From Gracilimonas sp. (GTDB lineage Bacteria; Bacteroidota; Rhodothermia; Balneolales; Balneolaceae), in contig NZ_JAVJQO010000007.1 in NCBI RefSeq assembly GCF_040218225.1, forward strand, positions 186,001 to 250,000: 64,000 nt of DNA. Direction: 5' to 3'. The notes below the pieces were generated by a model. It worked only from the letters and a program-made list of their open reading frames with translations. It was not told the DNA's origin and did no database searches. Shown piece by piece: positions 1 to 64,000 of this stretch. Every line of letters begins with the position of its first letter. Position 1 is the first letter of the stretch. Made by a program: the position numbers and the translations under genes.

Positions 1-1
1 A

Positions 2-442
2 GGCGAAGCAGAAGATCCAAGCTTCAGGTTTGAAAGCTCCCCACAGATGGAACAGCAGGACATTATATGCTATACCCTTTTCAATAAACCTTGTTATGCG
101 TTAGAATCGTGGCAACAGGTGGTAAGCGGAAGCAGTGGATCTTCCCCAACCGATTTACTGGTAGATGTATTGCTGGATGAATTTGAGACACTGGCTACGC
201 AGCAATTGGGGATTGATGTGGTTCAAATAGACAACTCCGGGGCCAATGGAAACCCATCTATCAAAACCGGATGGTATCTCAATCGCCGGACTTTCTTCGC
301 TATCATTAATGAGATTAGCGGCACAACGCCGGAAACGTTATTCATCCTTGAATACCTGTTAACCAAAAACCTTGACCTCATTCTCACCCAGGGTGATGAC
401 AGCCGGCAAGGTATTGACATCCGCTGGCAATACGATTATTAA
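2..442 (+). CDS. TamB-like translocation/assembly protein, C-terminal end (5' end outside window)
   Basis: The reading frame is open from the first bases of the window, so the ATG at 47 is probably internal and this is the 3' end of a larger gene. The last ~80 residues have the pattern of the TamB/DUF490 C-terminus: TGWYLNRRTFFAI, then LFILEYLLTKNLDLILTQGDD, finishing with alternating hydrophobic and charged beta strands and WQYDY. TamB proteins are long beta-helical bridges between inner and outer membrane that move lipids or help assemble outer-membrane proteins. The family call rests only on this tail; the rest lies upstream of the window. Confidence 0.72.
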   Translation, partial: GEAEDPSFRFESSPQMEQQDIICYTLFNKPCYALESWQQVVSGSSGSSPTDLLVDVLLDEFETLATQQLGIDVVQIDNSGANGNPSIKTGWYLNRRTFFAIINEISGTTPETLFILEYLLTKNLDLILTQGDDSRQGIDIRWQYDY

Positions 443-451
443 AGACCTGAG

Positions 452-619
452 CTAGCCGCAGGTCTCGCCCCGGCAGCATTCTTCAGCATTGATTCCGCAG
501 GCAGCACACTGTCCATGCCCATGCACCCAGACCAATTCAGCAAGTTGTCCACAAAAAAGGCACCTTCGCTTTGTCTCTTTGCTTTCCTGCTTTTTAACTG
601 ATGAATTATTCTTATCCAT
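452..619 (-). CDS. Cys-rich putative zinc-ribbon mini-protein (55 aa)
   Basis: A 55-residue protein with a basic, lysine-rich N-terminus and eight cysteines: CLFC, then CAAC, then ECC and ETC near the C-terminus. The paired CxxC motifs suggest a zinc ribbon. I chose the ATG at 619, giving MDKNNSSVKK, over an upstream start at 652 because 619 overlaps the stop of the preceding MBL gene by 8 nt (ATGGATAA), typical of translational coupling. It therefore appears to be the second gene of an operon with the MBL hydrolase. I know no characterised family; function unknown. Confidence 0.6.
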   Translation of the reverse strand: MDKNNSSVKKQESKETKRRCLFCGQLAELVWVHGHGQCAACGINAEECCRGETCG

Positions 620-1526
620 TGTCTTCGGTAAGTTCTGCATAGGCCACTTCAATATTTGCGCTTAAAGGGAGTCGCCAGCCGGGCGCTTTAAATTCCTCAA
701 AACCATCCAGCGTTTCTATTTTCATGATTTCTTCTTTTGACTTCCCGGCTGCAATACCCTTTTGAGTATAATCCAGCAAAGCAGTAAAAAAATCTCTCAT
801 CAACTCAAGATCTACATTACTTCCGGTGATTCCATAGTCAGAATTTCCATGTCCAAAAATATACATAGCATCTGAAGGCAGATCTTTTGCCGTACTGTTT
901 AGGGTGGTTATCCAGTTTGAAATAGAAGCTCCGGATCCGCGATCAATAAAAGGATGCGCCCGGTTAAACATCAAATCGCCCATATGGGCCACATTTGCCT
1001 TCTCAAAATAAATGACAGAATCGCCGCCGGTGTGTGCCGGCCCATAATGCGTTACATGAACCGTTTCATCCCCAACATCTTCTTTCCATGTTTTTTCATA
1101 GGTCGTATCAGCATAAACTTGTGCATCCAAAGCTTCCTGCCCGCGTGACTCGGCTGACGCTTTCTGCAAATCAGGTACATTCTGATGAGCCAAAATTCTC
1201 TTTACTTTTCCTTTAAACGCAGGATTACCCTCCGTATGGTCTCCGTGATGATGCGTATTAATCAACAGGTCGAAAGCAAGATCAGTCATTTCTTCCAGAC
1301 CAGAGATACAGGCTTGTGCCGATTCAGTAAACTGAGAGTCAATAACTACTACCGCATTCTCATTCACCAGCCAGCCAATGGTTCCTCCTCTTCCCACAAA
1401 AGTACCTACATTCCTCCGTAGTGTGGTAAATGGACTTTCCTGCCCGGCAGCAAAAAGTTTGTGAACTGGGAGTGTAGCAGCTGCTCCCATCAATGCGGAT
1501 TTTAATAAGAATTCTCTGCGTTTCAT
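612..1526 (-). CDS. MBL-fold metallo-hydrolase, exported (Tat-like signal)
   Basis: A 304-aa metallo-beta-lactamase-fold hydrolase. The N-terminus MKRREFLLKSALMGAAATLP resembles a twin-arginine signal (RRxFLxK) followed by a hydrophobic stretch, so export of a folded metalloenzyme is likely. The metal motif THHHGDH lies at residues 91-97. Further candidate ligands are the His in HYGPAHTGGDS, the Asp in AHMGDLMFN and the His in IFGHGNSDYG. The order resembles the cyclase/quinoprotein relay-type MBL proteins (SoxH-like) rather than a beta-lactamase proper. The substrate cannot be told from sequence. It heads a two-gene unit with the overlapping Cys-rich mini-protein. Confidence 0.85.
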   Translation of the reverse strand: MKRREFLLKSALMGAAATLPVHKLFAAGQESPFTTLRRNVGTFVGRGGTIGWLVNENAVVVIDSQFTESAQACISGLEEMTDLAFDLLINTHHHGDHTEGNPAFKGKVKRILAHQNVPDLQKASAESRGQEALDAQVYADTTYEKTWKEDVGDETVHVTHYGPAHTGGDSVIYFEKANVAHMGDLMFNRAHPFIDRGSGASISNWITTLNSTAKDLPSDAMYIFGHGNSDYGITGSNVDLELMRDFFTALLDYTQKGIAAGKSKEEIMKIETLDGFEEFKAPGWRLPLSANIEVAYAELTEDNG

Positions 1527-1876
1527 ATATCTTTAGTTTGGTTGATACGAATATGGACATTCAACGCAATATAAAAGACAAAACATTCCAGGCAAGTTTG
1601 GTCTCATTGATTCCGCACTTAGCACCCTAATTCGTGCCGACGCAGAGCATCAGCACGAGAAGATTAGAGTCTTTTAGAAGATAACGGAGGAAAGTTAAAC
1701 ACCAAGATCTCGGGCATACGCCGCGAGATGACGGCCAGCTTCTTTGTCAAGAGTAATGCCAACTTTGAACTGCGATAAACCGAGCGACTGATTTTAGATG
1801 GACGATTAATTACTTCAACCCGCAAAAATCCACTCTATCCGTGTCATCCGTGTTCCATCATTTGTTGAATGAGTAT
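1527..1876. other. 350-bp intergenic region with a decayed palindromic repeat
   Basis: I find no gene here. Bases 1702-1732 (ccaagatctcgggcat followed by acgccgcgagatgac) match the right half of the palindromic repeats at 55530-55626 and 56668-56762 with a few changes, so this is probably a worn third copy. A separate weak inverted repeat (tcgtgc...gcacga) lies at about 1632-1659. Bases ~1840-1860 hold a CCGTGTCATCCGTGTTC tract of the kind that recurs in intergenic repeats of related genomes. Confidence 0.5.
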
Positions 1877-2539
1877 CTAACTCATTCCACGGTATCGGCC
1901 GGGTTTATGATTGATAGCAAGAATAATGTTAAGTGCTATAGATGCCAATACTGAAAAGGCAACGGCTTTCCAATCCACAATAAAAAATGCAGTCATAATG
2001 ATGATCGCGTCTACTACCATCTGGAATTTCCCGGCACTAATATTGTAGTTTTCCTGCAGAAAAATAGAAACAATATTGAGCCCGCCCAGGCTTGCCTTGT
2101 GGCGAAACAGAGCCAGCAATCCGCTTCCGATTAAGAATCCGCCAAATATGGCTCCAAACCAGGGATTGATTTCACCAAACTCAAAAATCATGGGAATAAC
2201 TTCGGTGAGGAAAGAAACCGTGAAAACCGCCAAAAAGGTTTTGATGGTAAACTCCCAGCCCAGCTTTTTAATCGCCAGAAAATAAAATGGGATATTGATT
2301 ACAAAAAACGTTGGCCCAAACGTAAATGGTGTTGCATACTGTGTTAAAAATGCGATTCCTGCCGTTCCTCCGATTAAAAAATTCATGTGGGAGAAGATAG
2401 CGATGCCAAAGGCTGCCATCATTGAGCCAATTACAATGCCCTGTACATCATCAAATATGGAATGCTTTTGGGGTTTAGGTTGGTCTTCTTCTTGTTTACT
2501 CTCTTTCTCAGATAGGGGTTGTTCTTGTTCTTGGTTCAT
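1877..2539 (-). CDS. YitT family membrane protein (DUF161)
   Basis: A 220-aa integral membrane protein with about five hydrophobic segments and a charged, Glu/Gln-rich cytoplasmic N-terminus of ~30 residues. Signature stretches of the YitT/DUF161 family are visible: IGSMMAAFGIAIF, GGTAGIAF, FVINIPFY, and RHKASLGGLNIVSIFLQ. It lacks the DUF2179 C-terminal domain found in longer Bacillus homologues. The biochemical role of the family is not firmly established. Its ATG directly abuts the stop codon of the GroES-like gene (TAAATG), so the two are almost certainly co-transcribed and perhaps translationally coupled. Confidence 0.85.
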   Translation of the reverse strand: MNQEQEQPLSEKESKQEEDQPKPQKHSIFDDVQGIVIGSMMAAFGIAIFSHMNFLIGGTAGIAFLTQYATPFTFGPTFFVINIPFYFLAIKKLGWEFTIKTFLAVFTVSFLTEVIPMIFEFGEINPWFGAIFGGFLIGSGLLALFRHKASLGGLNIVSIFLQENYNISAGKFQMVVDAIIIMTAFFIVDWKAVAFSVLASIALNIILAINHKPGRYRGMS

Positions 2540-2911
2540 TTAGGTTGTTTGTTCATCCCTGATCAGCAACAGGATAGCTGCATGTGGGACGATTAGATAT
2601 TTTTCGTTTTCGAATTCAATTTCATAAGCCTGCTTTTTCAGGAAGATGGCCAGGTCTCCCTCTATGGCTTGCATACCGATGTACTTGGTGTCGGTACTGC
2701 CCTTCCAGGTTTCTTCAATATCTGTATTTGGAATGGGATAACCCGGACCGGTTTTAACGATATACCCGCTTTGAATTTCTTCTTTTTCCTTTACCGAAGC
2801 AGGCAAAACCAGTCCGCTGCGAATGTGCGTTTCCATATCGCGGGATTTGATGAGCACACGATCACCCACCACTACGAATTTCTCAATGGAGTTCAGATAT
2901 TCTTGTATCAT
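2540..2911 (-). CDS. GroES-like co-chaperone family protein
   Basis: A 123-aa protein with the cpn10 core order: VVGDRVLIKSRD, a mobile-loop-like stretch HIRSGLVLPASVKEKEEIQSG, YIVKTGPG, then GDLAIFLKKQAYEIEFENEKYLIVPHAAILLLI. Canonical GroES is ~95 residues; this one carries an ~18-residue insertion (YPIPNTDIEETWKGSTDT) and an N-terminal extension. No groEL accompanies it, so it may be a divergent paralogue instead of the main GroES. The downstream YitT gene starts at the very next base. Confidence 0.75.
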   Translation of the reverse strand: MIQEYLNSIEKFVVVGDRVLIKSRDMETHIRSGLVLPASVKEKEEIQSGYIVKTGPGYPIPNTDIEETWKGSTDTKYIGMQAIEGDLAIFLKKQAYEIEFENEKYLIVPHAAILLLIRDEQTT

Positions 2912-3055
2912 AGCATGCTTAGAAATTTTCTGTAAAGATACGGAATTTGCTGCTTTGGTAAACCGTTAGCTTCAATCAATCATGCCTGGAAATTCAGGTG
3001 ATTGAAACTTTTTGTAGCTACCTTTCGATAGACTTTTAAAACGAAGGACTCTTTC

Positions 3056-3892
3056 ATGAACAATAAATTATGTGTGATTACCGGAGCCAATTCCGGCATT
3101 GGGTTTGAAACCACCAAGGCACTCGCCAAAAAAGGTTCTTACATTGTGATGGTTTGCCGGAACGAAGACAGAGCTGAAGCAGCCCGGCAGCAAATTATTG
3201 ATGAGACATCAAACCCGGGAATTGATATTGTGCTATGTGATTTTGCCATTCAATCTGAAATCCGGTCGGCTGCTGAAAAGATAAAAGCCGATTACGATAA
3301 AGTAGATGTGCTGATTAATAATCATGGATTCCTGGCAGCGGAAAGAGAAGAAACGGTCGATGGTTTGGAGAAGACCTTTGCTGTAAATCATATCGGGTAC
3401 TTTCTTTTTACCAATTTACTACTCGATCATATCAAAGCATCTGACTACGGACGCATAATTAATGTAGCTTCAGAAGCACATCGGGCGGGAGAGTTTGATC
3501 CTGAAAACATTCAGCTTGCCGAAGGTTATAAACCCATTAAGGCCTATGGGAACTCAAAGCTATTCAATATTCTTTTCACCAAGGAACTGGCCCAGCGACT
3601 GGTTGATACGAACGTGACAGTGAACTGCCTTCATCCCGGAGTGGTGGCATCCAACTTCGGACAAAGCGGCAGCTGGCTGATGAGTATGCTTTATACCATT
3701 GGCAAACCTTTTATGCGCTCCAACAAAAAAGGAGCTGAAACCCAGATCTATCTAGCCACATCGGATGATGTTAAAGATACCAATGGTGCTTATTTCAAAG
3801 ACAAAAAAGCTACCACACCCAGCAAAACGGCCCGGGACGCTGAAGCCGCTCGTCTGCTTTGGGAAATGAGTGAAAAACTCTGTGGGTTATAG
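3056..3892 (+). CDS. SDR family oxidoreductase (retinol-dehydrogenase-like)
   Basis: A 278-aa short-chain dehydrogenase/reductase. The Rossmann motif TGANSGIG is at residues 9-16, followed by CRNEDRAEAA, which suits NADP(H) binding through the Arg. The catalytic Ser lies in NVASEAH and the Tyr-x-x-x-Lys in AYGNSK. The usual NNAG is NNHG here. The layout (GIGFETTKALAKKG, HPGVVASNFG) is that of the retinol dehydrogenase/WW-domain-oxidoreductase-like subgroup; the real substrate is unknown. A hairpin terminator follows at 3907. Confidence 0.88.
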   Translation: MNNKLCVITGANSGIGFETTKALAKKGSYIVMVCRNEDRAEAARQQIIDETSNPGIDIVLCDFAIQSEIRSAAEKIKADYDKVDVLINNHGFLAAEREETVDGLEKTFAVNHIGYFLFTNLLLDHIKASDYGRIINVASEAHRAGEFDPENIQLAEGYKPIKAYGNSKLFNILFTKELAQRLVDTNVTVNCLHPGVVASNFGQSGSWLMSMLYTIGKPFMRSNKKGAETQIYLATSDDVKDTNGAYFKDKKATTPSKTARDAEAARLLWEMSEKLCGL

Positions 3893-3906
3893 AAGCAAAT
3901 AAAAAA

Positions 3907-3929
3907 GCCCGAATAAAAATTATCCGGGC
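3907..3929. terminator. Rho-independent terminator between convergent genes
   Basis: GCCCGAATAA and TTATCCGGGC form a 10-bp stem with one A-C mismatch and a 3-nt loop. An A-run on the left side of the + strand gives a strong U-tract for the minus-strand gene ending at 3954. The SDR gene ends 14 bp before it, so it may serve both. Confidence 0.75.
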
Positions 3930-3953
3930 CTTAAATCCTGATCGATTCCAGAA

Positions 3954-4157
3954 TCACTTTACATTAAGTTTAGATATCACGATTCCGGCAATCATCACAA
4001 CTGCAGAAATTATGATGGGCGTATAATCGCCAGTGCTAATGGCCACGTCTGCCCCAAAAGCTTCAAATGAATCGGAATCCTGAAAATACTGGTATCCAAA
4101 ATATATAATACCGATCAATCCACCTGCAGTTAAAATACTACCTACTGTCTTTTTCAT
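3954..4157 (-). CDS. Small two-TM membrane protein, unassigned
   Basis: A 67-aa protein with two hydrophobic helices, about residues 5-24 (VGSILTAGGLIGIIYFGYQY) and 46-63 (TPIIISAVVMIAGIVI), joined by an acidic loop. It resembles the small DUF3185-like membrane proteins in size and layout, but the match is not strong enough for me to name a family. It sits alone between two terminators, so it is probably monocistronic. Confidence 0.6.
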   Translation of the reverse strand: MKKTVGSILTAGGLIGIIYFGYQYFQDSDSFEAFGADVAISTGDYTPIIISAVVMIAGIVISKLNVK

Positions 4158-4281
4158 TGGTCAATGTTTTGTTTGCATTCACCTTATTAAAGACTTTCAG
4201 CGGGATTTTGTTTCATTATTCTGTTAAAATTCCCGTTAAATAACTTTAAAATAATCTTTTCGGGATACCGGTATAACAAAA

Positions 4282-4308
4282 AAGGCTTACCAGGTACTGG
4301 CAAGCCTT
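4282..4308 (-). terminator. Terminator of the DUF411 gene
   Basis: AAGGCTTACC pairs with GGCAAGCCTT (one mismatch). On the minus strand the stem is followed by TTTTTTG. It lies 25 bp downstream of the DUF411 stop codon. Confidence 0.8.
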
Positions 4309-4333
4309 GTTATAATAACAGAGTGAAACTGCT

Positions 4334-4813
4334 TTAGTAAGAAGAATATACGCTGGTGGTTCCATCTTTTTTCAATAGCAGAACATCATAATTGTCTGTC
4401 GGCCGGCCCGGAACTTCCATTCCCGGAGAACCTGTTGGCATTCCCGGAACTGCCAAACCAATCACATCTTCTGGCTTTTCTTGCAGTAATCGCTCTACAT
4501 CAGCCCGGGGAACATGGCCCTCCACTACATAATCACCGATCATAGCTGTGTGGCAGGAAGCCAGTTCACGAGTAATCCCATTTTGCTGTTTTACCTGCAT
4601 CAGAACCGGAGTAGGAACTTCTTCAACAGTAAATCCTCCTTCCATCATATGGTCACCCCATTTAGTGCAGCACTGGCAACCTTCATTTTTGTACATCACT
4701 ACCTGGGTTTTATCGGAAAGGATATTTTGGGGAGAGTTGCCTGGCCAAAACAAAAAAGCAGCCACTCCAACCGTTACTAATAATCCAACAATTAATATCT
4801 TCGAGTTATTCAT
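4334..4813 (-). CDS. DUF411 metal-binding protein, membrane-anchored
   Basis: A 159-aa protein with an N-terminal hydrophobic anchor (ILIVGLLVTVGVAAFLFW, ~6-23), which places the rest outside the cytoplasm. The DUF411 domain follows: GCQCCTKW with Cys46, Cys48 and Cys49, a second Cys in LASCHTAMIGDYVVEGHVP, and the characteristic GLAVPGMPTGSPGME near the C-terminus. DUF411 proteins frequently sit beside copper or silver resistance genes, and the copper ATPase here begins ~2.3 kb further on. Thiols plus Met and His suit copper binding; the exact function is unproven. Confidence 0.85.
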   Translation of the reverse strand: MNNSKILIVGLLVTVGVAAFLFWPGNSPQNILSDKTQVVMYKNEGCQCCTKWGDHMMEGGFTVEEVPTPVLMQVKQQNGITRELASCHTAMIGDYVVEGHVPRADVERLLQEKPEDVIGLAVPGMPTGSPGMEVPGRPTDNYDVLLLKKDGTTSVYSSY

Positions 4814-5088
4814 ATTCTTTGCTTATTTAAAAAATGATTTGCGCCAAGATAACTGTCTTCCGGCAATTTTGTTTTACGATATTTAGTTCAGTCATTTATT
4901 TCTGATTTTCTAACTCTCTGGTTTAACTTTTGTTTGAGGCAAAAGATTCAGTTTTATGCTTTCGAGTAGCGTACTTTAACCAAAATAGAATTAATTGACA
5001 GGCTTGATTAACATTTTACCATTATCTAATTGTTTTTTGTAACAAAACCCACCCTCTTCTATCTGTAAACGTCAAAACAATAGGGTAT

Positions 5089-5430
5089 ATGATGCAAAAG
5101 AAATGGGCTTATCTGGTAGTATGTATTGGAATCATGCTACTTTACTCAGGGTGTACAACCAATCATTCTCCTAATGACACAACAGGTAAAATACCTGAAA
5201 AAGGGGAACAAGCATTACCGATTTTAGCTCCTTCAGATTATTCAGGAATGTTTATTAAAAGCACCGATGATCGTCGACTCAAAAGAAATCATATGGTTAA
5301 CCTTAATAATTTAGAACCTCTTCTTGAAGCCGCGCGCGAACAAACGAATAGTAATTATGTAGCAGTTTACAGCTTGAAAGATAGTACTGGTTCTTGGTAC
5401 ACCTATCATGTGCAAGAATTATTCTTCTAA
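5089..5430 (+). CDS. Lipoprotein N-terminal fragment (gene split by in-frame TAA)
   Basis: A 113-codon fragment starting with a lipoprotein signal: a hydrophobic core, then YSGC with the lipid-accepting Cys at residue 22. Reading stops at TAA 5428-5430, but the same frame stays open from there to 6519, and the text across the stop (YHVQELFF, stop, DSSLVGTDG) reads like one uninterrupted protein. The simplest view is one ~476-codon lipoprotein/zincin gene broken by a single nonsense change. Alternatives are a sequencing error, stop readthrough, or two genuine genes. No family recognised for this part. Confidence 0.55.
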   Translation: MMQKKWAYLVVCIGIMLLYSGCTTNHSPNDTTGKIPEKGEQALPILAPSDYSGMFIKSTDDRRLKRNHMVNLNNLEPLLEAAREQTNSNYVAVYSLKDSTGSWYTYHVQELFF

Positions 5431-5439
5431 GATTCATCT

Positions 5440-6519
5440 TTGGTTGGCACTGATGGAGAGACTGTGCCTTATCTTTACTATCAAGAGTCGAGCGAGGGAA
5501 ACCCGCCACGTATTGCCGTTGCTAGTATGCCGGCAAGCCAGTCAGCATATTATGAACTCGATAACTGGATTCAACCCATTGTCGATGATACTACTAATTT
5601 TAAGAGAAAGGGTTGCAGTTGGGAAGTAATCGTACCAGGAGGATATACGTGCTGGGAAGATGATACAGGAGAGTATGGATGTACTTATCATCATCCCGTT
5701 GAGCAATGGACTTGTGATAATGGTGGAGGAAATACTGATCCCGGTTATAACTGGCCCACAGATCCCGGAGGTGGTGGTCCGGGAGGAAACGAAGAGGATA
5801 CGTGTGATCCTAATGCTATTTTACAAACTCCGGAGTGTGAGGAGCCGATAGAAATTATTTTAGACCCTTTATTTGAAGCAAACCCCTGTTTGATGTCCGT
5901 TTATAACCAAGCCGGAGAAGCCCCTGCTTACCAGAGTATTTTGCAAAATTTTGATGGGAGCTTTTCGGTTGCAAATCTACTATTAAGTGTAGACAACAGT
6001 TTACCAAATTATACTAACGCTAGAACATATCCTCCTCAAAACTACAATATAAGAATAGCATTTAACTCAAATAACTTAGATAGACCCTCGTTATCTAATG
6101 CAAGAACTATGATGCATGAAATGATACATGCAGAAATGTTTAGAAAATTACTGTCGGTAGCGCAGGCACCTGACCTCAACTATCCTGGGTATACTCTTCA
6201 ACATTGGAGAGACTTTGTAACAAGTCTAAGAAATGATTTCCCTGGACTTTATGATTATTATATGAGGTATACATGGAATGTACCTGAAGGCCAAGAACCA
6301 TCAAGTTCTCAACATGAACAGATGGCTCAACATTATCGAGCTAAAATAGAAGATGCTCTTAGAGAATTTGAAAGCAACCATTCTGAAGATATTTATAATG
6401 CTTTGTCTTGGACAGGTTTGAAAAATACAGTAGCATGGAATAATCTATCCTATCAGGAACGCACTCAAATTGGCAACACTCAAAATAACTTCCTTTTAAG
6501 TAATACAAATTGTCAATAA
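5440..6519 (+). CDS. Zincin-like putative metallopeptidase, C-terminal fragment of the split gene
   Basis: The only plausible independent start is the TTG at 5440, with no clear ribosome binding site, so this is more likely the continuation of the lipoprotein gene at 5089. Visible parts are a Cys-rich segment (residues ~50-90, about six Cys), a Gly/Pro/Asp-rich spacer at about 95-115, and an HExxH zinc motif MMHEMIHAEM with His226 and His230 and an adjacent Glu. That motif and the flanking helix suggest a secreted zincin. The C-terminus ends in NTNCQ, without a T9SS tail. Substrate unknown. Base composition is lower in G+C than the neighbouring conserved genes. Confidence 0.6.
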   Translation: MVGTDGETVPYLYYQESSEGNPPRIAVASMPASQSAYYELDNWIQPIVDDTTNFKRKGCSWEVIVPGGYTCWEDDTGEYGCTYHHPVEQWTCDNGGGNTDPGYNWPTDPGGGGPGGNEEDTCDPNAILQTPECEEPIEIILDPLFEANPCLMSVYNQAGEAPAYQSILQNFDGSFSVANLLLSVDNSLPNYTNARTYPPQNYNIRIAFNSNNLDRPSLSNARTMMHEMIHAEMFRKLLSVAQAPDLNYPGYTLQHWRDFVTSLRNDFPGLYDYYMRYTWNVPEGQEPSSSQHEQMAQHYRAKIEDALREFESNHSEDIYNALSWTGLKNTVAWNNLSYQERTQIGNTQNNFLLSNTNCQ

Positions 6520-6521
6520 TA

Positions 6522-6986
6522 ATGAAAAAGCTGTTATTCGTTTATACAATTTATTGCTTATTTTTTTACTCAATTTCTTACGGTCAGGTTCAAGTAGAAA
6601 AGGAAAGTTTACATATCTCATATGATGAATGTGAAGAACGTGATAAAATCAAAGACAAAGGCAGCATAAGATTCATTCTGTGCTCTGAAAGTTTTCTTTA
6701 TAAAGCAGAAAACCACAGTAAAGCAATACTCCCTTACAATCAGATCAAGGATAGCCTCATCACAGTTCATGAAGCGAAAAAAAAGGTCAAAGAGTATCTG
6801 GAAAAAGTAGCTAAAGAATTTGAAAAACAAGCAAAAAACGATTTTGACAAAGAAATTACCTCATATATAAAAAATCCTGGCACCCATTACTATAACAGTT
6901 ACTTCAATAAGGTATATGTTTATGTTAGGGAAAATCAGGAAGTAGGTACGTTATACGAAGTAAGCTGGGAATTTTATATCGAATGA
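6522..6986 (+). CDS. Secreted protein of unknown function
   Basis: A ~154-aa protein starting at ATG 6522 (MKKLLFVYTIYCLFFYSISYG, a clear signal peptide). A TTG at 6510 would only add four residues and overlap the previous gene. The mature part has two Cys (DECEERD, ILCSES), a long Lys/Glu-rich helical stretch (~residues 85-115), and a beta-like end. I recognise no family. It starts two bases after the zincin-like gene stops, so the two were probably one operon. It is markedly A+T-rich, consistent with an accessory island. Confidence 0.65.
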   Translation: MKKLLFVYTIYCLFFYSISYGQVQVEKESLHISYDECEERDKIKDKGSIRFILCSESFLYKAENHSKAILPYNQIKDSLITVHEAKKKVKEYLEKVAKEFEKQAKNDFDKEITSYIKNPGTHYYNSYFNKVYVYVRENQEVGTLYEVSWEFYIE

Positions 6987-7078
6987 AACTTACATTCTTC
7001 TATTTGTACTGGGTTCTGTTGTTCTGCTGCAGACCACATGCAAAACAGAATTTCTTATGGCTAAGCAGAGTACCGTAA
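6983..7078 (+). CDS. 31-codon ORF with signal-like N-terminus, possibly a truncated gene
   Basis: ATG 6983 overlaps the stop of the preceding gene (AATGA), a coupling pattern. The peptide is MKLTFFYLYWVLLFCC followed by RPHAKQNFLWLSRVP. The first 16 residues look like a signal peptide or membrane anchor. It may be the stub of a third gene of this small accessory operon, cut off near the convergent copA, or a genuine mini-protein. No homology can be judged from 31 residues. Confidence 0.3.
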   Translation: MKLTFFYLYWVLLFCCRPHAKQNFLWLSRVP

Positions 7079-7099
7079 CAAGATTTAAGTTCGCAATAA

Positions 7100-9361
7100 C
7101 TAATCCAGCTTTGCCTTTCCGAGTCTTCGTGAATTGAAAACCACGTTTATAGAACTGAACGCCATCGCAGCTTCAGCCAGCAATGGGTGTAACCAGCCAA
7201 CAAAAGCCAGCGGAATCATGATCAGGTTATAGAAGAAAGCCCAGAACAGATTCTGTTTAATCTTTTTGAACGTTTTTTTACTGAGATTAATCGCCCTGAT
7301 CACAGCAGACAAGTCTCCTTTCACTAACACAATATCACCAGACTCAATCGCTACATCTGTTCCTGTTCCAATGGCAATTCCGACATCAGCGAGAGTCAGC
7401 GCCGGAGCATCATTGATACCATCACCAACCATGGCTACCACTTCCCCGGCCTCCTGAAGTTTTTTAACCTCATTTGATTTCTGATCGGGCAACACTTCGG
7501 CGATCACTTCATCTATGCCCACCTGATCGGCAATGGCACGGGCTGTTTTTTGATTGTCGCCAGTCAGCATAATGGTTTTAAGCCCCATCTTTTTAAACTC
7601 TTCGATAGCCTGCTTACTGTCCTCTTTAATTTCATCGGCTATTCCTAACAAGCCTGCTAAACTGCCATCATAACTTACAAATACGGCCGTTTTTGCCTTT
7701 TCTTCCATCTGCTGTTTTTGAGATGAAGCTTCCGGGGTAATTTCCACGCCCATTTTTTCCATTAGCGAAGGAGTTCCCACGCCTACTTTCTTTTCACCTA
7801 CCCCGGCCTGTACACCTTTACCCGTGAACGATTCAAAATTGGCAACATCAGCCAGCTCTATATTTTTGTCCTGCGCATAATTTACGACAGCCCGGGCCAG
7901 TGGATGTTCAGAATTGTTTTCAACGGAAGCGGCCCATTTAAGTAAATCTGTATTGCTGGTATCACCAAAAGTAACTACATCCGTAACCGTTGGCTTCCCT
8001 TTAGTAATAGTTCCTGTCTTGTCAAGCACAATGGCATTCACATCTTTCATTCGCTGAATGGCTTCTCCTTTTCGGATGAGGATTCCGTTTTCAGCCCCTA
8101 AACCAGAACCGACCATAAGCGCCGTGGGTGTAGCAAGGCCCAGCGCACATGGACATGCTATAACCAGAACGGCAATCATCGCATAAAAAGCCAATGCCGT
8201 GGGCCCTAAATCAGGGTTTACCCATGGAATAAAGGTTGAAGCCCATTCTACGATTCCACCAAAAAAGCCCGGAAAAACCAACCACAATGCAAGAGTTATC
8301 ATAGCCAGTAAAAGAACAACCGGAACAAATACCTTCGTTACCTGATCGGCAAAATCCTGAATTGGGATTTTACTCCCCTGTGCTTCCTCCACTAATTTGA
8401 TTACCTGATTCAGAAAGGTCTCATTCCCTACTTTTGTGGCCTTTATTTTTAGTACACTATTGGTATTGAGGGTAGCACCAATAACTTCATCTCCTTCAGT
8501 TTTTTCCACTGGCATTGACTCGCCTGTAGCGATAGACTCATCCACGCTGCTGCTTCCTTCGATCACTTCTCCATCGGTCGGGATCTTCTCTCCCGGCCGA
8601 ACAAGCATGATATCACCAACCTGTAGTTCTTTGATTGGAATTTTGACTTCCTCCCCGTCTCTCAGCACCGAGGCTTCTTTGGCTCCCAGCGTCAATAACT
8701 TTCGAATGGCTTGTGAAGCACTTCCCTTTGCTTTGGTTTCGATAAAACGGCCGGTCAGGTGAAAGGCCATGATCATACCCCCAATCATAGCAAAACTGTG
8801 GAAATCAGGGCCATAGCCGAGCTCATGAATCAGCTTTACAAAACCTGTTGAAAGGGAAGCAAGTGCCCCCATGGCAATCAATACATCCATATTGGGGCTT
8901 AGGTTTACTGATGACTTCCAGGCACTTTTAATGGTCTCCCATCCCGGAATAAAGATGGCAAAACCAGAAAGCAGGATCATTCCTAACTCCATTCCCACCG
9001 GACCTAAAAACATATAGTTTGCAATCCACATAGGGAGCATCCACAGCAACATTAAGACCGTAGGCACCCACGATCCGATCATATTATTCCTGGCTGTCTC
9101 ATATTTATTTTGCTCTCGCTCCTCAACCTGTTCTGCCTTCGGTTTCGCATCTGATTCATCCCGGATAAGAGTATATCCGGCTTTTGATACAGCCTCAGCA
9201 AAATCATCCATGCTGATTTCGCCCTCATATTCTACAATAGCAGATTCGGTTGCCAGGTTAACGGTTGCAGATTTGACTCCCCCGAGGTTTTCGAGTTGTT
9301 TATCTACGGCATTGGCGCAACCAGCACAATGCATACCATCAATTTGAAGTGTGGCTTTCAT
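7100..9361 (-). CDS. copA: Copper-exporting P1B-type ATPase CopA
   Basis: A 753-aa heavy-metal ATPase. A single N-terminal HMA domain binds metal through Cys12 and Cys15 (GMHCAGC). The transmembrane metal site is C403-P-C405, the phosphorylated Asp is D447 in DKTGT, the His-Pro motif is SEHPLA, and the nucleotide hinge is GDGINDAP from G646. The last two helices carry [11 protein letters not shown] and [14 protein letters not shown], the Asn/Tyr and Met/Ser pattern of the P1B-1 (Cu+) subgroup. It pumps Cu+ out of the cytoplasm. The CopZ-like gene lies 2 bp upstream in the same operon. Confidence 0.93.
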
Positions 9362-9363
9362 AG

Positions 9364-9585
9364 TTATGCCTTTATCCCCGTCATTTTATAACCCGCTTCA
9401 TCAATAGCTTTCTCAAGGTCAGCTGGCTGAACGCGGGAATCATCAAAAGATACTTCAGCTGTTTCCTGATCAAGTTGTACAGATACAAACTCTACGCCTT
9501 CTAAAGAATTCAATGCAGACTCTACACTGTTGGCACAGCCGCTGCATCCCATTCCTGATATGTTTAATGTCGCTTTTTTCATCAT
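9364..9585 (-). CDS. CopZ-like copper chaperone (HMA domain)
   Basis: A 73-aa single heavy-metal-associated domain, beta-alpha-beta-beta-alpha-beta, with the metal loop GMGCSGC near residue 12. It starts MMKK, so the start is either 9585 or 9582. It would carry Cu+ to CopA's own N-terminal domain. The spacing to copA is only 2 bp, so they are one transcript. No CueR- or CsoR-type regulator is visible next to it. Confidence 0.9.
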
Positions 9586-9763
9586 TCTGATACTTACTTA
9601 TTCTTAACGTAACGATTCAATGATACAAACCTCCTGACTTCTTTAAATGCCTGATTCTGACCAATACTTATATAATTTTGTTTAACACAGGCTAACCAAT
9701 TTTTGCAATTTTTCTCCCCCAAAGTTTTTATCCTCATGCTTCATTCTTAAGATCGAATTTTCT

Positions 9764-11836
9764 ATGAAAAAACTGATACTTTTTACGCTCACTCTGTCAT
9801 TATTTGGCGCCGACCTGAACGCTCAGCAGTTTCCTGAGAAACTACAATTCAAAGACATTTTTCACGAACCGTTTATTCCCGGTGCCCGCCCGTCTTTTTC
9901 CCACTTCTCCCCTGATGGTAAAACCATTTATTTTAACTGGAGTGATTCTGCTACTTCTGATGCGGAAATGTTCAGTGTAGGACTAAGTGGTAAAAATTTA
10001 CAAAAAGCCGCAGACGATGTCGTTCGGAACTATGAGCTTTCCCCCAATGGGAATCACGTGCTCTTTACCAGGAATGGAGACCTTGTATTAGCCGATCAGA
10101 ACTTTGAAAACCAGCGGGTGATCGTAGCTTCCAAAGGCTTTGATTATGATCCGGTTTGGAGTGCCGACGGTTCACGCTTCGCCTTCATTCAGAATGGTGA
10201 TGTATGGGTATCAGGCGTGGAACAGGCTTTCATGAAACAAATTACCAACCGAAAAGAAGGCCGTCCAGGTTACAATATAGAGCACTGGGCCGGCAACAAA
10301 TTGGTTGTCAGTCAAACTGATCGATCAGATTACAGAGAAGTCTTTTTTCCCGAATATGCTGATACTTTTGTTGAACCCGGAGGAGATGAACGTGGTATTC
10401 CAACCCGGATTATCTCCATTGCCGGCGTTGACTCTGGTGATGTTGAAATCATCTTTACCCATAAAGGCTATTTAGATACGGATGTAAGTTCTTCCGGGCA
10501 TTATCTCGCTATTGATTACCTCGATCCTCCCATGAAGAAGCGAACCATCACGGTTTACCATGTGAACACCCTTGAAGCCCGAACTCTTTTTGAAGACCAA
10601 ACCGAAGGCTGGATGTATAATACCAATATGGAGTTCGCTCCGGCTACCGACCAGCTAATGTTTCAGAGCGAGCAGGATGGATGGAATCATATTTATACCA
10701 TCAATCCGGATGGAACAGGCTTTCAGCAACACACCTTTGGTGAATATGATATTCCCTGGACGACCTGGATCAATGAACGAACCATTGTGATGGCTACTTC
10801 GGAAATGGACCCGGGCGAGCGACAGCTTTACAAACTCGATATCATCACCAACCTGCCCACAAAATTGACTGCCGAAGAAGGATATCGGCGCGATTTTGAG
10901 CTCAGTCCCGACCGAAGATACGTTGTGTATGAAAAAACATTCTTCAATGAGCCTTTTGAGTTATACGCTGTGGATACTATGATTCCCAAAAGAGAAACAC
11001 AGCTCACAAATACAGTTCCTGATTCGTTCTATGAGTATAACTGGCAAAAAGAAGATTACGTACGTTTTACCGGACGCGATGGTGAAACACGCCTATCGAT
11101 GTCAGTACTTCGTCCGGCTAAACGAAATCCGGACGGAAATCCCGTTGTCGTTTTTGTGCATGGCGCAGGCTCTCTTCAGAATGTTTATAAAGGCTGGTCT
11201 AATAATTATTGGCGGGAATACATGTTTCACCAGTACTTAACACTTCAGGGTTACTATGTGATTGAAGTTGATTACCGGCACAGTACCGGCTATGGACGCA
11301 AGTTCAGGGAAGACGTCACCAACTGGATGGGCAAATATGAAACCGAGGATATCGAAGACGGATTGGCTTTCCTCGCCGATAATTATGACAAAGCCGATAC
11401 CTCACGTGTAGGTATTTATGGCGGTAGCTATGGAGGCTTCATGGCACTTTATGCTGTAGGTGTTTCACCCGAGCATTTTGATGCAGCAGCCGGGCTTCGT
11501 TCGGTCACCAACTGGGAAAATTATTATTATGCTAATCCCTGGTACACGCTCCCCCGTCTGGGTACACCCGAGGACAATCCCGAGAATTACGCCCGAAGTT
11601 CCCCCGTTACTTATGCCGACTCTCTCAGGCAGCCGGTTATTCTATTGCACGGCTTGATTGACGACAATGTTGGTTTTCAGGATGCGGTTCACTACATAGA
11701 GCGCCTTGTTCAATCGGGAAATGAAGAATTTGAAATGATGATGTACCCCACTGAACGACACAGCTTTCAGGATGAAGATGCATGGTATGATGAATACCGC
11801 CGTATTTATGAGTTTTTTGAGAAGCATTTAAAGTAA
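9764..11836 (+). CDS. S9 family (DPP IV/prolyl oligopeptidase-type) serine peptidase, exported
   Basis: A 690-aa exported peptidase with signal peptide MKKLILFTLTLSLFGADLNA. Residues ~40-420 are a WD40-like beta-propeller (repeats such as FSPDGKTIYF, LSPNGNHVLF, WSADGSRFAF). The C-terminal alpha/beta-hydrolase domain carries the triad Ser555 (GGSYGGF), Asp633 (HGLIDDNV) and His666 (ERHSF). Such enzymes clip dipeptides or short peptides in the periplasm, and the order matches the S9C/S9B group. It is followed 57 bp later by an MBL hydrolase in the same direction. Confidence 0.9.
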   Translation: MKKLILFTLTLSLFGADLNAQQFPEKLQFKDIFHEPFIPGARPSFSHFSPDGKTIYFNWSDSATSDAEMFSVGLSGKNLQKAADDVVRNYELSPNGNHVLFTRNGDLVLADQNFENQRVIVASKGFDYDPVWSADGSRFAFIQNGDVWVSGVEQAFMKQITNRKEGRPGYNIEHWAGNKLVVSQTDRSDYREVFFPEYADTFVEPGGDERGIPTRIISIAGVDSGDVEIIFTHKGYLDTDVSSSGHYLAIDYLDPPMKKRTITVYHVNTLEARTLFEDQTEGWMYNTNMEFAPATDQLMFQSEQDGWNHIYTINPDGTGFQQHTFGEYDIPWTTWINERTIVMATSEMDPGERQLYKLDIITNLPTKLTAEEGYRRDFELSPDRRYVVYEKTFFNEPFELYAVDTMIPKRETQLTNTVPDSFYEYNWQKEDYVRFTGRDGETRLSMSVLRPAKRNPDGNPVVVFVHGAGSLQNVYKGWSNNYWREYMFHQYLTLQGYYVIEVDYRHSTGYGRKFREDVTNWMGKYETEDIEDGLAFLADNYDKADTSRVGIYGGSYGGFMALYAVGVSPEHFDAAAGLRSVTNWENYYYANPWYTLPRLGTPEDNPENYARSSPVTYADSLRQPVILLHGLIDDNVGFQDAVHYIERLVQSGNEEFEMMMYPTERHSFQDEDAWYDEYRRIYEFFEKHLK

Positions 11837-11893
11837 TACTGAAATTTATTTCAGGTAAAAAGAGTTATCATCTCAGATTAACTTATTTCTACC

Positions 11894-12958
11894 ATGAATT
11901 TATTTAAGAAATTAATGCTCTTGATTACCGGGCTCATTATCACTGTTTCTTTATTTATCGCTATCGCTGGCTGGGCCGTATCGAAGCCGGGCTATAAGGG
12001 ACCAACATCGAGGCACTTCAATGGAACTACTTTTGAGAACCTCGGCGACGTTCCCTCAAAGGGTTTTTTTGATGTCATGAAATGGTATTTCCAGCGAGAC
12101 CAAGGAGAGTGGACTGAGATTCCGGAAGATCAAATCACCTTTGCTGAACGTCCGGATGACAATGTCACCTCCGGGATGAAAATCACCTATGTCAATCACT
12201 CCACCTTTCTCATTCAAACAGCCGGAGTAAATATTTTAACCGACCCGGTCTGGAGTGATCGTGTAAGTCCGATCTCGTTTACCGGACCTAAAAGATTTCG
12301 TCCACCCGGAGTGCGTTTTGAAGATCTGCCACCCATCGATCTGATTATCATAAGCCATAACCATTATGATCATCTGGATATTGAAACCCTTAAAAAACTA
12401 AATGAGAAGTTTGAACCCAGAGTTGTTGTACCACTCGGGGTAGATATTTACCTGAACCAGGAAGGCATTGAAAATACCATTGCATTAGACTGGGAAGAAG
12501 ATCAGCCCATTGATAGTGATATCACTATATACTCGGTTCAGGCTCAACATTTTTCAGCCCGAGGACTTTTTGACCGCGATAAAACACTGTGGTCGGGTTA
12601 TGTGATTGATACGCCAACCGGCAGCATATATTTTGCAGGGGATACGGGCTATGGCGACTTTTTTACCAACATCGGAGAACGGCACCCGGACATTAAAGTT
12701 GGGTTGATTCCAATTGGTGCCTATAAGCCCCGCTGGTTTATGAAGCCGATGCATGTGAATCCCGAAGAAGCCATCCAAATTCACAAAGACGTTGGCGCCG
12801 AGATTTCCTTCGGCATGCATTTCGGAACTTTCCCGCTAGCTGATGACGGTATGAAAGATCCTGAAAATGACTTCGCCAAGGCGATTCAGCAATCAGAAAA
12901 TGCCGGGGTGAATTTCAAATTACTAACCGAAGGCGATACGTTTCAAATTCAGGAATAG
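11894..12958 (+). CDS. MBL-fold hydrolase, NAPE-PLD-like
   Basis: A 354-aa protein with an N-terminal membrane anchor or signal (~residues 5-30) and an MBL fold of the COG2220/NAPE-phospholipase D type. Marks are LTDPVWSDRVSP followed by GPKRFRPPG, then SHNHYDHLD with His155, His157, Asp159 and His160. Later candidate ligands are in AQHFSARGLFDR, FAGDTGYGDFF and ISFGMHFGTF. The family cleaves phosphodiester or lactone-type bonds; a phospholipid-like substrate is only an inference. It is convergent with yebC, with just 17 bp between the stop codons. Confidence 0.85.
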   Translation: MNLFKKLMLLITGLIITVSLFIAIAGWAVSKPGYKGPTSRHFNGTTFENLGDVPSKGFFDVMKWYFQRDQGEWTEIPEDQITFAERPDDNVTSGMKITYVNHSTFLIQTAGVNILTDPVWSDRVSPISFTGPKRFRPPGVRFEDLPPIDLIIISHNHYDHLDIETLKKLNEKFEPRVVVPLGVDIYLNQEGIENTIALDWEEDQPIDSDITIYSVQAQHFSARGLFDRDKTLWSGYVIDTPTGSIYFAGDTGYGDFFTNIGERHPDIKVGLIPIGAYKPRWFMKPMHVNPEEAIQIHKDVGAEISFGMHFGTFPLADDGMKDPENDFAKAIQQSENAGVNFKLLTEGDTFQIQE

Positions 12959-12975
12959 CAAATTTGACTCCCGGA

Positions 12976-13698
12976 CTAAGCCAGGTTGTGGAATACTCTT
13001 TGTACGTCTTCGTCCTGCTCCAGCTTATCAATCAGTTTCAAAACTTCGTCCGCCTCTTCTTCATCTAAAGAAACAGTAGTAAGTGGAATCCAGTCAGTTT
13101 CTGCACTCAGGGGTTCAATGTTCATTTCTTCCAGGGCATGCTGCATATTTCCGAACTCAACAAACTCACAGCGGATAACCAGTATTCGTTCGCCTTCGTC
13201 ATCTTCAGATTCTCCCATTTCTGTCAGGCCAAAGTCAATTAACTGAAGCTCCAGTTCCTCCTCATCAAAGTCACCAGGTTTTACTTTAAACGAACCTACT
13301 TTGTTAAACTGAAATGCAACGCTTCCCGCGTTCCCAAGGTTACCGCCTGATTTTGTAAAGATAGGGCGTACATTTCCAACCGTACGGGTTGTGTTATCTG
13401 TGGCAGATTCAACCAAAACCGCGACACCATGGGGTGCATATCCCTCATATAAAACTTCGTCGTAGTGAGTTGCATCCTTACCCATTGCCCGCTTGATTGC
13501 ACGGTCAATGTTATCTTTGGGCATATTGATGCCCCGCCCATTTTGAATGGCACGGCGTAAGGCAGGGTTTGTCTCAGGATCAGGTCCGCCAGATTTTACC
13601 GCAATTACGATTTCTTTGCCAACACGCGAAAATTGCTTCGCCATGCGATCCCATCGCGCAAATTTTGCGGCTTTCCGGACTTCAAAAATTCTACCCAT
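12976..13698 (-). CDS. YebC/PmpR family regulatory protein
   Basis: A 240-aa protein with the full YebC/PmpR/TACO1 pattern: the basic N-terminus [82 protein letters not shown], and NKVG. Length is that of the family (~240-250). Members have been described as transcription regulators, and more recently as helping ribosomes through proline-rich stretches. The start at 13698 ([10 protein letters not shown]) is the usual one. Confidence 0.92.
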
Positions 13699-13964
13699 TT
13701 CTTACTGACTTTTAGTGAAGATAAATTCAGCGAATAAAATACGATGATCTAAAGTCTGTTGGGAGTATTCTGAAATTTATTTTTCAGCAATAATTCTATG
13801 TGCAATTCTTTTTTTGAGGCGGGAAAGAGCTCTGTTTAAATGCAGAATATAAATAGTATTAAGGCGAGCTTATTTTCACCATAACCATACAGCAGCCTGA
13901 AAAACCAAAATGGATTTCATGCTGCTGATGGAAGGTGTCTCTTTTCAGATTCAGTAAGATGAGT

Positions 13965-14210
13965 TTACATCTCAGGGTTTTCAGTTGCCTTTTTCTTGTC
14001 CCGAAGTTTCTTGAGTGCATAGGAACCTCCGGCTGCTGCCAGCAAGCCAAGGCCCCCATCAATAGGAGCTGCACTTGGAGAACTTGGGAATGGAGGCGGC
14101 CCGGGAATACCCTGGGCATAACTTAATGTTACACAAACCGCCATTATTGCCATCACACCCATAACCCTTATCGCGATGTCCCAAATCTTCTTTTTAGTTG
14201 AAGCTTTCAT
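13965..14210 (-). CDS. PID-CTERM mini-protein
   Basis: An 81-aa exported protein: signal or anchor segment at residues ~15-33 (VMGVMAIMAVCVTLSYA), a Pro-rich linker (GIPGPPPFPSSPSA), then APIDGGLGLLAAAGGSYALKK followed by LRDKKK. The tail has the three-part form of the PID-CTERM sorting signal of Bacteroidota (Pro-Ile-Asp-Gly-Gly, hydrophobic helix, basic end). Such proteins are mostly this signal plus a short exposed stretch; what processes them is not known to me. It is the last gene of the giant-surface-protein locus, 43 bp after the 1882-aa gene, so probably co-expressed. Confidence 0.75.
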   Translation of the reverse strand: MKASTKKKIWDIAIRVMGVMAIMAVCVTLSYAQGIPGPPPFPSSPSAAPIDGGLGLLAAAGGSYALKKLRDKKKATENPEM

Positions 14211-14253
14211 AATTACCTGTTTTTATTTTTTTGTTGAATTTGCTGAAATAGAG

Positions 14254-17200
14254 TTACTTGATAAGAGTCATCTTCTTGACAAGTACTTTATCGCCAACTT
14301 GTAAGCGATAGATATACATGCCAGATGACAGTGCCCGTGCATTGAACTGAACATTGTAGCGTCCTGAACTCTTGGTTTCGTTATTCAGAAGAGTAGCTAC
14401 TTTTCGGCCAAGCACATCAAATACTTCCAGTTTAACTTTACTCGCCTCTGGTACTCCAAACCTGATTACCGAAGTTGGGTTAAATGGATTCGGATAGTTT
14501 TGGTAGAGTTCCACTTCTGTAGGAATTCCAAGATCACTTTCGTTAGAAGTTCCCAGCCTTGAACTCATACTAAGTACAAAAAGTGGCTCAGCTTTCTCTT
14601 TTTTAGCCATTTGTACAACTTCACTTGAAGGAACCGGCTGCATTTCTTTAGCTACTTTTGATAAGCTGCTGTTATCAATACTGAACTCAAATGAACCCCC
14701 TTCATTCAGGTTGAATGACTTGCCAGTTTCTACAAGGGTCAATGTTGCAGATATACCTTCCGGCATGCGGCCATCCTTCCAGTTAAGGCTGAAGTTTCCT
14801 GAAACCGTAGCATCCATGAAAATTGGAAACTCCTTATCAAAGTCAGCTTCAAGAGGAACATTGTTGATCGTCAATGGCTGATCACCAATCAATGTATACA
14901 GATTCGCGAATGAGCTGGCAAAGGAGCCCAAATAGTACCCATCATAAGGATCTATGTTTGTTTTGGCCTTCTCACCGAATCGAAGGAATGAAGTAGACTC
15001 AATACCTGAGTTCTTATGTACAAGGTCGAACTCAAACATATCGGAATTCTGAATTTTCTCAGAGGGACTACTTTCCGAAACAATCACATCATGGTAATCA
15101 AAGCTTAGTGAACCTGAAGTTCCAGAATTGACAACCCTCACGAAGAATGACTCAAAAGCATCAATTTCTCCGGATGTTGAAAGTATGTAGGTTTTATTTA
15201 CCGGATCCCAGGTATACACATAGCTGTTGGCTAATTCATCGGTACGCTTCAGCGTAGCTATAACTGAGTCTGCAGAAATAGGCCATCCAAATGGATTACC
15301 TAGCAGGACAAATCCTTCACTGCCGGTTGTTCCACTTATACCATCTGCATCTACATTTTTGACCGGAACACTAGCGTTAAGACCAAAAAGATCTCCGGTA
15401 ATAGTTAATGTTTTTGGCCAACCGCCATCTACATCATCCTGACCATCAAGAATGTCATCGTCTTCAAACACGTAGACTAATAATCCTTCTCCGGCAGCAA
15501 GTGTAGTTGTGTCCAGGTCAGTAGTGACAGCTTGATATGCTGCGTTATCCGGATTGAAGGTGTAGATAGTTGCATCACTGCCTGGTGCGTCCGAATTCAC
15601 AGCGCCTTGCGTCCAAACAGGACTTATAAAGCTGCCAATAGATGAATTCTGAGGTATTGACAGTAAATACCAGCCATTCTCAGACTCATTATTTTCCAGA
15701 GTTGCTTCATCGCTATCGCTTACTCCAAATACAGCAAACACGGTGTCCAATTCTGTGACATCTGCTTCAGAATCATAATAGGAGAAGTAAAAGGTAGTGG
15801 TATCAATGGTTCCCCCTCCACTAATGTACATCAATTTAGATGTGGAAGGAGTAAATGACACTGGGTTCTCAGCATCATTAGCAGTAACAAATGGATCTGT
15901 ACCAGGCTCAGCAATTCCGTTTTCATTATCATCTGATACAATACCCACTTCAGCACCTCCGAAACCTGATATATGAAATTCGATAGTTGAATCTGCATAA
16001 ACAGGGTCGAAACCAAATACATCATTATCTAAGAGAATACTTCCAAACGAAGGACCTGAAACAACAGCAGCACTTATAGGCTCGCCATCATTTGCTTGAA
16101 AGCTGTATTCACCTCCGGTAGCCATGAACTGACTGAATGAAGTGATACCTGTCCAGGTGACTTCCCCTGTCGCGGCGTTTGCTGAGGTTGCTCCGCCAAC
16201 GGTTGTCCACGCTCCGGTTGAAGAAGAACCGCGCTTGTACAATGTCAGTAACTCAGGAAAGGTCTCCTGCTCAGCTGTAATTGCACCAGAACCAAAGTTT
16301 AGGGTAAGATCTGCTGAGAACGTACCCGGATCACCAAACAAATTGATTACAAAATATTTGCCCCCTATGCCGGCTGTAACACCCGCTGGGAACTGATTGG
16401 GACTTCCTGTCACTTCTGTTACTTGAACATCCACCGGGTTATCAAAGCCATCTGCCATACTTAAAGCGGCATTTCCAACGCTGACTGTTCCTGTCTGGAA
16501 GTCAGTGGTTTCTTCAACGGCTCCCTCTCCAATTGGAGCATCTGAAGTTACCCAGGTTTCCTCTATACCATCATAGAATTCTCCTTCATGGTTGTTGAGG
16601 CCATCGTATGTATAGCCACCTGAACCTTCATTAAACTGCCAGTATCCAGTTAAACGTCCCACAGGACCTGAATAAGTTCGGTGCATAAACGAGCGGATTT
16701 CGGACTCGGTTCGAACGGACTTCCAAATACGAAGCTCATCAATCGTTCCAAAGAAGTTTTTACTTCCATCTTCATCAGAACCAACAACCCAGTAGGACTC
16801 ATCCACAGATACATCTTCTACTGATACTGTATCCTGCTCTACTCCATTTACATACAGGGTTAGATAATCCCCTGAACGACCGGTTAGGGCCACATGGTAC
16901 CATTCACCAACTGAGGCTGTAATTGATCCGCCTAAGCCGTCAATTTCAGCTGAGGAGTATGAAGCTCCTGAACTTGTGGAGGTTGCAGATATTCCTTTTA
17001 AGAGACAGCATTCTCCTTCTCCTCCGCCTCCGCCTGCATTTGGTTCGGTATGGGTAGCATAAAATTGATTGGAACTGTTGATCCCAATAAACAAGTCATC
17101 ATAACCAAGGGCTATAAATACCTGATCTTGATTTATAACGTCCGGTTTTACCCACATTTCTACACTGAATTCACTGATGATTTCATAATCCTCAATGTAG

Positions 17201-19902
17201 ATCTCAATAAATTCTTCCTGCGTATTTCCACCATCAAACTGCACGGCATAACCGGCAGAATCCTGGAATGATTGAGTGATAGGTGTCGGTGCCGGACCTT
17301 TGGCGCGGGTGTAGGAGAAGCCTCCGCCATTTCCATTTGAGGTCCAGGAATCAAATGTTAAATCCAAATAAAGATTATCTGATTCAATATAAACAACCAT
17401 CTCAAGGCCAACCATTGAAGGTAAATCATATCCAAGACTATCCAGAATCGTATATTGCCAAGTATCAAATGTTAAAGTCCCGAGGTTATCCGTGTTACCA
17501 AATGCCCATTGTGTACCTGAAGGCGAAATATCTCCTCCATTCCATCCTGTTTCATCAGCATAATTGAATAACCCTTGCTCATCCTGTCTTGTGAGCCACA
17601 CATTATCTGTAATTCGATCCTGATTAGCCGCCTGAGTCCAATCCGCAAAATTAGCTTTTGTGAAAGTTAGAGTACTATCGTTTTTACTCCAAATTGTAGG
17701 AATTGGAGTTGTAGTTGCGTTGATTGTTGCACTTTCTGCTGTATAGAAGCGTTGACTTCCATTTGATCCATCATACTCAAATATGGCAAAATGATAGGTT
17801 GTTTCAGCGGTCAGACCGGTAATAGTTACAGACGCATCAGAACCGTCATATACAATGTAATTCCCTGAGCCAAGTTCAGTTCCACTTTGGAACGCTGCAT
17901 CAGCAGTATAAGAAGTACTATTGGTTGGAGTAGCATCCACAGCGGCGCCTTCTTTTGCTAACACTATTCTTGAAGTACCAATACTTGTTCCACTGTTCGA
18001 CCAATTTAATGTTATTGATGTACTTAACTGACTGGAAGACAAGTCTGAAACGATACCGGTTGGTGCCGTTCTGGTTGTAGCATTTGTAATTGTTATATCA
18101 CCTGTTTGATATTTAACAGATGGACCAGCTGCATTAAATTGAAATACTTCAACATGATAGGTTGTACCCGGGTCTAAGCCATCAACAGTAAACGAAGTAC
18201 TTATTCCGTCATAAACAACAAAGTTTCCAGTTCCTATCTCTGATCCACTTCCAAATGTACTGCTGGCTGTGTAGCTCACATCATCTGTAGGAGTTACATC
18301 TACTGCTCCTGCTTCTTTCATGAGAACCAATGCTTTAGTACCAAAACCTCCATTCATATTGAAACCAAGAGATGTACCCTGATTTGTATTTAAAGAGATA
18401 GAGGTAGGATTACTAGATGGCGCAGTAACTACCCCATTTTTGTAGACAGTAAGGGTTCCATTCACTGAGAATAAAATATCGAGGTCGCCGTCTCCGTCAG
18501 CGTCTGCTAAGTCGGTAACAAAACCAGTCCCATAACTTCTACTGAATGTACTGTAAGAATTAAAGTTCCCACTTCCATCATTAAATTGAATAACACTAGT
18601 GGGACCAAGCATTGCAATATCCAAATGACCATCATTATTTACATCTCCCACTTTAAGGTTATCTAAACCTTGTACAACGTCGAGGGCTCTTCGGGTAAAG
18701 GTACCATCTTGGTTGTTATCCATGATATATAAGCTGTCAGCTTTGAGTACCAAGTCGATATAGCCATCTCCATCAAAATCTCCTTGAGCCAGTCCCCTTA
18801 GAAAAGGATTTGAACTTATGCCTAAGGTATAGGTCTGATTTGTGAAACCACCGGATCCATCAGATAAAATTACACCTAGACTGTCATTGGTAGGACTGTC
18901 ATCAAAACCAACCTGTTTGATAACAGCAAAATCCGGGTAATCGTCATTATTAAAATCCCCTGAGATAGCAAACCTACCGGCTATACCTGAAAATATTCCT
19001 GCACCACTGGCTTCATTGAAAGTTCCTGCTGGATCATTAGTAAAAGGCCACAACCCCTGAATATTATCGCCGGCGATGAACAGATCATCGTCTCCATCCA
19101 CATCGAAATCAGAAAAAACGGCTCCCCCAATATCTGTAGGGTTCAAATTAGCATGAAATGAACTCGAGGAGCTTGAAAATGTACCGAAACCATCGTTGGT
19201 ATAAACGTAAAATGATCTCGTACTAGACCCAGGACTTACAACTACAACAATATCCAAATCCCCATCATTATCTATATCATTAAGAAGAATTCCTTTTGGA
19301 TTTGTCCCATCAGCAATATCATATGCATCTGCGGAAAAGTATGATTCAACACCATCTTGTTTTCTTAGAACATAGAACTTTGTATCATCAGATCTTCTTA
19401 ATATTACAGCATCCAGGTCTCCATCCCCATCTACATCACCAGCGTAGGTAAGAGTCGCAGAGTTATCACCGATCGTTCCTGTAAATGTACTCGATGAAGT
19501 AAAATAGCCTTCTCCAGTACCGTTTGTTTCTACCGTAAAATTGTAAAGGTGTGACCTTTGCAACCCATTAGTCTGTGCTTCATTAAGAATCTGGCTAACC
19601 CTAACTGTTATAATCTCTCCCGGAATAAAATCACTATCTGGGTCAAGGGTTAATGTAGTACCAAAAGCGTCCAGACTTTTAGTGGTTGTATAAATACCAC
19701 CCAGAGAGCCTTTCACTACAACGCTATTGGGTTGCTCCGCATTTAATTCGTTCATTGCCTCACTAAAAGATATAGTGATGTTTGAACTAACAGAAACATC
19801 AATAGCATTTCTCGAAGGAGAGAAACTCGTTATTGCAGGCTGAGCAAATAATGCCCCCGCCAGTGATGCCAAAAATGTTGTTATAAGTATCAATTGTTTC
19901 AT
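14254..19902 (-). CDS. 1882-aa T9SS-secreted multidomain surface protein
   Basis: Signal peptide at residues 1-21, then an SbsA-type Ig-like domain (~22-125, AITSFSPSRNAIDVSVSSN). Next come about seven FG-GAP/VCBS calcium-loop repeats (~150-490, such as GDVDGDGDLDAVIL and NDIDNDGDLDIVVV), consistent with a propeller. Two fibronectin-III-like segments (~500-740) precede a LamG/concanavalin-like domain (~890-1110, with WYHVALTGRSGDYLTLYVNG and IDELRIW). A beta-rich region leads to the type IX sorting tail (YQNYPNPFNP, then GRKVATL, ending MTLIK). LamG and FG-GAP parts suggest binding of sugars or matrix. It lies 12 bp after a receiver-only gene and is the second copy of the duplicated module. 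Confidence 0.88.
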   Translation of the reverse strand: MKQLILITTFLASLAGALFAQPAITSFSPSRNAIDVSVSSNITISFSEAMNELNAEQPNSVVVKGSLGGIYTTTKSLDAFGTTLTLDPDSDFIPGEIITVRVSQILNEAQTNGLQRSHLYNFTVETNGTGEGYFTSSSTFTGTIGDNSATLTYAGDVDGDGDLDAVILRRSDDTKFYVLRKQDGVESYFSADAYDIADGTNPKGILLNDIDNDGDLDIVVVVSPGSSTRSFYVYTNDGFGTFSSSSSSFHANLNPTDIGGAVFSDFDVDGDDDLFIAGDNIQGLWPFTNDPAGTFNEASGAGIFSGIAGRFAISGDFNNDDYPDFAVIKQVGFDDSPTNDSLGVILSDGSGGFTNQTYTLGISSNPFLRGLAQGDFDGDGYIDLVLKADSLYIMDNNQDGTFTRRALDVVQGLDNLKVGDVNNDGHLDIAMLGPTSVIQFNDGSGNFNSYSTFSRSYGTGFVTDLADADGDGDLDILFSVNGTLTVYKNGVVTAPSSNPTSISLNTNQGTSLGFNMNGGFGTKALVLMKEAGAVDVTPTDDVSYTASSTFGSGSEIGTGNFVVYDGISTSFTVDGLDPGTTYHVEVFQFNAAGPSVKYQTGDITITNATTRTAPTGIVSDLSSSQLSTSITLNWSNSGTSIGTSRIVLAKEGAAVDATPTNSTSYTADAAFQSGTELGSGNYIVYDGSDASVTITGLTAETTYHFAIFEYDGSNGSQRFYTAESATINATTTPIPTIWSKNDSTLTFTKANFADWTQAANQDRITDNVWLTRQDEQGLFNYADETGWNGGDISPSGTQWAFGNTDNLGTLTFDTWQYTILDSLGYDLPSMVGLEMVVYIESDNLYLDLTFDSWTSNGNGGGFSYTRAKGPAPTPITQSFQDSAGYAVQFDGGNTQEEFIEIYIEDYEIISEFSVEMWVKPDVINQDQVFIALGYDDLFIGINSSNQFYATHTEPNAGGGGGEGECCLLKGISATSTSSGASYSSAEIDGLGGSITASVGEWYHVALTGRSGDYLTLYVNGVEQDTVSVEDVSVDESYWVVGSDEDGSKNFFGTIDELRIWKSVRTESEIRSFMHRTYSGPVGRLTGYWQFNEGSGGYTYDGLNNHEGEFYDGIEETWVTSDAPIGEGAVEETTDFQTGTVSVGNAALSMADGFDNPVDVQVTEVTGSPNQFPAGVTAGIGGKYFVINLFGDPGTFSADLTLNFGSGAITAEQETFPELLTLYKRGSSSTGAWTTVGGATSANAATGEVTWTGITSFSQFMATGGEYSFQANDGEPISAAVVSGPSFGSILLDNDVFGFDPVYADSTIEFHISGFGGAEVGIVSDDNENGIAEPGTDPFVTANDAENPVSFTPSTSKLMYISGGGTIDTTTFYFSYYDSEADVTELDTVFAVFGVSDSDEATLENNESENGWYLLSIPQNSSIGSFISPVWTQGAVNSDAPGSDATIYTFNPDNAAYQAVTTDLDTTTLAAGEGLLVYVFEDDDILDGQDDVDGGWPKTLTITGDLFGLNASVPVKNVDADGISGTTGSEGFVLLGNPFGWPISADSVIATLKRTDELANSYVYTWDPVNKTYILSTSGEIDAFESFFVRVVNSGTSGSLSFDYHDVIVSESSPSEKIQNSDMFEFDLVHKNSGIESTSFLRFGEKAKTNIDPYDGYYLGSFASSFANLYTLIGDQPLTINNVPLEADFDKEFPIFMDATVSGNFSLNWKDGRMPEGISATLTLVETGKSFNLNEGGSFEFSIDNSSLSKVAKEMQPVPSSEVVQMAKKEKAEPLFVLSMSSRLGTSNESDLGIPTEVELYQNYPNPFNPTSVIRFGVPEASKVKLEVFDVLGRKVATLLNNETKSSGRYNVQFNARALSSGMYIYRLQVGDKVLVKKMTLIK

Positions 19903-19914
19903 ATTTATACCCTA

Positions 19915-20271
19915 TTAGTGTATGGTGTTGAATATTATTTGATTTAATTCCTTTAGGTTGTCTTTACAGACAAAGCTTTTCACATTTAATTTTTTTGCTT
20001 TTCTTCTGAATGTGGGTGTATCGTAACTGGTCACAATGATTATTTTTGCATTGGAATCCTGCTTGTAAATTTCTTCAGTAACTGTAAAACCACTCATACT
20101 TTTTAGCTCAATATCCATTAGCATCAAGTCCGGCTTAAGGTCCATGTAGTTTTCAATTGCTTTTTCTCCACTTTCACACTCAATAAAATTGAGTTCAGTA
20201 TCAGAAAGAGAAATAAAATTCTTTAGCATCCGACGCATATCGGCATGATCATCCACGATCATTATTTTCAT
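19915..20271 (-). CDS. Receiver-only (REC) protein, copy 2
   Basis: A 118-aa stand-alone response-regulator receiver domain. Acidic pocket IVDDH at residues 4-8, phospho-acceptor Asp in LMLMDIEL, switch Thr in IIIVTSYD, Lys in FVCKDN. There is no output domain. It is clearly paralogous to the gene at 27784 (shared N-terminus MKIMIVDDHA-MRR and the ECESGE-A motif), and the homology continues into the upstream DNA. The giant secreted protein gene begins 12 bp downstream. It may act as a phosphate sink, an adaptor, or a protein-protein switch. Confidence 0.88.
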   Translation of the reverse strand: MKIMIVDDHADMRRMLKNFISLSDTELNFIECESGEKAIENYMDLKPDLMLMDIELKSMSGFTVTEEIYKQDSNAKIIIVTSYDTPTFRRKAKKLNVKSFVCKDNLKELNQIIFNTIH

Positions 20272-20372
20272 TCACTAGAATTCTTTATTTAGAAGGGGTT
20301 ATGCCCGAAAAAGCCAACGATTCGGTGTATACCCATTTGAGCCTAAAATCTTATTCAGGCTTCCCGAATACA

Positions 20373-20412
20373 ATAGGCAGGAGTACTCATTTGTATAGGC
20401 AGAAGTACCTAC
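20373..20412 (-). promoter_or_regulatory. Paired NarL-type operator boxes upstream of REC 2
   Basis: Two 18-bp boxes start 22 bp apart: 20373-20390 (ATAGGCA-ggag-TACTCAT) and 20395-20412 (ATAGGCA-gaag-TACCTAC). Heptamers such as TACTCAT fit the NarL consensus TACYYMT. The inner edge lies 102 bp before the REC start codon. The same arrangement, at almost the same distance, precedes REC copy 1. Binding by the neighbouring LuxR/NarL-type regulator is inferred. Confidence 0.5.
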
Positions 20413-20423
20413 AAAAAGCCTTT

Positions 20424-20489
20424 TTATACCTTTGAAGCGTGTTCGACGGCAAATTTTAGAAGAGCGCGGTCCCCGCTAAGCTCAAGTTT
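20424..20489 (-). pseudogene. Relic of NarL-type response regulator C-terminus
   Basis: The minus strand encodes KLELSGDRALLKFAVEHASKV followed by a stop. The intact regulator at 28330 ends KLGLSGAHALLKFAVEHASNV, so 17 of 21 residues match. Nothing upstream of it in this frame resembles the rest of the regulator. It is the left-over edge of the duplication that produced the second REC/adhesin unit. Confidence 0.8.
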
Positions 20490-20523
20490 AAACGCATTGT
20501 CTTTAAAGTAGCTTAAACCCAAA

Positions 20524-20555
20524 AAAGCACCCTCCTGAAATCAAGAGGGTGCTTT
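20524..20555 (-). terminator. Terminator of the 2394-aa adhesin gene
   Basis: AAGCACCCTC and GAGGGTGCTT form a 10-bp perfect stem with a ~10-nt loop, followed on the minus strand by TTTTTTGGG. It sits ~48 bp downstream of the adhesin stop codon. Confidence 0.85.
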
Positions 20556-20602
20556 GAAGTTGTAGCCCAAAATTCATCCAGAATCTCAGGTTTAATTTCT
20601 CA

Positions 20603-23600
20603 TTACTTAATCAGCATCATCTTACGGGTCTTCACATGCTTACCGGCTACAATTCGGTAGAGATACATGCCCGAAGCCAGGCGTGAGGCATCGAAGTTGA
20701 CCTGGTGCCAGCCGGCTCGTTGCCGTTCTCCGTTCACCAGGGTGGCTACTTTTCGGCCCAGCATGTCGAATACTTCAAGGCGTACTTCACTGCTCTGCGG
20801 TACGCCGTAGCGAATTATGGTGGAAGGGTTAAATGGGTTCGGGTAGTTTTGATGCAATTTGAAGTCCTCCGGAATCTGAGCCATAAGTTCAGCTGAAGTT
20901 ATAAAGCTCGGATCGATACGTACTTCCAGGGTATCCAGCGAAACGATGTTCTCGTTGTTGGCCACCTGAATGGCTACAAAGAAGGTATCGGCATCGGCTC
21001 TTGTAGTAATCGAAAGCTCGCCACTGGTATTATCAAAACCAACCGTTTCGGCAGTATCTGATACGATACCAAAGCTGAATTGCAGTTGCTCATCCGGTGT
21101 TGTAGCATCACTCACATACTCCCAGAGATTCATAATACGGGTATCTTCGGTAGCTATCTCAAACGGATTAGGCAAGTCGGAGAACACCGGCTTGTCATTC
21201 ACACCCTGCTGCCCACCCCAGGCAACGGTAATGTTATTGGCCTCACGCAGTGCCTTCATGGCGTTTGCCCCGGCTTCAGTGAGTTCTATATCACCAATAT
21301 CGATACTCACACTGTCCTGCAAGTCAAGCTTGGCCCACTCCACGAACATATTACTGGCATTTTCAGAACTCATTCCGGATCCTACCAGGAACCCACCCAT
21401 AGCATCTTCAATTGTAGAAGTAACAGATTTTTTTCTACTGTCAACACCCCTACATGTGTTTTGCTCATAAAATGGTGGACTCGATGGTGAATTATAAAGT
21501 TCGCTATTACCCCAACATTCTACATTTGCTGGATTCCAACCGCTTATATCTTGGTTGAAAGAAGAAGCTCCATAAAACATGTTTGTCATTTCCTGAGTTT
21601 CAACAACCTCCCATGCTTCACCTGTTTTATTATTGAGTTTACTATTAAAGGATTTAGCCCCCCTAAACATGCCTTTCATAGCTTTAACCTCTCTTACATC
21701 CCACATCAGAATGTTATCAAACATTTTTTGGCTACTACCACTAGCTACTTTTTGCGAACTACTTCCCGGAGCAAATCCATTATTAAAGTAATATGCATTA
21801 ACAAACATGGCATTCATGTTGGTAACCGAGGCGGTATTCCATGAACTCAGATCCTGATTAAACTTGGATGATGCGAACATAAATCCCATATCCGTTACAT
21901 TAGATACATCCCATTTATCCAATGGTTGATTAAAGTTCGTAGGTGTAAATCTTATGTTAACTCGCCTTGTAGCAGCAAACATACTGTACATATTGTTAAC
22001 TGAGGAAACATCCCATTCGTTTAAGGGCTTATTGAACGATGTAGCACCAAAAAACATGTTCATCATGTTTGTAACCCTCGACACATCCCAGTTACCAATA
22101 TCCTGGTTGAAGACCTGATTACCATAAAACATGTTACTCATTGTTGTTACATTAGATACGTCCCAGTTTCCTATAGGCTGATTAAAATCCGTAACGTTGA
22201 GGAACATATCATCCATGTTCGTTATTAAACTCGTACAAACATTGGTTACATCTTGACCAGCATCAACCCTTGTTTTTAAGCTATCTCTACTGAGTGCTTT
22301 ATAAGTAACAGTACCTAAAATACCTGTATCATTTGGATTGGCTTCTTTGCAAGTGACAGTAATTCCATTATCAGCGATAAAGAATTTAATTTCTTCTACA
22401 TCCGTTACTGTGATCGTTAATGTGGTACTGGCGGAGTTATTGCCCGTCGCCCCGTCATCGGCCTGAATAGTCACCTCATATACGTTGTTTGTATCTGCAT
22501 CGGAAGGGTTTTCAAAATCGGGCGAACTGTTAAAGCTCAATATCCCTGTTGCTGCTTCAATGGCAAAAGCTCCCGCGTCAGCCCCACCGGTAATGGAGTA
22601 GCTCAATCCTACATCAACAGCCCCTCCGTCTCCATCCGTTGCATTTATATCGATCACCGTGCCTGTGCCGTTTTCGGCAAAATTGACTGTCATCGGAGCG
22701 CCCACGCTATACAAGCTATACTCAACAACAGCAGCATCACTGCCTCCAGTCACATACATCTTCGTGCCGTTCCCGTTAAAAGTAAAGCCATATGGTTCTA
22801 ATTCTTGCCCCCCTACATAGAATTCCTGTTCTGCGCCTGCGTACACTGCTGTAGATATATCATAGGCTGTACTCAGATTGAACTCAACCACCGTATCAGA
22901 AAAATCAGGATACCCATCAAGCACAAACATCTTCGTGCCGTCCCCGTTAAAGGCTAAATCCATTACTCCTCGGGCTTGATTACTCACAAATTCCTCATTA
23001 GCCCCCGCATACGCCGCCGTGGATACATCATAGGCTGTACTCAGATTGTACTCAGTCACCTCCGCCTCCTCAACTGAAACCACAAACATCTTTGTGCCGT
23101 CCCCATTGAAGGTTAAGTCAATTGGAGTTGGGGATTGAGCCCCAACATAGAATTCCTCTTCAGCCCCCGCATACGCTGCTGTGGATACATCATAAGCCAC
23201 CCCAAGGGTGTACTCCACCACCGCATCATCAGTCCCAACCACAAACATTTTAGTGCCGTCCCCGTTGAAGGTAAGGCCAGCCGCTGCTGGCTCCTGATCA
23301 CCTACATAGAATTCCTCTTCAGCCCCCGCATACACCGCTGTGGACACATCATAGGCCACGCCTAAGGTATACTCCACCACTGCATCACTATCGTCGATTC
23401 CGATCACATACATCTTCGTGCCGTTCCCGTTAAAAGTAAGGCCATATGGTAGTAATTCTTGCCCCCCTACATAGAATTCCTCTTCAGCTCCTGCATACAC
23501 CGCCGCTGATACATCGTATGGAGCGCTGAAAATTGGGGCATTGTTGCCTTCATTGACAGTGACCACAAAGGTGTCATCTACAAATAACTCACCATCACTG

Positions 23601-26600
23601 GCCCGTACGGTAATGTTGGCTGTACCAAATTGATCGGTTTGATAATCCAGGGTAAGCGTCGAACCGCTTATGGTTGCGGTAACCAACGCTGGGTTACCGT
23701 TCGACTCGATGGTATAGGTCAGAGATCCAGATGCTGTTTCGGCATCGCTGAAGCTGGTGCTTAGGTCAACTACTGTGTTCGCCGCATTCTCATCTACCGT
23801 TACATCCGCTATGGGTGTAGTTACTGTGGGGGTTTCATTCACATCGGTAACCGTGATCGTTAATGTGGTACTGGCGGTATTGTTTTCAGCCTCCCCATCA
23901 TCAGCCTGGATGGTGACCACATATTCATTATTTTCATCCGCGTCGCCAGGATTCTCAAAGTCAGGTGCTGTCACAAAGGTCAGTATCCCGGTAGCCGCCT
24001 CAAAAGCAAACGCTGCGGCATCGGCCCCACCGGTAATGGAGTAGCTAAGGCCTACATCAGCGGCCCCTCCTTCTCCATCGGTGGCATTAATATCGATCAC
24101 CGTGCCGGTACCGTTTTCGGCAAACTCGGTTGTCGTCGGAGCGATGCCTAAGGTGTATTCTACCACCGCTCCATCAGCTCTTCCAACCATAAACATCTTC
24201 GTGCCGTCCCCATTAAAGAGAACACCCTCTGGCGCTATATCCTGAGCCGCTACAGAGAATTCCTCTTCAGCGCCCGCATACACCGCCGTGGACACATCAT
24301 AGGCCGTACCCAAATGGTACTCCACCACCGCACCATCACCATCTCCGAGCACAAACATCTTCGACCCATCCCTGTTGAAGGTTAAGTCATTAGCATTTGG
24401 CTCCTGAGCCCCTACATAGAATTTCTCTTCAGCGCCCGCATACAACGCCGTGGATACATCATAGGCCGTATCCAAATGGTACTCCTCCACCTCAGCACCT
24501 ATTCCGATCACAAACATCTTCGTGCCATCCCCGTTGAAGGCAAGGCCAGTTAATGCTAACTCCGGTTCCGCTAGATAGAATGCCTCTTCGGCGCCCGCAT
24601 ACACCGCCGTGGATACATCATAGATCGTCCCTAGGGTGTACTCCACCACCGTATGATTACTAGTTCCAAGCACAAACATCTTCGTGCCGTTCCCGTTGAA
24701 GGTCAAATCAAAAGGTTGTGGCTCCTGAGCCCCTACATAGAATTCTTCCTCAGCGCCCGCATACACTGCTGTGGATATATCATAAGCCGTCCCCAGGGTG
24801 TACTCCGCAACCGAAGAATTAATTCCTACCGCAAACATCTTCGTGCCGTCCCCATTAAATCTGAAGCCTAGTGGAAATGCCACCTGATCCCTTACAGAGA
24901 ATTCAACGCCCGCATACACCGCGGTGGACACATCGTAGGGCGCGGCAAAAACAGGGGCATTGTTAACTTCATTGACGGTCACCAAAAAGGTCTCATCTAC
25001 AAACAACTCACCATCACTGGCCCGTACGGTAATGTTGGCTGTACCAAATTGATCGGTTTGATAATCCAGGGTTAAGATTGAACCATCGATAGATGCCGTA
25101 ACCAGTGTGGGATTGTCGTTGGACTCAACGGTATAAGCCAACGAACCTGAAGCCGTCTCTGCATCACTAAAAGTGGTACTCAGGTCAAACAACGCATTTG
25201 TTACGTTTTCATTCACCGTTATATCTGCAATCGGAGAACTTACCACCGGGGCCGTATTGTTTAAAATTACAGGATCTGTTCCTGCACTTGTCACGCTTTC
25301 TGAAGTCCCCTCCCCATCGGTATAACTTGCAATAACCGTTATTACTGATCCCACATCGGCCAGAGTTAAAGTGTAGGTACTATTGGTCGCTCCGGAAATA
25401 TCTATTCCATCACGCTGCCATTGATAACTGATGGTTCCTAATCCATCTGCATCTGCTAAAGTATTGCTTGCTGTCAAGGTTTCATCTTCTTGAGCTATTC
25501 CTGAAATCGTTACTGATCCTGTGGGAGCATCATTTACATTAGCAACCGAAGACGTTTCTGCACTTGTCACGCTTTCTGCAGTCCCTTCGCCATCGGTGTA
25601 GCTCGCAGCTACCGTGATCACTGATCCCACATCACTCTGAGTTAAGGTATAGGTAGAAGCTGTAGCACCCGCAATATCCACACCACCTCGCTGCCATTGG
25701 TAAGTGATAGCACCTAAACCATCTTCATCTGCCAGAGTATTGCTGGCCGTCAAAGTTTCGTCTTCTTGCGCTGTTCCTGAGATGGTTATTGATCCTGTAG
25801 GGACATCATTTACATTAACAACCGAAGCCGTTCCTGCACTTGTTACGCTTTCAGCAGTCCCTTCGCCATCGGTGTAGCTCGCAGCTACCGTGATCACTGA
25901 TCCTACATCATTCTGAGTTAAGGTATAGGTAGAAGCTGTAGCACCCGCAATATCAATACCACCTCGCTGCCATTGGTAGGAAATCGCTCCCAAACCATCT
26001 GCATCTGCCAAATTATTACTCGCCGTCAAAGTTTCATCTTCTTGGGCTGTTCCTGAAATTATTACCGATCCGGTGGGATCGCTATTCACAAATACAGCTC
26101 CGAAAATAGCTTGCAGATTCGGATAGCCATTATTTTTTGAAACATCTAAACCCCAAACATTAGTAAAGTCCCATCCGGCATCTGTAAATATGGATTGAGT
26201 TTTCATCTCCGTAGTGGTTTTCCCGGTTATTCCGGTTGTACTTCCTATACCCGTTGCATTAGCTTTTCCACTGGTCTGATTATCCCAAAAGGTATTAGTA
26301 GCAGCAGCAAAACCATTTTTTTGACCAATAAAACCACCTACATTCGTAGAACCCGTTACTGATCCGGCAGAGTAACTGTTCGAAACAATTCCACTGTTAT
26401 AGTTCCCGGCAAAACCTCCTACATTGGTATCTCCACTGACAGAACCGGTGGCAAAACTGTTGTCTACATTATCGTAACTAAAACCAATTAGTCCACCCAC
26501 ATTATTCGCGCTTCCTGTCACATCACTTGCTGAATAACTTTCCGAGACGGTTCCCAAACTATGCAACCCAATCAACCCGCCAATATCCTGCGTTCCAGCT

Positions 26601-27787
26601 ACCGTACCTGCTGAATAGCTTTCACTAATCGTTGAATTGTTTAGCCCAACAAGTCCTCCTACCACCGCTGATCCATCAACACCTCCATTGGCATAGCTAC
26701 CCGAAACTGTTCCATTATTTTCACCAGCCAGACCACCGGTATTGCCACCACCTGATATTGATAGTTGCTCTAATCCAATGTTTGAAACCGAACCACCGTC
26801 CCCAATCACAGCAAACAACCCTACATAATCTTCTGTAGCTCGGTCTATAGTCAGCCCTGTAATTACAAATCCCTGCCCATCAAGGCTTCCCGTAAATGCT
26901 GTACTACCTCCTATGGGTACAAACCCTGCTCCTGAATTCCATGTTGATGTCGCTGATGCATCTAAATCATTATTCAGCACAAAATGTAAAGACGGACTGT
27001 CTTTCAGTGCCTGTAATTGTTCAAGGGTCTCTACTTGATAAGGGTCTGCTTCAATTCCCGTTCCTCCAGCAAAACTTACAGATACTGATTCACCCTGTAC
27101 AGGTCCTACCAATGAACTTTCTCCTGAAGTTCCGGCATCAACCCCATCACTTGGAATGACAGAGAAACTCATGTGTTTACCTTCATCAGCAGAAACTAAT
27201 GTGTAGGTAGTTGCGTCTGCTCCACCAATAGCTGTTTTATTCGTTCCTCCGCTGTCATCGCTTCTATACCATGTGAATACAGAGCCACTTTCAGGGTCGC
27301 TATCTAGATCATCATAATCATAGGAACCGGTTAGAGTTTCCCCTACTTCCAATGTTCCACTTATTGATACATTGGAAACCGTTGGAGGATTATTTCCTCC
27401 ACCTCCACCACTACCACCAATAGGACCAACAGGATTACTTGGAGTAGGCATTCCTGTTTCTGTACCATTAGAAGGGGTCACTTCAAACACAATTACCTGG
27501 CCTGCATCTTCTGCAACCAGTGTATAAGTTACTGCGGTAGCACCATCGATAAGCACGGGTGGATCGAATTCACTGGCTAACCGATACCACTGATAGGTTG
27601 AACCCTCTTCCGGAAAGCCATTAGGGTCGTTATAATCATAGCTACCGGTAAGGGTTTCACCTACTTCCAGCAATCCTGTGATCTCCACGAAGTCTGCAAT
27701 AGGGCCTGAGGGTGGTGGAGGAAACTGAGCCCATAATGTAGTTATATTAAATAAAACTATGGGGAGTAGAAGAATCAGTTTTTTCAT
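20603..27787 (-). CDS. 2394-aa T9SS-secreted adhesin-like protein
   Basis: Signal peptide ~1-21. Then two Ig-like units (GLLEVGETLTGSYDY), a GLUG-repeat beta-helix region (~230-540, repeats like GGLVGLNNSTISESYSAG), and three near-identical bacterial Ig-like repeats (~580-850, SGTAQEDETLTASNTLADADG). After that a ~473-residue block occurs twice in tandem (~860-1800): a cadherin-like unit, five ~52-residue propeller-like repeats (YDVSTAVYAGAEEEFYVG then LTFNGDGTKMFVVG), and another cadherin-like unit. A BspA/DUF285 region follows (~1850-2170, FNQPIGNWDVSNVTTMSNMF). The end is a type IX sorting tail (YQNYPNPFNP ... MMLIK). Cell-surface adhesion is the likely role. The start codon overlaps the REC stop by 4 nt. 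Confidence 0.88.
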   Translation of the reverse strand: MKKLILLLPIVLFNITTLWAQFPPPPSGPIADFVEITGLLEVGETLTGSYDYNDPNGFPEEGSTYQWYRLASEFDPPVLIDGATAVTYTLVAEDAGQVIVFEVTPSNGTETGMPTPSNPVGPIGGSGGGGGNNPPTVSNVSISGTLEVGETLTGSYDYDDLDSDPESGSVFTWYRSDDSGGTNKTAIGGADATTYTLVSADEGKHMSFSVIPSDGVDAGTSGESSLVGPVQGESVSVSFAGGTGIEADPYQVETLEQLQALKDSPSLHFVLNNDLDASATSTWNSGAGFVPIGGSTAFTGSLDGQGFVITGLTIDRATEDYVGLFAVIGDGGSVSNIGLEQLSISGGGNTGGLAGENNGTVSGSYANGGVDGSAVVGGLVGLNNSTISESYSAGTVAGTQDIGGLIGLHSLGTVSESYSASDVTGSANNVGGLIGFSYDNVDNSFATGSVSGDTNVGGFAGNYNSGIVSNSYSAGSVTGSTNVGGFIGQKNGFAAATNTFWDNQTSGKANATGIGSTTGITGKTTTEMKTQSIFTDAGWDFTNVWGLDVSKNNGYPNLQAIFGAVFVNSDPTGSVIISGTAQEDETLTASNNLADADGLGAISYQWQRGGIDIAGATASTYTLTQNDVGSVITVAASYTDGEGTAESVTSAGTASVVNVNDVPTGSITISGTAQEDETLTASNTLADEDGLGAITYQWQRGGVDIAGATASTYTLTQSDVGSVITVAASYTDGEGTAESVTSAETSSVANVNDAPTGSVTISGIAQEDETLTASNTLADADGLGTISYQWQRDGIDISGATNSTYTLTLADVGSVITVIASYTDGEGTSESVTSAGTDPVILNNTAPVVSSPIADITVNENVTNALFDLSTTFSDAETASGSLAYTVESNDNPTLVTASIDGSILTLDYQTDQFGTANITVRASDGELFVDETFLVTVNEVNNAPVFAAPYDVSTAVYAGVEFSVRDQVAFPLGFRFNGDGTKMFAVGINSSVAEYTLGTAYDISTAVYAGAEEEFYVGAQEPQPFDLTFNGNGTKMFVLGTSNHTVVEYTLGTIYDVSTAVYAGAEEAFYLAEPELALTGLAFNGDGTKMFVIGIGAEVEEYHLDTAYDVSTALYAGAEEKFYVGAQEPNANDLTFNRDGSKMFVLGDGDGAVVEYHLGTAYDVSTAVYAGAEEEFSVAAQDIAPEGVLFNGDGTKMFMVGRADGAVVEYTLGIAPTTTEFAENGTGTVIDINATDGEGGAADVGLSYSITGGADAAAFAFEAATGILTFVTAPDFENPGDADENNEYVVTIQADDGEAENNTASTTLTITVTDVNETPTVTTPIADVTVDENAANTVVDLSTSFSDAETASGSLTYTIESNGNPALVTATISGSTLTLDYQTDQFGTANITVRASDGELFVDDTFVVTVNEGNNAPIFSAPYDVSAAVYAGAEEEFYVGGQELLPYGLTFNGNGTKMYVIGIDDSDAVVEYTLGVAYDVSTAVYAGAEEEFYVGDQEPAAAGLTFNGDGTKMFVVGTDDAVVEYTLGVAYDVSTAAYAGAEEEFYVGAQSPTPIDLTFNGDGTKMFVVSVEEAEVTEYNLSTAYDVSTAAYAGANEEFVSNQARGVMDLAFNGDGTKMFVLDGYPDFSDTVVEFNLSTAYDISTAVYAGAEQEFYVGGQELEPYGFTFNGNGTKMYVTGGSDAAVVEYSLYSVGAPMTVNFAENGTGTVIDINATDGDGGAVDVGLSYSITGGADAGAFAIEAATGILSFNSSPDFENPSDADTNNVYEVTIQADDGATGNNSASTTLTITVTDVEEIKFFIADNGITVTCKEANPNDTGILGTVTYKALSRDSLKTRVDAGQDVTNVCTSLITNMDDMFLNVTDFNQPIGNWDVSNVTTMSNMFYGNQVFNQDIGNWDVSRVTNMMNMFFGATSFNKPLNEWDVSSVNNMYSMFAATRRVNIRFTPTNFNQPLDKWDVSNVTDMGFMFASSKFNQDLSSWNTASVTNMNAMFVNAYYFNNGFAPGSSSQKVASGSSQKMFDNILMWDVREVKAMKGMFRGAKSFNSKLNNKTGEAWEVVETQEMTNMFYGASSFNQDISGWNPANVECWGNSELYNSPSSPPFYEQNTCRGVDSRKKSVTSTIEDAMGGFLVGSGMSSENASNMFVEWAKLDLQDSVSIDIGDIELTEAGANAMKALREANNITVAWGGQQGVNDKPVFSDLPNPFEIATEDTRIMNLWEYVSDATTPDEQLQFSFGIVSDTAETVGFDNTSGELSITTRADADTFFVAIQVANNENIVSLDTLEVRIDPSFITSAELMAQIPEDFKLHQNYPNPFNPSTIIRYGVPQSSEVRLEVFDMLGRKVATLVNGERQRAGWHQVNFDASRLASGMYLYRIVAGKHVKTRKMMLIK
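22390..25260 (-). repeat. Intragenic tandem duplication (period ~1419 bp) in the adhesin gene
   Basis: The tract CCCGTACGGTAATGTTGGCT occurs at 23602 and again at 25021, an offset of 1419 bp (473 codons). The flanking domain order (cadherin-like, five propeller-like repeats, cadherin-like) is the same in both halves. Within each half a ~155-165 bp repeat encoding YDVSTAVYAGAEEEF is itself repeated about five times. Coordinates are approximate domain limits. Confidence 0.8.
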
Positions 27788-28176
27788 AACGTATTGGTTT
27801 TATGATTTTGAGAAGACAGCATGGGTATGATGCCTGAAAGATCTTTTTTTGAAATGAATCCTAAAGTGGATAAGTGTTTTATTTTTTTTCGCAATGATGG
27901 GCTATCGTAACTGCTAACAAATAGGATTTTTGCACTCGAATCTTTTTCAAGTATCCACTCGGTCGCTTGAATGCCATTCATGTTTGTCAATTGATAATCC
28001 ATGAGTACAAAGTCTGGTTTGGTTTTCGTGTATTGCTTAACAGCATCTTCACCGCTTTCGCATTCAACCAACTCCAGTGCATCTTTGTCAGCCAACAAGT
28101 CTTTATACCCTATTGTTAAGATATTCCCAAGAAGACGCCGCATACCTGCGTGATCATCCACGATCATTATTTTCAT
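27784..28176 (-). CDS. Receiver-only (REC) protein, copy 1, coupled to the adhesin
   Basis: A 130-aa stand-alone receiver domain: IVDDH pocket at residues 4-8, phospho-acceptor Asp in FVLMDYQL, switch Ser in FVSSYD, Lys in FISKKD. No DNA-binding or enzymatic output domain. Its stop codon overlaps the ATG of the 2394-aa adhesin (ATGA), so the two are translationally coupled, an unusual pairing of a cytoplasmic signalling domain with secreted cargo. The kinase and NarL-type regulator lie just upstream, so it probably accepts phosphate from the same relay. Confidence 0.9.
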   Translation of the reverse strand: MKIMIVDDHAGMRRLLGNILTIGYKDLLADKDALELVECESGEDAVKQYTKTKPDFVLMDYQLTNMNGIQATEWILEKDSSAKILFVSSYDSPSLRKKIKHLSTLGFISKKDLSGIIPMLSSQNHKTNTL

Positions 28177-28182
28177 TCGTCG

Positions 28183-28395
28183 GAATTATTTATTTAGAAG
28201 GGATTATGCCTGAAAAAGCCAACGATTCGGTTTTCACCCATTTGAGCATAAATATCCTCTTCAGACTTCCCGAATACAATAGGCAGGAGTACTCATTCGT
28301 ATAGGTAGAAGTACCTATAAATGAGCGTATCATACATTTGAAGCGTGTTCGACCGCGAATTTTAGAAGGGCGTGAGCTCCGCTAAGTCCAAGTTT
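28183..28395. repeat. Duplicated leader segment, copy 1 (partner of 20278-20489)
   Basis: From the REC start through the intergenic region and into the last codons of the NarL-type regulator, this segment aligns base by base with 20278-20489. Long identical runs include CCCGAATACAATAGGCAGGA and AAAAAGCCAACGATTCGG. It defines one edge of the tandem duplication and contains the operator-like boxes. Confidence 0.8.
28279..28318 (-). promoter_or_regulatory. Paired NarL-type operator boxes upstream of REC 1
   Basis: Box 1 at 28279-28296 is ATAGGCA-ggag-TACTCAT. Box 2 at 28301-28318 is ATAGGTA-gaag-TACCTAT, a perfect 7-4-7 inverted repeat. The boxes start 22 bp apart, about two helical turns. TACCTAT and TACTCAT both fit the NarL heptamer TACYYMT. 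The edge is 103 bp before the REC ATG. The NarL-type regulator encoded immediately upstream is the obvious candidate binder. The core promoter itself I could not identify with confidence. Confidence 0.55.
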
Positions 28396-28980
28396 ATTGC
28401 AAATATTATTTCGGTGATTTTGCACCGTTTTTATACTCACATTGAATTCATCAGCAATTTCCTGGCTGGTTTTCATATCGGCAACCTGCTTGATGACTTT
28501 TTTCTCTGTTTTAGTAAGTAAGTTCAAACCATCCTTGTCACTGGCTGGGGTGAGAATTTTTCCATTCCGCTTGATTAGAAAATCGGATAAAGCCGGACTC
28601 AAATAGTGTTTACCACTCAATACCGTTTTAACACATTTGAAAATTTCAGAAGCTGTGTTTTCTTTCAGCACATATCCTTTCACCCCGATATCCATGGCTT
28701 TATTAAACATGGATTCATCTTTGTGCATAGTCAGAAAGATAATGTCTATCTGAATTCCCTCTTGGTGAACCTGTTTTGCTACCTCAAAACCGGTTAGCTC
28801 CGGCATTTCAATATCGAGTATGGCAATTTGAGGACGTTGCTTGCGGATATAGTCCAAAGCTTCTTTTCCATTCTCCGCAGTTATGATTTCAAAACCATCA
28901 TGGCTTTTCAAAACCTGTTGAAGTCCTTTCATCATCAAGGGGTGGTCATCAGCTATCAACGTTTTTACGATACTACCCAT
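28330..28980 (-). CDS. NarL/LuxR-type response regulator
   Basis: A 216-aa regulator: receiver domain ~5-125 with acidic pocket IADDH, phospho-acceptor Asp56 (AILDIEMP), switch Thr in IFLTMH and Lys in YVLKEN; then a LuxR-type helix-turn-helix (~150-210) with LTKTEKKVIKQVADMKTSQEIADEFNVS split over two helices and SIKTVQNHRNNI. Its start overlaps the kinase stop by 16 nt, so the two are a coupled cognate pair. It likely activates the downstream REC/adhesin units. Its C-terminal codons reappear as a relic at 20424. Confidence 0.93.
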   Translation of the reverse strand: MGSIVKTLIADDHPLMMKGLQQVLKSHDGFEIITAENGKEALDYIRKQRPQIAILDIEMPELTGFEVAKQVHQEGIQIDIIFLTMHKDESMFNKAMDIGVKGYVLKENTASEIFKCVKTVLSGKHYLSPALSDFLIKRNGKILTPASDKDGLNLLTKTEKKVIKQVADMKTSQEIADEFNVSIKTVQNHRNNICNKLGLSGAHALLKFAVEHASNV

Positions 28981-31973
28981 TCTTTAACCGATATAACTAT
29001 TGTAATTGTAGTTCCTTCCATTTCACCTGAGTTAACCATTAAGGTACCCCCAAGAGTTTCAACCCGTTCATTCATACCTGACAACCCAAGTCCACCCGCG
29101 TTTAATTTATCATGAGGATCAAAGCCGATACCATTATCCCATATCATAGCTTTCAATCCTGGATCTGCCCGCCTGATAATGACTGACGCTTCAGTAGCTT
29201 GGGCATGTTTGAAAATATTGTTGACCCCTTCCTGAATAACTCTGTAGAAGTTAATTTCTTTCTCTTTGGGAATCACCTCATCAATATCGTCCACATGATA
29301 ACTCCACTCGATGGAGGAGGAATCCTGAACCTGACTGCATAGATTATGAAGCGCTTCAGTCAATCCAAATTTTTCAAGATGAACCGGCCGCAAGCCGTGT
29401 GAAATAGATCGCACATCAGCTATTGAGATGAGAGCACTTTGCATAATTTCATTAAGCTGTTCGTCCAGTTCCGCAGGTTGTTCAACAAATTTTCGAGCTA
29501 GCTCTGCCCTGTTTTTAATAACCAGGATCTGTTGCCCCAGGCTATCATGCAGTTCCGATGCGATCCGCTTTCTTTCCTGCTCCTCTGATTCAATAAGCTG
29601 TTCGGTGAAACGCTTTTGTCGTGCATTCTGTCTTTTAAGCTGCTCTATTCTCAAATAATAGACAAGGCCACCAGCACCAGCAACCAATAGCCCCATTAAG
29701 GTATAGAACCATGTAGTTTGCCAAAAGGGTGGTGTAACTACAATATTCAATGAAGCTCCTTCCATATTCCAAACTCCATCGCTATTCCCGGCAATCACTC
29801 TAAACGTATAATCGCCGGGAGGGATCTTTGAATAGAGTGCTTCTCTTCGATTTCCCACTTCGATCCAATCATCATTCAAACCTTCCATTTTATACCGGAA
29901 CTCTACCTTTTCAGGTTCTGAAAAACTTATAGCTGTATACAGAATTTCCAGATATGGAGTGTTGTAGGATAGTGATATACCAGAAGAAAGCTCAACAGGC
30001 CCCTCATCTGTATTCAGCTTTTCGATATAAATCCGAGGCGATACCTCATTCTTCCTGACTAACCCGGGGTTTACCACGGCAACGCCGGCTACGGTAGGAA
30101 AATAAATGCGGCCTAAAGAATCGGTAAAAGAACTAGGCTGAAACCCCCCATTTGTTTCAGCAGAATTCATGCCATCAGCAGCTCCGTAAGAATTGGATTG
30201 TATGTGATCAATTTCACCATCCAGAAAGTCATTCAAATCACTTCTCTTGACATTTGATATGCCACGATTGCTGCCCATCCAAAAATAGCCACCTTCATCT
30301 TCTACGATATGCGAGATGATATCATCAAACAGGCCATCCTCTTTAGTAATATTTAGAACCTCACTTCCATCCAGCCTGAAAAGTCCATTACCATATGTTC
30401 CAATCCAGATATAGCCATCGCCATCTTCATAAATTGCTCTTACCGGAGGTTGTTTACTATCCGTTTCTTTAGCATTCAGTTCAACCTTCTCGATCTTTCC
30501 AGCTTTTATTCTGTTTAGCCCTGCCCTGGTACCCACCCAAAAAGTCCCTTCTCTATCTTCAACCAACGCCCTGGTATCATTGGCATACAGCCCTTCCTCT
30601 GTTGTATAATGGTTAAAGTGAGACCCATCATATTCATAAAGGCCATCTTCAGTAAGTATCCATATTGTACCGTTGGAATGTTCTGCTATTCCAAATACAG
30701 GAACAACCCCGCCCAAGGCAAGTTCATTTTCAAAGGTATACATGGGTTCATTCAGTGCGCTTCCATAAACAACTCCCAAAGAGCCAATCCATATGCGGCC
30801 TCTTGAATCCTGAAAAACCGACCAGTTACAATCGCTATCCATAAAGTTATGCACCGTGGAGCGCCGGGCAGATGTTCCATCCCACTCAAAAATCCCTCCG
30901 CAATTAGTCGAAAAAAGAGCTCGGCCATCTTTTAATTTGGTAATGGAGAGCATCTTGTCATTCTTCAAGCCCTGTTCCCCGTCTATCATAGTTATGGGAG
31001 TGGGGCTTAGTTTAAATAGGCCATCACCATCGGTCCCGAACCAATAATTGCCCTCATTATCTTCTAAAATACTTCGATACCTGATATCGGGCTGATCGGG
31101 GATTGGATTTAAAACATCAAAGTCTTTTCCATTCCAGACAGAAATGTTTCCGGGCAGATTTATAATGAGGCGCTCATCGTCAAACTTTTTAAATCGGATG
31201 AATTGATCGTCAATTAATCCATTCGCTGCATTGAGGACTTTCCGCTTGCCGTTGGTTAGATGAATCAACCCCGCCTTAACCGTACCGATAAAAAGATTGC
31301 CAGAGTTCTCGGGGAATTCCTGAACCTCAATATATCTCTCGTTATGAACTCCCGAACTTTCCTGAATCTTTACTACCGAATCTCCCAGGGTTTTCAGAAG
31401 TTTAAAGTCATAGGCGAACCAGACTCCGCTGGTGTCTTTAAGGGCTTTATCCGCAAGATTGGTATTATTAATTTCTTTACTTTCAATAAAAGAATCACCC
31501 ACCAATCTGAATATTTTTTCGCGAGCAGACACCCATAGAACACCCCGCTTGTCTTCATTAATTTCAACCCGTGTTTCTCCTGTACCAGGGAATCTAAAGG
31601 TTTCTGCTTCACCTTCTTTGAACCGCTGAATAATGCCTTCATCACCTTCGGGAAAAAGCCAAATGTATCCCCGCTGATCTTCATAAAGCTCAAGAATCCG
31701 CTCAGAGTATAACTGCCTGGTGTTGGACTTATTGAAAATGGTAAATGAGTTCCCATCGAACCGAACAATTCCTCCAAATGTAGCAAGCCAGAGGTAGCCG
31801 TCTTTAGTTTGGATAATATCATTTACTGAACTTTGGGGAAGACCCTCTTCTAATCCAAACTGAGTCACTACATAATTTTCAAAGTTTACAGTTTGTGCCT
31901 CTGAAAAAAATGGAATAGCCAACAAAAAATACAGATAGAGCAAGCCTGATAAGATTGTCCTTTTCTTTGCCAA
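28965..31973 (-). CDS. Hybrid propeller sensor histidine kinase (Reg_prop - Y_Y_Y - TM - HisKA_3)
   Basis: A 1002-aa membrane sensor. Signal peptide ~1-27, then two-component-regulator propeller repeats (~35-640; motifs such as GYLWLATFGGIVRFDG, GYIWIGTYGNGLFRLDG and GTFWVGTRAGLNRI), a Y_Y_Y domain (~670-750, PPGDYTFRVIAGNSDG) and one TM helix (~757-777). The cytoplasmic part has a HisKA_3 domain with the phosphorylated His in ASELHDSLGQQ (~812-825) and an HATPase_c domain (EGVNNIFKHA, DNGIGF, GGLGLSGMNER). There is no attached receiver or HTH. This class in Bacteroidota typically reads periplasmic carbohydrate fragments; the ligand here is unknown. It forms an operon with the overlapping NarL-type regulator. 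Confidence 0.92.
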   Translation of the reverse strand: MAKKRTILSGLLYLYFLLAIPFFSEAQTVNFENYVVTQFGLEEGLPQSSVNDIIQTKDGYLWLATFGGIVRFDGNSFTIFNKSNTRQLYSERILELYEDQRGYIWLFPEGDEGIIQRFKEGEAETFRFPGTGETRVEINEDKRGVLWVSAREKIFRLVGDSFIESKEINNTNLADKALKDTSGVWFAYDFKLLKTLGDSVVKIQESSGVHNERYIEVQEFPENSGNLFIGTVKAGLIHLTNGKRKVLNAANGLIDDQFIRFKKFDDERLIINLPGNISVWNGKDFDVLNPIPDQPDIRYRSILEDNEGNYWFGTDGDGLFKLSPTPITMIDGEQGLKNDKMLSITKLKDGRALFSTNCGGIFEWDGTSARRSTVHNFMDSDCNWSVFQDSRGRIWIGSLGVVYGSALNEPMYTFENELALGGVVPVFGIAEHSNGTIWILTEDGLYEYDGSHFNHYTTEEGLYANDTRALVEDREGTFWVGTRAGLNRIKAGKIEKVELNAKETDSKQPPVRAIYEDGDGYIWIGTYGNGLFRLDGSEVLNITKEDGLFDDIISHIVEDEGGYFWMGSNRGISNVKRSDLNDFLDGEIDHIQSNSYGAADGMNSAETNGGFQPSSFTDSLGRIYFPTVAGVAVVNPGLVRKNEVSPRIYIEKLNTDEGPVELSSGISLSYNTPYLEILYTAISFSEPEKVEFRYKMEGLNDDWIEVGNRREALYSKIPPGDYTFRVIAGNSDGVWNMEGASLNIVVTPPFWQTTWFYTLMGLLVAGAGGLVYYLRIEQLKRQNARQKRFTEQLIESEEQERKRIASELHDSLGQQILVIKNRAELARKFVEQPAELDEQLNEIMQSALISIADVRSISHGLRPVHLEKFGLTEALHNLCSQVQDSSSIEWSYHVDDIDEVIPKEKEINFYRVIQEGVNNIFKHAQATEASVIIRRADPGLKAMIWDNGIGFDPHDKLNAGGLGLSGMNERVETLGGTLMVNSGEMEGTTITIVISVKEWVVS

Positions 31974-32257
31974 TTTGATACTTCCTCCCAGTTTGAATAG
32001 ATACTAACAGCCCTAGAGCCAACGCGGTTCAAATGTAGTTTCCCAAACTGAAAAAAAAAACTTTAAATAGGTCTGTAACGTTATATTTTCTTAAAGCTTC
32101 TACTCATTTGCCGACGATTTATTGAATAGCTTGAAAAAAGAGTTCCGAATTTCTCCTCTCAAAGTTTAGTCCTAGACATTGCATTCTTTCTCAATTCCAC
32201 TCTCCAATTCTTCTCTTCTTTTTGTACATTGTAGCAGAGCTAAAGCGACCTTTGAGA

Positions 32258-34114
32258 ATGTCAGAAACATACCGCGCACTTACCCGGAAATATCGACCAC
32301 ACACCTTTGAGGATATTGTCTCACAAGAGCATGTGAGCAACACCATCAAAAATGCGATTAAGCAAAACAGGCTGTCTCATGCCTATATGTTTTGCGGTCC
32401 GCGTGGTGTTGGAAAGACGACCATGGCCCGGGTTTTGGCCCGAACCATCAATCAGGTGGATATGAGTGTGGATGGGGAGTCTCTTAACCAGACGCTCAAC
32501 ATTGTTGAAATGGATGCCGCCTCCAACAACAAGGTGGATGACGTTCATCACCTGCGTGAAAGTGTTCGCATTCCTCCTCAGAATGGCCGCTACAAAGTAT
32601 TTATCGTGGATGAGGTTCATATGCTCAGTAAAGCAGCTTTTAATGCGCTGCTGAAGACGCTGGAAGAACCGCCCGAGCACGCCATATTTATCTTTGCGAC
32701 TACCGAACCACACAAGGTACTTCCTACCATTCTATCACGGGTACAGCGTTTCGATTTCAAGCGCATTTCCGTGGATGAAATCGTTCAACGACTACGGAAG
32801 ATTTCTCTTGATGAAGATATTTCCATTGATGAGGAATCCCTTCACGTTATCGCTAAAAAAGCGGATGGCGCTTTACGTGATGCCCTTGGCTTGATGGATC
32901 AGGCCATTGCTTTTTGTGGGGATACCATCACCCACGATGAACTGTTGCAAGCACTGAATGTAGTCGGAACCGATCGCCTGTTTCAGTTCATGGAATGTGT
33001 CAAAGAGCATGACGCCGACAAGGGACTTGAGCTCATCAACACCCTGCTGCAGGAAGGCTACGACATACAGGAGTATTTGATTGGGCTGACTGAACACTTA
33101 CGGAACTTATATATCGCTCTTCATAGTGATAAGTTGTATCTGGTGGAAGCTTCCGAAGATACTAAGAAACGCTATCAGCAGACCGCAAAGGATTTCTCCC
33201 GCGATGATTTAATGCGGATGCTGCATATCATCAGCGAAGCGCAGATCAAACTTAAAGATGCAAGTCAGCCACGTATACAGTTTGAAATTACCTTGCTGAA
33301 ACTGATTCACATGGAGCGATCTGAACAGCTATCCGAGTTACTGGCTGGATTGGAGGAGTTAAAAAAAAACTCCGGTAACTTCATAATCTCCTCTCAAAAT
33401 GGTTCAGCCCAAGAAGAAAAAGAACCGGATGTAAAAGAAAGTCCGGAATCTTCTTCAAATGGACAGCCAGCACCGAAAACTGAATCTCAGGAAAGCGAAG
33501 ACTCAGAAAACGAAATTGATACTGCGAAAGAAGAGCCTCAGGAAATTGTTGAAGAAGAGTTTGAGGCAGAAGAAGCAGATTATGAAGAACCCGAATTAGA
33601 TGAGGAAGACGACGATTTTGATATCGGCACCCCGGCCCTTATGACCAGTCTTTCTCAGAAAACGACCGCTTCGAAGAAAGCCTCAAAGCCAGCAGCAAAC
33701 TCAGTTTCCACCTCCCCTTCAACACCAGAAGTAGCAAAGAAAGCACCCGAAAAGCTTACCCTCGAATATATAAATCAGGAATGGCCGGAATACCTGGATT
33801 CGCTTAAAGGCGATTTCCCTATGCTGCTTCACCTTCAAATGGAGCGGGTTAAAGTGGTAAAATTAAAAGGCTCAGAACTGTTTTTAGAATGTGACAACCC
33901 ATTCGCTCAGAAGATGCTGGAAGAACAAAGATCGGAACTTCAGAAAAAATTGAAGGAATGCGTGGGTTCATTGCTGCGTTTTAATGTGTCGGTTGGTGAG
34001 CAGGAAGAGCGCGAAAAACCTATGAGTGTGTATGAGCGTTTCAAACAAATACAACAAAAAGACCCCATTATTCGTGATATTGTTGAGATATTTGGGGCTG
34101 AACTCGAGTATTAG
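32258..34114 (+). CDS. dnaX: DNA polymerase III subunit gamma/tau
   Basis: I place the start at ATG 32258 (MSETYRALTRKYRPHTFEDIV), the standard DnaX N-terminus; an upstream start at 32222 would add twelve atypical residues. AAA+ clamp-loader ATPase with Walker A GPRGVGKTT (47-55), Walker B FIVDEVHML, and sensor 1 in IFATTEPHK. Domain III is followed by an acidic Glu/Asp/Pro-rich linker and a C-terminal tau-like part (~500-618). The four zinc-binding cysteines normally found between Walker A and B are absent: that module is replaced by a short Cys-free stretch, NQVDMSVDGESLNQTL. The clamp loader assembles the replication clamp on primed DNA. Confidence 0.93.
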   Translation: MSETYRALTRKYRPHTFEDIVSQEHVSNTIKNAIKQNRLSHAYMFCGPRGVGKTTMARVLARTINQVDMSVDGESLNQTLNIVEMDAASNNKVDDVHHLRESVRIPPQNGRYKVFIVDEVHMLSKAAFNALLKTLEEPPEHAIFIFATTEPHKVLPTILSRVQRFDFKRISVDEIVQRLRKISLDEDISIDEESLHVIAKKADGALRDALGLMDQAIAFCGDTITHDELLQALNVVGTDRLFQFMECVKEHDADKGLELINTLLQEGYDIQEYLIGLTEHLRNLYIALHSDKLYLVEASEDTKKRYQQTAKDFSRDDLMRMLHIISEAQIKLKDASQPRIQFEITLLKLIHMERSEQLSELLAGLEELKKNSGNFIISSQNGSAQEEKEPDVKESPESSSNGQPAPKTESQESEDSENEIDTAKEEPQEIVEEEFEAEEADYEEPELDEEDDDFDIGTPALMTSLSQKTTASKKASKPAANSVSTSPSTPEVAKKAPEKLTLEYINQEWPEYLDSLKGDFPMLLHLQMERVKVVKLKGSELFLECDNPFAQKMLEEQRSELQKKLKECVGSLLRFNVSVGEQEEREKPMSVYERFKQIQQKDPIIRDIVEIFGAELEY

Positions 34115-34119
34115 TTTTC

Positions 34120-34198
34120 GCCACTAAATCTTAAAAACACTAAACTAAATAGTTAGAATCAGAGCAATACTAGTTTTGTGCTTTCGTGTTTTAGTGGC
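34120..34198. repeat. Imperfect inverted repeat (GCCACTAAA ... TTTAGTGGC)
   Basis: Ends GCCACTAAATCTTAAAAACA and CTTTCGTGTTTTAGTGGC are imperfect inverted copies around a ~40-bp centre. It fills the gap between dnaX and ybaB and looks like a dispersed fold-back element, not a factor-independent terminator, because there is no terminal U-run. Confidence 0.5.
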
Positions 34199-34235
34199 CT
34201 GATAAAAATGAAAATTTTAAACTTAATTTAGAATC

Positions 34236-34583
34236 ATGAGTAATTTCAATATGGCCGACATGTTTGGCAAAATTCAGGAAATGCAATCCAAAATGCAGGA
34301 GGCGCAGGAAGGTTTAAAGGACGTAATTGTAGAAGCTGAAGCCGGCGGCGGAATGGTTAAAGTGAAAGCCAATGGCAATAAGCAGATTGTTTCCATTGAG
34401 ATGGATAACGATGTTGTTGATCCCCAGGATAAAGAGATGCTGGAAGACCTGATTGTAGCCGGTGTTAATAAAGCCCTCGAAAAAGCGGAAGAAGCCTCCA
34501 AAGAAAAAATGCAGGAAATGTATAAAGGCATGATCCCGGGCGGCGGAATCCCCGGAATGGATATGTCAAAATTCGGACTCTAA
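34236..34583 (+). CDS. YbaB/EbfC family nucleoid-associated protein
   Basis: A 115-aa protein with the family pattern: a Met/Gln-rich first helix (MADMFGKIQEMQSKMQEAQE), GGGMVKVKANGNKQIVSIEMD, a central DPQDKEMLEDLIVAGVNKAL, and a Gly/Met-rich C-terminus. It binds DNA as a dimer. Its place between dnaX and recR is the widely conserved gene order and supports both neighbouring calls. Confidence 0.95.
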   Translation: MSNFNMADMFGKIQEMQSKMQEAQEGLKDVIVEAEAGGGMVKVKANGNKQIVSIEMDNDVVDPQDKEMLEDLIVAGVNKALEKAEEASKEKMQEMYKGMIPGGGIPGMDMSKFGL

Positions 34584-34598
34584 GGGAAATTCAAAATG

Positions 34599-34662
34599 AA
34601 AAATGAAAGATTAAAAATGGGTTCTGCGAGCCCTGATTTTTCATTTTTAATCTTTAATTTTT
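34599..34662. repeat. A+T-rich inverted repeat between ybaB and recR
   Basis: AAAAATGAAAGATTAAAAAT (34599-34618, extended by G at 34619) pairs with the arm at 34642-34662, which ends TTTAATTTTT, with one mismatch over 21 bp and a ~22-nt loop. It resembles the fold-back element at 35286 in composition. Confidence 0.6.
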
Positions 34663-34671
34663 AATTGCTTA

Positions 34672-35274
34672 ATGCAGATAACCTCAGAATATTTAGAGCG
34701 GGCTATTGAGCAGCTCGCCAAGCTCCCGGGAACGGGGCGTAAATCAGCCCAGCGTATTGCCATTCATTTACTGAAACAGAATGATGAATATGCCCAGAAA
34801 TTAGCCCAGGCTATTGTAGATCTGAAAGAAAAAGTTACCCGGTGTTCCATTTGTGGAAATGTAAGTGACTCTGATCCCTGCAAAATCTGTGATAATCCCA
34901 AAAGAGATCCTTCCGCCATTTGTGTGGTTGAGGAATTCAACGATGTATATATCATCGAAAAGTCGAATGAATTTCGGGGACGATATCATGTTTTGGGAGG
35001 GGTGATTTCCCCCATGGATAACATCGGACCGGATAAACTTCGTATACAGGAATTGCTGAAGCGCGTAGGTGAAGATGATCAAATCAACGAAGTGATTTTG
35101 GCTCTTAACCCTGATGCCGAAGGGGAAGCTACTTCTTACTATATTAACAAGTTACTAAAGAACTATGAGGTTGATGTTACCCGAATCGCCTATGGTATCC
35201 CAATGGGAACCGAGCTGGAGTTTATTGACGAAGCCACTTTGAGCCGGGCCTTCGCCAGCCGTAACAGTTTTTAA
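34672..35274 (+). CDS. recR: Recombination protein RecR
   Basis: A 200-aa protein of full family length. Helix-hairpin-helix near the N-terminus (LAKLPGTGRKSAQRIAIHLL), a four-Cys zinc site (CSICGNVSDSDPCKIC), a Toprim domain beginning ICVVEEFNDVYIIE and containing YHVLGGVISPMDNIGPD, and the C-terminal motif VTRIAYGIPMGTELEFIDEA. It works with RecF/RecO to load RecA at gaps. The start at 34672 sits right after the fold-back repeat. Confidence 0.95.
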   Translation: MQITSEYLERAIEQLAKLPGTGRKSAQRIAIHLLKQNDEYAQKLAQAIVDLKEKVTRCSICGNVSDSDPCKICDNPKRDPSAICVVEEFNDVYIIEKSNEFRGRYHVLGGVISPMDNIGPDKLRIQELLKRVGEDDQINEVILALNPDAEGEATSYYINKLLKNYEVDVTRIAYGIPMGTELEFIDEATLSRAFASRNSF

Positions 35275-35285
35275 AAGAATTTAAG

Positions 35286-35345
35286 AATGAAAAATTTAAA
35301 ATTTAAACTTAGCCCAACCGCTACCTTAATTTTAAATTTTTCATT
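35286..35345. repeat. A+T-rich perfect inverted repeat between recR and the M1 peptidase gene
   Basis: AATGAAAAATTTAAAATT (35286-35303) and AATTTTAAATTTTTCATT (35328-35345) are perfect 18-bp inverse copies around a 24-nt loop. The transcript could form a long hairpin ending the recR message or protecting it. Confidence 0.65.
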
Positions 35346-35367
35346 TTGAATTAACCCAACACCAAGC

Positions 35368-37251
35368 ATGAAACAGCTACTATCTTTTTTATTGGTCACC
35401 TTGCTGACCTTTTCAACATTAAACGCACAAAACCGAACTTACTGGCAGCAACATGTTGATTACACCATGGAAATTGACGTCGATGCTGAAAACCATCAGT
35501 ATTCAGGGAAACAGACATTGGTTTATACCAACAACTCGCCTGATGTTTTGAATCGGGTCTATTATCACCTGTACTTTAATGCGTTTCAGCCAGGCAGCAT
35601 GATGGATGTACGTTCACGCACCATCGCCGACCCAGATCAAAGAGTAGGTAGTCGCATACTAGGATTATCTGAGGATGAAATAGGATATCAGCGGGTTAAT
35701 TCATTAACACAGGATGGCAAGCCGGTTGAATACACCACAGACGGCACCATTTTAGTGGTTGAATTAAACAAGCCCATTCAACCCGGAGCTACAACCACTT
35801 TCAGAATGGAGTGGGATGCTCAGGTTCCTCTTCAAATCCGCCGATCTGGCTGGAATAATGCGGAAGGTGTGGAATTCTCCATGAGTCAGTGGTACCCGAA
35901 ACTTTCTGAGTATGATTTCCAGGGATGGCATCCAAATCCCTATGTTGGGCGTGAGTTTCACGGTGTATTTGGCAATTTTGATGTCAAGATTTCTATCGAC
36001 AAAGACTATGTGTTAGGCGGAACCGGTGTCCTGCAAAACCCAAATGAAATCGGGTATGGATACGAGGAAGAAGGCGCTGAAGTCAACCGCCCCCGCGGCG
36101 ACAAGATGACCTGGCACTTTAAAGCTGAAAATGTAATCGATTTTTTCTGGGGAGCCGATCCTGACTTCAAACATGTGACTGCCCAGGTTCCTGACGGACC
36201 TAAACTTCACTTTTTATATCAGCAGCCAGCTGTTGTTGAGGGTGCTACTGACGAGGAGAATGCTCGGTATACTCAGAACTGGGAGCAACTGGTTGATTAT
36301 ACCATACGAGCCTTTGAATATGCCAACGAAAACTTCGGTGAATATCCCTATCCTCAGTACACCAACCTGCAGGGTGGTGATGGCGGCATGGAATATCCTA
36401 TGGGAACATTGATTACCGGCAGCAGAAGTCTTGGCAGCCTGGTTGGTGTGATGGTGCACGAAATGTATCACAGCTGGTACCAAAATGTACTGGCTACCAA
36501 CGAAAGTTTACTCGAGTGGATGGATGAAGGTTTTACCGTTTTTGCCTCTTCCGAAACCATGGCTCATCTGTTTAACCGAGAGGGAGGAAATGTTCACGCA
36601 GGTTCATACCGAAGCTATAATTACATTGTAGAAAGCGGAAACGAAGAACCATTAACCACTCATGCCGACCATTACAATCTTAATTCTGCCTATGGAGTTG
36701 CGGCCTATTCCAAAGGAGCCGTTTTCCTGAATCAGCTGGAATACATCATTGGAAAAGAAGACTTCCGAAACGGAATGTTGAATTATCATAAAGAGTGGAA
36801 AATGAAGCACCCGACTGCGCTCGACTTCCTCAGCATTATGGAGAAAGAATCGGGTATGATTCTGGATTGGTACTACGAATATTTCGTTCAAACCACCAAA
36901 ACCATCGACTACGGAATTACTTCTGTAATTGGAGATGAAAACAGAACAGCTGTTAAAATTGATCGCATCGACTTAATGCCCATGCCACTCGATGTTGTGG
37001 TTGAGTATGAGGATGGAAGCAGTGAATTGTTCTATATCCCCATGCGCATAATGCGGGGTGAAAAGCCTAATGAAACCGATATGAAGCGAACGGTATTAAG
37101 AGATTGGCCATGGGTTGAACCAAGTTATACCATGACCATCAATAAGCCCGCTTCAACTATTAAATCGGTTACCATAGATCCTTCTCAGCGACTGGCAGAC
37201 ATTAATCAGGAAAACAATTCTTTTAATGTCTCAGAAATGCTGAACGATTAA
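35368..37251 (+). CDS. M1 family metallopeptidase, exported
   Basis: A 627-aa aminopeptidase-N-like enzyme with signal peptide MKQLLSFLLVTLLTFSTLNA. The N-terminal beta-saddle (~25-230) precedes the catalytic thermolysin-like domain: the exopeptidase loop reads GGDGGMEYPMG, and the zinc site is H364-E-x-x-H368 (HEMYHSWYQ) with Glu387 (WMDEGFTVF) 19 residues later, the exact family spacing. The C-terminal ARM region is short. It removes N-terminal residues from peptides in the periplasm or at the surface. A clean terminator follows. Confidence 0.9.
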   Translation: MKQLLSFLLVTLLTFSTLNAQNRTYWQQHVDYTMEIDVDAENHQYSGKQTLVYTNNSPDVLNRVYYHLYFNAFQPGSMMDVRSRTIADPDQRVGSRILGLSEDEIGYQRVNSLTQDGKPVEYTTDGTILVVELNKPIQPGATTTFRMEWDAQVPLQIRRSGWNNAEGVEFSMSQWYPKLSEYDFQGWHPNPYVGREFHGVFGNFDVKISIDKDYVLGGTGVLQNPNEIGYGYEEEGAEVNRPRGDKMTWHFKAENVIDFFWGADPDFKHVTAQVPDGPKLHFLYQQPAVVEGATDEENARYTQNWEQLVDYTIRAFEYANENFGEYPYPQYTNLQGGDGGMEYPMGTLITGSRSLGSLVGVMVHEMYHSWYQNVLATNESLLEWMDEGFTVFASSETMAHLFNREGGNVHAGSYRSYNYIVESGNEEPLTTHADHYNLNSAYGVAAYSKGAVFLNQLEYIIGKEDFRNGMLNYHKEWKMKHPTALDFLSIMEKESGMILDWYYEYFVQTTKTIDYGITSVIGDENRTAVKIDRIDLMPMPLDVVVEYEDGSSELFYIPMRIMRGEKPNETDMKRTVLRDWPWVEPSYTMTINKPASTIKSVTIDPSQRLADINQENNSFNVSEMLND

Positions 37252-37266
37252 ATCAGTCTAAAACTT

Positions 37267-37297
37267 AAAGGTGTCGTGCCAATGCGCGACACCTTTT
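37267..37297 (+). terminator. Terminator after the M1 peptidase gene
   Basis: AAAGGTGTCG and CGACACCTTT form a 10-bp perfect stem with a ~10-nt loop followed by TTTTATTTG, 16 bp after the stop codon. Confidence 0.88.
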
Positions 37298-37335
37298 TTA
37301 TTTGATAAAACTTATATCAGAATTAAAAAAATTAC

Positions 37336-38490
37336 ATGTCTAAAAAAGACTACGCCAAGCTAGCTATTGAAGCCCATCAGAAGCATAAGGGAAAAATTTC
37401 CATCGAGCCCAAGATGCCTCTTGAAACTAAAGATGATCTTAGCATTGCCTATACCCCTGGAGTAGCCAGGCCTTGTGAAGAAATCGCAGCAGATAAGGAA
37501 AAAGCTTACAATTACACCGCCAAAGGAAACATGGTAGCTGTAGTAAGCGATGGATCAGCCGTTCTTGGTTTGGGGAATATCGGCCCCGAAGCTTCACTTC
37601 CGGTTATGGAAGGAAAATCCGTGCTGTTTAAAAAGTTTGCCAATGTAGATGCATTTCCCATCGTACTTGATACACAAGATACCGATGAGATCATCCAAAC
37701 GGTGAAAATGATCGCCCCGGGGTTTGGGGGAATCAATCTGGAGGATATTTCGGCTCCCCGTTGTTTTGAGATTGAACGACGGCTAAAAGAAGAATTGAAC
37801 ATTCCCGTTTTTCATGATGACCAGCATGGAACCGCCATCGTTACCCTGGCAGGAATGTATAATGCTATGAGGTTGACCGGCAAAAAGCTTGAAGATCTTT
37901 ATGTTGTAGTGAATGGCTCTGGTGCAGCAGGTGTAGCTATTGTGAACCTGCTATTCGAAGCGGGCGTTAAAGACGTTGTAATGTGTGACAGCCGGGGAAT
38001 TATCCAGAAAGACCGAACCGATTTGAATGATACCAAAAAACGCATGGCTGAAATAACCAACAAAGGCCAGCGAAGTGGCCAGCTTGAAGACGCAATGTCT
38101 GGCAGTGATGTTTTTATAGGAGTTTCGGTGCCCGGTGTATTGACTCAGGAAATGGTGAAATCCATGAATAAAGACCCGATGATTTTTGCCATGTCAAACC
38201 CTGTTCCTGAGATCATGCCAGAAGAAGCCAAAGCTGCCGGAGCTGCAATCATAGCCACGGGTCGGTCCGACTTCCCTAACCAAATCAATAACGTATTGGC
38301 TTTCCCCGGGATATTTCGCGGAGCACTGGATGCCCGTATTACCAACCTGACTACCAAGATGTTCATCACCGCCGCTAAAGCTATTGCTGATTGCGTAGAA
38401 GATCTTTCCGCTGATAAAATCATCCCAAGTCCATTTGATGTACGGGTTCCTCAACAAGTAGCAAAAGCCATTAAAGAGAGCGCTGGATAA
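37336..38490 (+). CDS. Malic enzyme (oxaloacetate-decarboxylating malate dehydrogenase)
   Basis: A 384-aa malic enzyme. Catalytic Tyr region IAYTPGVARPC (~35-45), metal and substrate motif GGINLEDISAPRCFEIERRL, FHDDQHGTAIV, the NAD(P)-binding GSGAAGVA, and MSNPVPE. It oxidatively decarboxylates malate to pyruvate. It has only the malic-enzyme part and lacks the phosphotransacetylase-like C-terminal domain of long MaeB proteins. NAD versus NADP preference cannot be settled by eye. Confidence 0.9.
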   Translation: MSKKDYAKLAIEAHQKHKGKISIEPKMPLETKDDLSIAYTPGVARPCEEIAADKEKAYNYTAKGNMVAVVSDGSAVLGLGNIGPEASLPVMEGKSVLFKKFANVDAFPIVLDTQDTDEIIQTVKMIAPGFGGINLEDISAPRCFEIERRLKEELNIPVFHDDQHGTAIVTLAGMYNAMRLTGKKLEDLYVVVNGSGAAGVAIVNLLFEAGVKDVVMCDSRGIIQKDRTDLNDTKKRMAEITNKGQRSGQLEDAMSGSDVFIGVSVPGVLTQEMVKSMNKDPMIFAMSNPVPEIMPEEAKAAGAAIIATGRSDFPNQINNVLAFPGIFRGALDARITNLTTKMFITAAKAIADCVEDLSADKIIPSPFDVRVPQQVAKAIKESAG

Positions 38491-38578
38491 CAATTCCGGA
38501 AACCCTTTATACTTTTTAACACGCTGCCTGTTGGTTAAATCTGTAATTTCCTATCCGGATTTCAGGAGTCACATAAAA

Positions 38579-40810
38579 ATGATATCAGCGGGAATGAGAG
38601 TAATCTTTATTAGCCTATTTTTTATTTGCAGTACATTATCTGTATTGGGACAGGATCAAATATCAGTCCCTCCACCAAGCAGTTTTGAAGTAACTGCAAC
38701 TTATGTAGAAACGGCTCCTTACATAGATGGAAACCTGGATGACGTAACCTGGGAAAACATTCCACCCATAACTCAATTCACTCAAGTTTGGCCGGAAGAC
38801 GGTGCACCGGCTACAGAAGATACAGAAGTACGCATCGCCTACGATCGTGAAAACCTCTACTTTGCTTTTCGTTTTTATGATGAAAACCCCGAAGGTATTA
38901 AAGCCAGAAATCTGGAGAGGGGCGGTCGCAACAGCCGTGACGATCATGCTTATATCGGACTAGATACATATATGGATGGACGTAACGCTTATCTATTTGA
39001 GGCCAATGCGTTAGGAACTCAGGATGATGCGCTGATTACGGATGAAAGGCTGGATTATGGTGGTTTTTCATGGGATGCTGTATTTATCACCGAAACCAAA
39101 ATTGATGATAAAGGCTGGACCCTGGAAGTGGCTATTCCATTCCGACAGCTTCGCTTTCCTGATGAAGAAGAGCTGGAGTTTGGCCTTATGCTTTCCCGCA
39201 CCATTATACGCAAGAATGAACGTGTGCTTTGGCCGGCCATTGGACAAGAGTATGGAGGATATAATGGTGTGCGATCCGCAGTTTCTCAGTATGGAGTTTT
39301 AAAAGGAATAAAGAATGTGCGACAGGGAAATAACATCGAGCTAAAGCCCTATGTGATTTCAGGGGCACAAGAAATTCGTCCCGATCTGCAAAATGAACAA
39401 ACCAATACTGACTATACCTACGACATCGGAGGGGATTTGAAGTGGGGTATTTCTTCTAATCTCACACTCGACATGACTGTAAACACTGACTTTGCGCAGG
39501 TTGAATCAGACAATGTGCAACTCAACCTTTCGCGATTTAGCCTCTTCTTCCCTGAAAAAAGGGAATTCTTTCTGGAAAGAGCTGGCCTTTTTGAGCATGG
39601 AAACACGCGTTCAACCCAAACCTTCTTCTCTCGCAGAATCGGACTTACTGACCAAATCTTAACTGGTGCGAGAGTTACCGGACAAGCTGGCCGCCTTTCT
39701 TATGGGCTCATGAATATTGAAACCGGCTCAGAAATGAGTAATTTATTTGGAAGTCAGTCTGCAAATAATACCGTAGCCCGGCTTCAGGCAACCGTTTTAC
39801 CACGCGCAACAGTCGGTACTATTTTTACTAATGTTGAAGAAATTAACGGGGGGTATAACCGGGCATTAGGTTTTGATGGTAACTATCGTTTTTGGAGCGC
39901 AAGCGAGGTTCGGACCTGGTATACTCAGGTTTGGGATGATGTTTCAGGATTAAACGATAACGCCGGCCATGCCAGCCTTCAGTTAGACAACGATACTTAT
40001 TCAGGTGGTTTTGCTTATACGCATGTTGGTCGCAACTATAACCCGGCTTTGGGCTTTGTACGCCGAAGAGATATTAGGCAATATTCAGGAAGCCTTGGGT
40101 ATAATCCCACTGTCCAGTCCGACGTACTTAAGCAATTGGCACGGTTCAATTTTAGCTCCAGTTATTCTTACATAGAAGGACAGGATGGCATTAAACAATC
40201 TTCTGAACTTGGAGGATCGGCAGCACTCGAATTTGTTAACAATCAAAATATTCGGCTGCAAGCCAGTCAACAATTTGAGCGACTATTTGAGTTTTTTGAT
40301 ATTCGCCCTGATGCAATTATCCCAGCTGGTAATTACACTTTTAATCGATTTTCTCTGAGCGGAGAGTCCGACGAAAGTAATCGCTTATACAGTTCGGCTG
40401 GCATTGCTACCGGTGGGTTCTACGACGGTACCAGAACAGATTTTGAGTTCGAGATTGGCTTCCGCTTTTCTCGTCATTTCACTATGGATGCCGGTATCGA
40501 TCATTCCATCATTGATCTTCCTATTCCTAACGGTGAGTTTGAAGCAACCACAGTATCAACCGATTTTTCCACGGCTGTAAGCCGAAAGCTTTTTGCAAAA
40601 GCCCTGATCCAATACGATAACTTTTCCAGAGATATTCAGGCAAATATCAGAATTAACTGGATTCATACACCAGGCAGCGATCTCTTTCTTGTGTTCAACA
40701 CCTCTTACCACTTAACGGGAGATAATGAGATGCTCTTTGACCCAAAAAAGAATGTGATCATGAATAGTCAGGCCGCCGTGGTTAAGCTGACGTATTTGAT
40801 TATGCTTTGA
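38579..40810 (+). CDS. DUF5916 outer-membrane protein with N-terminal CBM9-like domain
   Basis: I start at ATG 38579, preceded by AGGAG about 10 bp upstream, over a TTG at 38531. ATG 38594 is also possible. A signal sequence (VIFISLFFICSTLSVLGQ) leads into a CBM9-like beta-sandwich (~40-220: IDGNLDDVTWENIPPITQF, VRIAYDRENLYFAFRFYD) and a long DUF5916 beta-barrel-like region (VESDNVQLNLSRFSLFFPEKR, FFLERAGLFEHG), ending in alternating strands and a final aromatic/hydrophobic tail. This is a widespread outer-membrane family in Bacteroidota whose role is not established. Confidence 0.85.
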   Translation: MISAGMRVIFISLFFICSTLSVLGQDQISVPPPSSFEVTATYVETAPYIDGNLDDVTWENIPPITQFTQVWPEDGAPATEDTEVRIAYDRENLYFAFRFYDENPEGIKARNLERGGRNSRDDHAYIGLDTYMDGRNAYLFEANALGTQDDALITDERLDYGGFSWDAVFITETKIDDKGWTLEVAIPFRQLRFPDEEELEFGLMLSRTIIRKNERVLWPAIGQEYGGYNGVRSAVSQYGVLKGIKNVRQGNNIELKPYVISGAQEIRPDLQNEQTNTDYTYDIGGDLKWGISSNLTLDMTVNTDFAQVESDNVQLNLSRFSLFFPEKREFFLERAGLFEHGNTRSTQTFFSRRIGLTDQILTGARVTGQAGRLSYGLMNIETGSEMSNLFGSQSANNTVARLQATVLPRATVGTIFTNVEEINGGYNRALGFDGNYRFWSASEVRTWYTQVWDDVSGLNDNAGHASLQLDNDTYSGGFAYTHVGRNYNPALGFVRRRDIRQYSGSLGYNPTVQSDVLKQLARFNFSSSYSYIEGQDGIKQSSELGGSAALEFVNNQNIRLQASQQFERLFEFFDIRPDAIIPAGNYTFNRFSLSGESDESNRLYSSAGIATGGFYDGTRTDFEFEIGFRFSRHFTMDAGIDHSIIDLPIPNGEFEATTVSTDFSTAVSRKLFAKALIQYDNFSRDIQANIRINWIHTPGSDLFLVFNTSYHLTGDNEMLFDPKKNVIMNSQAAVVKLTYLIML

Positions 40811-40896
40811 TTTGAGAAGTAGGAATTTGATCAGACCATCACCGTTCTGATCGATGGCTTGGTTTTTGAGTGTTTTTAACCGGACAATCAAACAAA

Positions 40897-40928
40897 AAGC
40901 CCCGACTGAAGTGAATCAGCCAGGGCTT
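40897..40928 (-). terminator. Terminator of the DUF3494 lipoprotein gene
   Basis: AAGCCCCGACTGA pairs with TCAGCCAGGGCTT at 11 of 13 positions. On the minus strand the stem is followed by TTTTTGTTTG, ~28 bp after the stop codon at 40956. Confidence 0.75.
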
Positions 40929-40955
40929 ATTGAGGGCAATGATTAAATTGTTGTA

Positions 40956-41801
40956 TTAAGAAGCAGGGGTTACAATGGTATTGCCTTCGATAGTTACGGC
41001 AGCAATACGCGCTAAAAGTCGGCCCTCAATACTTGCGCCGGTACCCAGCGAAATGGATTGGTCAGCCATAATGGTTCCTTTAAAAACGGAAGTGGTTCCA
41101 AGCGTGGCAGAGGTTCCAACTTGCCAGAAAATATTAGCTGCTTTTGCGCCACCGGCTAAAATCACTTTTCGGCCTGAGGTTGTATTTAAAGTAGAAGCTA
41201 TTTGAATGATAAAAACTGCATTGGCATTTCCTTTAGCATCAAAAGTAACATCACCGGAAGAAATTTCCAGCGAACCGCTTGATTTGTAAAGTCCCGGAGT
41301 AAGGGTCAGTCCACCAATATTGCCTGAAATGAGGACGATATCGGTTGACGTTCTGCCGGCAGCATTGTTGTAGGCTGTGGTCAGATCACCCTGGGCGGTA
41401 GTTAATATAGCCGGAGTTGGAGCTGCATAATCTGATGCATATAAATTCCCGGTTACTTGTGCGGAAGTTGACTGAGCATCGCCGGCGGTATAAACCATTG
41501 AGAATCCGGTGATGAACGAAGCGGAGGCAGGGCTAATCCCGATATTTCCGGTAATGGCGGAGGTAGGAATGTTGGAAATTTCCGAACCAGCAAGGATTAC
41601 ATAGTTCCCAGCGGAATTAAGATTCACCATCGCTTGTGAAGTTGTTTGGATGGGTATGTCGATATCGCCATTTCCACCTGTTGGGTTGTTGTCGTTCGAG
41701 CAGCTTGTTACAAGCATTCCGGCTATTACCACGGTGGTAAAAGCTATCATTAATTTTGATTGCTTGAATATTTTTATTGAGGCATTTAAAGACTTTTTCA
41801 T
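40956..41801 (-). CDS. DUF3494 ice-binding-type lipoprotein
   Basis: A 281-aa lipoprotein with lipobox VTSC (Cys34) and a short Asn/Gly-rich spacer. Residues ~58-281 are a complete DUF3494 domain: AGNYVILAGSEISNIPTSAI, TGNIGISPASASFITGF, QVTGNLYASDYAAPTP, LTPGLYKSSGSLEISSGDV, VFIIQIASTL, KVILAGGAKAANIFWQVG, SISLGTGASIEGRLLARIAAV. The fold is a right-handed beta-helix; characterised members bind ice, but many are simply surface adhesins, so the activity is not certain. It is the shorter of two adjacent paralogues. Confidence 0.87.
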   Translation of the reverse strand: MKKSLNASIKIFKQSKLMIAFTTVVIAGMLVTSCSNDNNPTGGNGDIDIPIQTTSQAMVNLNSAGNYVILAGSEISNIPTSAITGNIGISPASASFITGFSMVYTAGDAQSTSAQVTGNLYASDYAAPTPAILTTAQGDLTTAYNNAAGRTSTDIVLISGNIGGLTLTPGLYKSSGSLEISSGDVTFDAKGNANAVFIIQIASTLNTTSGRKVILAGGAKAANIFWQVGTSATLGTTSVFKGTIMADQSISLGTGASIEGRLLARIAAVTIEGNTIVTPAS

Positions 41802-41891
41802 GATTTGTTTATTATAATTTGAATAGGTTATTCTATTGTAAAAATGTTTGTATCGGATGGTTTGTAAGAAATAGAGAGAAGACTCAAAAAT

Positions 41892-41920
41892 GCCCCGATC
41901 TATTTAGTATAAATCAGGGC
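41892..41920 (-). terminator. Terminator of the second DUF3494 gene
   Basis: GCCCCGAT and ATCAGGGC form an 8-bp stem with one mismatch. On the minus strand it continues as ATTTTTG, ~30 bp downstream of the stop at 41950. Confidence 0.65.
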
Positions 41921-41949
41921 CGTAAGGGGTTGCTTAAATACTCGTCGGT

Positions 41950-43341
41950 TTATTTGATCAGCAACATTTTTCTGGTTTGATTGAAGCCGGTAGAATAAAT
42001 GCGATAGATATAGATTCCACTTGAAAATGCAGAAGCATCAAAAGTGACGGTATATGAACCGGCCGTCTTTTGCTCATTCACCAATAATGCCACGCTTTGT
42101 CCCAGCATGTTGAATACTTCAAGGCGAACATCTGTATTTACCGGAACCTGGTAACCGATCACTGTTGAAGGGTTGAATGGATTCGGGTAATTCTGTGAAA
42201 GAGTGAACTCTGCTGGTAATGAATTTTCTGTTCCGCCAATACTGGTTACCACTGTAAAGTTAGGCTGAGTAATCGTGTTTTGGTCTAAGGTAATGGCACT
42301 TTGTGCTAATGCACGTCCGTTTAAGCTTGCACCTGTGTTCAGGTTAATAGCCGTCATAGACAGGATGATACCTTCAAAATGTGCATTTGTACCAATATTT
42401 ACTTCACCGGATACCTGCCAGAATATATTTTTGGCCTGCGCTCCACCGGCTAAGATTACATTAATGTCTGAACTTACAGTAAGGTCTCCGGCAATCTGAA
42501 AGATCCAGATTGAATTCTCATCACCATTAATTTCAAAACTTGTTGGGACTATTACCGTGTTACCCCATTTGTATAAACCAGGGATAAGGGTTTTTCCGCC
42601 TAAATCGCCAACATGTAACTCAACAAAATCAGGAGTGACACGACCGGCGGCATCAGTGAACGCTGTTTCCATGTCACTTACAGCTGTAGTAAGGTTAGAT
42701 GGCGTTGGACTTGCCATATCAGAGGCGTACACTTTTCCGGTTATTTGTGGTGAAGTTGCATAGCCGGTAGCGTCAGTCAGATTAAAACCTGTTATATACG
42801 TTTCTGCTGCCGGGCTAATCCCAACATCGCCTGTAATGACAGACGCAGGTACAGTTGAAATGGCTGTCTTTGCCAGCAATACATAATTACCGGCTGTTCC
42901 AAGATTTACAGAATCAGGGCTTGTTGGGACGGATTCCCATGTTGTAAAAATCCGTTGGCTTGAAAAAGCACTGGTACCGTCAACATTAGTTGCACTTACA
43001 CGCCAGTAATAGGCAGTGTTAAGATCCAAGCCTGAGACTAACTTCACAGTATCTAAAAGGTCAGATTCATTAAAAACCGTGCCGCTAAAATTTTCATTTT
43101 CTGATACTTGTAAGGTATAAGAATCTGCTTCGGCTGAGGCATTCCAGCTCAGGGTTAGGTTTTGAGGCTGACTAATTGCAGAATCTGCCGGGGCTGATAA
43201 TTCAGGAACCGCCGGTTGTGTCAGTGCAGTTGAGAACAGCATTAGGGCCATCACAAAGCTCAGGCCCAGAAGGCGTGAAGTTTGAGGTATTAGTTTAGAG
43301 ATAGTAAAAGTGTTTTTTAAGGTTTCGTTTTTGGTTTTCAT
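41950..43341 (-). CDS. DUF3494 ice-binding-type protein with Fn3 domain and T9SS tail
   Basis: A 463-aa protein: long N-terminal signal (hydrophobic ~28-43), a fibronectin-III-like domain (~48-135: PADSAISQPQNLTLSWNAS, TAYYWRVSATNVDG), a DUF3494 beta-helix (~145-370: AGNYVLLAKTAISTVPASVI, TGDVGISPAAETYITGF, INLNTGASLNGRALAQSAI), and a type IX sorting tail (LSQNYPNPFNP, VRLEVFNMLGQSV, ending MLLIK). Unlike its lipoprotein neighbour it is routed through the T9SS, so the two paralogues would be displayed by different mechanisms. Confidence 0.88.
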   Translation of the reverse strand: MKTKNETLKNTFTISKLIPQTSRLLGLSFVMALMLFSTALTQPAVPELSAPADSAISQPQNLTLSWNASAEADSYTLQVSENENFSGTVFNESDLLDTVKLVSGLDLNTAYYWRVSATNVDGTSAFSSQRIFTTWESVPTSPDSVNLGTAGNYVLLAKTAISTVPASVITGDVGISPAAETYITGFNLTDATGYATSPQITGKVYASDMASPTPSNLTTAVSDMETAFTDAAGRVTPDFVELHVGDLGGKTLIPGLYKWGNTVIVPTSFEINGDENSIWIFQIAGDLTVSSDINVILAGGAQAKNIFWQVSGEVNIGTNAHFEGIILSMTAINLNTGASLNGRALAQSAITLDQNTITQPNFTVVTSIGGTENSLPAEFTLSQNYPNPFNPSTVIGYQVPVNTDVRLEVFNMLGQSVALLVNEQKTAGSYTVTFDASAFSSGIYIYRIYSTGFNQTRKMLLIK

Positions 43342-43400
43342 TTTGGTTTGATTAGATAGTTAGACAACATAGGTTTTCGTGTAACAGGATTGAGCTGGCG

Positions 43401-43877
43401 TCAAAAGTAGAATCTTGCACCGAGAGCGCCATCAAGAGCAAAGCCTGTAGAAGGGGTTAATTCAAGAGAAGGAGCTAATTCAAAAAATACATCGAGAGGG
43501 GAGTTTCTTGGCAGCCAGTTTACACCGACTACGCCACGTACTGCTAATGAGCCGTTATCAGCGCCATAGTCTTTAAAACGTCCGCCTATTCCGTAATGGA
43601 CTGCGAATTGTTCTTCCGATCTGATAGAATCAAATGAATGCCACAGGTAATCCATATGGAAATGAATTCGGCTTCCGTTGTCCTCAAATCTCGGATGATA
43701 GGTTGACCAGCCAAGCCCAAATGCGAGGGCATTGTTGTTGGAGGTCCATAGTTTAGCACTTAATCCCGTGGGCTCTCCAAGCATGACGCCAAGACCGAAA
43801 TTTTTTGTCTGTGCAGTGGCTTGCTGAGCCGAAAGTAACAGGACAAATGTGATAAGTATTAGGTAAAACTGTTTCAT
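43401..43877 (-). CDS. DUF3996-like outer-membrane beta-barrel protein
   Basis: A 158-aa protein with signal peptide ~1-22 (ending ATAQ). The mature part is alternating beta strands: FGLGVMLGEPTGLSAKLW, NALAFGLGWS, HFHMDYLWHSF, AVHYGIGGRF, AVRGVVGVNWLP, DVFFELAPSLELTP, and a final GALGARFYF with the terminal Phe typical of small eight-stranded barrels. The GEPTGLS(A)K opening and FFELAP segment fit DUF3996. Its role here is unknown; it lies between the ice-binding-type genes and two LuxR-type regulators. Confidence 0.75.
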   Translation of the reverse strand: MKQFYLILITFVLLLSAQQATAQTKNFGLGVMLGEPTGLSAKLWTSNNNALAFGLGWSTYHPRFEDNGSRIHFHMDYLWHSFDSIRSEEQFAVHYGIGGRFKDYGADNGSLAVRGVVGVNWLPRNSPLDVFFELAPSLELTPSTGFALDGALGARFYF

Positions 43878-43937
43878 TGGTAATCCTTTTAAATTGTTAC
43901 TTAAGCTTACCTTTAGTTTGGGCCAGTTGTAATCGCC

Positions 43938-43970
43938 TGTAGTAATGAAAAGCGGACTAGTCCTTTAGGT
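43938..43970 (-). promoter_or_regulatory. Conserved upstream block with GGACTAGTCC palindrome (DUF3996 gene)
   Basis: A perfect 10-bp palindrome GGACTAGTCC lies at 43954-43963, 77 bp before the start codon. Read on the minus strand, the block CCTAAAGGACTAGTCC then GCTTTTCAT resembles the block upstream of the regulator gene at 44740-44784. A shared regulator site is inferred. Confidence 0.35.
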
Positions 43971-44018
43971 GTAGAGAAGGGGGTAAGTTTTTGTTTGTGA
44001 AATTTCTGTGAGAGAATT

Positions 44019-44651
44019 TCAATCAGGACGAGAATCCAAAAGAGAAAAGAGGTAGAGGTTTTGTTTAATGTTATGAATGTGGAATTTTACACTTTCAGGA
44101 GTGACAGACAGCTTTTCCCCAAGTTCTTCATCGCTTAACCCTTCACTTAATAGTTTGAGCAGTTGTAATTCAAATTGAGTGATTTGAACCGATTCCCCGG
44201 GTGTAATTTTTTCCTTTACTATCGTATTGCTCACTATATGAGACAGTAGTAAATCGGTATAATGCAAGGGAAGCACAATTTCACCTTTGGCTACGGCCGT
44301 TATTGTTTTGATGAATTTCTGCGGTGTCGCATCTTTTAGGATAAATCCGGTAGCTCCGGCATCCATAAATTCATTGATTTCATCCATTGATAGAGCGAGG
44401 CCCATCACCACTGTTTTTGTAACGGGAGATCTTTCAGTTACCCGTTGCACAACCTCCAAACTATACTGCCTTTGTAACGCTGAATTCAAAAGAATTACGT
44501 GTGGCTTAAACCGATCTATCTCTTGATCTAATTTTTCTTGATCTCCGGAACCGGCTTCCACTTCCAGTTTTTCCTGATTCTTAAACATTTCAGCCAAGCC
44601 TTCACGAATCAGCCTATTATCCTCAATGATAAGCAGCCTGGTCTTGTCCAT
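44019..44651 (-). CDS. LuxR-type response regulator lacking the phospho-acceptor Asp
   Basis: I start at ATG 44651 (MDKTRLLIIEDN); an ATG at 44681 would add ten residues. The receiver keeps the acidic pair IIEDN and the Lys in FILKDA, but position 56, Asp in its paralogue (VVLLDLGL), is Asn here (VILLNSAL), and the switch Thr/Ser is Gly. The LuxR HTH (LLKLLSEGLSDEELGEKLSV, ESVKFHIHNI) is present, but the C-terminus stops ~14 residues before that of the paralogue at 44835. It may be a phosphorylation-independent regulator or one in decay. Confidence 0.85.
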   Translation of the reverse strand: MDKTRLLIIEDNRLIREGLAEMFKNQEKLEVEAGSGDQEKLDQEIDRFKPHVILLNSALQRQYSLEVVQRVTERSPVTKTVVMGLALSMDEINEFMDAGATGFILKDATPQKFIKTITAVAKGEIVLPLHYTDLLLSHIVSNTIVKEKITPGESVQITQFELQLLKLLSEGLSDEELGEKLSVTPESVKFHIHNIKQNLYLFSLLDSRPD

Positions 44652-44739
44652 TCTTAACCTTTCTTTAATAAAATTAGCCACACCCTCTTCATATTCGTTA
44701 CAGAAAGGGCATAAAGAGCTTAGTCGTTTTTTCTTGAAA

Positions 44740-44784
44740 AGACTATCCTACAAAAGGATGAGAAAGGGACTAGTTTTATTTAGG
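44740..44784 (-). promoter_or_regulatory. Conserved upstream block with ACTAGTCC (regulator gene)
   Basis: Minus-strand text CCTAAATAAAACTAGTCC then CTTTCTCATCC parallels the block upstream of the DUF3996 gene. The GGACTAGT core is at 44767-44774. A small palindrome ATCCT-ACAAA-AGGAT lies beside it (44745-44759). Confidence 0.3.
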
Positions 44785-44834
44785 GCATAATTAAAAGAGC
44801 AGGAAATATTGTCTGCCAAAGAGTGTTAGCCCGT

Positions 44835-45506
44835 TTAATCATTTGTGGCAGATGATTCTTTATCGTGGGCATATTTTGCAATTTGCAGCCGACTGTGGAG
44901 GGTTAGTTTCTCAAGAATATTATGCACATGGCTTTTTATGGTATGGGGAGAGATGTATAATTTTTGAGCTATTTCTTTATTTGTAAGGCCGTCTGCAATT
45001 AATTCAATAACTTCTTTTTCTCTTTGAGTCATTTGCACTGAATCGAGAATTTTTTTCTCTCCCTCCGGCCCATTTAGAGATTGTTCTACAATCTGTGCAA
45101 ACAGCGAATCCGTAAGGTAAGCAGGCAATACTTTTTCACCCCTTGCTACTGCACGGATTGTGGTTAAAAAATCATCAACTGTTGCATTTTTTAGAATAAA
45201 CCCCTTCACCCCACATTCCACAAAGTCTAAGACCTCGGAATGAGTCGCAAAAAGGCCCATCAAAACTACCTTCACATCTGTGTCATTTTTCCGAAACAGC
45301 TTTACAATGTCTAAACTGTCATAACTCTGCAAGCCTAAATCGAGCAATACTACATCAATGTTTGAGGTTTGAATTTTGGACAGCATTTTTTCATCCGTTT
45401 GAAGAGCAGCAATTACCTCAAAATCGGACTCTTTCTTCAAGACTTCCGTGAGGCCCTCCCGAAGCAAGCGATTATCTTCAATTATAAGTAACCGGATTTT
45501 TTTCAT
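44835..45506 (-). CDS. LuxR/NarL-type response regulator
   Basis: A 223-aa regulator with a normal receiver (IIEDN pocket, Asp56 in VVLLDLGL, Lys in FILKNA) and a LuxR-type HTH (MTQREKEVIELIADGLTNKE, SPHTIKSHVHNILEKL). The switch residue that is usually Thr/Ser is Gly (LMGLF). It is a close paralogue of the gene at 44019, in the same direction. No histidine kinase lies nearby, so its partner must be elsewhere. Control of the neighbouring ice-binding-type/DUF3996 genes is a guess from position. Confidence 0.9.
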   Translation of the reverse strand: MKKIRLLIIEDNRLLREGLTEVLKKESDFEVIAALQTDEKMLSKIQTSNIDVVLLDLGLQSYDSLDIVKLFRKNDTDVKVVLMGLFATHSEVLDFVECGVKGFILKNATVDDFLTTIRAVARGEKVLPAYLTDSLFAQIVEQSLNGPEGEKKILDSVQMTQREKEVIELIADGLTNKEIAQKLYISPHTIKSHVHNILEKLTLHSRLQIAKYAHDKESSATND

Positions 45507-45755
45507 AGAAAAGCAGTACTGAAAGTAAAATTACCGAGTTATTTTGACGACGGCTTAACCTTCTTAATGACAATTGCTTACAACGCCAGAGTTAGGCGTT
45601 ATTGGTAAGTCAATATACCATAAATCAACCAGACTTATCTTACATACCCCTCATTGCAGCAATATTCTTTCAAGATTTCTGCTACAATTACTTTTAAAGA
45701 AGTCATACTTAAATTCGACTCTGAAGCAAAGCAGCGGAGCAATTGAGTATTTCCA

Positions 45756-45790
45756 GCACGTAGCCTTGACAGACTGTCCGGGCTACGTGC
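45756..45790. terminator. Perfect 10-bp inverted repeat, possible terminator of the tricorn-like gene
   Basis: GCACGTAGCC (45756-45765) and GGCTACGTGC (45781-45790) pair perfectly around a 15-nt loop, 9 bp beyond the protease stop codon. There is no U-run, so it may be a terminator of the weaker type or an mRNA 3'-end stabiliser. Confidence 0.5.
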
Positions 45791-45798
45791 CAGATTAT

Positions 45799-48700
45799 TT
45801 AATTATCTCCTGAATCACGATCTGGTCGTTTCCACCTTACCGGATCCTTGGGTGTAGGAATGATGGGATTTTCATAATTCTGCAGTAAACGCATAGCTTC
45901 ATTAATAGCTGCTTCCAGCTGAGGATCATGTCCATTTATGACTTCTTTTGGTGTTTGCATGACTTCAATATCTGGCGCGATACCTTCGCCTTCCACATCC
46001 CATTCACCATCCAAGTTATAGAAGCCACCCCGAGGAGCTACAAATCGGCCTCCATCTACAAATGGCGGAGTGTCCCAAGTTCCAACCAATCCGCCCCAGG
46101 TTTTTGCTCCCACCAACGGACCGATTTCCATCTTACGGAATAAGAATGGAAGTAGGTCACCACCTGAGCCAGCTCGCTCATTAATCACCATAACTTTAGG
46201 ACCCCAGATTCCAGCACCGGGAGTTGTAAATGGTTTACGGTCACCGGCTTTGCTGTTGAAAAACCCATGTAAATCACGAGCCATGATGTCTACCATATAA
46301 TCAGCGGCAGAACCACCACCGTTGTTTCGCTCATCAATAACAGCGCCCATCTTATCTTGCTGAGCAAAGTAGTAGCGGTTGAAATATTCATACCCTCCGT
46401 TTCCGGTATTTGGAACCCAAACATAAGCCAGTTTTCCATCTGACATTTCATCAACTTTACGCCGATTACCTTCTACCCAATCCCGGGTTCTCAGTCCATA
46501 TTCATTAGAAACCGGAACTACAGTTACCAGGCGTGCACCTTGTGTTCTGGGACGATCATTTACCAGAAGCTGAACCTGTCGGTTTACTGTTCCTTCAAAA
46601 GCTTTATAAAAATTTTCACTGGATGAGATTTCTTTCCCATTTACGGCCAACACATAATCTCCTTCATTCACATCAATACCCGGACCTGAAAGGGGAGCCC
46701 TAAGATCGGGATTCCAACTCTCTCCGGTATAAATCTTGTCGATACGATAGGCTCCATTTTGAAGTGAAATATCAGCACCTAGTAATCCTGCCTGAACCTC
46801 CTCAAGATCAGGATAATCGCCGCCGGCAACATATGAGTGTCCTACAGCGACTTCTCCGCTCATAATATCCAGCACATAATTTAGATCAGAACGGTGTTTG
46901 GCCTGTTCCACCCATGGCGCATACCAATCATATACATCATTCCATGGGGCTCCATGCATATTATCTACATAGAGAAAGTCTCTCATAAAGCGCCATCCAT
47001 CCCTGAATATCTGCACAAACTCTTCCTGTGGATCTACTTTTATCTGGATGCCAGAGATGTTCAAGCTTCCATCGCCTGCTTTCTTTTCTCCGCCATCAGT
47101 TCCTACAATCCCCCATGTTCCTCCGCTTCTGTAAAGCAAACTCTTGCGATCCTGAGAAACCACTCCTTCGTTAAAGTTTGCCATAAATAAACTTCCTTTC
47201 CGATCATCCAGGCTAAATTTATGAAGCCGCGTTCCTTCATTTTCTACCGCTTCTGTGTAGAATACATCCCCACCGGGGCCGGCCATCAACCCTGTATAAT
47301 TACGCTGTGGAATATCAACCGCCAAAGTTCTCTCAGCAATTCCATCCAAATCGATTACAACTTCCATTTCAGCGTCTTCTTCCGACTTTTCTTCTTCTGA
47401 TGTTTCTTCATCATCACTTTTTGGGAGAAGTGGTGAAGGCTCGTCATCAGACAACACAATCATATATAAAGCGCGGGTAACCGGCATATTGTAAGAGCTC
47501 ATATCCAGCCAGCCGGTATTTAATCCATAATCAGTGCTGGCCAGGAAATAAAGATATTTACCATCTTCGCTCCATACAGGAGTTATTGAATCCGACATTC
47601 CATCTGTTAGCTGGTGGGTTTTCCCCGATTTCACATTATGCACCTTCACGGCCTTAAATTGATTGTCCAAAATCTTGACGTAGGCAATCCACTTACCGTC
47701 TGGCGACCAAACCGGGTTCAAGGTTCTGTTGGGGTGAGCATAACCATCGGTATCTACTTCTTTTGCTTCTCCGGATTCCACATTCACATACCAGAGATTA
47801 TAATCGGTATCGGTATAAGCAATGTGCTTCCCATCTGGTGACCAGTCGGGACGAAAGTAGAAGGTTGGATTTGGCAGCTTAATGGATTTCGGGCCTTCTA
47901 ATCCATATTGATCACCGATCATCAGCGTATATTCTCCACTTTGATCAGAAAACCAGGCAACCTGACTTCCATCGGGCGACCAGATCGGATATCGCTCTGC
48001 ACTGGAAGCTGAATTGCTCAGATTTCTCCACGTTCCGTTTTCTTTGGGAACTGTGATAATCTCTCCCCGAAATTGAAAAACAGCTCTTTTTCCTGTTGGA
48101 GAAATAGCCGCATTATCCAGCGAGTATGCATTCGGTTCTTCCCAGCGTGGACGCCCCCAGTTCATGTCTCCGGCCACATTGATTTCCAACTGCTCCGTTT
48201 CTCCGTTTTCAGGATTCAACAGGTGCAGATAACCACCCTGTTCATACACGATCATGCCAAATCCGGCATCCAGGCTTTTCGCATCAAAATCAGAATGAAA
48301 GGTCCATTGATTTTCTTCTTCTGTTTGCGGGTTGAAGGACCAGATATTGTTCGCAAAATCTCTTTCGGAAAGATAGAACACGGAACCATCATGCCAAACC
48401 GGATCGGTGTGGCGTTCATTATCAGTTCTTGGAGTTTGAATTAATTCAAAATTGTCCAAATTCACAATCCAGATGGGCTGTGCTTGTCCGCCCCGGTAAT
48501 TTCTCCATTCGGGATCCCAAAACGTAATGGGATTATAGGCCAGGTGTTTTCCATCAGCCGACATTTCTCCGGTCGCTGCCCTGGGAATAGGCAACACTTC
48601 CGGCATTCCACCTTCGGTACTCACTTTCCAGATTCGATTCAATTGTGTGGGATGAGCCATTCGTGTAGATCGAAACAGAATTTCTCCATCAGGTGTCCAG

Positions 48701-49044
48701 CCCGTTACCACATCATCAACCGGGTGCCAGGTCAGCCGTTGTGGTGAGCCCCCTTCAGCCGGAATCACAAATACATCTGAGTTTCCATCATACTCTCCGG
48801 TAAAAGCAATCATATTTCCATCGGGTGAGAAGTGTGGATTGGACTCGCCTCCGATATTACTGGTTAGGCGAATCGCGTCACCGCCGTTTTTGTCCACTTT
48901 CCAGAGATCGTTGGCATGAACAAATACGATACTGTTTTCTGAAATGGAGGGCTCACGAAGAAGCTGCGTTCCCTGCGCAAAGGTTTCAGCCGTAAAAGCT
49001 ATAAGAAGGAAAAGAGAAAAAGTGTATCCGAATAAACGTTGCAT
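45799..49044 (-). CDS. Tricorn-like S41 family protease, exported
   Basis: A 1081-aa exported protease with signal peptide ~1-23. The N-terminal half carries PD40/WD40-like propeller repeats (HFSPDGNMIAFTGEYDG, WSPDGSQVAWFSDQSG, WSPDGKWIAYVKILD). A strongly acidic linker lies at about 545-570, a PDZ-like domain at about 760-850 (GIDVNEGDYVLAVNGKEI), then the S41 catalytic core with nucleophile Ser960 (NERAGSGGDLLPF) and DERNNGGGSAADYM. The layout matches tricorn core proteases that trim peptides. Convergent with nothing; it appears to be monocistronic. Confidence 0.9.
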   Translation of the reverse strand: MQRLFGYTFSLFLLIAFTAETFAQGTQLLREPSISENSIVFVHANDLWKVDKNGGDAIRLTSNIGGESNPHFSPDGNMIAFTGEYDGNSDVFVIPAEGGSPQRLTWHPVDDVVTGWTPDGEILFRSTRMAHPTQLNRIWKVSTEGGMPEVLPIPRAATGEMSADGKHLAYNPITFWDPEWRNYRGGQAQPIWIVNLDNFELIQTPRTDNERHTDPVWHDGSVFYLSERDFANNIWSFNPQTEEENQWTFHSDFDAKSLDAGFGMIVYEQGGYLHLLNPENGETEQLEINVAGDMNWGRPRWEEPNAYSLDNAAISPTGKRAVFQFRGEIITVPKENGTWRNLSNSASSAERYPIWSPDGSQVAWFSDQSGEYTLMIGDQYGLEGPKSIKLPNPTFYFRPDWSPDGKHIAYTDTDYNLWYVNVESGEAKEVDTDGYAHPNRTLNPVWSPDGKWIAYVKILDNQFKAVKVHNVKSGKTHQLTDGMSDSITPVWSEDGKYLYFLASTDYGLNTGWLDMSSYNMPVTRALYMIVLSDDEPSPLLPKSDDEETSEEEKSEEDAEMEVVIDLDGIAERTLAVDIPQRNYTGLMAGPGGDVFYTEAVENEGTRLHKFSLDDRKGSLFMANFNEGVVSQDRKSLLYRSGGTWGIVGTDGGEKKAGDGSLNISGIQIKVDPQEEFVQIFRDGWRFMRDFLYVDNMHGAPWNDVYDWYAPWVEQAKHRSDLNYVLDIMSGEVAVGHSYVAGGDYPDLEEVQAGLLGADISLQNGAYRIDKIYTGESWNPDLRAPLSGPGIDVNEGDYVLAVNGKEISSSENFYKAFEGTVNRQVQLLVNDRPRTQGARLVTVVPVSNEYGLRTRDWVEGNRRKVDEMSDGKLAYVWVPNTGNGGYEYFNRYYFAQQDKMGAVIDERNNGGGSAADYMVDIMARDLHGFFNSKAGDRKPFTTPGAGIWGPKVMVINERAGSGGDLLPFLFRKMEIGPLVGAKTWGGLVGTWDTPPFVDGGRFVAPRGGFYNLDGEWDVEGEGIAPDIEVMQTPKEVINGHDPQLEAAINEAMRLLQNYENPIIPTPKDPVRWKRPDRDSGDN

Positions 49045-49150
49045 AATATCCCGCGTTAGTTGAAGTGCTTCGGGAATATAACGAATCAGACGGGAGAGTA
49101 AAGTAGCGTTGAAGAATCTTTACAAATATAGAAAGTTCATCAAACTGTCA

Positions 49151-49927
49151 CTAAATAAGTTCTATTAGCTCATATTTTGGATGAGTATAATTTAAAGCAT
49201 AACATTTACAACCCAACTTTAAACAGTAGTTTTTTGCTTCATCATATCTGCTTTCTGGAAATTTATAGCCAAGCACAATTGAGTGTATTGCTTTTTCAAC
49301 ATCTATATAAATTGGCTTTACTTTTTTTGAGTAAATAAGCCACCTATATTCATTTTCTTCTCGCCAGTCGTAACCTTTCTTAAAATAGATAGAATGAAGA
49401 ATTTCATTAGATGTAATTAACTCAGTTACTTTTTTCTCACTTAATGAAATATTCTCACCATACTCTATAGTTGTACCACCTTGTACTAGATGCAACCAAC
49501 TTGGATAGTAAACTGAATCTTGAATCAAATAATCATCATCACTTATTTTTGATTCAATTGCTTCTTTAAGTTTTTCTTTTTTAAATAGTATGCAAAATCC
49601 TTTAAAATTTTGGCCATACTGTGCCCACATTCGTGGTTTACCGTAAATCGAATTTTCGATAACAGATTTATGATTGTCTTTTTGAGGCTTTGTTGTGCAA
49701 AAGACCCTTAATTTTTCTCCAACGACCTGCTTAAGCTTTCGTGCTCTTTCCCAAGCTTGTAAATCAATTTCTTGACCTATTCCAACAGTATCAATCCACC
49801 CTAAACTACTTTCGCGAGGATCATCCATGTTTTTCACTTGACCTAGCAGAATTCTAGCATTCTTCAAAATTTTTTCAAGATTTTCAATCTTGGTGTAATG
49901 ACTTAATAATCCCTCTTCTTCAATCAT
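49151..49927 (-). CDS. DUF2971 family protein
   Basis: A 258-aa protein with the DUF2971 pattern: LLSHYTKIENLEKILKN at the start, MDDPRESSLGW, RVFCTTKPQKD, MWAQYGQNFKGFCILFKKE, and WREENEYRWLIYSKK followed by VLGYKFPES. The family is of unknown function, sporadically distributed and sometimes near mobile or defence genes. The gene is visibly more A+T-rich than topA or the tricorn-like gene on either side, and sits 17 bp downstream of the 188-aa gene, which suggests acquisition. No enzymatic motif is clear. Confidence 0.8.
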   Translation of the reverse strand: MIEEEGLLSHYTKIENLEKILKNARILLGQVKNMDDPRESSLGWIDTVGIGQEIDLQAWERARKLKQVVGEKLRVFCTTKPQKDNHKSVIENSIYGKPRMWAQYGQNFKGFCILFKKEKLKEAIESKISDDDYLIQDSVYYPSWLHLVQGGTTIEYGENISLSEKKVTELITSNEILHSIYFKKGYDWREENEYRWLIYSKKVKPIYIDVEKAIHSIVLGYKFPESRYDEAKNYCLKLGCKCYALNYTHPKYELIELI

Positions 49928-49944
49928 AATGTAGGAAGACTAAA

Positions 49945-50511
49945 CTAAAACAAGCTCGTCTGTTCCCGATCTTCTTTTTGAGCCTCTTCTATTTGTGGCT
50001 CTTCGGCAGGTGTAAACGTCTTAAGCATTTCCGGCATGAATCGTTTTTCGTAGATCCGGCGACAGATTCCATGAAGTGCTTTTTCACCTCTGGGCGGAAT
50101 ACGAAGGAAGCCACTGTCATCTTCATCCAAAAACCCAAATTGCCGTAAGTCGTTGACAATAAGATAGGCCAGCTTCTCGGTCACTCCGGAATTTTTTTCT
50201 ACATATTCACGATGTGGCGGTTCGTCTTCACTTACATACACCAACCCAAGCACGTTCAATTCAATGTCGGTGAGAGGGAATCCTTCACTGCCTTTGGTAA
50301 GCAGGTTGTCCCAGGTTTTTTGAGAATAATAAAGCCCAAACCATGACTTAGCTTCTCTGAGCAGGTGTCCGCTCATCGCACAAGCAAAATGCTGACTTGG
50401 TCCGGCTTTTCGAGGCTCACCCCTGGTACGAAACATATTCACCATCGTGGCAAGATCGAGCTCTCCGATATTTGGTGGATATTTAAAATAAAAATCGCTT
50501 CGTTTTTGCAT
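49945..50511 (-). CDS. Uncharacterised protein with winged-helix-like core and clamp-binding-like tail
   Basis: A 188-aa protein I cannot assign. Residues ~80-160 (LTDIELNVLGLVYVSEDEPP, KLAYLIVNDLRQFGFLDED, FLRIPPRGEKALHGICRRI) have the helix-helix-wing look of a winged helix. The C-terminus is acidic and ends EQTSLF. QTSLF matches the form of the beta-clamp-binding peptide (QLxLF type) at the very end of a flexible tail, which suggests contact with the replication clamp. It lies next to topA on the same strand. Confidence 0.65.
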   Translation of the reverse strand: MQKRSDFYFKYPPNIGELDLATMVNMFRTRGEPRKAGPSQHFACAMSGHLLREAKSWFGLYYSQKTWDNLLTKGSEGFPLTDIELNVLGLVYVSEDEPPHREYVEKNSGVTEKLAYLIVNDLRQFGFLDEDDSGFLRIPPRGEKALHGICRRIYEKRFMPEMLKTFTPAEEPQIEEAQKEDREQTSLF

Positions 50512-50626
50512 GTACCTTTTTCCTGTCTTTTAGATTTGACAGCATCGGCAAGAAATCTACAAAAAAAAATTCAAAGCCACTTCGAGATTCAATCTTCAAT
50601 ATTGAATATTCGATATTCCGGAACTA

Positions 50627-53170
50627 CTAGCCTTTCTCTTTAATCAAATCGATGGCTTTGTCCATGGTGAAATCTTCCGGGGTTTCTCCCTTTGGTAAAC
50701 TGATGTTTTTCTTACCGTGTTTAATATATGGACCATATCGGCCTGTCATCACTTTCACCGGCTTTTCGGTATCGGGATGCTTGCCCAGATCTTTAATCTC
50801 GTTACTTCCTCGGCGGGATTTAGACTTCTGATTCAGAAGTTCAACAGCACGCTTCAGCTCAATATCCAGTACGCTGTCTGATTTAGGAATAGACTTAAAC
50901 TTACCGTCATGCACTACAAAAGGGCCATAACGTCCCACACCGGCTTTCACAACTTTATCGTCTTCCGGGTGCTTACCGAGTGACCGTGGTAATTCCAGCA
51001 GCTGCAATGCCAGATCGAGATCCACATCCTTAGGTTCCATTCCCTTAAGCAGGGAAACACGCTTGGGCTTTTTGTTTTCTTCGGTCACTTCACCACGCTG
51101 TACGTAAGGCCCATATCTACCGGAAAGCAAGAATACAGGGTCTCCTGTTTCAGGGTCTTCACCGATGGGCTTGTCCTGTTCCTCAGAAATCTTAATCAGC
51201 TCTTCCAGCTTTTCTGAAGAGATATCGCTTGGGTCCATATCGTTGGGCAGCGAAGTAGTTACTTCTTCGCCGTTCTTTTCCATGCGGGCATAGGGTCCAA
51301 ATCGGCCCACCGCAACTTTGATTCCCTCTAAACCTTCCAGTGGTAAATCAAGCAGTTTTGCTTCCTGCGGATCAATTTTATCTTCCTGAGTATCTACTTT
51401 TGCCTTCAGGCCATTATCACCATTATAGAAATCTTCTAAATATTTTACGGGATCCTGATTTCCGGTAGCTACCGCATCCAGTTTGTCTTCCAGTTCTGAA
51501 GTAAAATCACTATCCACTAAATCCGGGAAATGCTTTTCCAATAACGAAGAAACCGCAAAAGCCGTAAAGGTTGGAATCAGTGTTTTGCCTTCATTCTTGG
51601 CATACCCCCGATCCTGAATGGTACTGATAATGGAGGCGTACGTACTCGGGCGACCTACTCCTCTTTTCTCTAACTCTTTCACAAGTGTAGCTTCCGTGAA
51701 TCGCGCCGGCGGCTTGGTTTCATGACTTACAAAGTTCAGATCATCAAGCGCAGTTTTATCGCCTTCATTCATTGCAGGAAGAAAGTTTTCCTGATTTTCC
51801 AGAGCCGCCTCCGGATCATCGCTTCCTTCTACGTAGGCCCGGAAATATCCGGGGAATAAAATCTTTTTGCCGCCTGCCCGGAAGTCCGCATCCGTTCCAT
51901 TATTGGTTGCCCGAATAGTGACATTCGTAAATTCGAGCTCAGCTTCTGCCATCTGGGTAGCAATAGTTCGCTTCCAGATTAAATCGTATAGCTTAAACTC
52001 ACGATCACGTAAGCCAGCCTTTTCCGGTTTTACAAAGCGGGAACCTGATGGACGAATCGCCTCGTGAGCCTCCTGTGCAGATTTGCCTTTTTTGCTGTAA
52101 TTCCGAACGCGTTCAAATAAATAATCCTCACCGTACTCTTCGGTCACCGCATCACGGGCAGCACCAATAGCTTGCCCCGAAAGTCGGGTTGAATCGGTAC
52201 GCATGTAAGTAATAAACCCTTTTTCGTATAGCTTCTGGGCAACGCTCATGGTATCACGGGCAGAGAACCCAAACTTACGGTTAGCCTCCTGCTGCAGGGT
52301 TGAAGTAATAAACGGAGGCGCTGGATTTCGCTTCTGTGTTTTAACATCCACGTTAATTACCGACCAGCTTGCACCTTTCAGATCATCGACCAAAGCCGAA
52401 GCCTTGTCTTCATCTAACAGTACAACAGAATCCGGCTTTTTGAGCTTGCCGGTATTTTCATCAAAATCTTTACCGCTTGCCAGCCTCTTTTCATTCAGAT
52501 GAGTCAGGTCAGCATCAAACTTATCTTTCTCTCCCTCTTTATGAAGCTGTGCTTTCAGGTCATAATAGGTAGCGCTTTTAAATTTCATACGTTCGCGTTC
52601 GCGCTCAACCAGAAACTCAACAGCAACAGACTGAACCCGGCCTGCTGAGAGTCCCGGAGAAATTTTCTTCCATAATAATGGGGAAACCGTATAGCCCGCA
52701 AGGCGATCTAAAATTCGTCGGGTTTCCTGGGCATGGACCAGGTTCATATCAATGTCGCGAGTATTTTCGAGGGCTTTCAAAACAGCTTCTTTCGTAATCT
52801 CCCTGAATACCATTCGTTTTACCGGCACTTTTGGCTTCAGGATTTCCAATAAATGCCATGATATAGCTTCTCCCTCACGGTCCTCATCTGTTGCCAGAAT
52901 CAACTCATCAGCATCTTTAAGCAGTTTTTTGAGTTTGGTAACCACTTTCTTTTTGGATGATGGAATCACATACAAAGGATCAAACCGGTCATCAACATTG
53001 ATTCCCAAATTCGACCAGCTTTCCTTTTTATACTTGGCAGGAATTTCCTTCGCCGAGGAGGGAAGATCACGAATGTGACCCATAGAGGAGTCTACTACAT
53101 ACCCGTCGGGCAAGTACTTCTTAATGGTTTTAGTTTTTGTAGGAGACTCTACAATGACAAGGCTTTTCAT
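50627..53170 (-). CDS. topA: DNA topoisomerase I
   Basis: An 847-aa type IA topoisomerase. Toprim domain at the N-terminus (LVIVESPTKTKTIKKYL, DEDREGEAISWHL), catalytic Tyr322 in FITYMRTDSTRLS, and HEAIRPSGSRF. Instead of C-terminal zinc fingers it has four Topo_C repeats, each with a GRYGPY-type core (GRFGPYARM, GRYGPYVQRG, GRYGPFVVHDG, GRYGPYIKHG). It relaxes negative supercoils by passing one strand through a transient break. The peroxiredoxin gene is 13 bp upstream, so they may share a transcript. Confidence 0.95.
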   Translation of the reverse strand: MKSLVIVESPTKTKTIKKYLPDGYVVDSSMGHIRDLPSSAKEIPAKYKKESWSNLGINVDDRFDPLYVIPSSKKKVVTKLKKLLKDADELILATDEDREGEAISWHLLEILKPKVPVKRMVFREITKEAVLKALENTRDIDMNLVHAQETRRILDRLAGYTVSPLLWKKISPGLSAGRVQSVAVEFLVERERERMKFKSATYYDLKAQLHKEGEKDKFDADLTHLNEKRLASGKDFDENTGKLKKPDSVVLLDEDKASALVDDLKGASWSVINVDVKTQKRNPAPPFITSTLQQEANRKFGFSARDTMSVAQKLYEKGFITYMRTDSTRLSGQAIGAARDAVTEEYGEDYLFERVRNYSKKGKSAQEAHEAIRPSGSRFVKPEKAGLRDREFKLYDLIWKRTIATQMAEAELEFTNVTIRATNNGTDADFRAGGKKILFPGYFRAYVEGSDDPEAALENQENFLPAMNEGDKTALDDLNFVSHETKPPARFTEATLVKELEKRGVGRPSTYASIISTIQDRGYAKNEGKTLIPTFTAFAVSSLLEKHFPDLVDSDFTSELEDKLDAVATGNQDPVKYLEDFYNGDNGLKAKVDTQEDKIDPQEAKLLDLPLEGLEGIKVAVGRFGPYARMEKNGEEVTTSLPNDMDPSDISSEKLEELIKISEEQDKPIGEDPETGDPVFLLSGRYGPYVQRGEVTEENKKPKRVSLLKGMEPKDVDLDLALQLLELPRSLGKHPEDDKVVKAGVGRYGPFVVHDGKFKSIPKSDSVLDIELKRAVELLNQKSKSRRGSNEIKDLGKHPDTEKPVKVMTGRYGPYIKHGKKNISLPKGETPEDFTMDKAIDLIKEKG

Positions 53171-53183
53171 GCAATAAGGATAA

Positions 53184-53660
53184 TTATTTCAAACTTTCAA
53201 CCAGTTCTTTTAACTCTCTGGCGTGTTCTTTTGTATTCACTTTTTCAATAGTGCCCAAAATAGTACCATCTGTATCAATAACAAAGGCCGAACGTGAGGG
53301 GGCCTCATACTCGTTTCCAAACATCTTTTTTTCCACAATGGAATCTGTGGCTTCTGCGAACTTATAATCAGGATCTGAAACCAGAGTGAAGTCTATGCCC
53401 TGCTTCTTCGCATATCTTTTATGAGAACCACAGGTGTCTTTACTAATAGCCACCAAATTGTAGCCATGTTCCTTAAACCATGCAGATTCATCAGCCAGAT
53501 CTTTAGTTTGGCGGTCGCAACTGCTGGTGTTGTTCTTCATATATACCGAAACGATGGCTGGCTTGTCCAGCAACTCAGTAAAGTTAACTTCTTTTTCTTC
53601 TCCGTTTTTCACGGCCTTTACTGTAAAATCGAAATCTGCTTTTGCTCCTTTTTCAATCAT
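53184..53660 (-). CDS. Peroxiredoxin (AhpC/TSA-Bcp-like)
   Basis: A 158-aa thioredoxin-fold peroxiredoxin. Peroxidatic Cys48 lies in NNTSSCDRQ, where Thr45 three residues before it matches the PxxxTxxC motif, although the Pro is not in its usual place. A second Cys77 in SKDTCGSHKRY could be the resolving Cys. AFVIDTDGTILGTIEKVN is the typical central strand pair. It reduces peroxides using thiols. The spacing of the two Cys is unlike E. coli Bcp (five residues apart), so it belongs to another subgroup. Confidence 0.85.
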   Translation of the reverse strand: MIEKGAKADFDFTVKAVKNGEEKEVNFTELLDKPAIVSVYMKNNTSSCDRQTKDLADESAWFKEHGYNLVAISKDTCGSHKRYAKKQGIDFTLVSDPDYKFAEATDSIVEKKMFGNEYEAPSRSAFVIDTDGTILGTIEKVNTKEHARELKELVESLK

Positions 53661-53726
53661 TGATATGAATAGTTAATTTTTTTTGTTGGGTTGAGATAAC
53701 TGGATTTGAGGAAAGAATCGTTCGGT

Positions 53727-54299
53727 TTATTCAGAATTGCTTATCCATAACAAGAACTTAGCCATCGCAGCCACCACCAGTGAGTGATGTACTTCACCCT
53801 GATTTACCATTTCTAAAAACTCTTCAAGTGGCATCAGATGTACATTTATTCGTTCATTGCCATCCAGCTGTTGTTCCTGAACTTTTTTGCAGTTTTTAAT
53901 TAAGTAGGTATAGGTGTAATTGGTGAAAATTGCCGGATTAGAACTAACCCTCCCCAGGTCAATACACTCATCTCCTGCATAACCAGTTTCTTCCAGCAAT
54001 TCTCTTTTTGAGGTCTCCAGCGGCGACTCTCCCCGATCTACCATTCCGCCCGGAAGTTCCAGCGTAGGTTGCTCAATTCCATACCGGTATTGCTCTACCA
54101 ACACGATTTCATTTTCAGATGTAAGTGGAATCACATTAATCCAATCAGGAGCCTTTAGTATCGAAAAAGCAGCCGAATGACCTTCAGATTCAATTTTCAT
54201 CTTACGACTCAAAAGTTTGAAGATATTCGTCGTATATTTGACCTCTTCATCTGTGGTGACCCACGGTTCAATCGAAAATGAAAAATTACGGCTACTCAT
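53727..54299 (-). CDS. NUDIX hydrolase, ADP-ribose pyrophosphatase-like
   Basis: A 190-aa NUDIX hydrolase. The Nudix box G-x5-E-x7-RELLEETGY is complete (GGMVDRGESPLETSKRELLE then ETGY). Upstream DWINVIPLTSENEIVLVEQYRYG is typical of the ADP-ribose pyrophosphatase subgroup, which splits ADP-ribose to AMP and ribose 5-phosphate. Its ATG (54299-54297) directly abuts the ATG of the divergent AMP nucleosidase gene, giving CATATG with no intergenic DNA. Confidence 0.88.
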   Translation of the reverse strand: MSSRNFSFSIEPWVTTDEEVKYTTNIFKLLSRKMKIESEGHSAAFSILKAPDWINVIPLTSENEIVLVEQYRYGIEQPTLELPGGMVDRGESPLETSKRELLEETGYAGDECIDLGRVSSNPAIFTNYTYTYLIKNCKKVQEQQLDGNERINVHLMPLEEFLEMVNQGEVHHSLVVAAMAKFLLWISNSE

Positions 54300-55481
54300 A
54301 TGTCAGATACGCTCAAATTAGTTAAAGATCAGTTTTCTTCGGAGGCAGAACTTAAAAAAGCTATTGATAAAGCGTGCAACCTGATGGAAGAAATTTACGA
54401 TTCAGGCAAATATCCGCAGATGATCGTGGAGCGAACATGGAGCAAGCATAATCCTGTGATTGACGGTGAGCTGGCTCAACCCAAAGCTTACCGCTGGTAT
54501 CTAAAACGAGAAATTGAACGACTGGTGAGCAATGGAGCTACCGTTTTTGTAAAACCTTCCCGGGAAGCACTGCCCATGAACAACCCGGAGCTTTTTGATA
54601 ACCTCGATGAAAGTGACTGGGACATCACCCAAAAGAAACTCTTTTTATTTCGGGCTGAACGCATTGATATTTCACTCGACCGGCTTCGACATTATACCAG
54701 TACCGATCCGGCCGACTTCCAGAGATATATCCTGTTTACCAACTATGATATGCACGTCGAAGTGTTCCTGGAGAAGTTCCCAGATTGCGTGAAACCGGTT
54801 CGTGAAGGTGTGCAAATGCCCGCTTATCACCATAAGATGGACAACAACTCAGGGCTTACACTTATCAATATCGGTGTGGGTCCATCCAATGCAAAAACCA
54901 TTACCGACCACGTGGGCGTGCTTCGTCCGGATGCAATGGTTATGGTTGGTCACTGCGGCGGACTTCGAAACCATCAGGATATTGGCGATTTTGTTTTAGC
55001 CAACGGATATTATCGCGCCGATAAGGTACTGGATGACTTATTCCCCATCGGAATTCCGATTTCACCGAATTATATCCTGAACCGATACCTGAAAGAAGTG
55101 CTTGATCAGCATGAAATGGAGCATCGTATTGGAACCGTGTACACCACAGCCAACCGCAACTGGGAATTTTCGAAAGCCAAAACAGTGGAAGAAATTCACA
55201 TGAGTCGCAGCGTGGCCATTGACATGGAATCATCTACCGTGGCCACTAATGGGTTTCGATACCGGATACCGCATGCTACTCTTCTATGTGTGAGCGATAA
55301 ACCCCTGCATGGTAAACCCAAACTGACTGATGACGCTCAATCCTTCTACCAAAACTCCAAAGAGATGCACCTTGAGATGGTGATTGATGCACTTCAAATG
55401 GTGAAGGATACCTATCCCGAAGGATTACCGAACTCCAGCATCCGTGCCTTCAACGAGCCATTGATGGGCGGAAGCGGATAA
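54300..55481 (+). CDS. amn: AMP nucleosidase
   Basis: A 393-aa enzyme that splits AMP into adenine and ribose 5-phosphate. The N-terminal AMP-nucleosidase domain (~1-170, VERTWSKHNPVIDGELAQP, YRWYLKREIERLV) precedes a nucleoside-phosphorylase-like domain (NIGVGPSNAKTITDHV, MVMVGHCGGLRNHQDIGDFV, and AIDMESSTVATNGFRYRIP carrying the substrate Glu). It is shorter than E. coli Amn (~484 aa), in keeping with other Bacteroidota forms. Product logic links it to the divergent NUDIX gene, which could supply AMP from ADP-ribose. Confidence 0.92.
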   Translation: MSDTLKLVKDQFSSEAELKKAIDKACNLMEEIYDSGKYPQMIVERTWSKHNPVIDGELAQPKAYRWYLKREIERLVSNGATVFVKPSREALPMNNPELFDNLDESDWDITQKKLFLFRAERIDISLDRLRHYTSTDPADFQRYILFTNYDMHVEVFLEKFPDCVKPVREGVQMPAYHHKMDNNSGLTLINIGVGPSNAKTITDHVGVLRPDAMVMVGHCGGLRNHQDIGDFVLANGYYRADKVLDDLFPIGIPISPNYILNRYLKEVLDQHEMEHRIGTVYTTANRNWEFSKAKTVEEIHMSRSVAIDMESSTVATNGFRYRIPHATLLCVSDKPLHGKPKLTDDAQSFYQNSKEMHLEMVIDALQMVKDTYPEGLPNSSIRAFNEPLMGGSG

Positions 55482-55529
55482 GAACAAGGAACATCGAATG
55501 TTGAACAGCTTTATCAGATAATCACCAAA

Positions 55530-55626
55530 GTCATTCCTGCGGAGGCAGGAATCTGGATACATTCAATATCCAAATAGTTTTAATCTATTCGAACAACCAG
55601 ATCCCGGGCATTCGCCGCGGGATGAC
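55530..55626. repeat. Dispersed palindromic (REP-like) repeat, copy A
   Basis: Starts GTCATTCCTGCGGAGGCAGG and ends with a second hairpin CCCGGGCATTCGCCGCGGGA followed by TGAC. Each half folds on its own (ATTCCTGC/GCAGGAAT; ATCCCG/GCGGGAT with a ~10-nt loop), and the outer ends GTCAT/ATGAC are inverted. Copy B lies 1.1 kb away in the same orientation. Confidence 0.75.
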
Positions 55627-55704
55627 TATTTTACCACTTGCTCCTATATTCTGAGCTGGAGCGAAATGCCACATCTTGAAAAACACTCAATTTCTTTATT
55701 CGGC

Positions 55705-55733
55705 AACTATTTATTGTTTATCAATAAATAGTT
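55705..55733. promoter_or_regulatory. 12-bp palindrome, candidate operator of the DUF2975/HTH cassette
   Basis: AACTATTTATTG and CAATAAATAGTT are perfect inverted copies separated by TTTAT, 61 bp before the DUF2975 start. The cassette's own HTH protein is the natural candidate to bind it; this is inference. A terminator for amn is less likely because the stem is A+T only. Confidence 0.45.
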
Positions 55734-55793
55734 ATTGCTTTTCAAAAATTATTTGTTTTATTTAAAGGCAGGTTAGAACTAAATAATCTGCTT

Positions 55794-56444
55794 ATGAAAC
55801 TCAGAAAAGATTGGTCACTCGCTTATTTACTGCTTTATATATGCCAGATCGGATATTGGCTTATTATTATAGGTGTGGGAGCGGAGCTAATCATGAATAC
55901 AGCTTTTATGTCACAAGAGCGTGTCGTAATAAATGATATCTCCGTGCACCTTGAACTGCAGCAGTTTGAAGAATACAACGATATCGAGCTTGAAAATATC
56001 CGCTTAAACATCCATGAAGACATGGAATCACAGGTTCAAATTTCTGGACCTTATGATGAAATAAAAAGCGCATTTTTCTTTTTTAATGGATTAAAACTAT
56101 ACGAGAATATTGTGTTCTTTATCATCCTGTTCATGCTTTCAAAAGTGTTGAGGAGCGTTGCCGAGGGAGACCCTTTTCAAGCCAAAAACTCTTCTCATTT
56201 ATACGTGATTGGCTGGACATTAATCATTTCTTCGATCATTAATATTTCTTTTCAATTCATGAGTGCAGGGCATTTTATTTCTTTGCCTCTTTTTAGTGAT
56301 TTAGCACTTCCCGAAGGCATTGACATCACTTCTTTGAATCTGTTTGGTAAAGATTTCCTGATGAACGGTATTTTCATCATTGTATTAGGCTATGTATTCA
56401 AAGAAGGTGCCCGCATCTACGAAGAACAAAAACTAACGGTGTAA
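55794..56444 (+). CDS. DUF2975 membrane protein
   Basis: A 216-aa protein with four hydrophobic helices: ~10-32, ~100-118 (ENIVFFIILFMLSKVL), ~138-155 and ~190-205 (FLMNGIFIIVLGYVF), and a ~60-residue extracytoplasmic loop after the first. VAEGDPFQAKNSSHLYVIGW and the terminal GYVFKEGARIYEEQKLTV are the DUF2975 signature, the last part being the most conserved. These proteins are nearly always followed by a small XRE-type HTH gene, as here 2 bp later. Function unknown. Confidence 0.85.
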   Translation: MKLRKDWSLAYLLLYICQIGYWLIIIGVGAELIMNTAFMSQERVVINDISVHLELQQFEEYNDIELENIRLNIHEDMESQVQISGPYDEIKSAFFFFNGLKLYENIVFFIILFMLSKVLRSVAEGDPFQAKNSSHLYVIGWTLIISSIINISFQFMSAGHFISLPLFSDLALPEGIDITSLNLFGKDFLMNGIFIIVLGYVFKEGARIYEEQKLTV

Positions 56445-56446
56445 GC

Positions 56447-56656
56447 ATGGCCATTATCGTAAATCTGGATGTAATGCTGGCCAAGCGGAAGATGAGCCTT
56501 ACCGAGCTTTCGGAGGAAGTTGGAATCACAATGTCAAACTTATCGATCCTGAAAACCGGGAAAGCCAAGGCCATTCGGTTTTCAACTCTGGAGGCTATCT
56601 GTGAGGTACTGGATTGCCAGCCGGGGGATATACTGGAGTTTTCGGAAGAGGATTAA
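56447..56656 (+). CDS. Small XRE-family HTH regulator (YozG-like)
   Basis: A 69-aa single-domain helix-turn-helix protein: VNLDVMLAKRKMSLTELSEE, VGITMSNLSILKTGKAKAIR, FSTLEAICEVLDCQPGDILE. This is the Cro/YozG layout that pairs with DUF2975 genes. It starts 2 bp after the DUF2975 stop, so the two are one transcription unit. It probably controls the cassette, perhaps through the palindrome at 55705. Confidence 0.9.
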   Translation: MAIIVNLDVMLAKRKMSLTELSEEVGITMSNLSILKTGKAKAIRFSTLEAICEVLDCQPGDILEFSEED

Positions 56657-56667
56657 GTTTTATAATT

Positions 56668-56762
56668 GTCATTCCCGCACAGGCGGGAATCTGGTTATTA
56701 CCACCTTCAGATATTTTTTGTTTATCTGAAAACCAGATCCCGGGCATTCGCCGCGGGATGAC
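56668..56762. repeat. Dispersed palindromic (REP-like) repeat, copy B
   Basis: GTCATTCCCGCACAGGCGGG at the left and the same CCAGATCCCGGGCATTCGCC right half as copy A, ending GCGGGATGAC. Same orientation as copy A; together they bracket the DUF2975/HTH cassette. Confidence 0.78.
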
Positions 56763-56848
56763 TTTCCCTTATCTGGCTTAAACTTTTTTGTAAGGAATTG
56801 CCTTCAAGCCGCTCTGACTATAAAACAAATAAAAACAACCAGAGCGTT

Positions 56849-57565
56849 ATGTCACATGAAGAATCCTTTTCGATAGAACACTTCCACAGCCGTACGCTCA
56901 AAGATATGCAGCCGGATGAACAGCCCCGGGAAAAACTGATGCGCTATGGCGCCGACTCTCTTTCCGACTCCGAGCTGCTGGCCATCCTGATCCGAACCGG
57001 AACCCGGAAACTTAACGTCATTGAAACAGCCAAGGCTTTGCTCTCAAAGTTTGACGGCCTGCACAATCTCGTTCGTAAAGACTGGCAATCCCTCAAGGTG
57101 ATTCCGGGAATAGCCAAGGTTAAAGCCATCACACTGGAAGCTGCCTTCGAGCTGGCTCGAAGAATTGAAGTAGCCGGGCTTGGAGAAGAAATCCAAATTA
57201 CTTCTCCTGAAGATGCCAACGCTTATTTTGCTCCCAAACTTCGTCACCTCACCAAAGAAACCTTTCTCGTAGGATTTCTAAACAATGCCAAAATCCTGAC
57301 TGGTTATCACAAAATCAGCACCGGTGGGAAAACAGCCACCATTGTTGATCCGGCAGAAGTAATGCGACAGGCTGTACTCAATGAAGCTGACTCTATCATC
57401 CTGGTTCACAATCATCCCTCCGGGCAAAACAAACCATCCAGTGCGGATATTCAACTCACCAAACGACTGGCAGAATGCGGAAAACTATTGTCCATCCCAG
57501 TTGAGGATCACCTGATCATTGCCGGTTACAACTTCACCAGCCTGAGGAGTGAAGGATTGTTTTGA
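56849..57565 (+). CDS. radC: RadC family JAB/MPN-domain protein
   Basis: I start at ATG 56849 (MSHEESFSIEHFHSRTLKDM) over a TTG at 56798. An N-terminal UPF0758 helix-hairpin-helix part (PREKLMRYGADSLSDSELLA, KVIPGIAKVKAITLEAAFEL) precedes the JAB/MPN metal-binding domain with LVHNHPSGQNKPSSADIQLT (His-x-His-Pro...Ser...Asp). RadC was named for a repair phenotype now doubted; a DNA-related role is still assumed. Confidence 0.92.
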   Translation: MSHEESFSIEHFHSRTLKDMQPDEQPREKLMRYGADSLSDSELLAILIRTGTRKLNVIETAKALLSKFDGLHNLVRKDWQSLKVIPGIAKVKAITLEAAFELARRIEVAGLGEEIQITSPEDANAYFAPKLRHLTKETFLVGFLNNAKILTGYHKISTGGKTATIVDPAEVMRQAVLNEADSIILVHNHPSGQNKPSSADIQLTKRLAECGKLLSIPVEDHLIIAGYNFTSLRSEGLF

Positions 57566-57570
57566 ATGTA

Positions 57571-57665
57571 CGTTATTCAATATCCAACACAGAATAATGA
57601 ATATCCAATTTCCAGCGACCTTCAACCTGAATATTGAGCGTTGGATATTGGTTATTCATTATTCA
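57571..57665. repeat. A+T-rich fold-back repeat between radC and the carbonic anhydrase gene
   Basis: GTTATTCAATATCCAAC near 57571 and GTTGGATATTGGTTATTC near 57635 are near-perfect inverted copies. The region is full of ATTCAATATCC and GGATATTG words, also seen around 50590 and 55561. I see no gene in it. Confidence 0.5.
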
Positions 57666-57704
57666 TACCTTCCTGATTATATAAACTTCACTAACATCTT
57701 CTCT

Positions 57705-58256
57705 ATGATTTACGAATTCCTGAAACGTTCTCCCCAGTTTGATGAAACTGTTTTTGTTGCTCCCAGTGCTGATATAATCGGAGACGTAACCCTTGGCAAG
57801 GAAAGCAGTGTTTGGTTTAATGTAACCATCCGGGGTGATGTAAATTTTATCCAGATTGGAGATAAAAGTAACGTTCAGGATAACGTTTGTATTCATGTGA
57901 TGAATCAAACCGGGCCGACTATTATCGGCAATGAAGTTACCATTGGTCATGGCGCGGTTGTTCACGGATGCACTATTAAAGATCGCGTACTTGTTGGCAT
58001 CAACGCTACGATACTTGATGAGGTGACTATTGAGCCGGATGTGATTGTAGCTGCGGGAACCCTGGTACCTCCCGGCAAAACCATCGAAAGCGGATATATG
58101 TATATGGGCTCTCCCGCCAAAGCTGCCCGTAAACTCACCGATGAGGAAATCGCATCGATTCCTAAATACGCCAGCAACTATGTTAAATACTCCCGGGCTT
58201 ATCAGCAGAAAGACACCTACGACGACAACCCTTTCTATGATGCGAGCAACCGGTAG
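57705..58256 (+). CDS. Gamma-carbonic anhydrase-like protein
   Basis: I start at ATG 57705 (MIYEFLKRSPQFDETVFVAP), because the longer frame from 57549 runs through the fold-back repeat. The ~183-aa protein is a left-handed beta-helix of hexapeptide repeats: GDVTLGKESSVWFNVTIRGD, VQDNVCIHVM, GNEVTIGHGAVVHGC, VLVGINATILDEVTIEPDV. The three zinc-ligand histidines of the family (IH, GH and VHG) are all in place. Family members hydrate CO2 or act as metal-binding scaffolds; activity here is unproven. Confidence 0.9.
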   Translation: MIYEFLKRSPQFDETVFVAPSADIIGDVTLGKESSVWFNVTIRGDVNFIQIGDKSNVQDNVCIHVMNQTGPTIIGNEVTIGHGAVVHGCTIKDRVLVGINATILDEVTIEPDVIVAAGTLVPPGKTIESGYMYMGSPAKAARKLTDEEIASIPKYASNYVKYSRAYQQKDTYDDNPFYDASNR

Positions 58257-58262
58257 TTTAGC

Positions 58263-59402
58263 ATGAGTGGCCTATATATCCACATCCCGTTTTGTAAACA
58301 GGCCTGCTCGTATTGCGACTTCTATTTTGTGACCCGGCATCAGCAAAAGCAGGACTTTGTAGATGAACTTATTCGGGAAATTCACTCAAAAAAAGACTCC
58401 GTATTTACTGAAGAACCCGTTCAGACCATTTACTTCGGAGGCGGAACTCCTTCCCTGTTATCGGCTGATCAAGTGAATGCTATTCTGGATGAGATCAATA
58501 AAGTCTTTGATACGGACCTAAAAGAAATCACGCTGGAAATGAACCCGGATGATGTCAGCCCGGAATATTTATCAGGATTGAAATCAGCCGGCATAAACCG
58601 AGCAAGCATGGGGGTACAGTCATTCAACCCGGAGCTGCTGAAATTCATGAACCGGGCGCATACTTCTGAAGAAGCGATGAAGTGTTTGGAAATTCTGGAA
58701 GCTTCTGAATTCAAGGTTTTTACCGTCGATCTAATTTATGGGAACCCCGGGCAATCACTGGATATCCTCGAAAAGGATATTGATACCATTCTTCAGTTTA
58801 AACCGCCGCATATTTCTGCATATTCCCTGACCATCGAGCCACAAACAAGACTAGGAAAGCAAGTAGAGTTGGGTCGTATAATTCCTCCTCAGGACGATAC
58901 CGTTTCCGATCATTTTGACCTTGTTGTTCAAAAACTTGCAGAAGCAGGCATTCAACAATACGAGGTTAGCAACTACGCAAAACCAGGCCATGAAGCCGTT
59001 CACAATTCCAACTACTGGAATCATGAGAATTATCTGGGATTGGGTCCGGGCGCTCATTCGTTTTGGTGGGATAAAAACCGCGATTCAGCTAAAAGATGGA
59101 AAAACGAAGCTAACCTTGAAGCTTATCTTAAAGGTGAATGGAAAGAAAAAGCAGAACTGGAAGAATTAAACCTTGGTGATCTGGCAGAAGAGCGCCTGAT
59201 GCTGGGACTCAGGACTAAAGCAGGCCTTTCCATGAGTGAACTAAAAACCAGCTACGATTTTGAGTTCAACGCCCGACAGTTGGAATACCTTCAACGGCTG
59301 GAAGAAGGTGGAAGGGTTGAAACCAAAAACCGGATTTATCTCACTAAAGAAGGACTGAAAATCGCTGATAGTATCCTGCTTGACTTAGTAACCATGGTTT
59401 AA
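58263..59402 (+). CDS. hemW: Radical SAM heme chaperone HemW
   Basis: A 379-aa radical SAM protein. The iron-sulphur cluster motif C11-x3-C15-x2-C18 reads CKQACSYCDFYF, the HemN/HemW form. YFGGGTPSLL, EMNPDDVSPEYLSGLKSAGI, NRASMGVQSF and VDLIYGNPGQS are further family marks. Unlike coproporphyrinogen dehydrogenase HemN it lacks the long N-terminal extension, so the heme-chaperone call is preferred. It starts 7 bp after the carbonic anhydrase-like gene. Confidence 0.92.
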   Translation: MSGLYIHIPFCKQACSYCDFYFVTRHQQKQDFVDELIREIHSKKDSVFTEEPVQTIYFGGGTPSLLSADQVNAILDEINKVFDTDLKEITLEMNPDDVSPEYLSGLKSAGINRASMGVQSFNPELLKFMNRAHTSEEAMKCLEILEASEFKVFTVDLIYGNPGQSLDILEKDIDTILQFKPPHISAYSLTIEPQTRLGKQVELGRIIPPQDDTVSDHFDLVVQKLAEAGIQQYEVSNYAKPGHEAVHNSNYWNHENYLGLGPGAHSFWWDKNRDSAKRWKNEANLEAYLKGEWKEKAELEELNLGDLAEERLMLGLRTKAGLSMSELKTSYDFEFNARQLEYLQRLEEGGRVETKNRIYLTKEGLKIADSILLDLVTMV

Positions 59403-59425
59403 CCGAATCCGCACCTACCTGAGGA

Positions 59426-60655
59426 TCAATTCCCCAGGCCTTGCCACTTTTTTGCGAAACGGGCATACTCCTCGGCCTTGTCGTTACGGCCAAATTTTCT
59501 ATATGAATCAGAGACCATTTGAGAAGCTTCTGCCAGTCGCTGATAGTCCATTTTACTTGGACTTGAAGCTGACCCCTGAAGCGCCGGCACCTTAAGTGAC
59601 CTGTTATTTTTCAAAGAATCCGGGTGAGTGTCCATGGTGAAGTTAGCCTGATATATCAGCGGCCAGAATTGGGACTTGCCATATACTTTTTTGGCAATTA
59701 CCCAATACCACTCATCTTTCTTTACTGTATAAGTGGTAGTCGTGATTTCACTGCTGGAACCTGAGGTTTCTTTTTCCTCTATCCCTGCAGAAGAAGATGC
59801 AGCGGGTGGTTCTTTTTTCGCAGGAGTCTGAGTATTTGCAGATTCATTATTTGCCTGTACAGGCTCTTTGGCTTCTCCGCTACCTGAAGGCCGATCATTG
59901 GATGCTTGCGGCGTTCGGGGTTGTTCAACTCTAGCCTGCTGTGTTGGCATATTTGTTGGCTCGGTTCGCAAAAAGAACCACCAGACAGGCACTAGCGCAA
60001 CAGCTAATAACGCAGCTATCACCAATATCAGGGCAAAATTATTGCTTTTTTCTTTTTTCTCCTCCCGTACAAAAGGTTCCCGGGAAACCGGCTCAGGTTC
60101 TTCTTCCTTCTCTGATGTGGATTCCGTTTCGTCAAATGCAAAAGGATCTTCTTGAGGCTCTTGTTCTTCAACCGTCTCTTCAGCCTGAAATTCTTCCGCC
60201 TTTTCTTCTTGCTCTTCTATTTCCTCTTCGGGTTCATCATCAAACTGAAAAATGGTGTCTTTTTTCTCTTCTTCAGGCTCCTGTGGTTTTTCCTCTCGGG
60301 AAACAGGAACAGCTGTCGTCGATTCTTTGGACTTCTCCCCAAGCAATTCAGTTTCCAGGTGTGAGAACTTAGCATTTACATCTTCGCGCAAAGCTTTATA
60401 GGGAGTAAAAGAAACTCGTTTATGCGCCGGAATCGTTATCGGTTCACCGGTTTGGGGGTTCTGACCTTGTCGTTCAGCTACTTCTTTTACCTTAAAACTC
60501 CCGAAATTGGTAATCGAGGCTTTGCCTGTTTCATCAAGTTCCTGCTTAACTCTTGATATCAGCGCTTTTGCAAATGCTTCACTTTTCTGTTTACTAAAAC
60601 CCGTTTTCCGCGATAAGGCTTCAATAATCTCAGCATATGTGACTTTGTTACTCAT
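59426..60655 (-). CDS. HU-TM-LysM fusion protein
   Basis: A 409-aa protein with an unusual architecture. Residues ~1-95 are an HU/IHF-type DNA-binding domain (VTYAEIIEALSRKTGFSKQK, and the DNA-clasping arm RQGQNPQTGEPITIPAHKR). A Glu-rich cytoplasmic linker (~115-200) leads to one TM helix (~205-228, ALILVIAALLAVALVPVWWF), a Pro/Ser/Gln-rich periplasmic spacer, a LysM-like domain (~308-362, TYTVKKDEWYWVIAKKVYG), and a helical end (~365-409). It could bind chromosome and peptidoglycan at once. Its start overlaps the upstream HU gene by 8 nt. Confidence 0.88.
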   Translation of the reverse strand: MSNKVTYAEIIEALSRKTGFSKQKSEAFAKALISRVKQELDETGKASITNFGSFKVKEVAERQGQNPQTGEPITIPAHKRVSFTPYKALREDVNAKFSHLETELLGEKSKESTTAVPVSREEKPQEPEEEKKDTIFQFDDEPEEEIEEQEEKAEEFQAEETVEEQEPQEDPFAFDETESTSEKEEEPEPVSREPFVREEKKEKSNNFALILVIAALLAVALVPVWWFFLRTEPTNMPTQQARVEQPRTPQASNDRPSGSGEAKEPVQANNESANTQTPAKKEPPAASSSAGIEEKETSGSSSEITTTTYTVKKDEWYWVIAKKVYGKSQFWPLIYQANFTMDTHPDSLKNNRSLKVPALQGSASSPSKMDYQRLAEASQMVSDSYRKFGRNDKAEEYARFAKKWQGLGN

Positions 60656-60935
60656 CTTCAGCCTCGTTTATTTGGTCCCGAAGTGTACTGCTTTGACTAT
60701 AATGCACCACTCTTTTTTTCGGAATAAGCATCATTTGCTCATAATGGGGGTTGTACGACTTATGCTCTTCCCTGACCTCTGACTTAAAACTACCCAATCC
60801 GGGCAGGGTGAATCCTTTTCCTTTGGATAGAAGCATGGTGAGTCCTTCAACGAAAGAATCATATAGATCTTCCGTCTCGGTCTGTGTGAGCTCAAGCTCT
60901 TCCGCTAATTGTTTGAGTACCTCCGACTTTGTCAT
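60648..60935 (-). CDS. Divergent HU family DNA-binding protein
   Basis: A 95-aa HU-fold protein: helices KSEVLKQLAEELELTQTETE and DLYDSFVEGLTMLLSKG, the GFTLPGLGSFKSEVRE saddle, and an arm YNPHYEQMMLIPKKRVVHYS that lacks the usual PxTGE..IPA tip sequence. That makes it a divergent member. The stop overlaps the start of the HU-TM-LysM gene by 8 nt; they are coupled and may form heterodimers. Confidence 0.85.
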   Translation of the reverse strand: MTKSEVLKQLAEELELTQTETEDLYDSFVEGLTMLLSKGKGFTLPGLGSFKSEVREEHKSYNPHYEQMMLIPKKRVVHYSQSSTLRDQINEAEDE

Positions 60936-61107
60936 ATCGAATATGGACTAAAATTGAAAACCAAGTATTCAGGAATAAATGCTAAAACAATGAAATAAGC
61001 AATTTTCAGCAGATTTTAGTAAATCAATGTGGTTTAATGATTTTACTGTTACCGGAGGATGCTTATCATCCCTCATCATCACATGTGTATGAAAACCAGA
61101 AAACGTT

Positions 61108-62367
61108 ATGCTCAAATCCTTTATAGAAGTAGATCCTGATTCTCACTTTCCGATTCAAAACCTCCCCTATGGAGCCTATGAGAACGAGGATGGTGAAATT
61201 CACCTTTGTTCTTCTATTGGTGATTATATCATCGATTTGTTTGTGCTGGATGAAGAGGGCTTATTCGACGGCCCTGAGCTTAATAATCAGTATGTATTTC
61301 AGGATTCCACTCTTAATTATTTTATGAGCCTTGGCAAACCTGCCTGGACGGAAGCGCGCAATACCCTTCAATCCTTACTATCTGCGGATAATGCTGTGCT
61401 TCGGGATGACGCCCTTCTTCGGGAGCGCATTTTCAAAAAAAGAGCTGATCTAGAATTAGTAATGCCTGTTCAGATAGGAGATTACACTGATTTTTATTCT
61501 TCTGAGCAACACGCCCGAAATGTAGGGTCTATGTTTCGTGATCCTGAGAATGCACTTTTACCAAACTGGAAACATCTGCCTGTTGGCTATCACGGGCGCT
61601 CCAGCTCTATTGTACTCAGCGGAACCGAACTTCATCGCCCTAAAGGACAAACTATTCCTGATAACTCAGATCAGCCTGAATATGGGGCTACAAAAAAGCT
61701 GGATTTTGAACTTGAAGTCGGATTTCTAACGGGTTCAGGTAATACATTGGGAAATTCAATCTCTGTAGATGAAGCTGAAAACTACATTTTTGGGCTCGTA
61801 CTGTTAAATGACTGGAGCGCCCGTGATCTCCAAAAATGGGAATACCAGCCACTGGGACCCTTTCTTGCAAAGAGCTGGGCTACTTCTATCTCCCCCTGGA
61901 TTGTTACCATAGAAGCCCTCGAACCTTTTCGAACCAAATGCCCGGAGCAAAACCCCAAGCCTCTGGATTACCTTCATCAGAAAAACCGTTCAACTTTTGA
62001 TATTCAGCTGGATGTTTTTCTAACAACCGAAAAGCAACACAGCCCACATAAAATCTGTTCGTCCAACTTCAGGCATTTATACTGGACGATGGCGCAGCAG
62101 CTGGCCCATCAAACCGTTGCCGGTTGCAATGTTCAGCCCGGAGATTTGTATGCCTCTGGCACCATCAGCGGACCGGAGAAAGATTCTTATGGAAGTATGC
62201 TGGAGCTGGCCTGGAAGGGAACCCAGCCCCTTACACTGCCTTCAGGAGAGAAACGATCTTTTATAGAAGACGGGGATGAAGTGATCATGACGGGTTATGC
62301 ACAAGCCAATGGATTCAGAGTTGGATTTGGAGAGGTAACCGGCAAAATTTTGCCCGCGAAAAAATAG
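61108..62367 (+). CDS. fahA: Fumarylacetoacetase
   Basis: A 419-aa enzyme that splits fumarylacetoacetate to fumarate and acetoacetate in the last step of tyrosine breakdown. Marks are the SH3-like N-terminal domain (~1-118), FYSSEQHARNVGSMFRDP, LPVGYHGRSSSIVLSG, LDFELEVGFLTG (metal-binding Glu pair), VLLNDWSARDLQKWEYQPLG, PFLAKSWATSISPWIV, and the C-terminal GDEVIMTGYAQANGFRVGFGE. Length matches eukaryote-type Fah. No other tyrosine-pathway gene is in the window. Confidence 0.95.
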   Translation: MLKSFIEVDPDSHFPIQNLPYGAYENEDGEIHLCSSIGDYIIDLFVLDEEGLFDGPELNNQYVFQDSTLNYFMSLGKPAWTEARNTLQSLLSADNAVLRDDALLRERIFKKRADLELVMPVQIGDYTDFYSSEQHARNVGSMFRDPENALLPNWKHLPVGYHGRSSSIVLSGTELHRPKGQTIPDNSDQPEYGATKKLDFELEVGFLTGSGNTLGNSISVDEAENYIFGLVLLNDWSARDLQKWEYQPLGPFLAKSWATSISPWIVTIEALEPFRTKCPEQNPKPLDYLHQKNRSTFDIQLDVFLTTEKQHSPHKICSSNFRHLYWTMAQQLAHQTVAGCNVQPGDLYASGTISGPEKDSYGSMLELAWKGTQPLTLPSGEKRSFIEDGDEVIMTGYAQANGFRVGFGEVTGKILPAKK

Positions 62368-62369
62368 CG

Positions 62370-64000
62370 CTATTTAACCAGCGTCATTTTCTTGGTGAAA
62401 ACAGCATCATCAATTTTCAATCGATAAAAATAGATACCCGAACTTAGTCCTTGTGCATTAAAGGGAATGGAATAGGAGCCCAGCAGATATTGCCGGTTCG
62501 TAAGGGTTTGAACCTTTCTGCCTGTGATATCATACACGATTAACTCTACGAAAGCCGATTGCGGAAGCTCAAAATCTATATTGGTTGTCGGGTTAAAGGG
62601 GTTTGGGTAGTTTTGATAAATCTTTATGGATTTCGGTAAATCTGCGTACTCAGGATCACGAATGGTTATCATATTTCCATCCTTGCCCAGCAGTAAATTT
62701 ATATTCCGCGTCGAAACGCTGCTGCTGTAATTTGCAATTACTACTCCTACCTTTTCCACCTCTTGCCAGGAAATTTCACTTGGAACATAGACCTGAGCTT
62801 TATTCTCTCCCGTTGCTATAATCTCATTCATTTCACCATTATCCATATAAAATAGCACCCCGATACCAACCTGGGTGCTATCGAAATCTACAGCTACTTC
62901 GGCAAAACCCTCATCAGAAGAAGCGGGTGTAATTTCAAAATAACGGGCTGCCAGCGGCCGTATATCATCCGCCTCAACAGCTTCAGCGGGCACTTCATTG
63001 AACGCGCCTTCAAGATTGGAATAAGGGTAAAATTCCTTCTCGCCAAAGCCGTAATCATCCTGACCGGCACGACTGCCAGAAGCAAAATGCCAAAGGTGGT
63101 TTCTCACAAAGGTAGTCGAAAATTCTTCCCCCCGATCCGGAAGTAATTCCAGTAATGCGTCGTTAATACTAAGCGTATTCTCATCTTCTATTAATTGCCA
63201 GACATCTCTCCAGAGCTCATCTCCGAAATACTCACTGTAAAAAATCATCCAGCTTACATGCCAGTAAGCGCCGGGTGTACTATTTTCCGGAGCAAAGAAA
63301 ATGGAGGCAGAATATGGGCTTGAGGAGTTCAAGCCATTCTTGATGTAATTGTAATAATCATTCACATCATCATATACGACCTCTTCAAACAGAGTAGCAT
63401 CCATTTCCGCCCAATTAAAAGCACCAGATGGCGATGTCCATTCATTTTGAGCATACTGAATAGCATGCTTTAACTCGTGGGCCACTGTTGCATACACTGC
63501 TCCAACCTGGTTGCCCTCAGGATGGGTATTCGGGGGAAAGTTCTCAAAGTCATTCTCCATCACAATATATGTTTCAGGACCTGAGCCACCCTGAAAAATA
63601 GTCTCGCCATAATAGGGAATGTCTCGAATTTCAATGGTATAAGTAGTTCCATTCGGAATCGGGTCTTTGAACCCCAGATTAATCACTTCATGCCGGTAAG
63701 AAGAATCAGCTGACTCAGCAACCAGATCCACATAATCAGGAACCCCATTTCCATCATTATCTTCTATAGATACCGAATCATCTCCTGTGGTTTCATATAT
63801 AATCTCAAATTTTCCTGAGGGGGATATATAACTTTGAAGAGCTTTTTTCTTTTGTGTTGATGATCGGGAAGAGCGCATCGCCTCGACCTCCGCTAAACCC
63901 TTCGATGAAATTTGATCTCTATATGCATGAAGAAACATTTCTGCAGGAGTTGCACACTTGTGAAGGAAGCTGACAGGTGTTTTCTTTAAAATCCTGAATT
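62370..64000 (-). CDS. T9SS-secreted putative zinc protease (5' end outside window)
   Basis: The frame stays open from the ATG at 63938 to the window edge (residues KTPVSFLHKCATPAE before it), so the true start lies beyond the window. Counting from that ATG, an HExxH site is at His154 (VAHELKHAIQYAQN), with a downstream Glu pair (FNWAEMDATLFEEVVYDD) as candidate third ligand. DNDGNGVPDYVD resembles a calcium loop. The C-terminus is a type IX sorting tail (YQNYPNPFNP, YDITGRKVQTL, ending MTLVK). It belongs with the secreted zincins of the MXAN_6640 kind; substrate unknown. Confidence 0.82.
   Translation of the reverse strand, partial: FRILKKTPVSFLHKCATPAEMFLHAYRDQISSKGLAEVEAMRSSRSSTQKKKALQSYISPSGKFEIIYETTGDDSVSIEDNDGNGVPDYVDLVAESADSSYRHEVINLGFKDPIPNGTTYTIEIRDIPYYGETIFQGGSGPETYIVMENDFENFPPNTHPEGNQVGAVYATVAHELKHAIQYAQNEWTSPSGAFNWAEMDATLFEEVVYDDVNDYYNYIKNGLNSSSPYSASIFFAPENSTPGAYWHVSWMIFYSEYFGDELWRDVWQLIEDENTLSINDALLELLPDRGEEFSTTFVRNHLWHFASGSRAGQDDYGFGEKEFYPYSNLEGAFNEVPAEAVEADDIRPLAARYFEITPASSDEGFAEVAVDFDSTQVGIGVLFYMDNGEMNEIIATGENKAQVYVPSEISWQEVEKVGVVIANYSSSVSTRNINLLLGKDGNMITIRDPEYADLPKSIKIYQNYPNPFNPTTNIDFELPQSAFVELIVYDITGRKVQTLTNRQYLLGSYSIPFNAQGLSSGIYFYRLKIDDAVFTKKMTLVK

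What the first reader, a model, noticed from the sequence alone, without database searches (positions are those of the whole stretch)
59426..60935. HU gene coupled to an HU-TM-LysM fusion: a possible chromosome-to-cell-wall tether
The 409-aa protein puts a DNA-binding HU domain with the canonical arm (NPQTGEPITIPA) in the cytoplasm and a LysM-like domain in the periplasm across one TM helix. The overlapping upstream gene encodes a divergent HU that could be its partner. This would link nucleoid and peptidoglycan physically, for instance for chromosome placement or envelope sensing.
Basis: partly seen in the sequence, partly recalled or inferred. Interest (0 to 1): 0.66.

Follow-up and report, generated by a model that had tools for sequence, protein, structure and literature searches.

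The report
Membrane-anchored HU pair with LysM domain
Two overlapping genes encode two paired DNA-binding histone-like (HU) proteins, one of which crosses the inner membrane and ends in a cell-wall-type (LysM) domain outside, a combination conserved as a unit in two classes of Bacteroidota that may tie the bacterial chromosome to the cell envelope.

Summary
Window 59426-60655 (-) encodes HU, acidic linker, one TM helix, a LysM-like domain and a C-terminal helical hairpin (409 aa). Window 60648-60935 (-) encodes a divergent 95-aa HU (HU1) overlapping it by 8 bp. In the 92 family genomes searched, the fusion is in 74 and absent from 18; HU1 is found wherever contigs allow (72 genomes) and never without the fusion. 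The same pair lies between rimO and moxR in Bacteroidia, and in one genome HU1 and HU2 are fused into one polypeptide. Trees put the fusion HUs of both classes, and the HU1s of both classes, in clades apart from soluble HUs. All 35 relatives tested have one TM with N-in charge bias overall; the fusion's DNA-binding arm is conserved in Balneolaceae. The genome also carries a better-known relative, HU + HU-TM-SPOR (85 of 89 family genomes). Best reading: a membrane-anchored HU1:HU2 heterodimer that binds DNA at the inner membrane and engages peptidoglycan, a nucleoid-envelope tether. Pairing, topology and arm conservation are well supported; DNA binding, peptidoglycan binding and tethering are inferred. 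New variant of a known kind (HU-TM-SPOR).

The parts
60648..60935 (-). HU1: 95-aa divergent HU/IHF-like protein, presumed dimer partner
   Evidence: PF00216 1.7e-19; conserved upstream of the fusion in the family loci
60744..60755 (-). HU1 arm tip YNPH (residues 61-64); P63 and H64 invariant in 23 relatives
60648..60655 (.). 8-bp overlap of HU1 stop and fusion start (translational coupling likely)
   Evidence: overlaps of 4 or 8 bp are usual in relatives
59426..60655 (-). HU-TM-LysM fusion, 409 aa
60374..60640 (-). HU domain (residues 6-94), IHF/HU-like
   Evidence: PF00216 3.4e-26; PDB matches to IHF/HU
60425..60460 (-). DNA-binding beta-arm NPQTGEPITIPA (66-77); R62, G64, P67, T69, I75, P76, F83, K87 invariant in 22 Balneolaceae fusions
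60041..60358 (-). acidic cytoplasmic linker (100-205), fast-evolving
59969..60040 (-). single TM helix (about 206-229), N-in by positive-inside rule
59582..59743 (-). LysM-like domain (305-358)
   Evidence: NCBIfam PRK11198 8.4e-7; AF2 beta-alpha-alpha-beta; Foldseek to Kbp 7pvc
59432..59560 (-). C-terminal two-helix hairpin (366-408), TPR-like

Best explanation
HU1 and the HU domain of the fusion form an IHF-like heterodimer whose arms intercalate and bend DNA. The fusion's TM helix fixes this dimer to the inner membrane at the end of a long acidic linker, and the periplasmic LysM engages peptidoglycan or a peptidoglycan-associated partner. The result is a dispensable anchor between nucleoid and envelope, parallel to the HU-TM-SPOR system in the same genome. 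Shown here: gene pairing, topology signal, domain conservation, common ancestry of the pair. Inferred: heterodimer formation, DNA bending, peptidoglycan binding, tethering role.
For: Co-occurrence: 71 of 92 family genomes hold both with strong matches; of three more with the fusion, G028 and G071 are cut by contig ends and G078 has a diverged HU1 on reading; the 18 genomes without the fusion lack HU1. HU1 is the only constant neighbour. One Bacteroidia genome (L100:976-2061) joins HU1+HU2+TM+LysM in one polypeptide, and the known HU-TM-SPOR proteins carry two HU domains in cis. HU-domain tree: fusion HUs of both classes group (98/97), HU1s group (100/99), apart from soluble HUs. Arm residues are invariant in 22 Balneolaceae fusions and HU1 keeps P63 in all 23 aligned. 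HU dN/dS 0.01-0.06. One TM in 35/35; K+R 3.09 on the N side vs 0.89 on the C side, N>C in 32, N<C in 1. LysM homology.
Against: No direct evidence of DNA or peptidoglycan binding. In the window's genus the LysM loop GDTLW reads DEWYW, and the nearest solved LysM is that of Kbp, a potassium-binding protein. In Bacteroidia the fusion HU has lost the arm proline (VNVNTGE), and G078 has degenerate arms in both partners, so DNA intercalation may be dispensable there. The pair is missing from 18 family genomes, several near-complete, so it is not essential across the family.
Confidence: 0.5

Rival explanations
1. Membrane scaffold: the HU dimer is a protein-protein module (as proposed for CCDC81-type HUs, and as the HTH of RodZ is), positioning cell-wall or division proteins; DNA is not the ligand.
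For: The paralogous HU-TM-SPOR HU domains appear to lack a canonical NPxTG arm; Bacteroidia fusion HUs lost the arm proline; G078 has degenerate arms.
Against: Strict conservation of R62, G64, P67, T69, I75, P76 and K87 in Balneolaceae fusions and of P63 in HU1 fits DNA binding; Bacteroidia HU1 keeps NPxT-type arms.
Confidence: 0.25
2. Transmembrane signalling: LysM senses the envelope and the HU dimer alters transcription or local supercoiling, like ToxR-type one-component regulators.
For: Cytoplasmic DNA-binding-type domain, single TM, periplasmic domain.
Against: No conserved target gene next to the pair: neighbours vary (hemW in 21 of 39 loci, Dabb-like gene in 15; rimO/moxR in Bacteroidia); HU/IHF proteins are architectural; long variable linkers do not suit allosteric relay.
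Confidence: 0.1
3. Membrane-anchored nucleoid protein whose LysM binds a protein or ion rather than peptidoglycan.
For: Best LysM matches are Kbp and contractile-injection or phage baseplate LysMs; altered GDTLW loop in this genus.
Against: Other genera keep canonical GESLWSIA-type loops and the domain faces the periplasm where peptidoglycan lies.
Confidence: 0.25

Closest known systems
HU-CCDC81_bac_1/bac_2 - TM - SPOR proteins of Bacteroidota (PF18174, PF18175, PF05036)
   Same: Two HU domains, variable linker, single TM, periplasmic peptidoglycan-type domain; same phylum; a split two-gene version lies in this very genome (contig 4).
   Different: SPOR instead of LysM; HU domains CCDC81-like and, in the cases read, without a canonical arm; elsewhere both HUs sit in one polypeptide.
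IHF (himA/himD heterodimer)
   Same: Two divergent HU-fold subunits; both window HUs score best against IHF models.
   Different: IHF is soluble, without TM or LysM; both proteins fall far below the IHF curated cut-offs (67 and 45.9 bits vs 111 for IHF alpha).
Rv3852 of Mycobacterium tuberculosis
   Same: Membrane-anchored nucleoid-associated protein tied to cell-wall synthesis, not essential (PMC8233713).
   Different: Not an HU protein by its description (annotated as H-NS), C-terminal TM, acts through Wag31; no periplasmic wall domain is described.
E. coli Kbp (YgaU)
   Same: LysM subtype (7pvc, 54 columns, rmsd 2.1, prob 1.00, E 0.05).
   Different: Kbp is soluble with a BON domain and no HU or TM (established knowledge, not tested).

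Membership tests
HU/IHF superfamily (PF00216) | match above curated cut-off | tested here: met
   91.7 and 70.3 bits vs 22.4
HU/IHF superfamily (PF00216) | beta-arm with the intercalating proline (NPxTG type) | tested here: met
   fusion NPQTGE, P67 invariant; HU1 YNPHY, P63 invariant
IHF | above NCBIfam IHF alpha/beta cut-offs | tested here: not met
   67/47.4 and 45.9/43.8 bits vs 111/115
HU-CCDC81-TM-SPOR | PF18174/PF18175 domains above cut-off | tested here: not met
   HU1 only 12.7 bits vs 35 for PF18175; no such hit for the fusion
HU-CCDC81-TM-SPOR | C-terminal SPOR domain | tested here: not met
   no PF05036 hit; LysM-like instead
HU-CCDC81-TM-SPOR | two HU domains, one TM, extracytoplasmic wall-type domain | tested here: met
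   as two genes in the window; fused in L100
LysM | beta-alpha-alpha-beta fold | tested here: met
   AF2 pLDDT 84.9, but only 1 of 5 models good; Foldseek to Kbp and other LysMs, none with E<=0.001
LysM | Pfam PF01476 above cut-off | tested here: not met
   11.4 bits vs 20.9 for the window copy; met by Bacteroidia L083 and L096
LysM | peptidoglycan/GlcNAc binding | not testable with these tools
   needs a sacculus binding assay

The most novel reading that the evidence does not exclude
A two-gene system that physically bridges bacterial DNA and peptidoglycan through a single membrane-spanning polypeptide, with an obligate HU1:HU2 heterodimer as DNA clamp, inherited as a unit since before the split of Balneolaceae and Bacteroidia.
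Probability: 0.4. Interest if true: 0.75.

Novelty: new variant of a known kind. Interest (0 to 1): 0.56.

Why it matters
How chromosomes are coupled to the envelope in Bacteroidota is poorly known. A conserved but dispensable two-gene pair with a canonical HU arm on one side of the membrane and a wall-type domain on the other makes a nucleoid-envelope link directly testable by simple deletions, arm mutants and LysM swaps. The genome carries a parallel HU-TM-SPOR pair, so redundancy can be tested too.

Tried and rejected
Chance ORF or misannotation: rejected by conservation and dN/dS. Defence gene: no PADLOC match. Restriction to the window's family: rejected, orthologous pairs exist in Bacteroidia, though none was found in the rest of the window's class at this sensitivity. 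Conserved operon with metabolic neighbours: rejected, neighbours vary. Full-length AF2 from 3 sequences: HU region of low confidence (mean pLDDT 55.7), so not used for the HU. Literature searches found no paper on HU-TM-LysM; Burroughs et al. 2017 (PMC5499826) is not held and is known here only by its title in reference lists. Phyla other than Bacteroidota were not searched.

Full report
What is there. On the minus strand, 60648..60935 encodes a 95-aa HU-like protein (HU1) and 59426..60655 a 409-aa protein, the two overlapping by 8 bp. Pfam finds the HU fold in both (PF00216, 3.4e-26 and 1.7e-19); NCBIfam scores both best against IHF models but far below their cut-offs. The large protein reads HU (6-94), acidic linker (100-205), one TM helix (about 206-229), a second linker, a LysM-like domain (305-358) and a C-terminal helical hairpin (366-408). 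The LysM is divergent in this genus: PF01476 gives only E 0.34, but NCBIfam PRK11198 gives 8.4e-7 here and matches 22 of 22 relatives. Other genera show plain LysM motifs such as GESLWSIAE...LWPMIY..N...NPN.I...L.VP. An AF2 model of the tail has pLDDT 84.9, with the caution that the other four models were near 50. Foldseek matches its LysM core to Kbp (7pvc, rmsd 2.1, prob 1.00, E 0.05) and to other LysMs; no match reaches E 0.001.

Topology. All 35 relatives tested have exactly one segment above Kyte-Doolittle 1.6. Positive residues average 3.09 in the 15 residues on its N side and 0.89 on its C side, with N>C in 32 and N<C in 1. This is the signal of a single-pass protein with HU inside and LysM outside. 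It is a charge-rule inference, not an experiment.

Pairing. The window lies in a 3.54-Mb, 98.6% complete genome; its named relatives are Gracilimonas, i.e. Balneolaceae. In 92 genomes of the same family the fusion is found in 74 and not in 18. Profile A2 finds HU1 (E <= 9.6e-26) in 71 genomes, all of them fusion-positive. Of the other three, G028 and G071 are cut by contig ends and G078 has a diverged HU1 that the strong threshold missed but that is visible on reading. In the 18 fusion-negative genomes the best HU1-profile match is 2.8e-15, taken to be a soluble HU. G078 shows that the profile can miss a degenerate HU1, so absence means absence at this sensitivity. The gene overlap is kept in most loci (usually 4 or 8 bp by the likely starts). 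No other neighbour is constant over 39 loci: convergent hemW, as here, is seen in 21.

Wider range. No other family of the window's class gave a fusion. In Bacteroidia, however, the same two genes lie between rimO (with ftsY further upstream where read) and moxR in several genomes, and a Bacteroidia profile finds the fusion in 26 of 198 genomes of that order at E <= 1e-18, over many families. These are lower bounds. In G559 (L100:976-2061) HU1, a shortened HU2, TM and LysM are one polypeptide in the same rimO-moxR slot: a natural fusion of the two partners, seen in one genome. A tree of HU domains joins the fusion HUs of both classes (98/97) and the HU1s of both classes (100/99), each apart from soluble HUs (98 columns, so finer forks are unresolved). 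The simplest reading is that the pair was inherited together, or moved together, as a unit.

Selection. Between the window and close relatives, dN/dS is 0.01-0.06 on the HU domain and 0.01-0.11 on HU1, where dS is not saturated; linkers evolve fast and LysM nonsynonymous divergence is low in the two nearest pairs. In 22 Balneolaceae fusions R62, G64, P67, T69, I75, P76, F83 and K87 are invariant, and in 23 HU1s P63, H64, P72 and K74. These include the arm and the intercalating-proline position known from HU/IHF. In Bacteroidia the fusion HU has lost that proline (VNVNTGE) while HU1 keeps NPxT-type arms, so most pairs read keep at least one canonical arm. G078 has degenerate arms in both partners (an 89% complete genome with 7% contamination).

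A parallel system in the same genome. Contig 4 carries a 65-aa HU gene followed 3 bp later by a 539-aa HU-acidic-TM-SPOR protein, upstream of TolQ/TolR/TonB-like genes (named by eye). It is found in 85 of 89 family genomes, including several that lack the LysM pair. Other Bacteroidota carry PF18174+PF18175+TM+SPOR in one protein. That is the known kind to which the window's pair is closest. The window's pair fails membership on the HU subtype and on the C-terminal domain but has the same plan.

How it most likely works. HU1 and HU2 form a heterodimer (supported by co-occurrence, adjacency, the natural fusion and the tandem HUs of the SPOR relatives; not shown biochemically). The dimer binds and bends DNA (arm conservation; inferred). 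The TM holds it at the inner membrane on a long flexible acidic linker, and LysM engages peptidoglycan or a wall-bound partner (inferred, and the weakest step, because the glycan-binding loop is altered in this genus and the nearest solved LysM belongs to Kbp, a potassium-binding protein). The absence of the pair from several near-complete genomes says it is dispensable, perhaps backed up by the SPOR pair. A membrane-anchored nucleoid protein that affects wall synthesis has a precedent in Rv3852 (PMC8233713).

Prior art. Burroughs et al. 2017 (Cell Cycle 16:1093, PMC5499826) by its title covers HU/IHF clades and chromosome partitioning; the text is not held. From memory it predicts a chromosome-partition role for Bacteroidetes CCDC81-type HUs. 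Whether it mentions LysM fusions I could not check. This lowers novelty to a variant of a known kind.

Noticed in passing
G000 contig 4, L085:3539-5359 (L006:1285-3105): Second pair of the same plan: 65-aa HU gene followed 3 bp later by HU-acidic-TM-SPOR (539 aa), directly upstream of TolQ/TolR/TonB-like genes; near-universal in the family.
   Followed up: partly
L100:976-2061 (G559): HU1, shortened HU2, TM and LysM in one polypeptide between rimO and moxR.
   Followed up: yes
L087:523-1909 (G078): DNA-binding arms are degenerate in both HU1 and the fusion HU of the same genome, as if lost together.
   Followed up: partly
window 59432-59560; L034 and L047 C-termini: The helical tail after LysM differs between genera (short hairpin vs a longer GYxxxYQW...ARYFLWAVG type) and is absent or different in Bacteroidia; TPR-like, role unknown.
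   Followed up: no
window 62370-63938 (-), 14254-19902 (-), 20603-27787 (-): Large proteins ending in YPNPFNP-type C-terminal sorting domains; the first matches Por_Secre_tail (PF18962, 1.4e-10).
   Followed up: no
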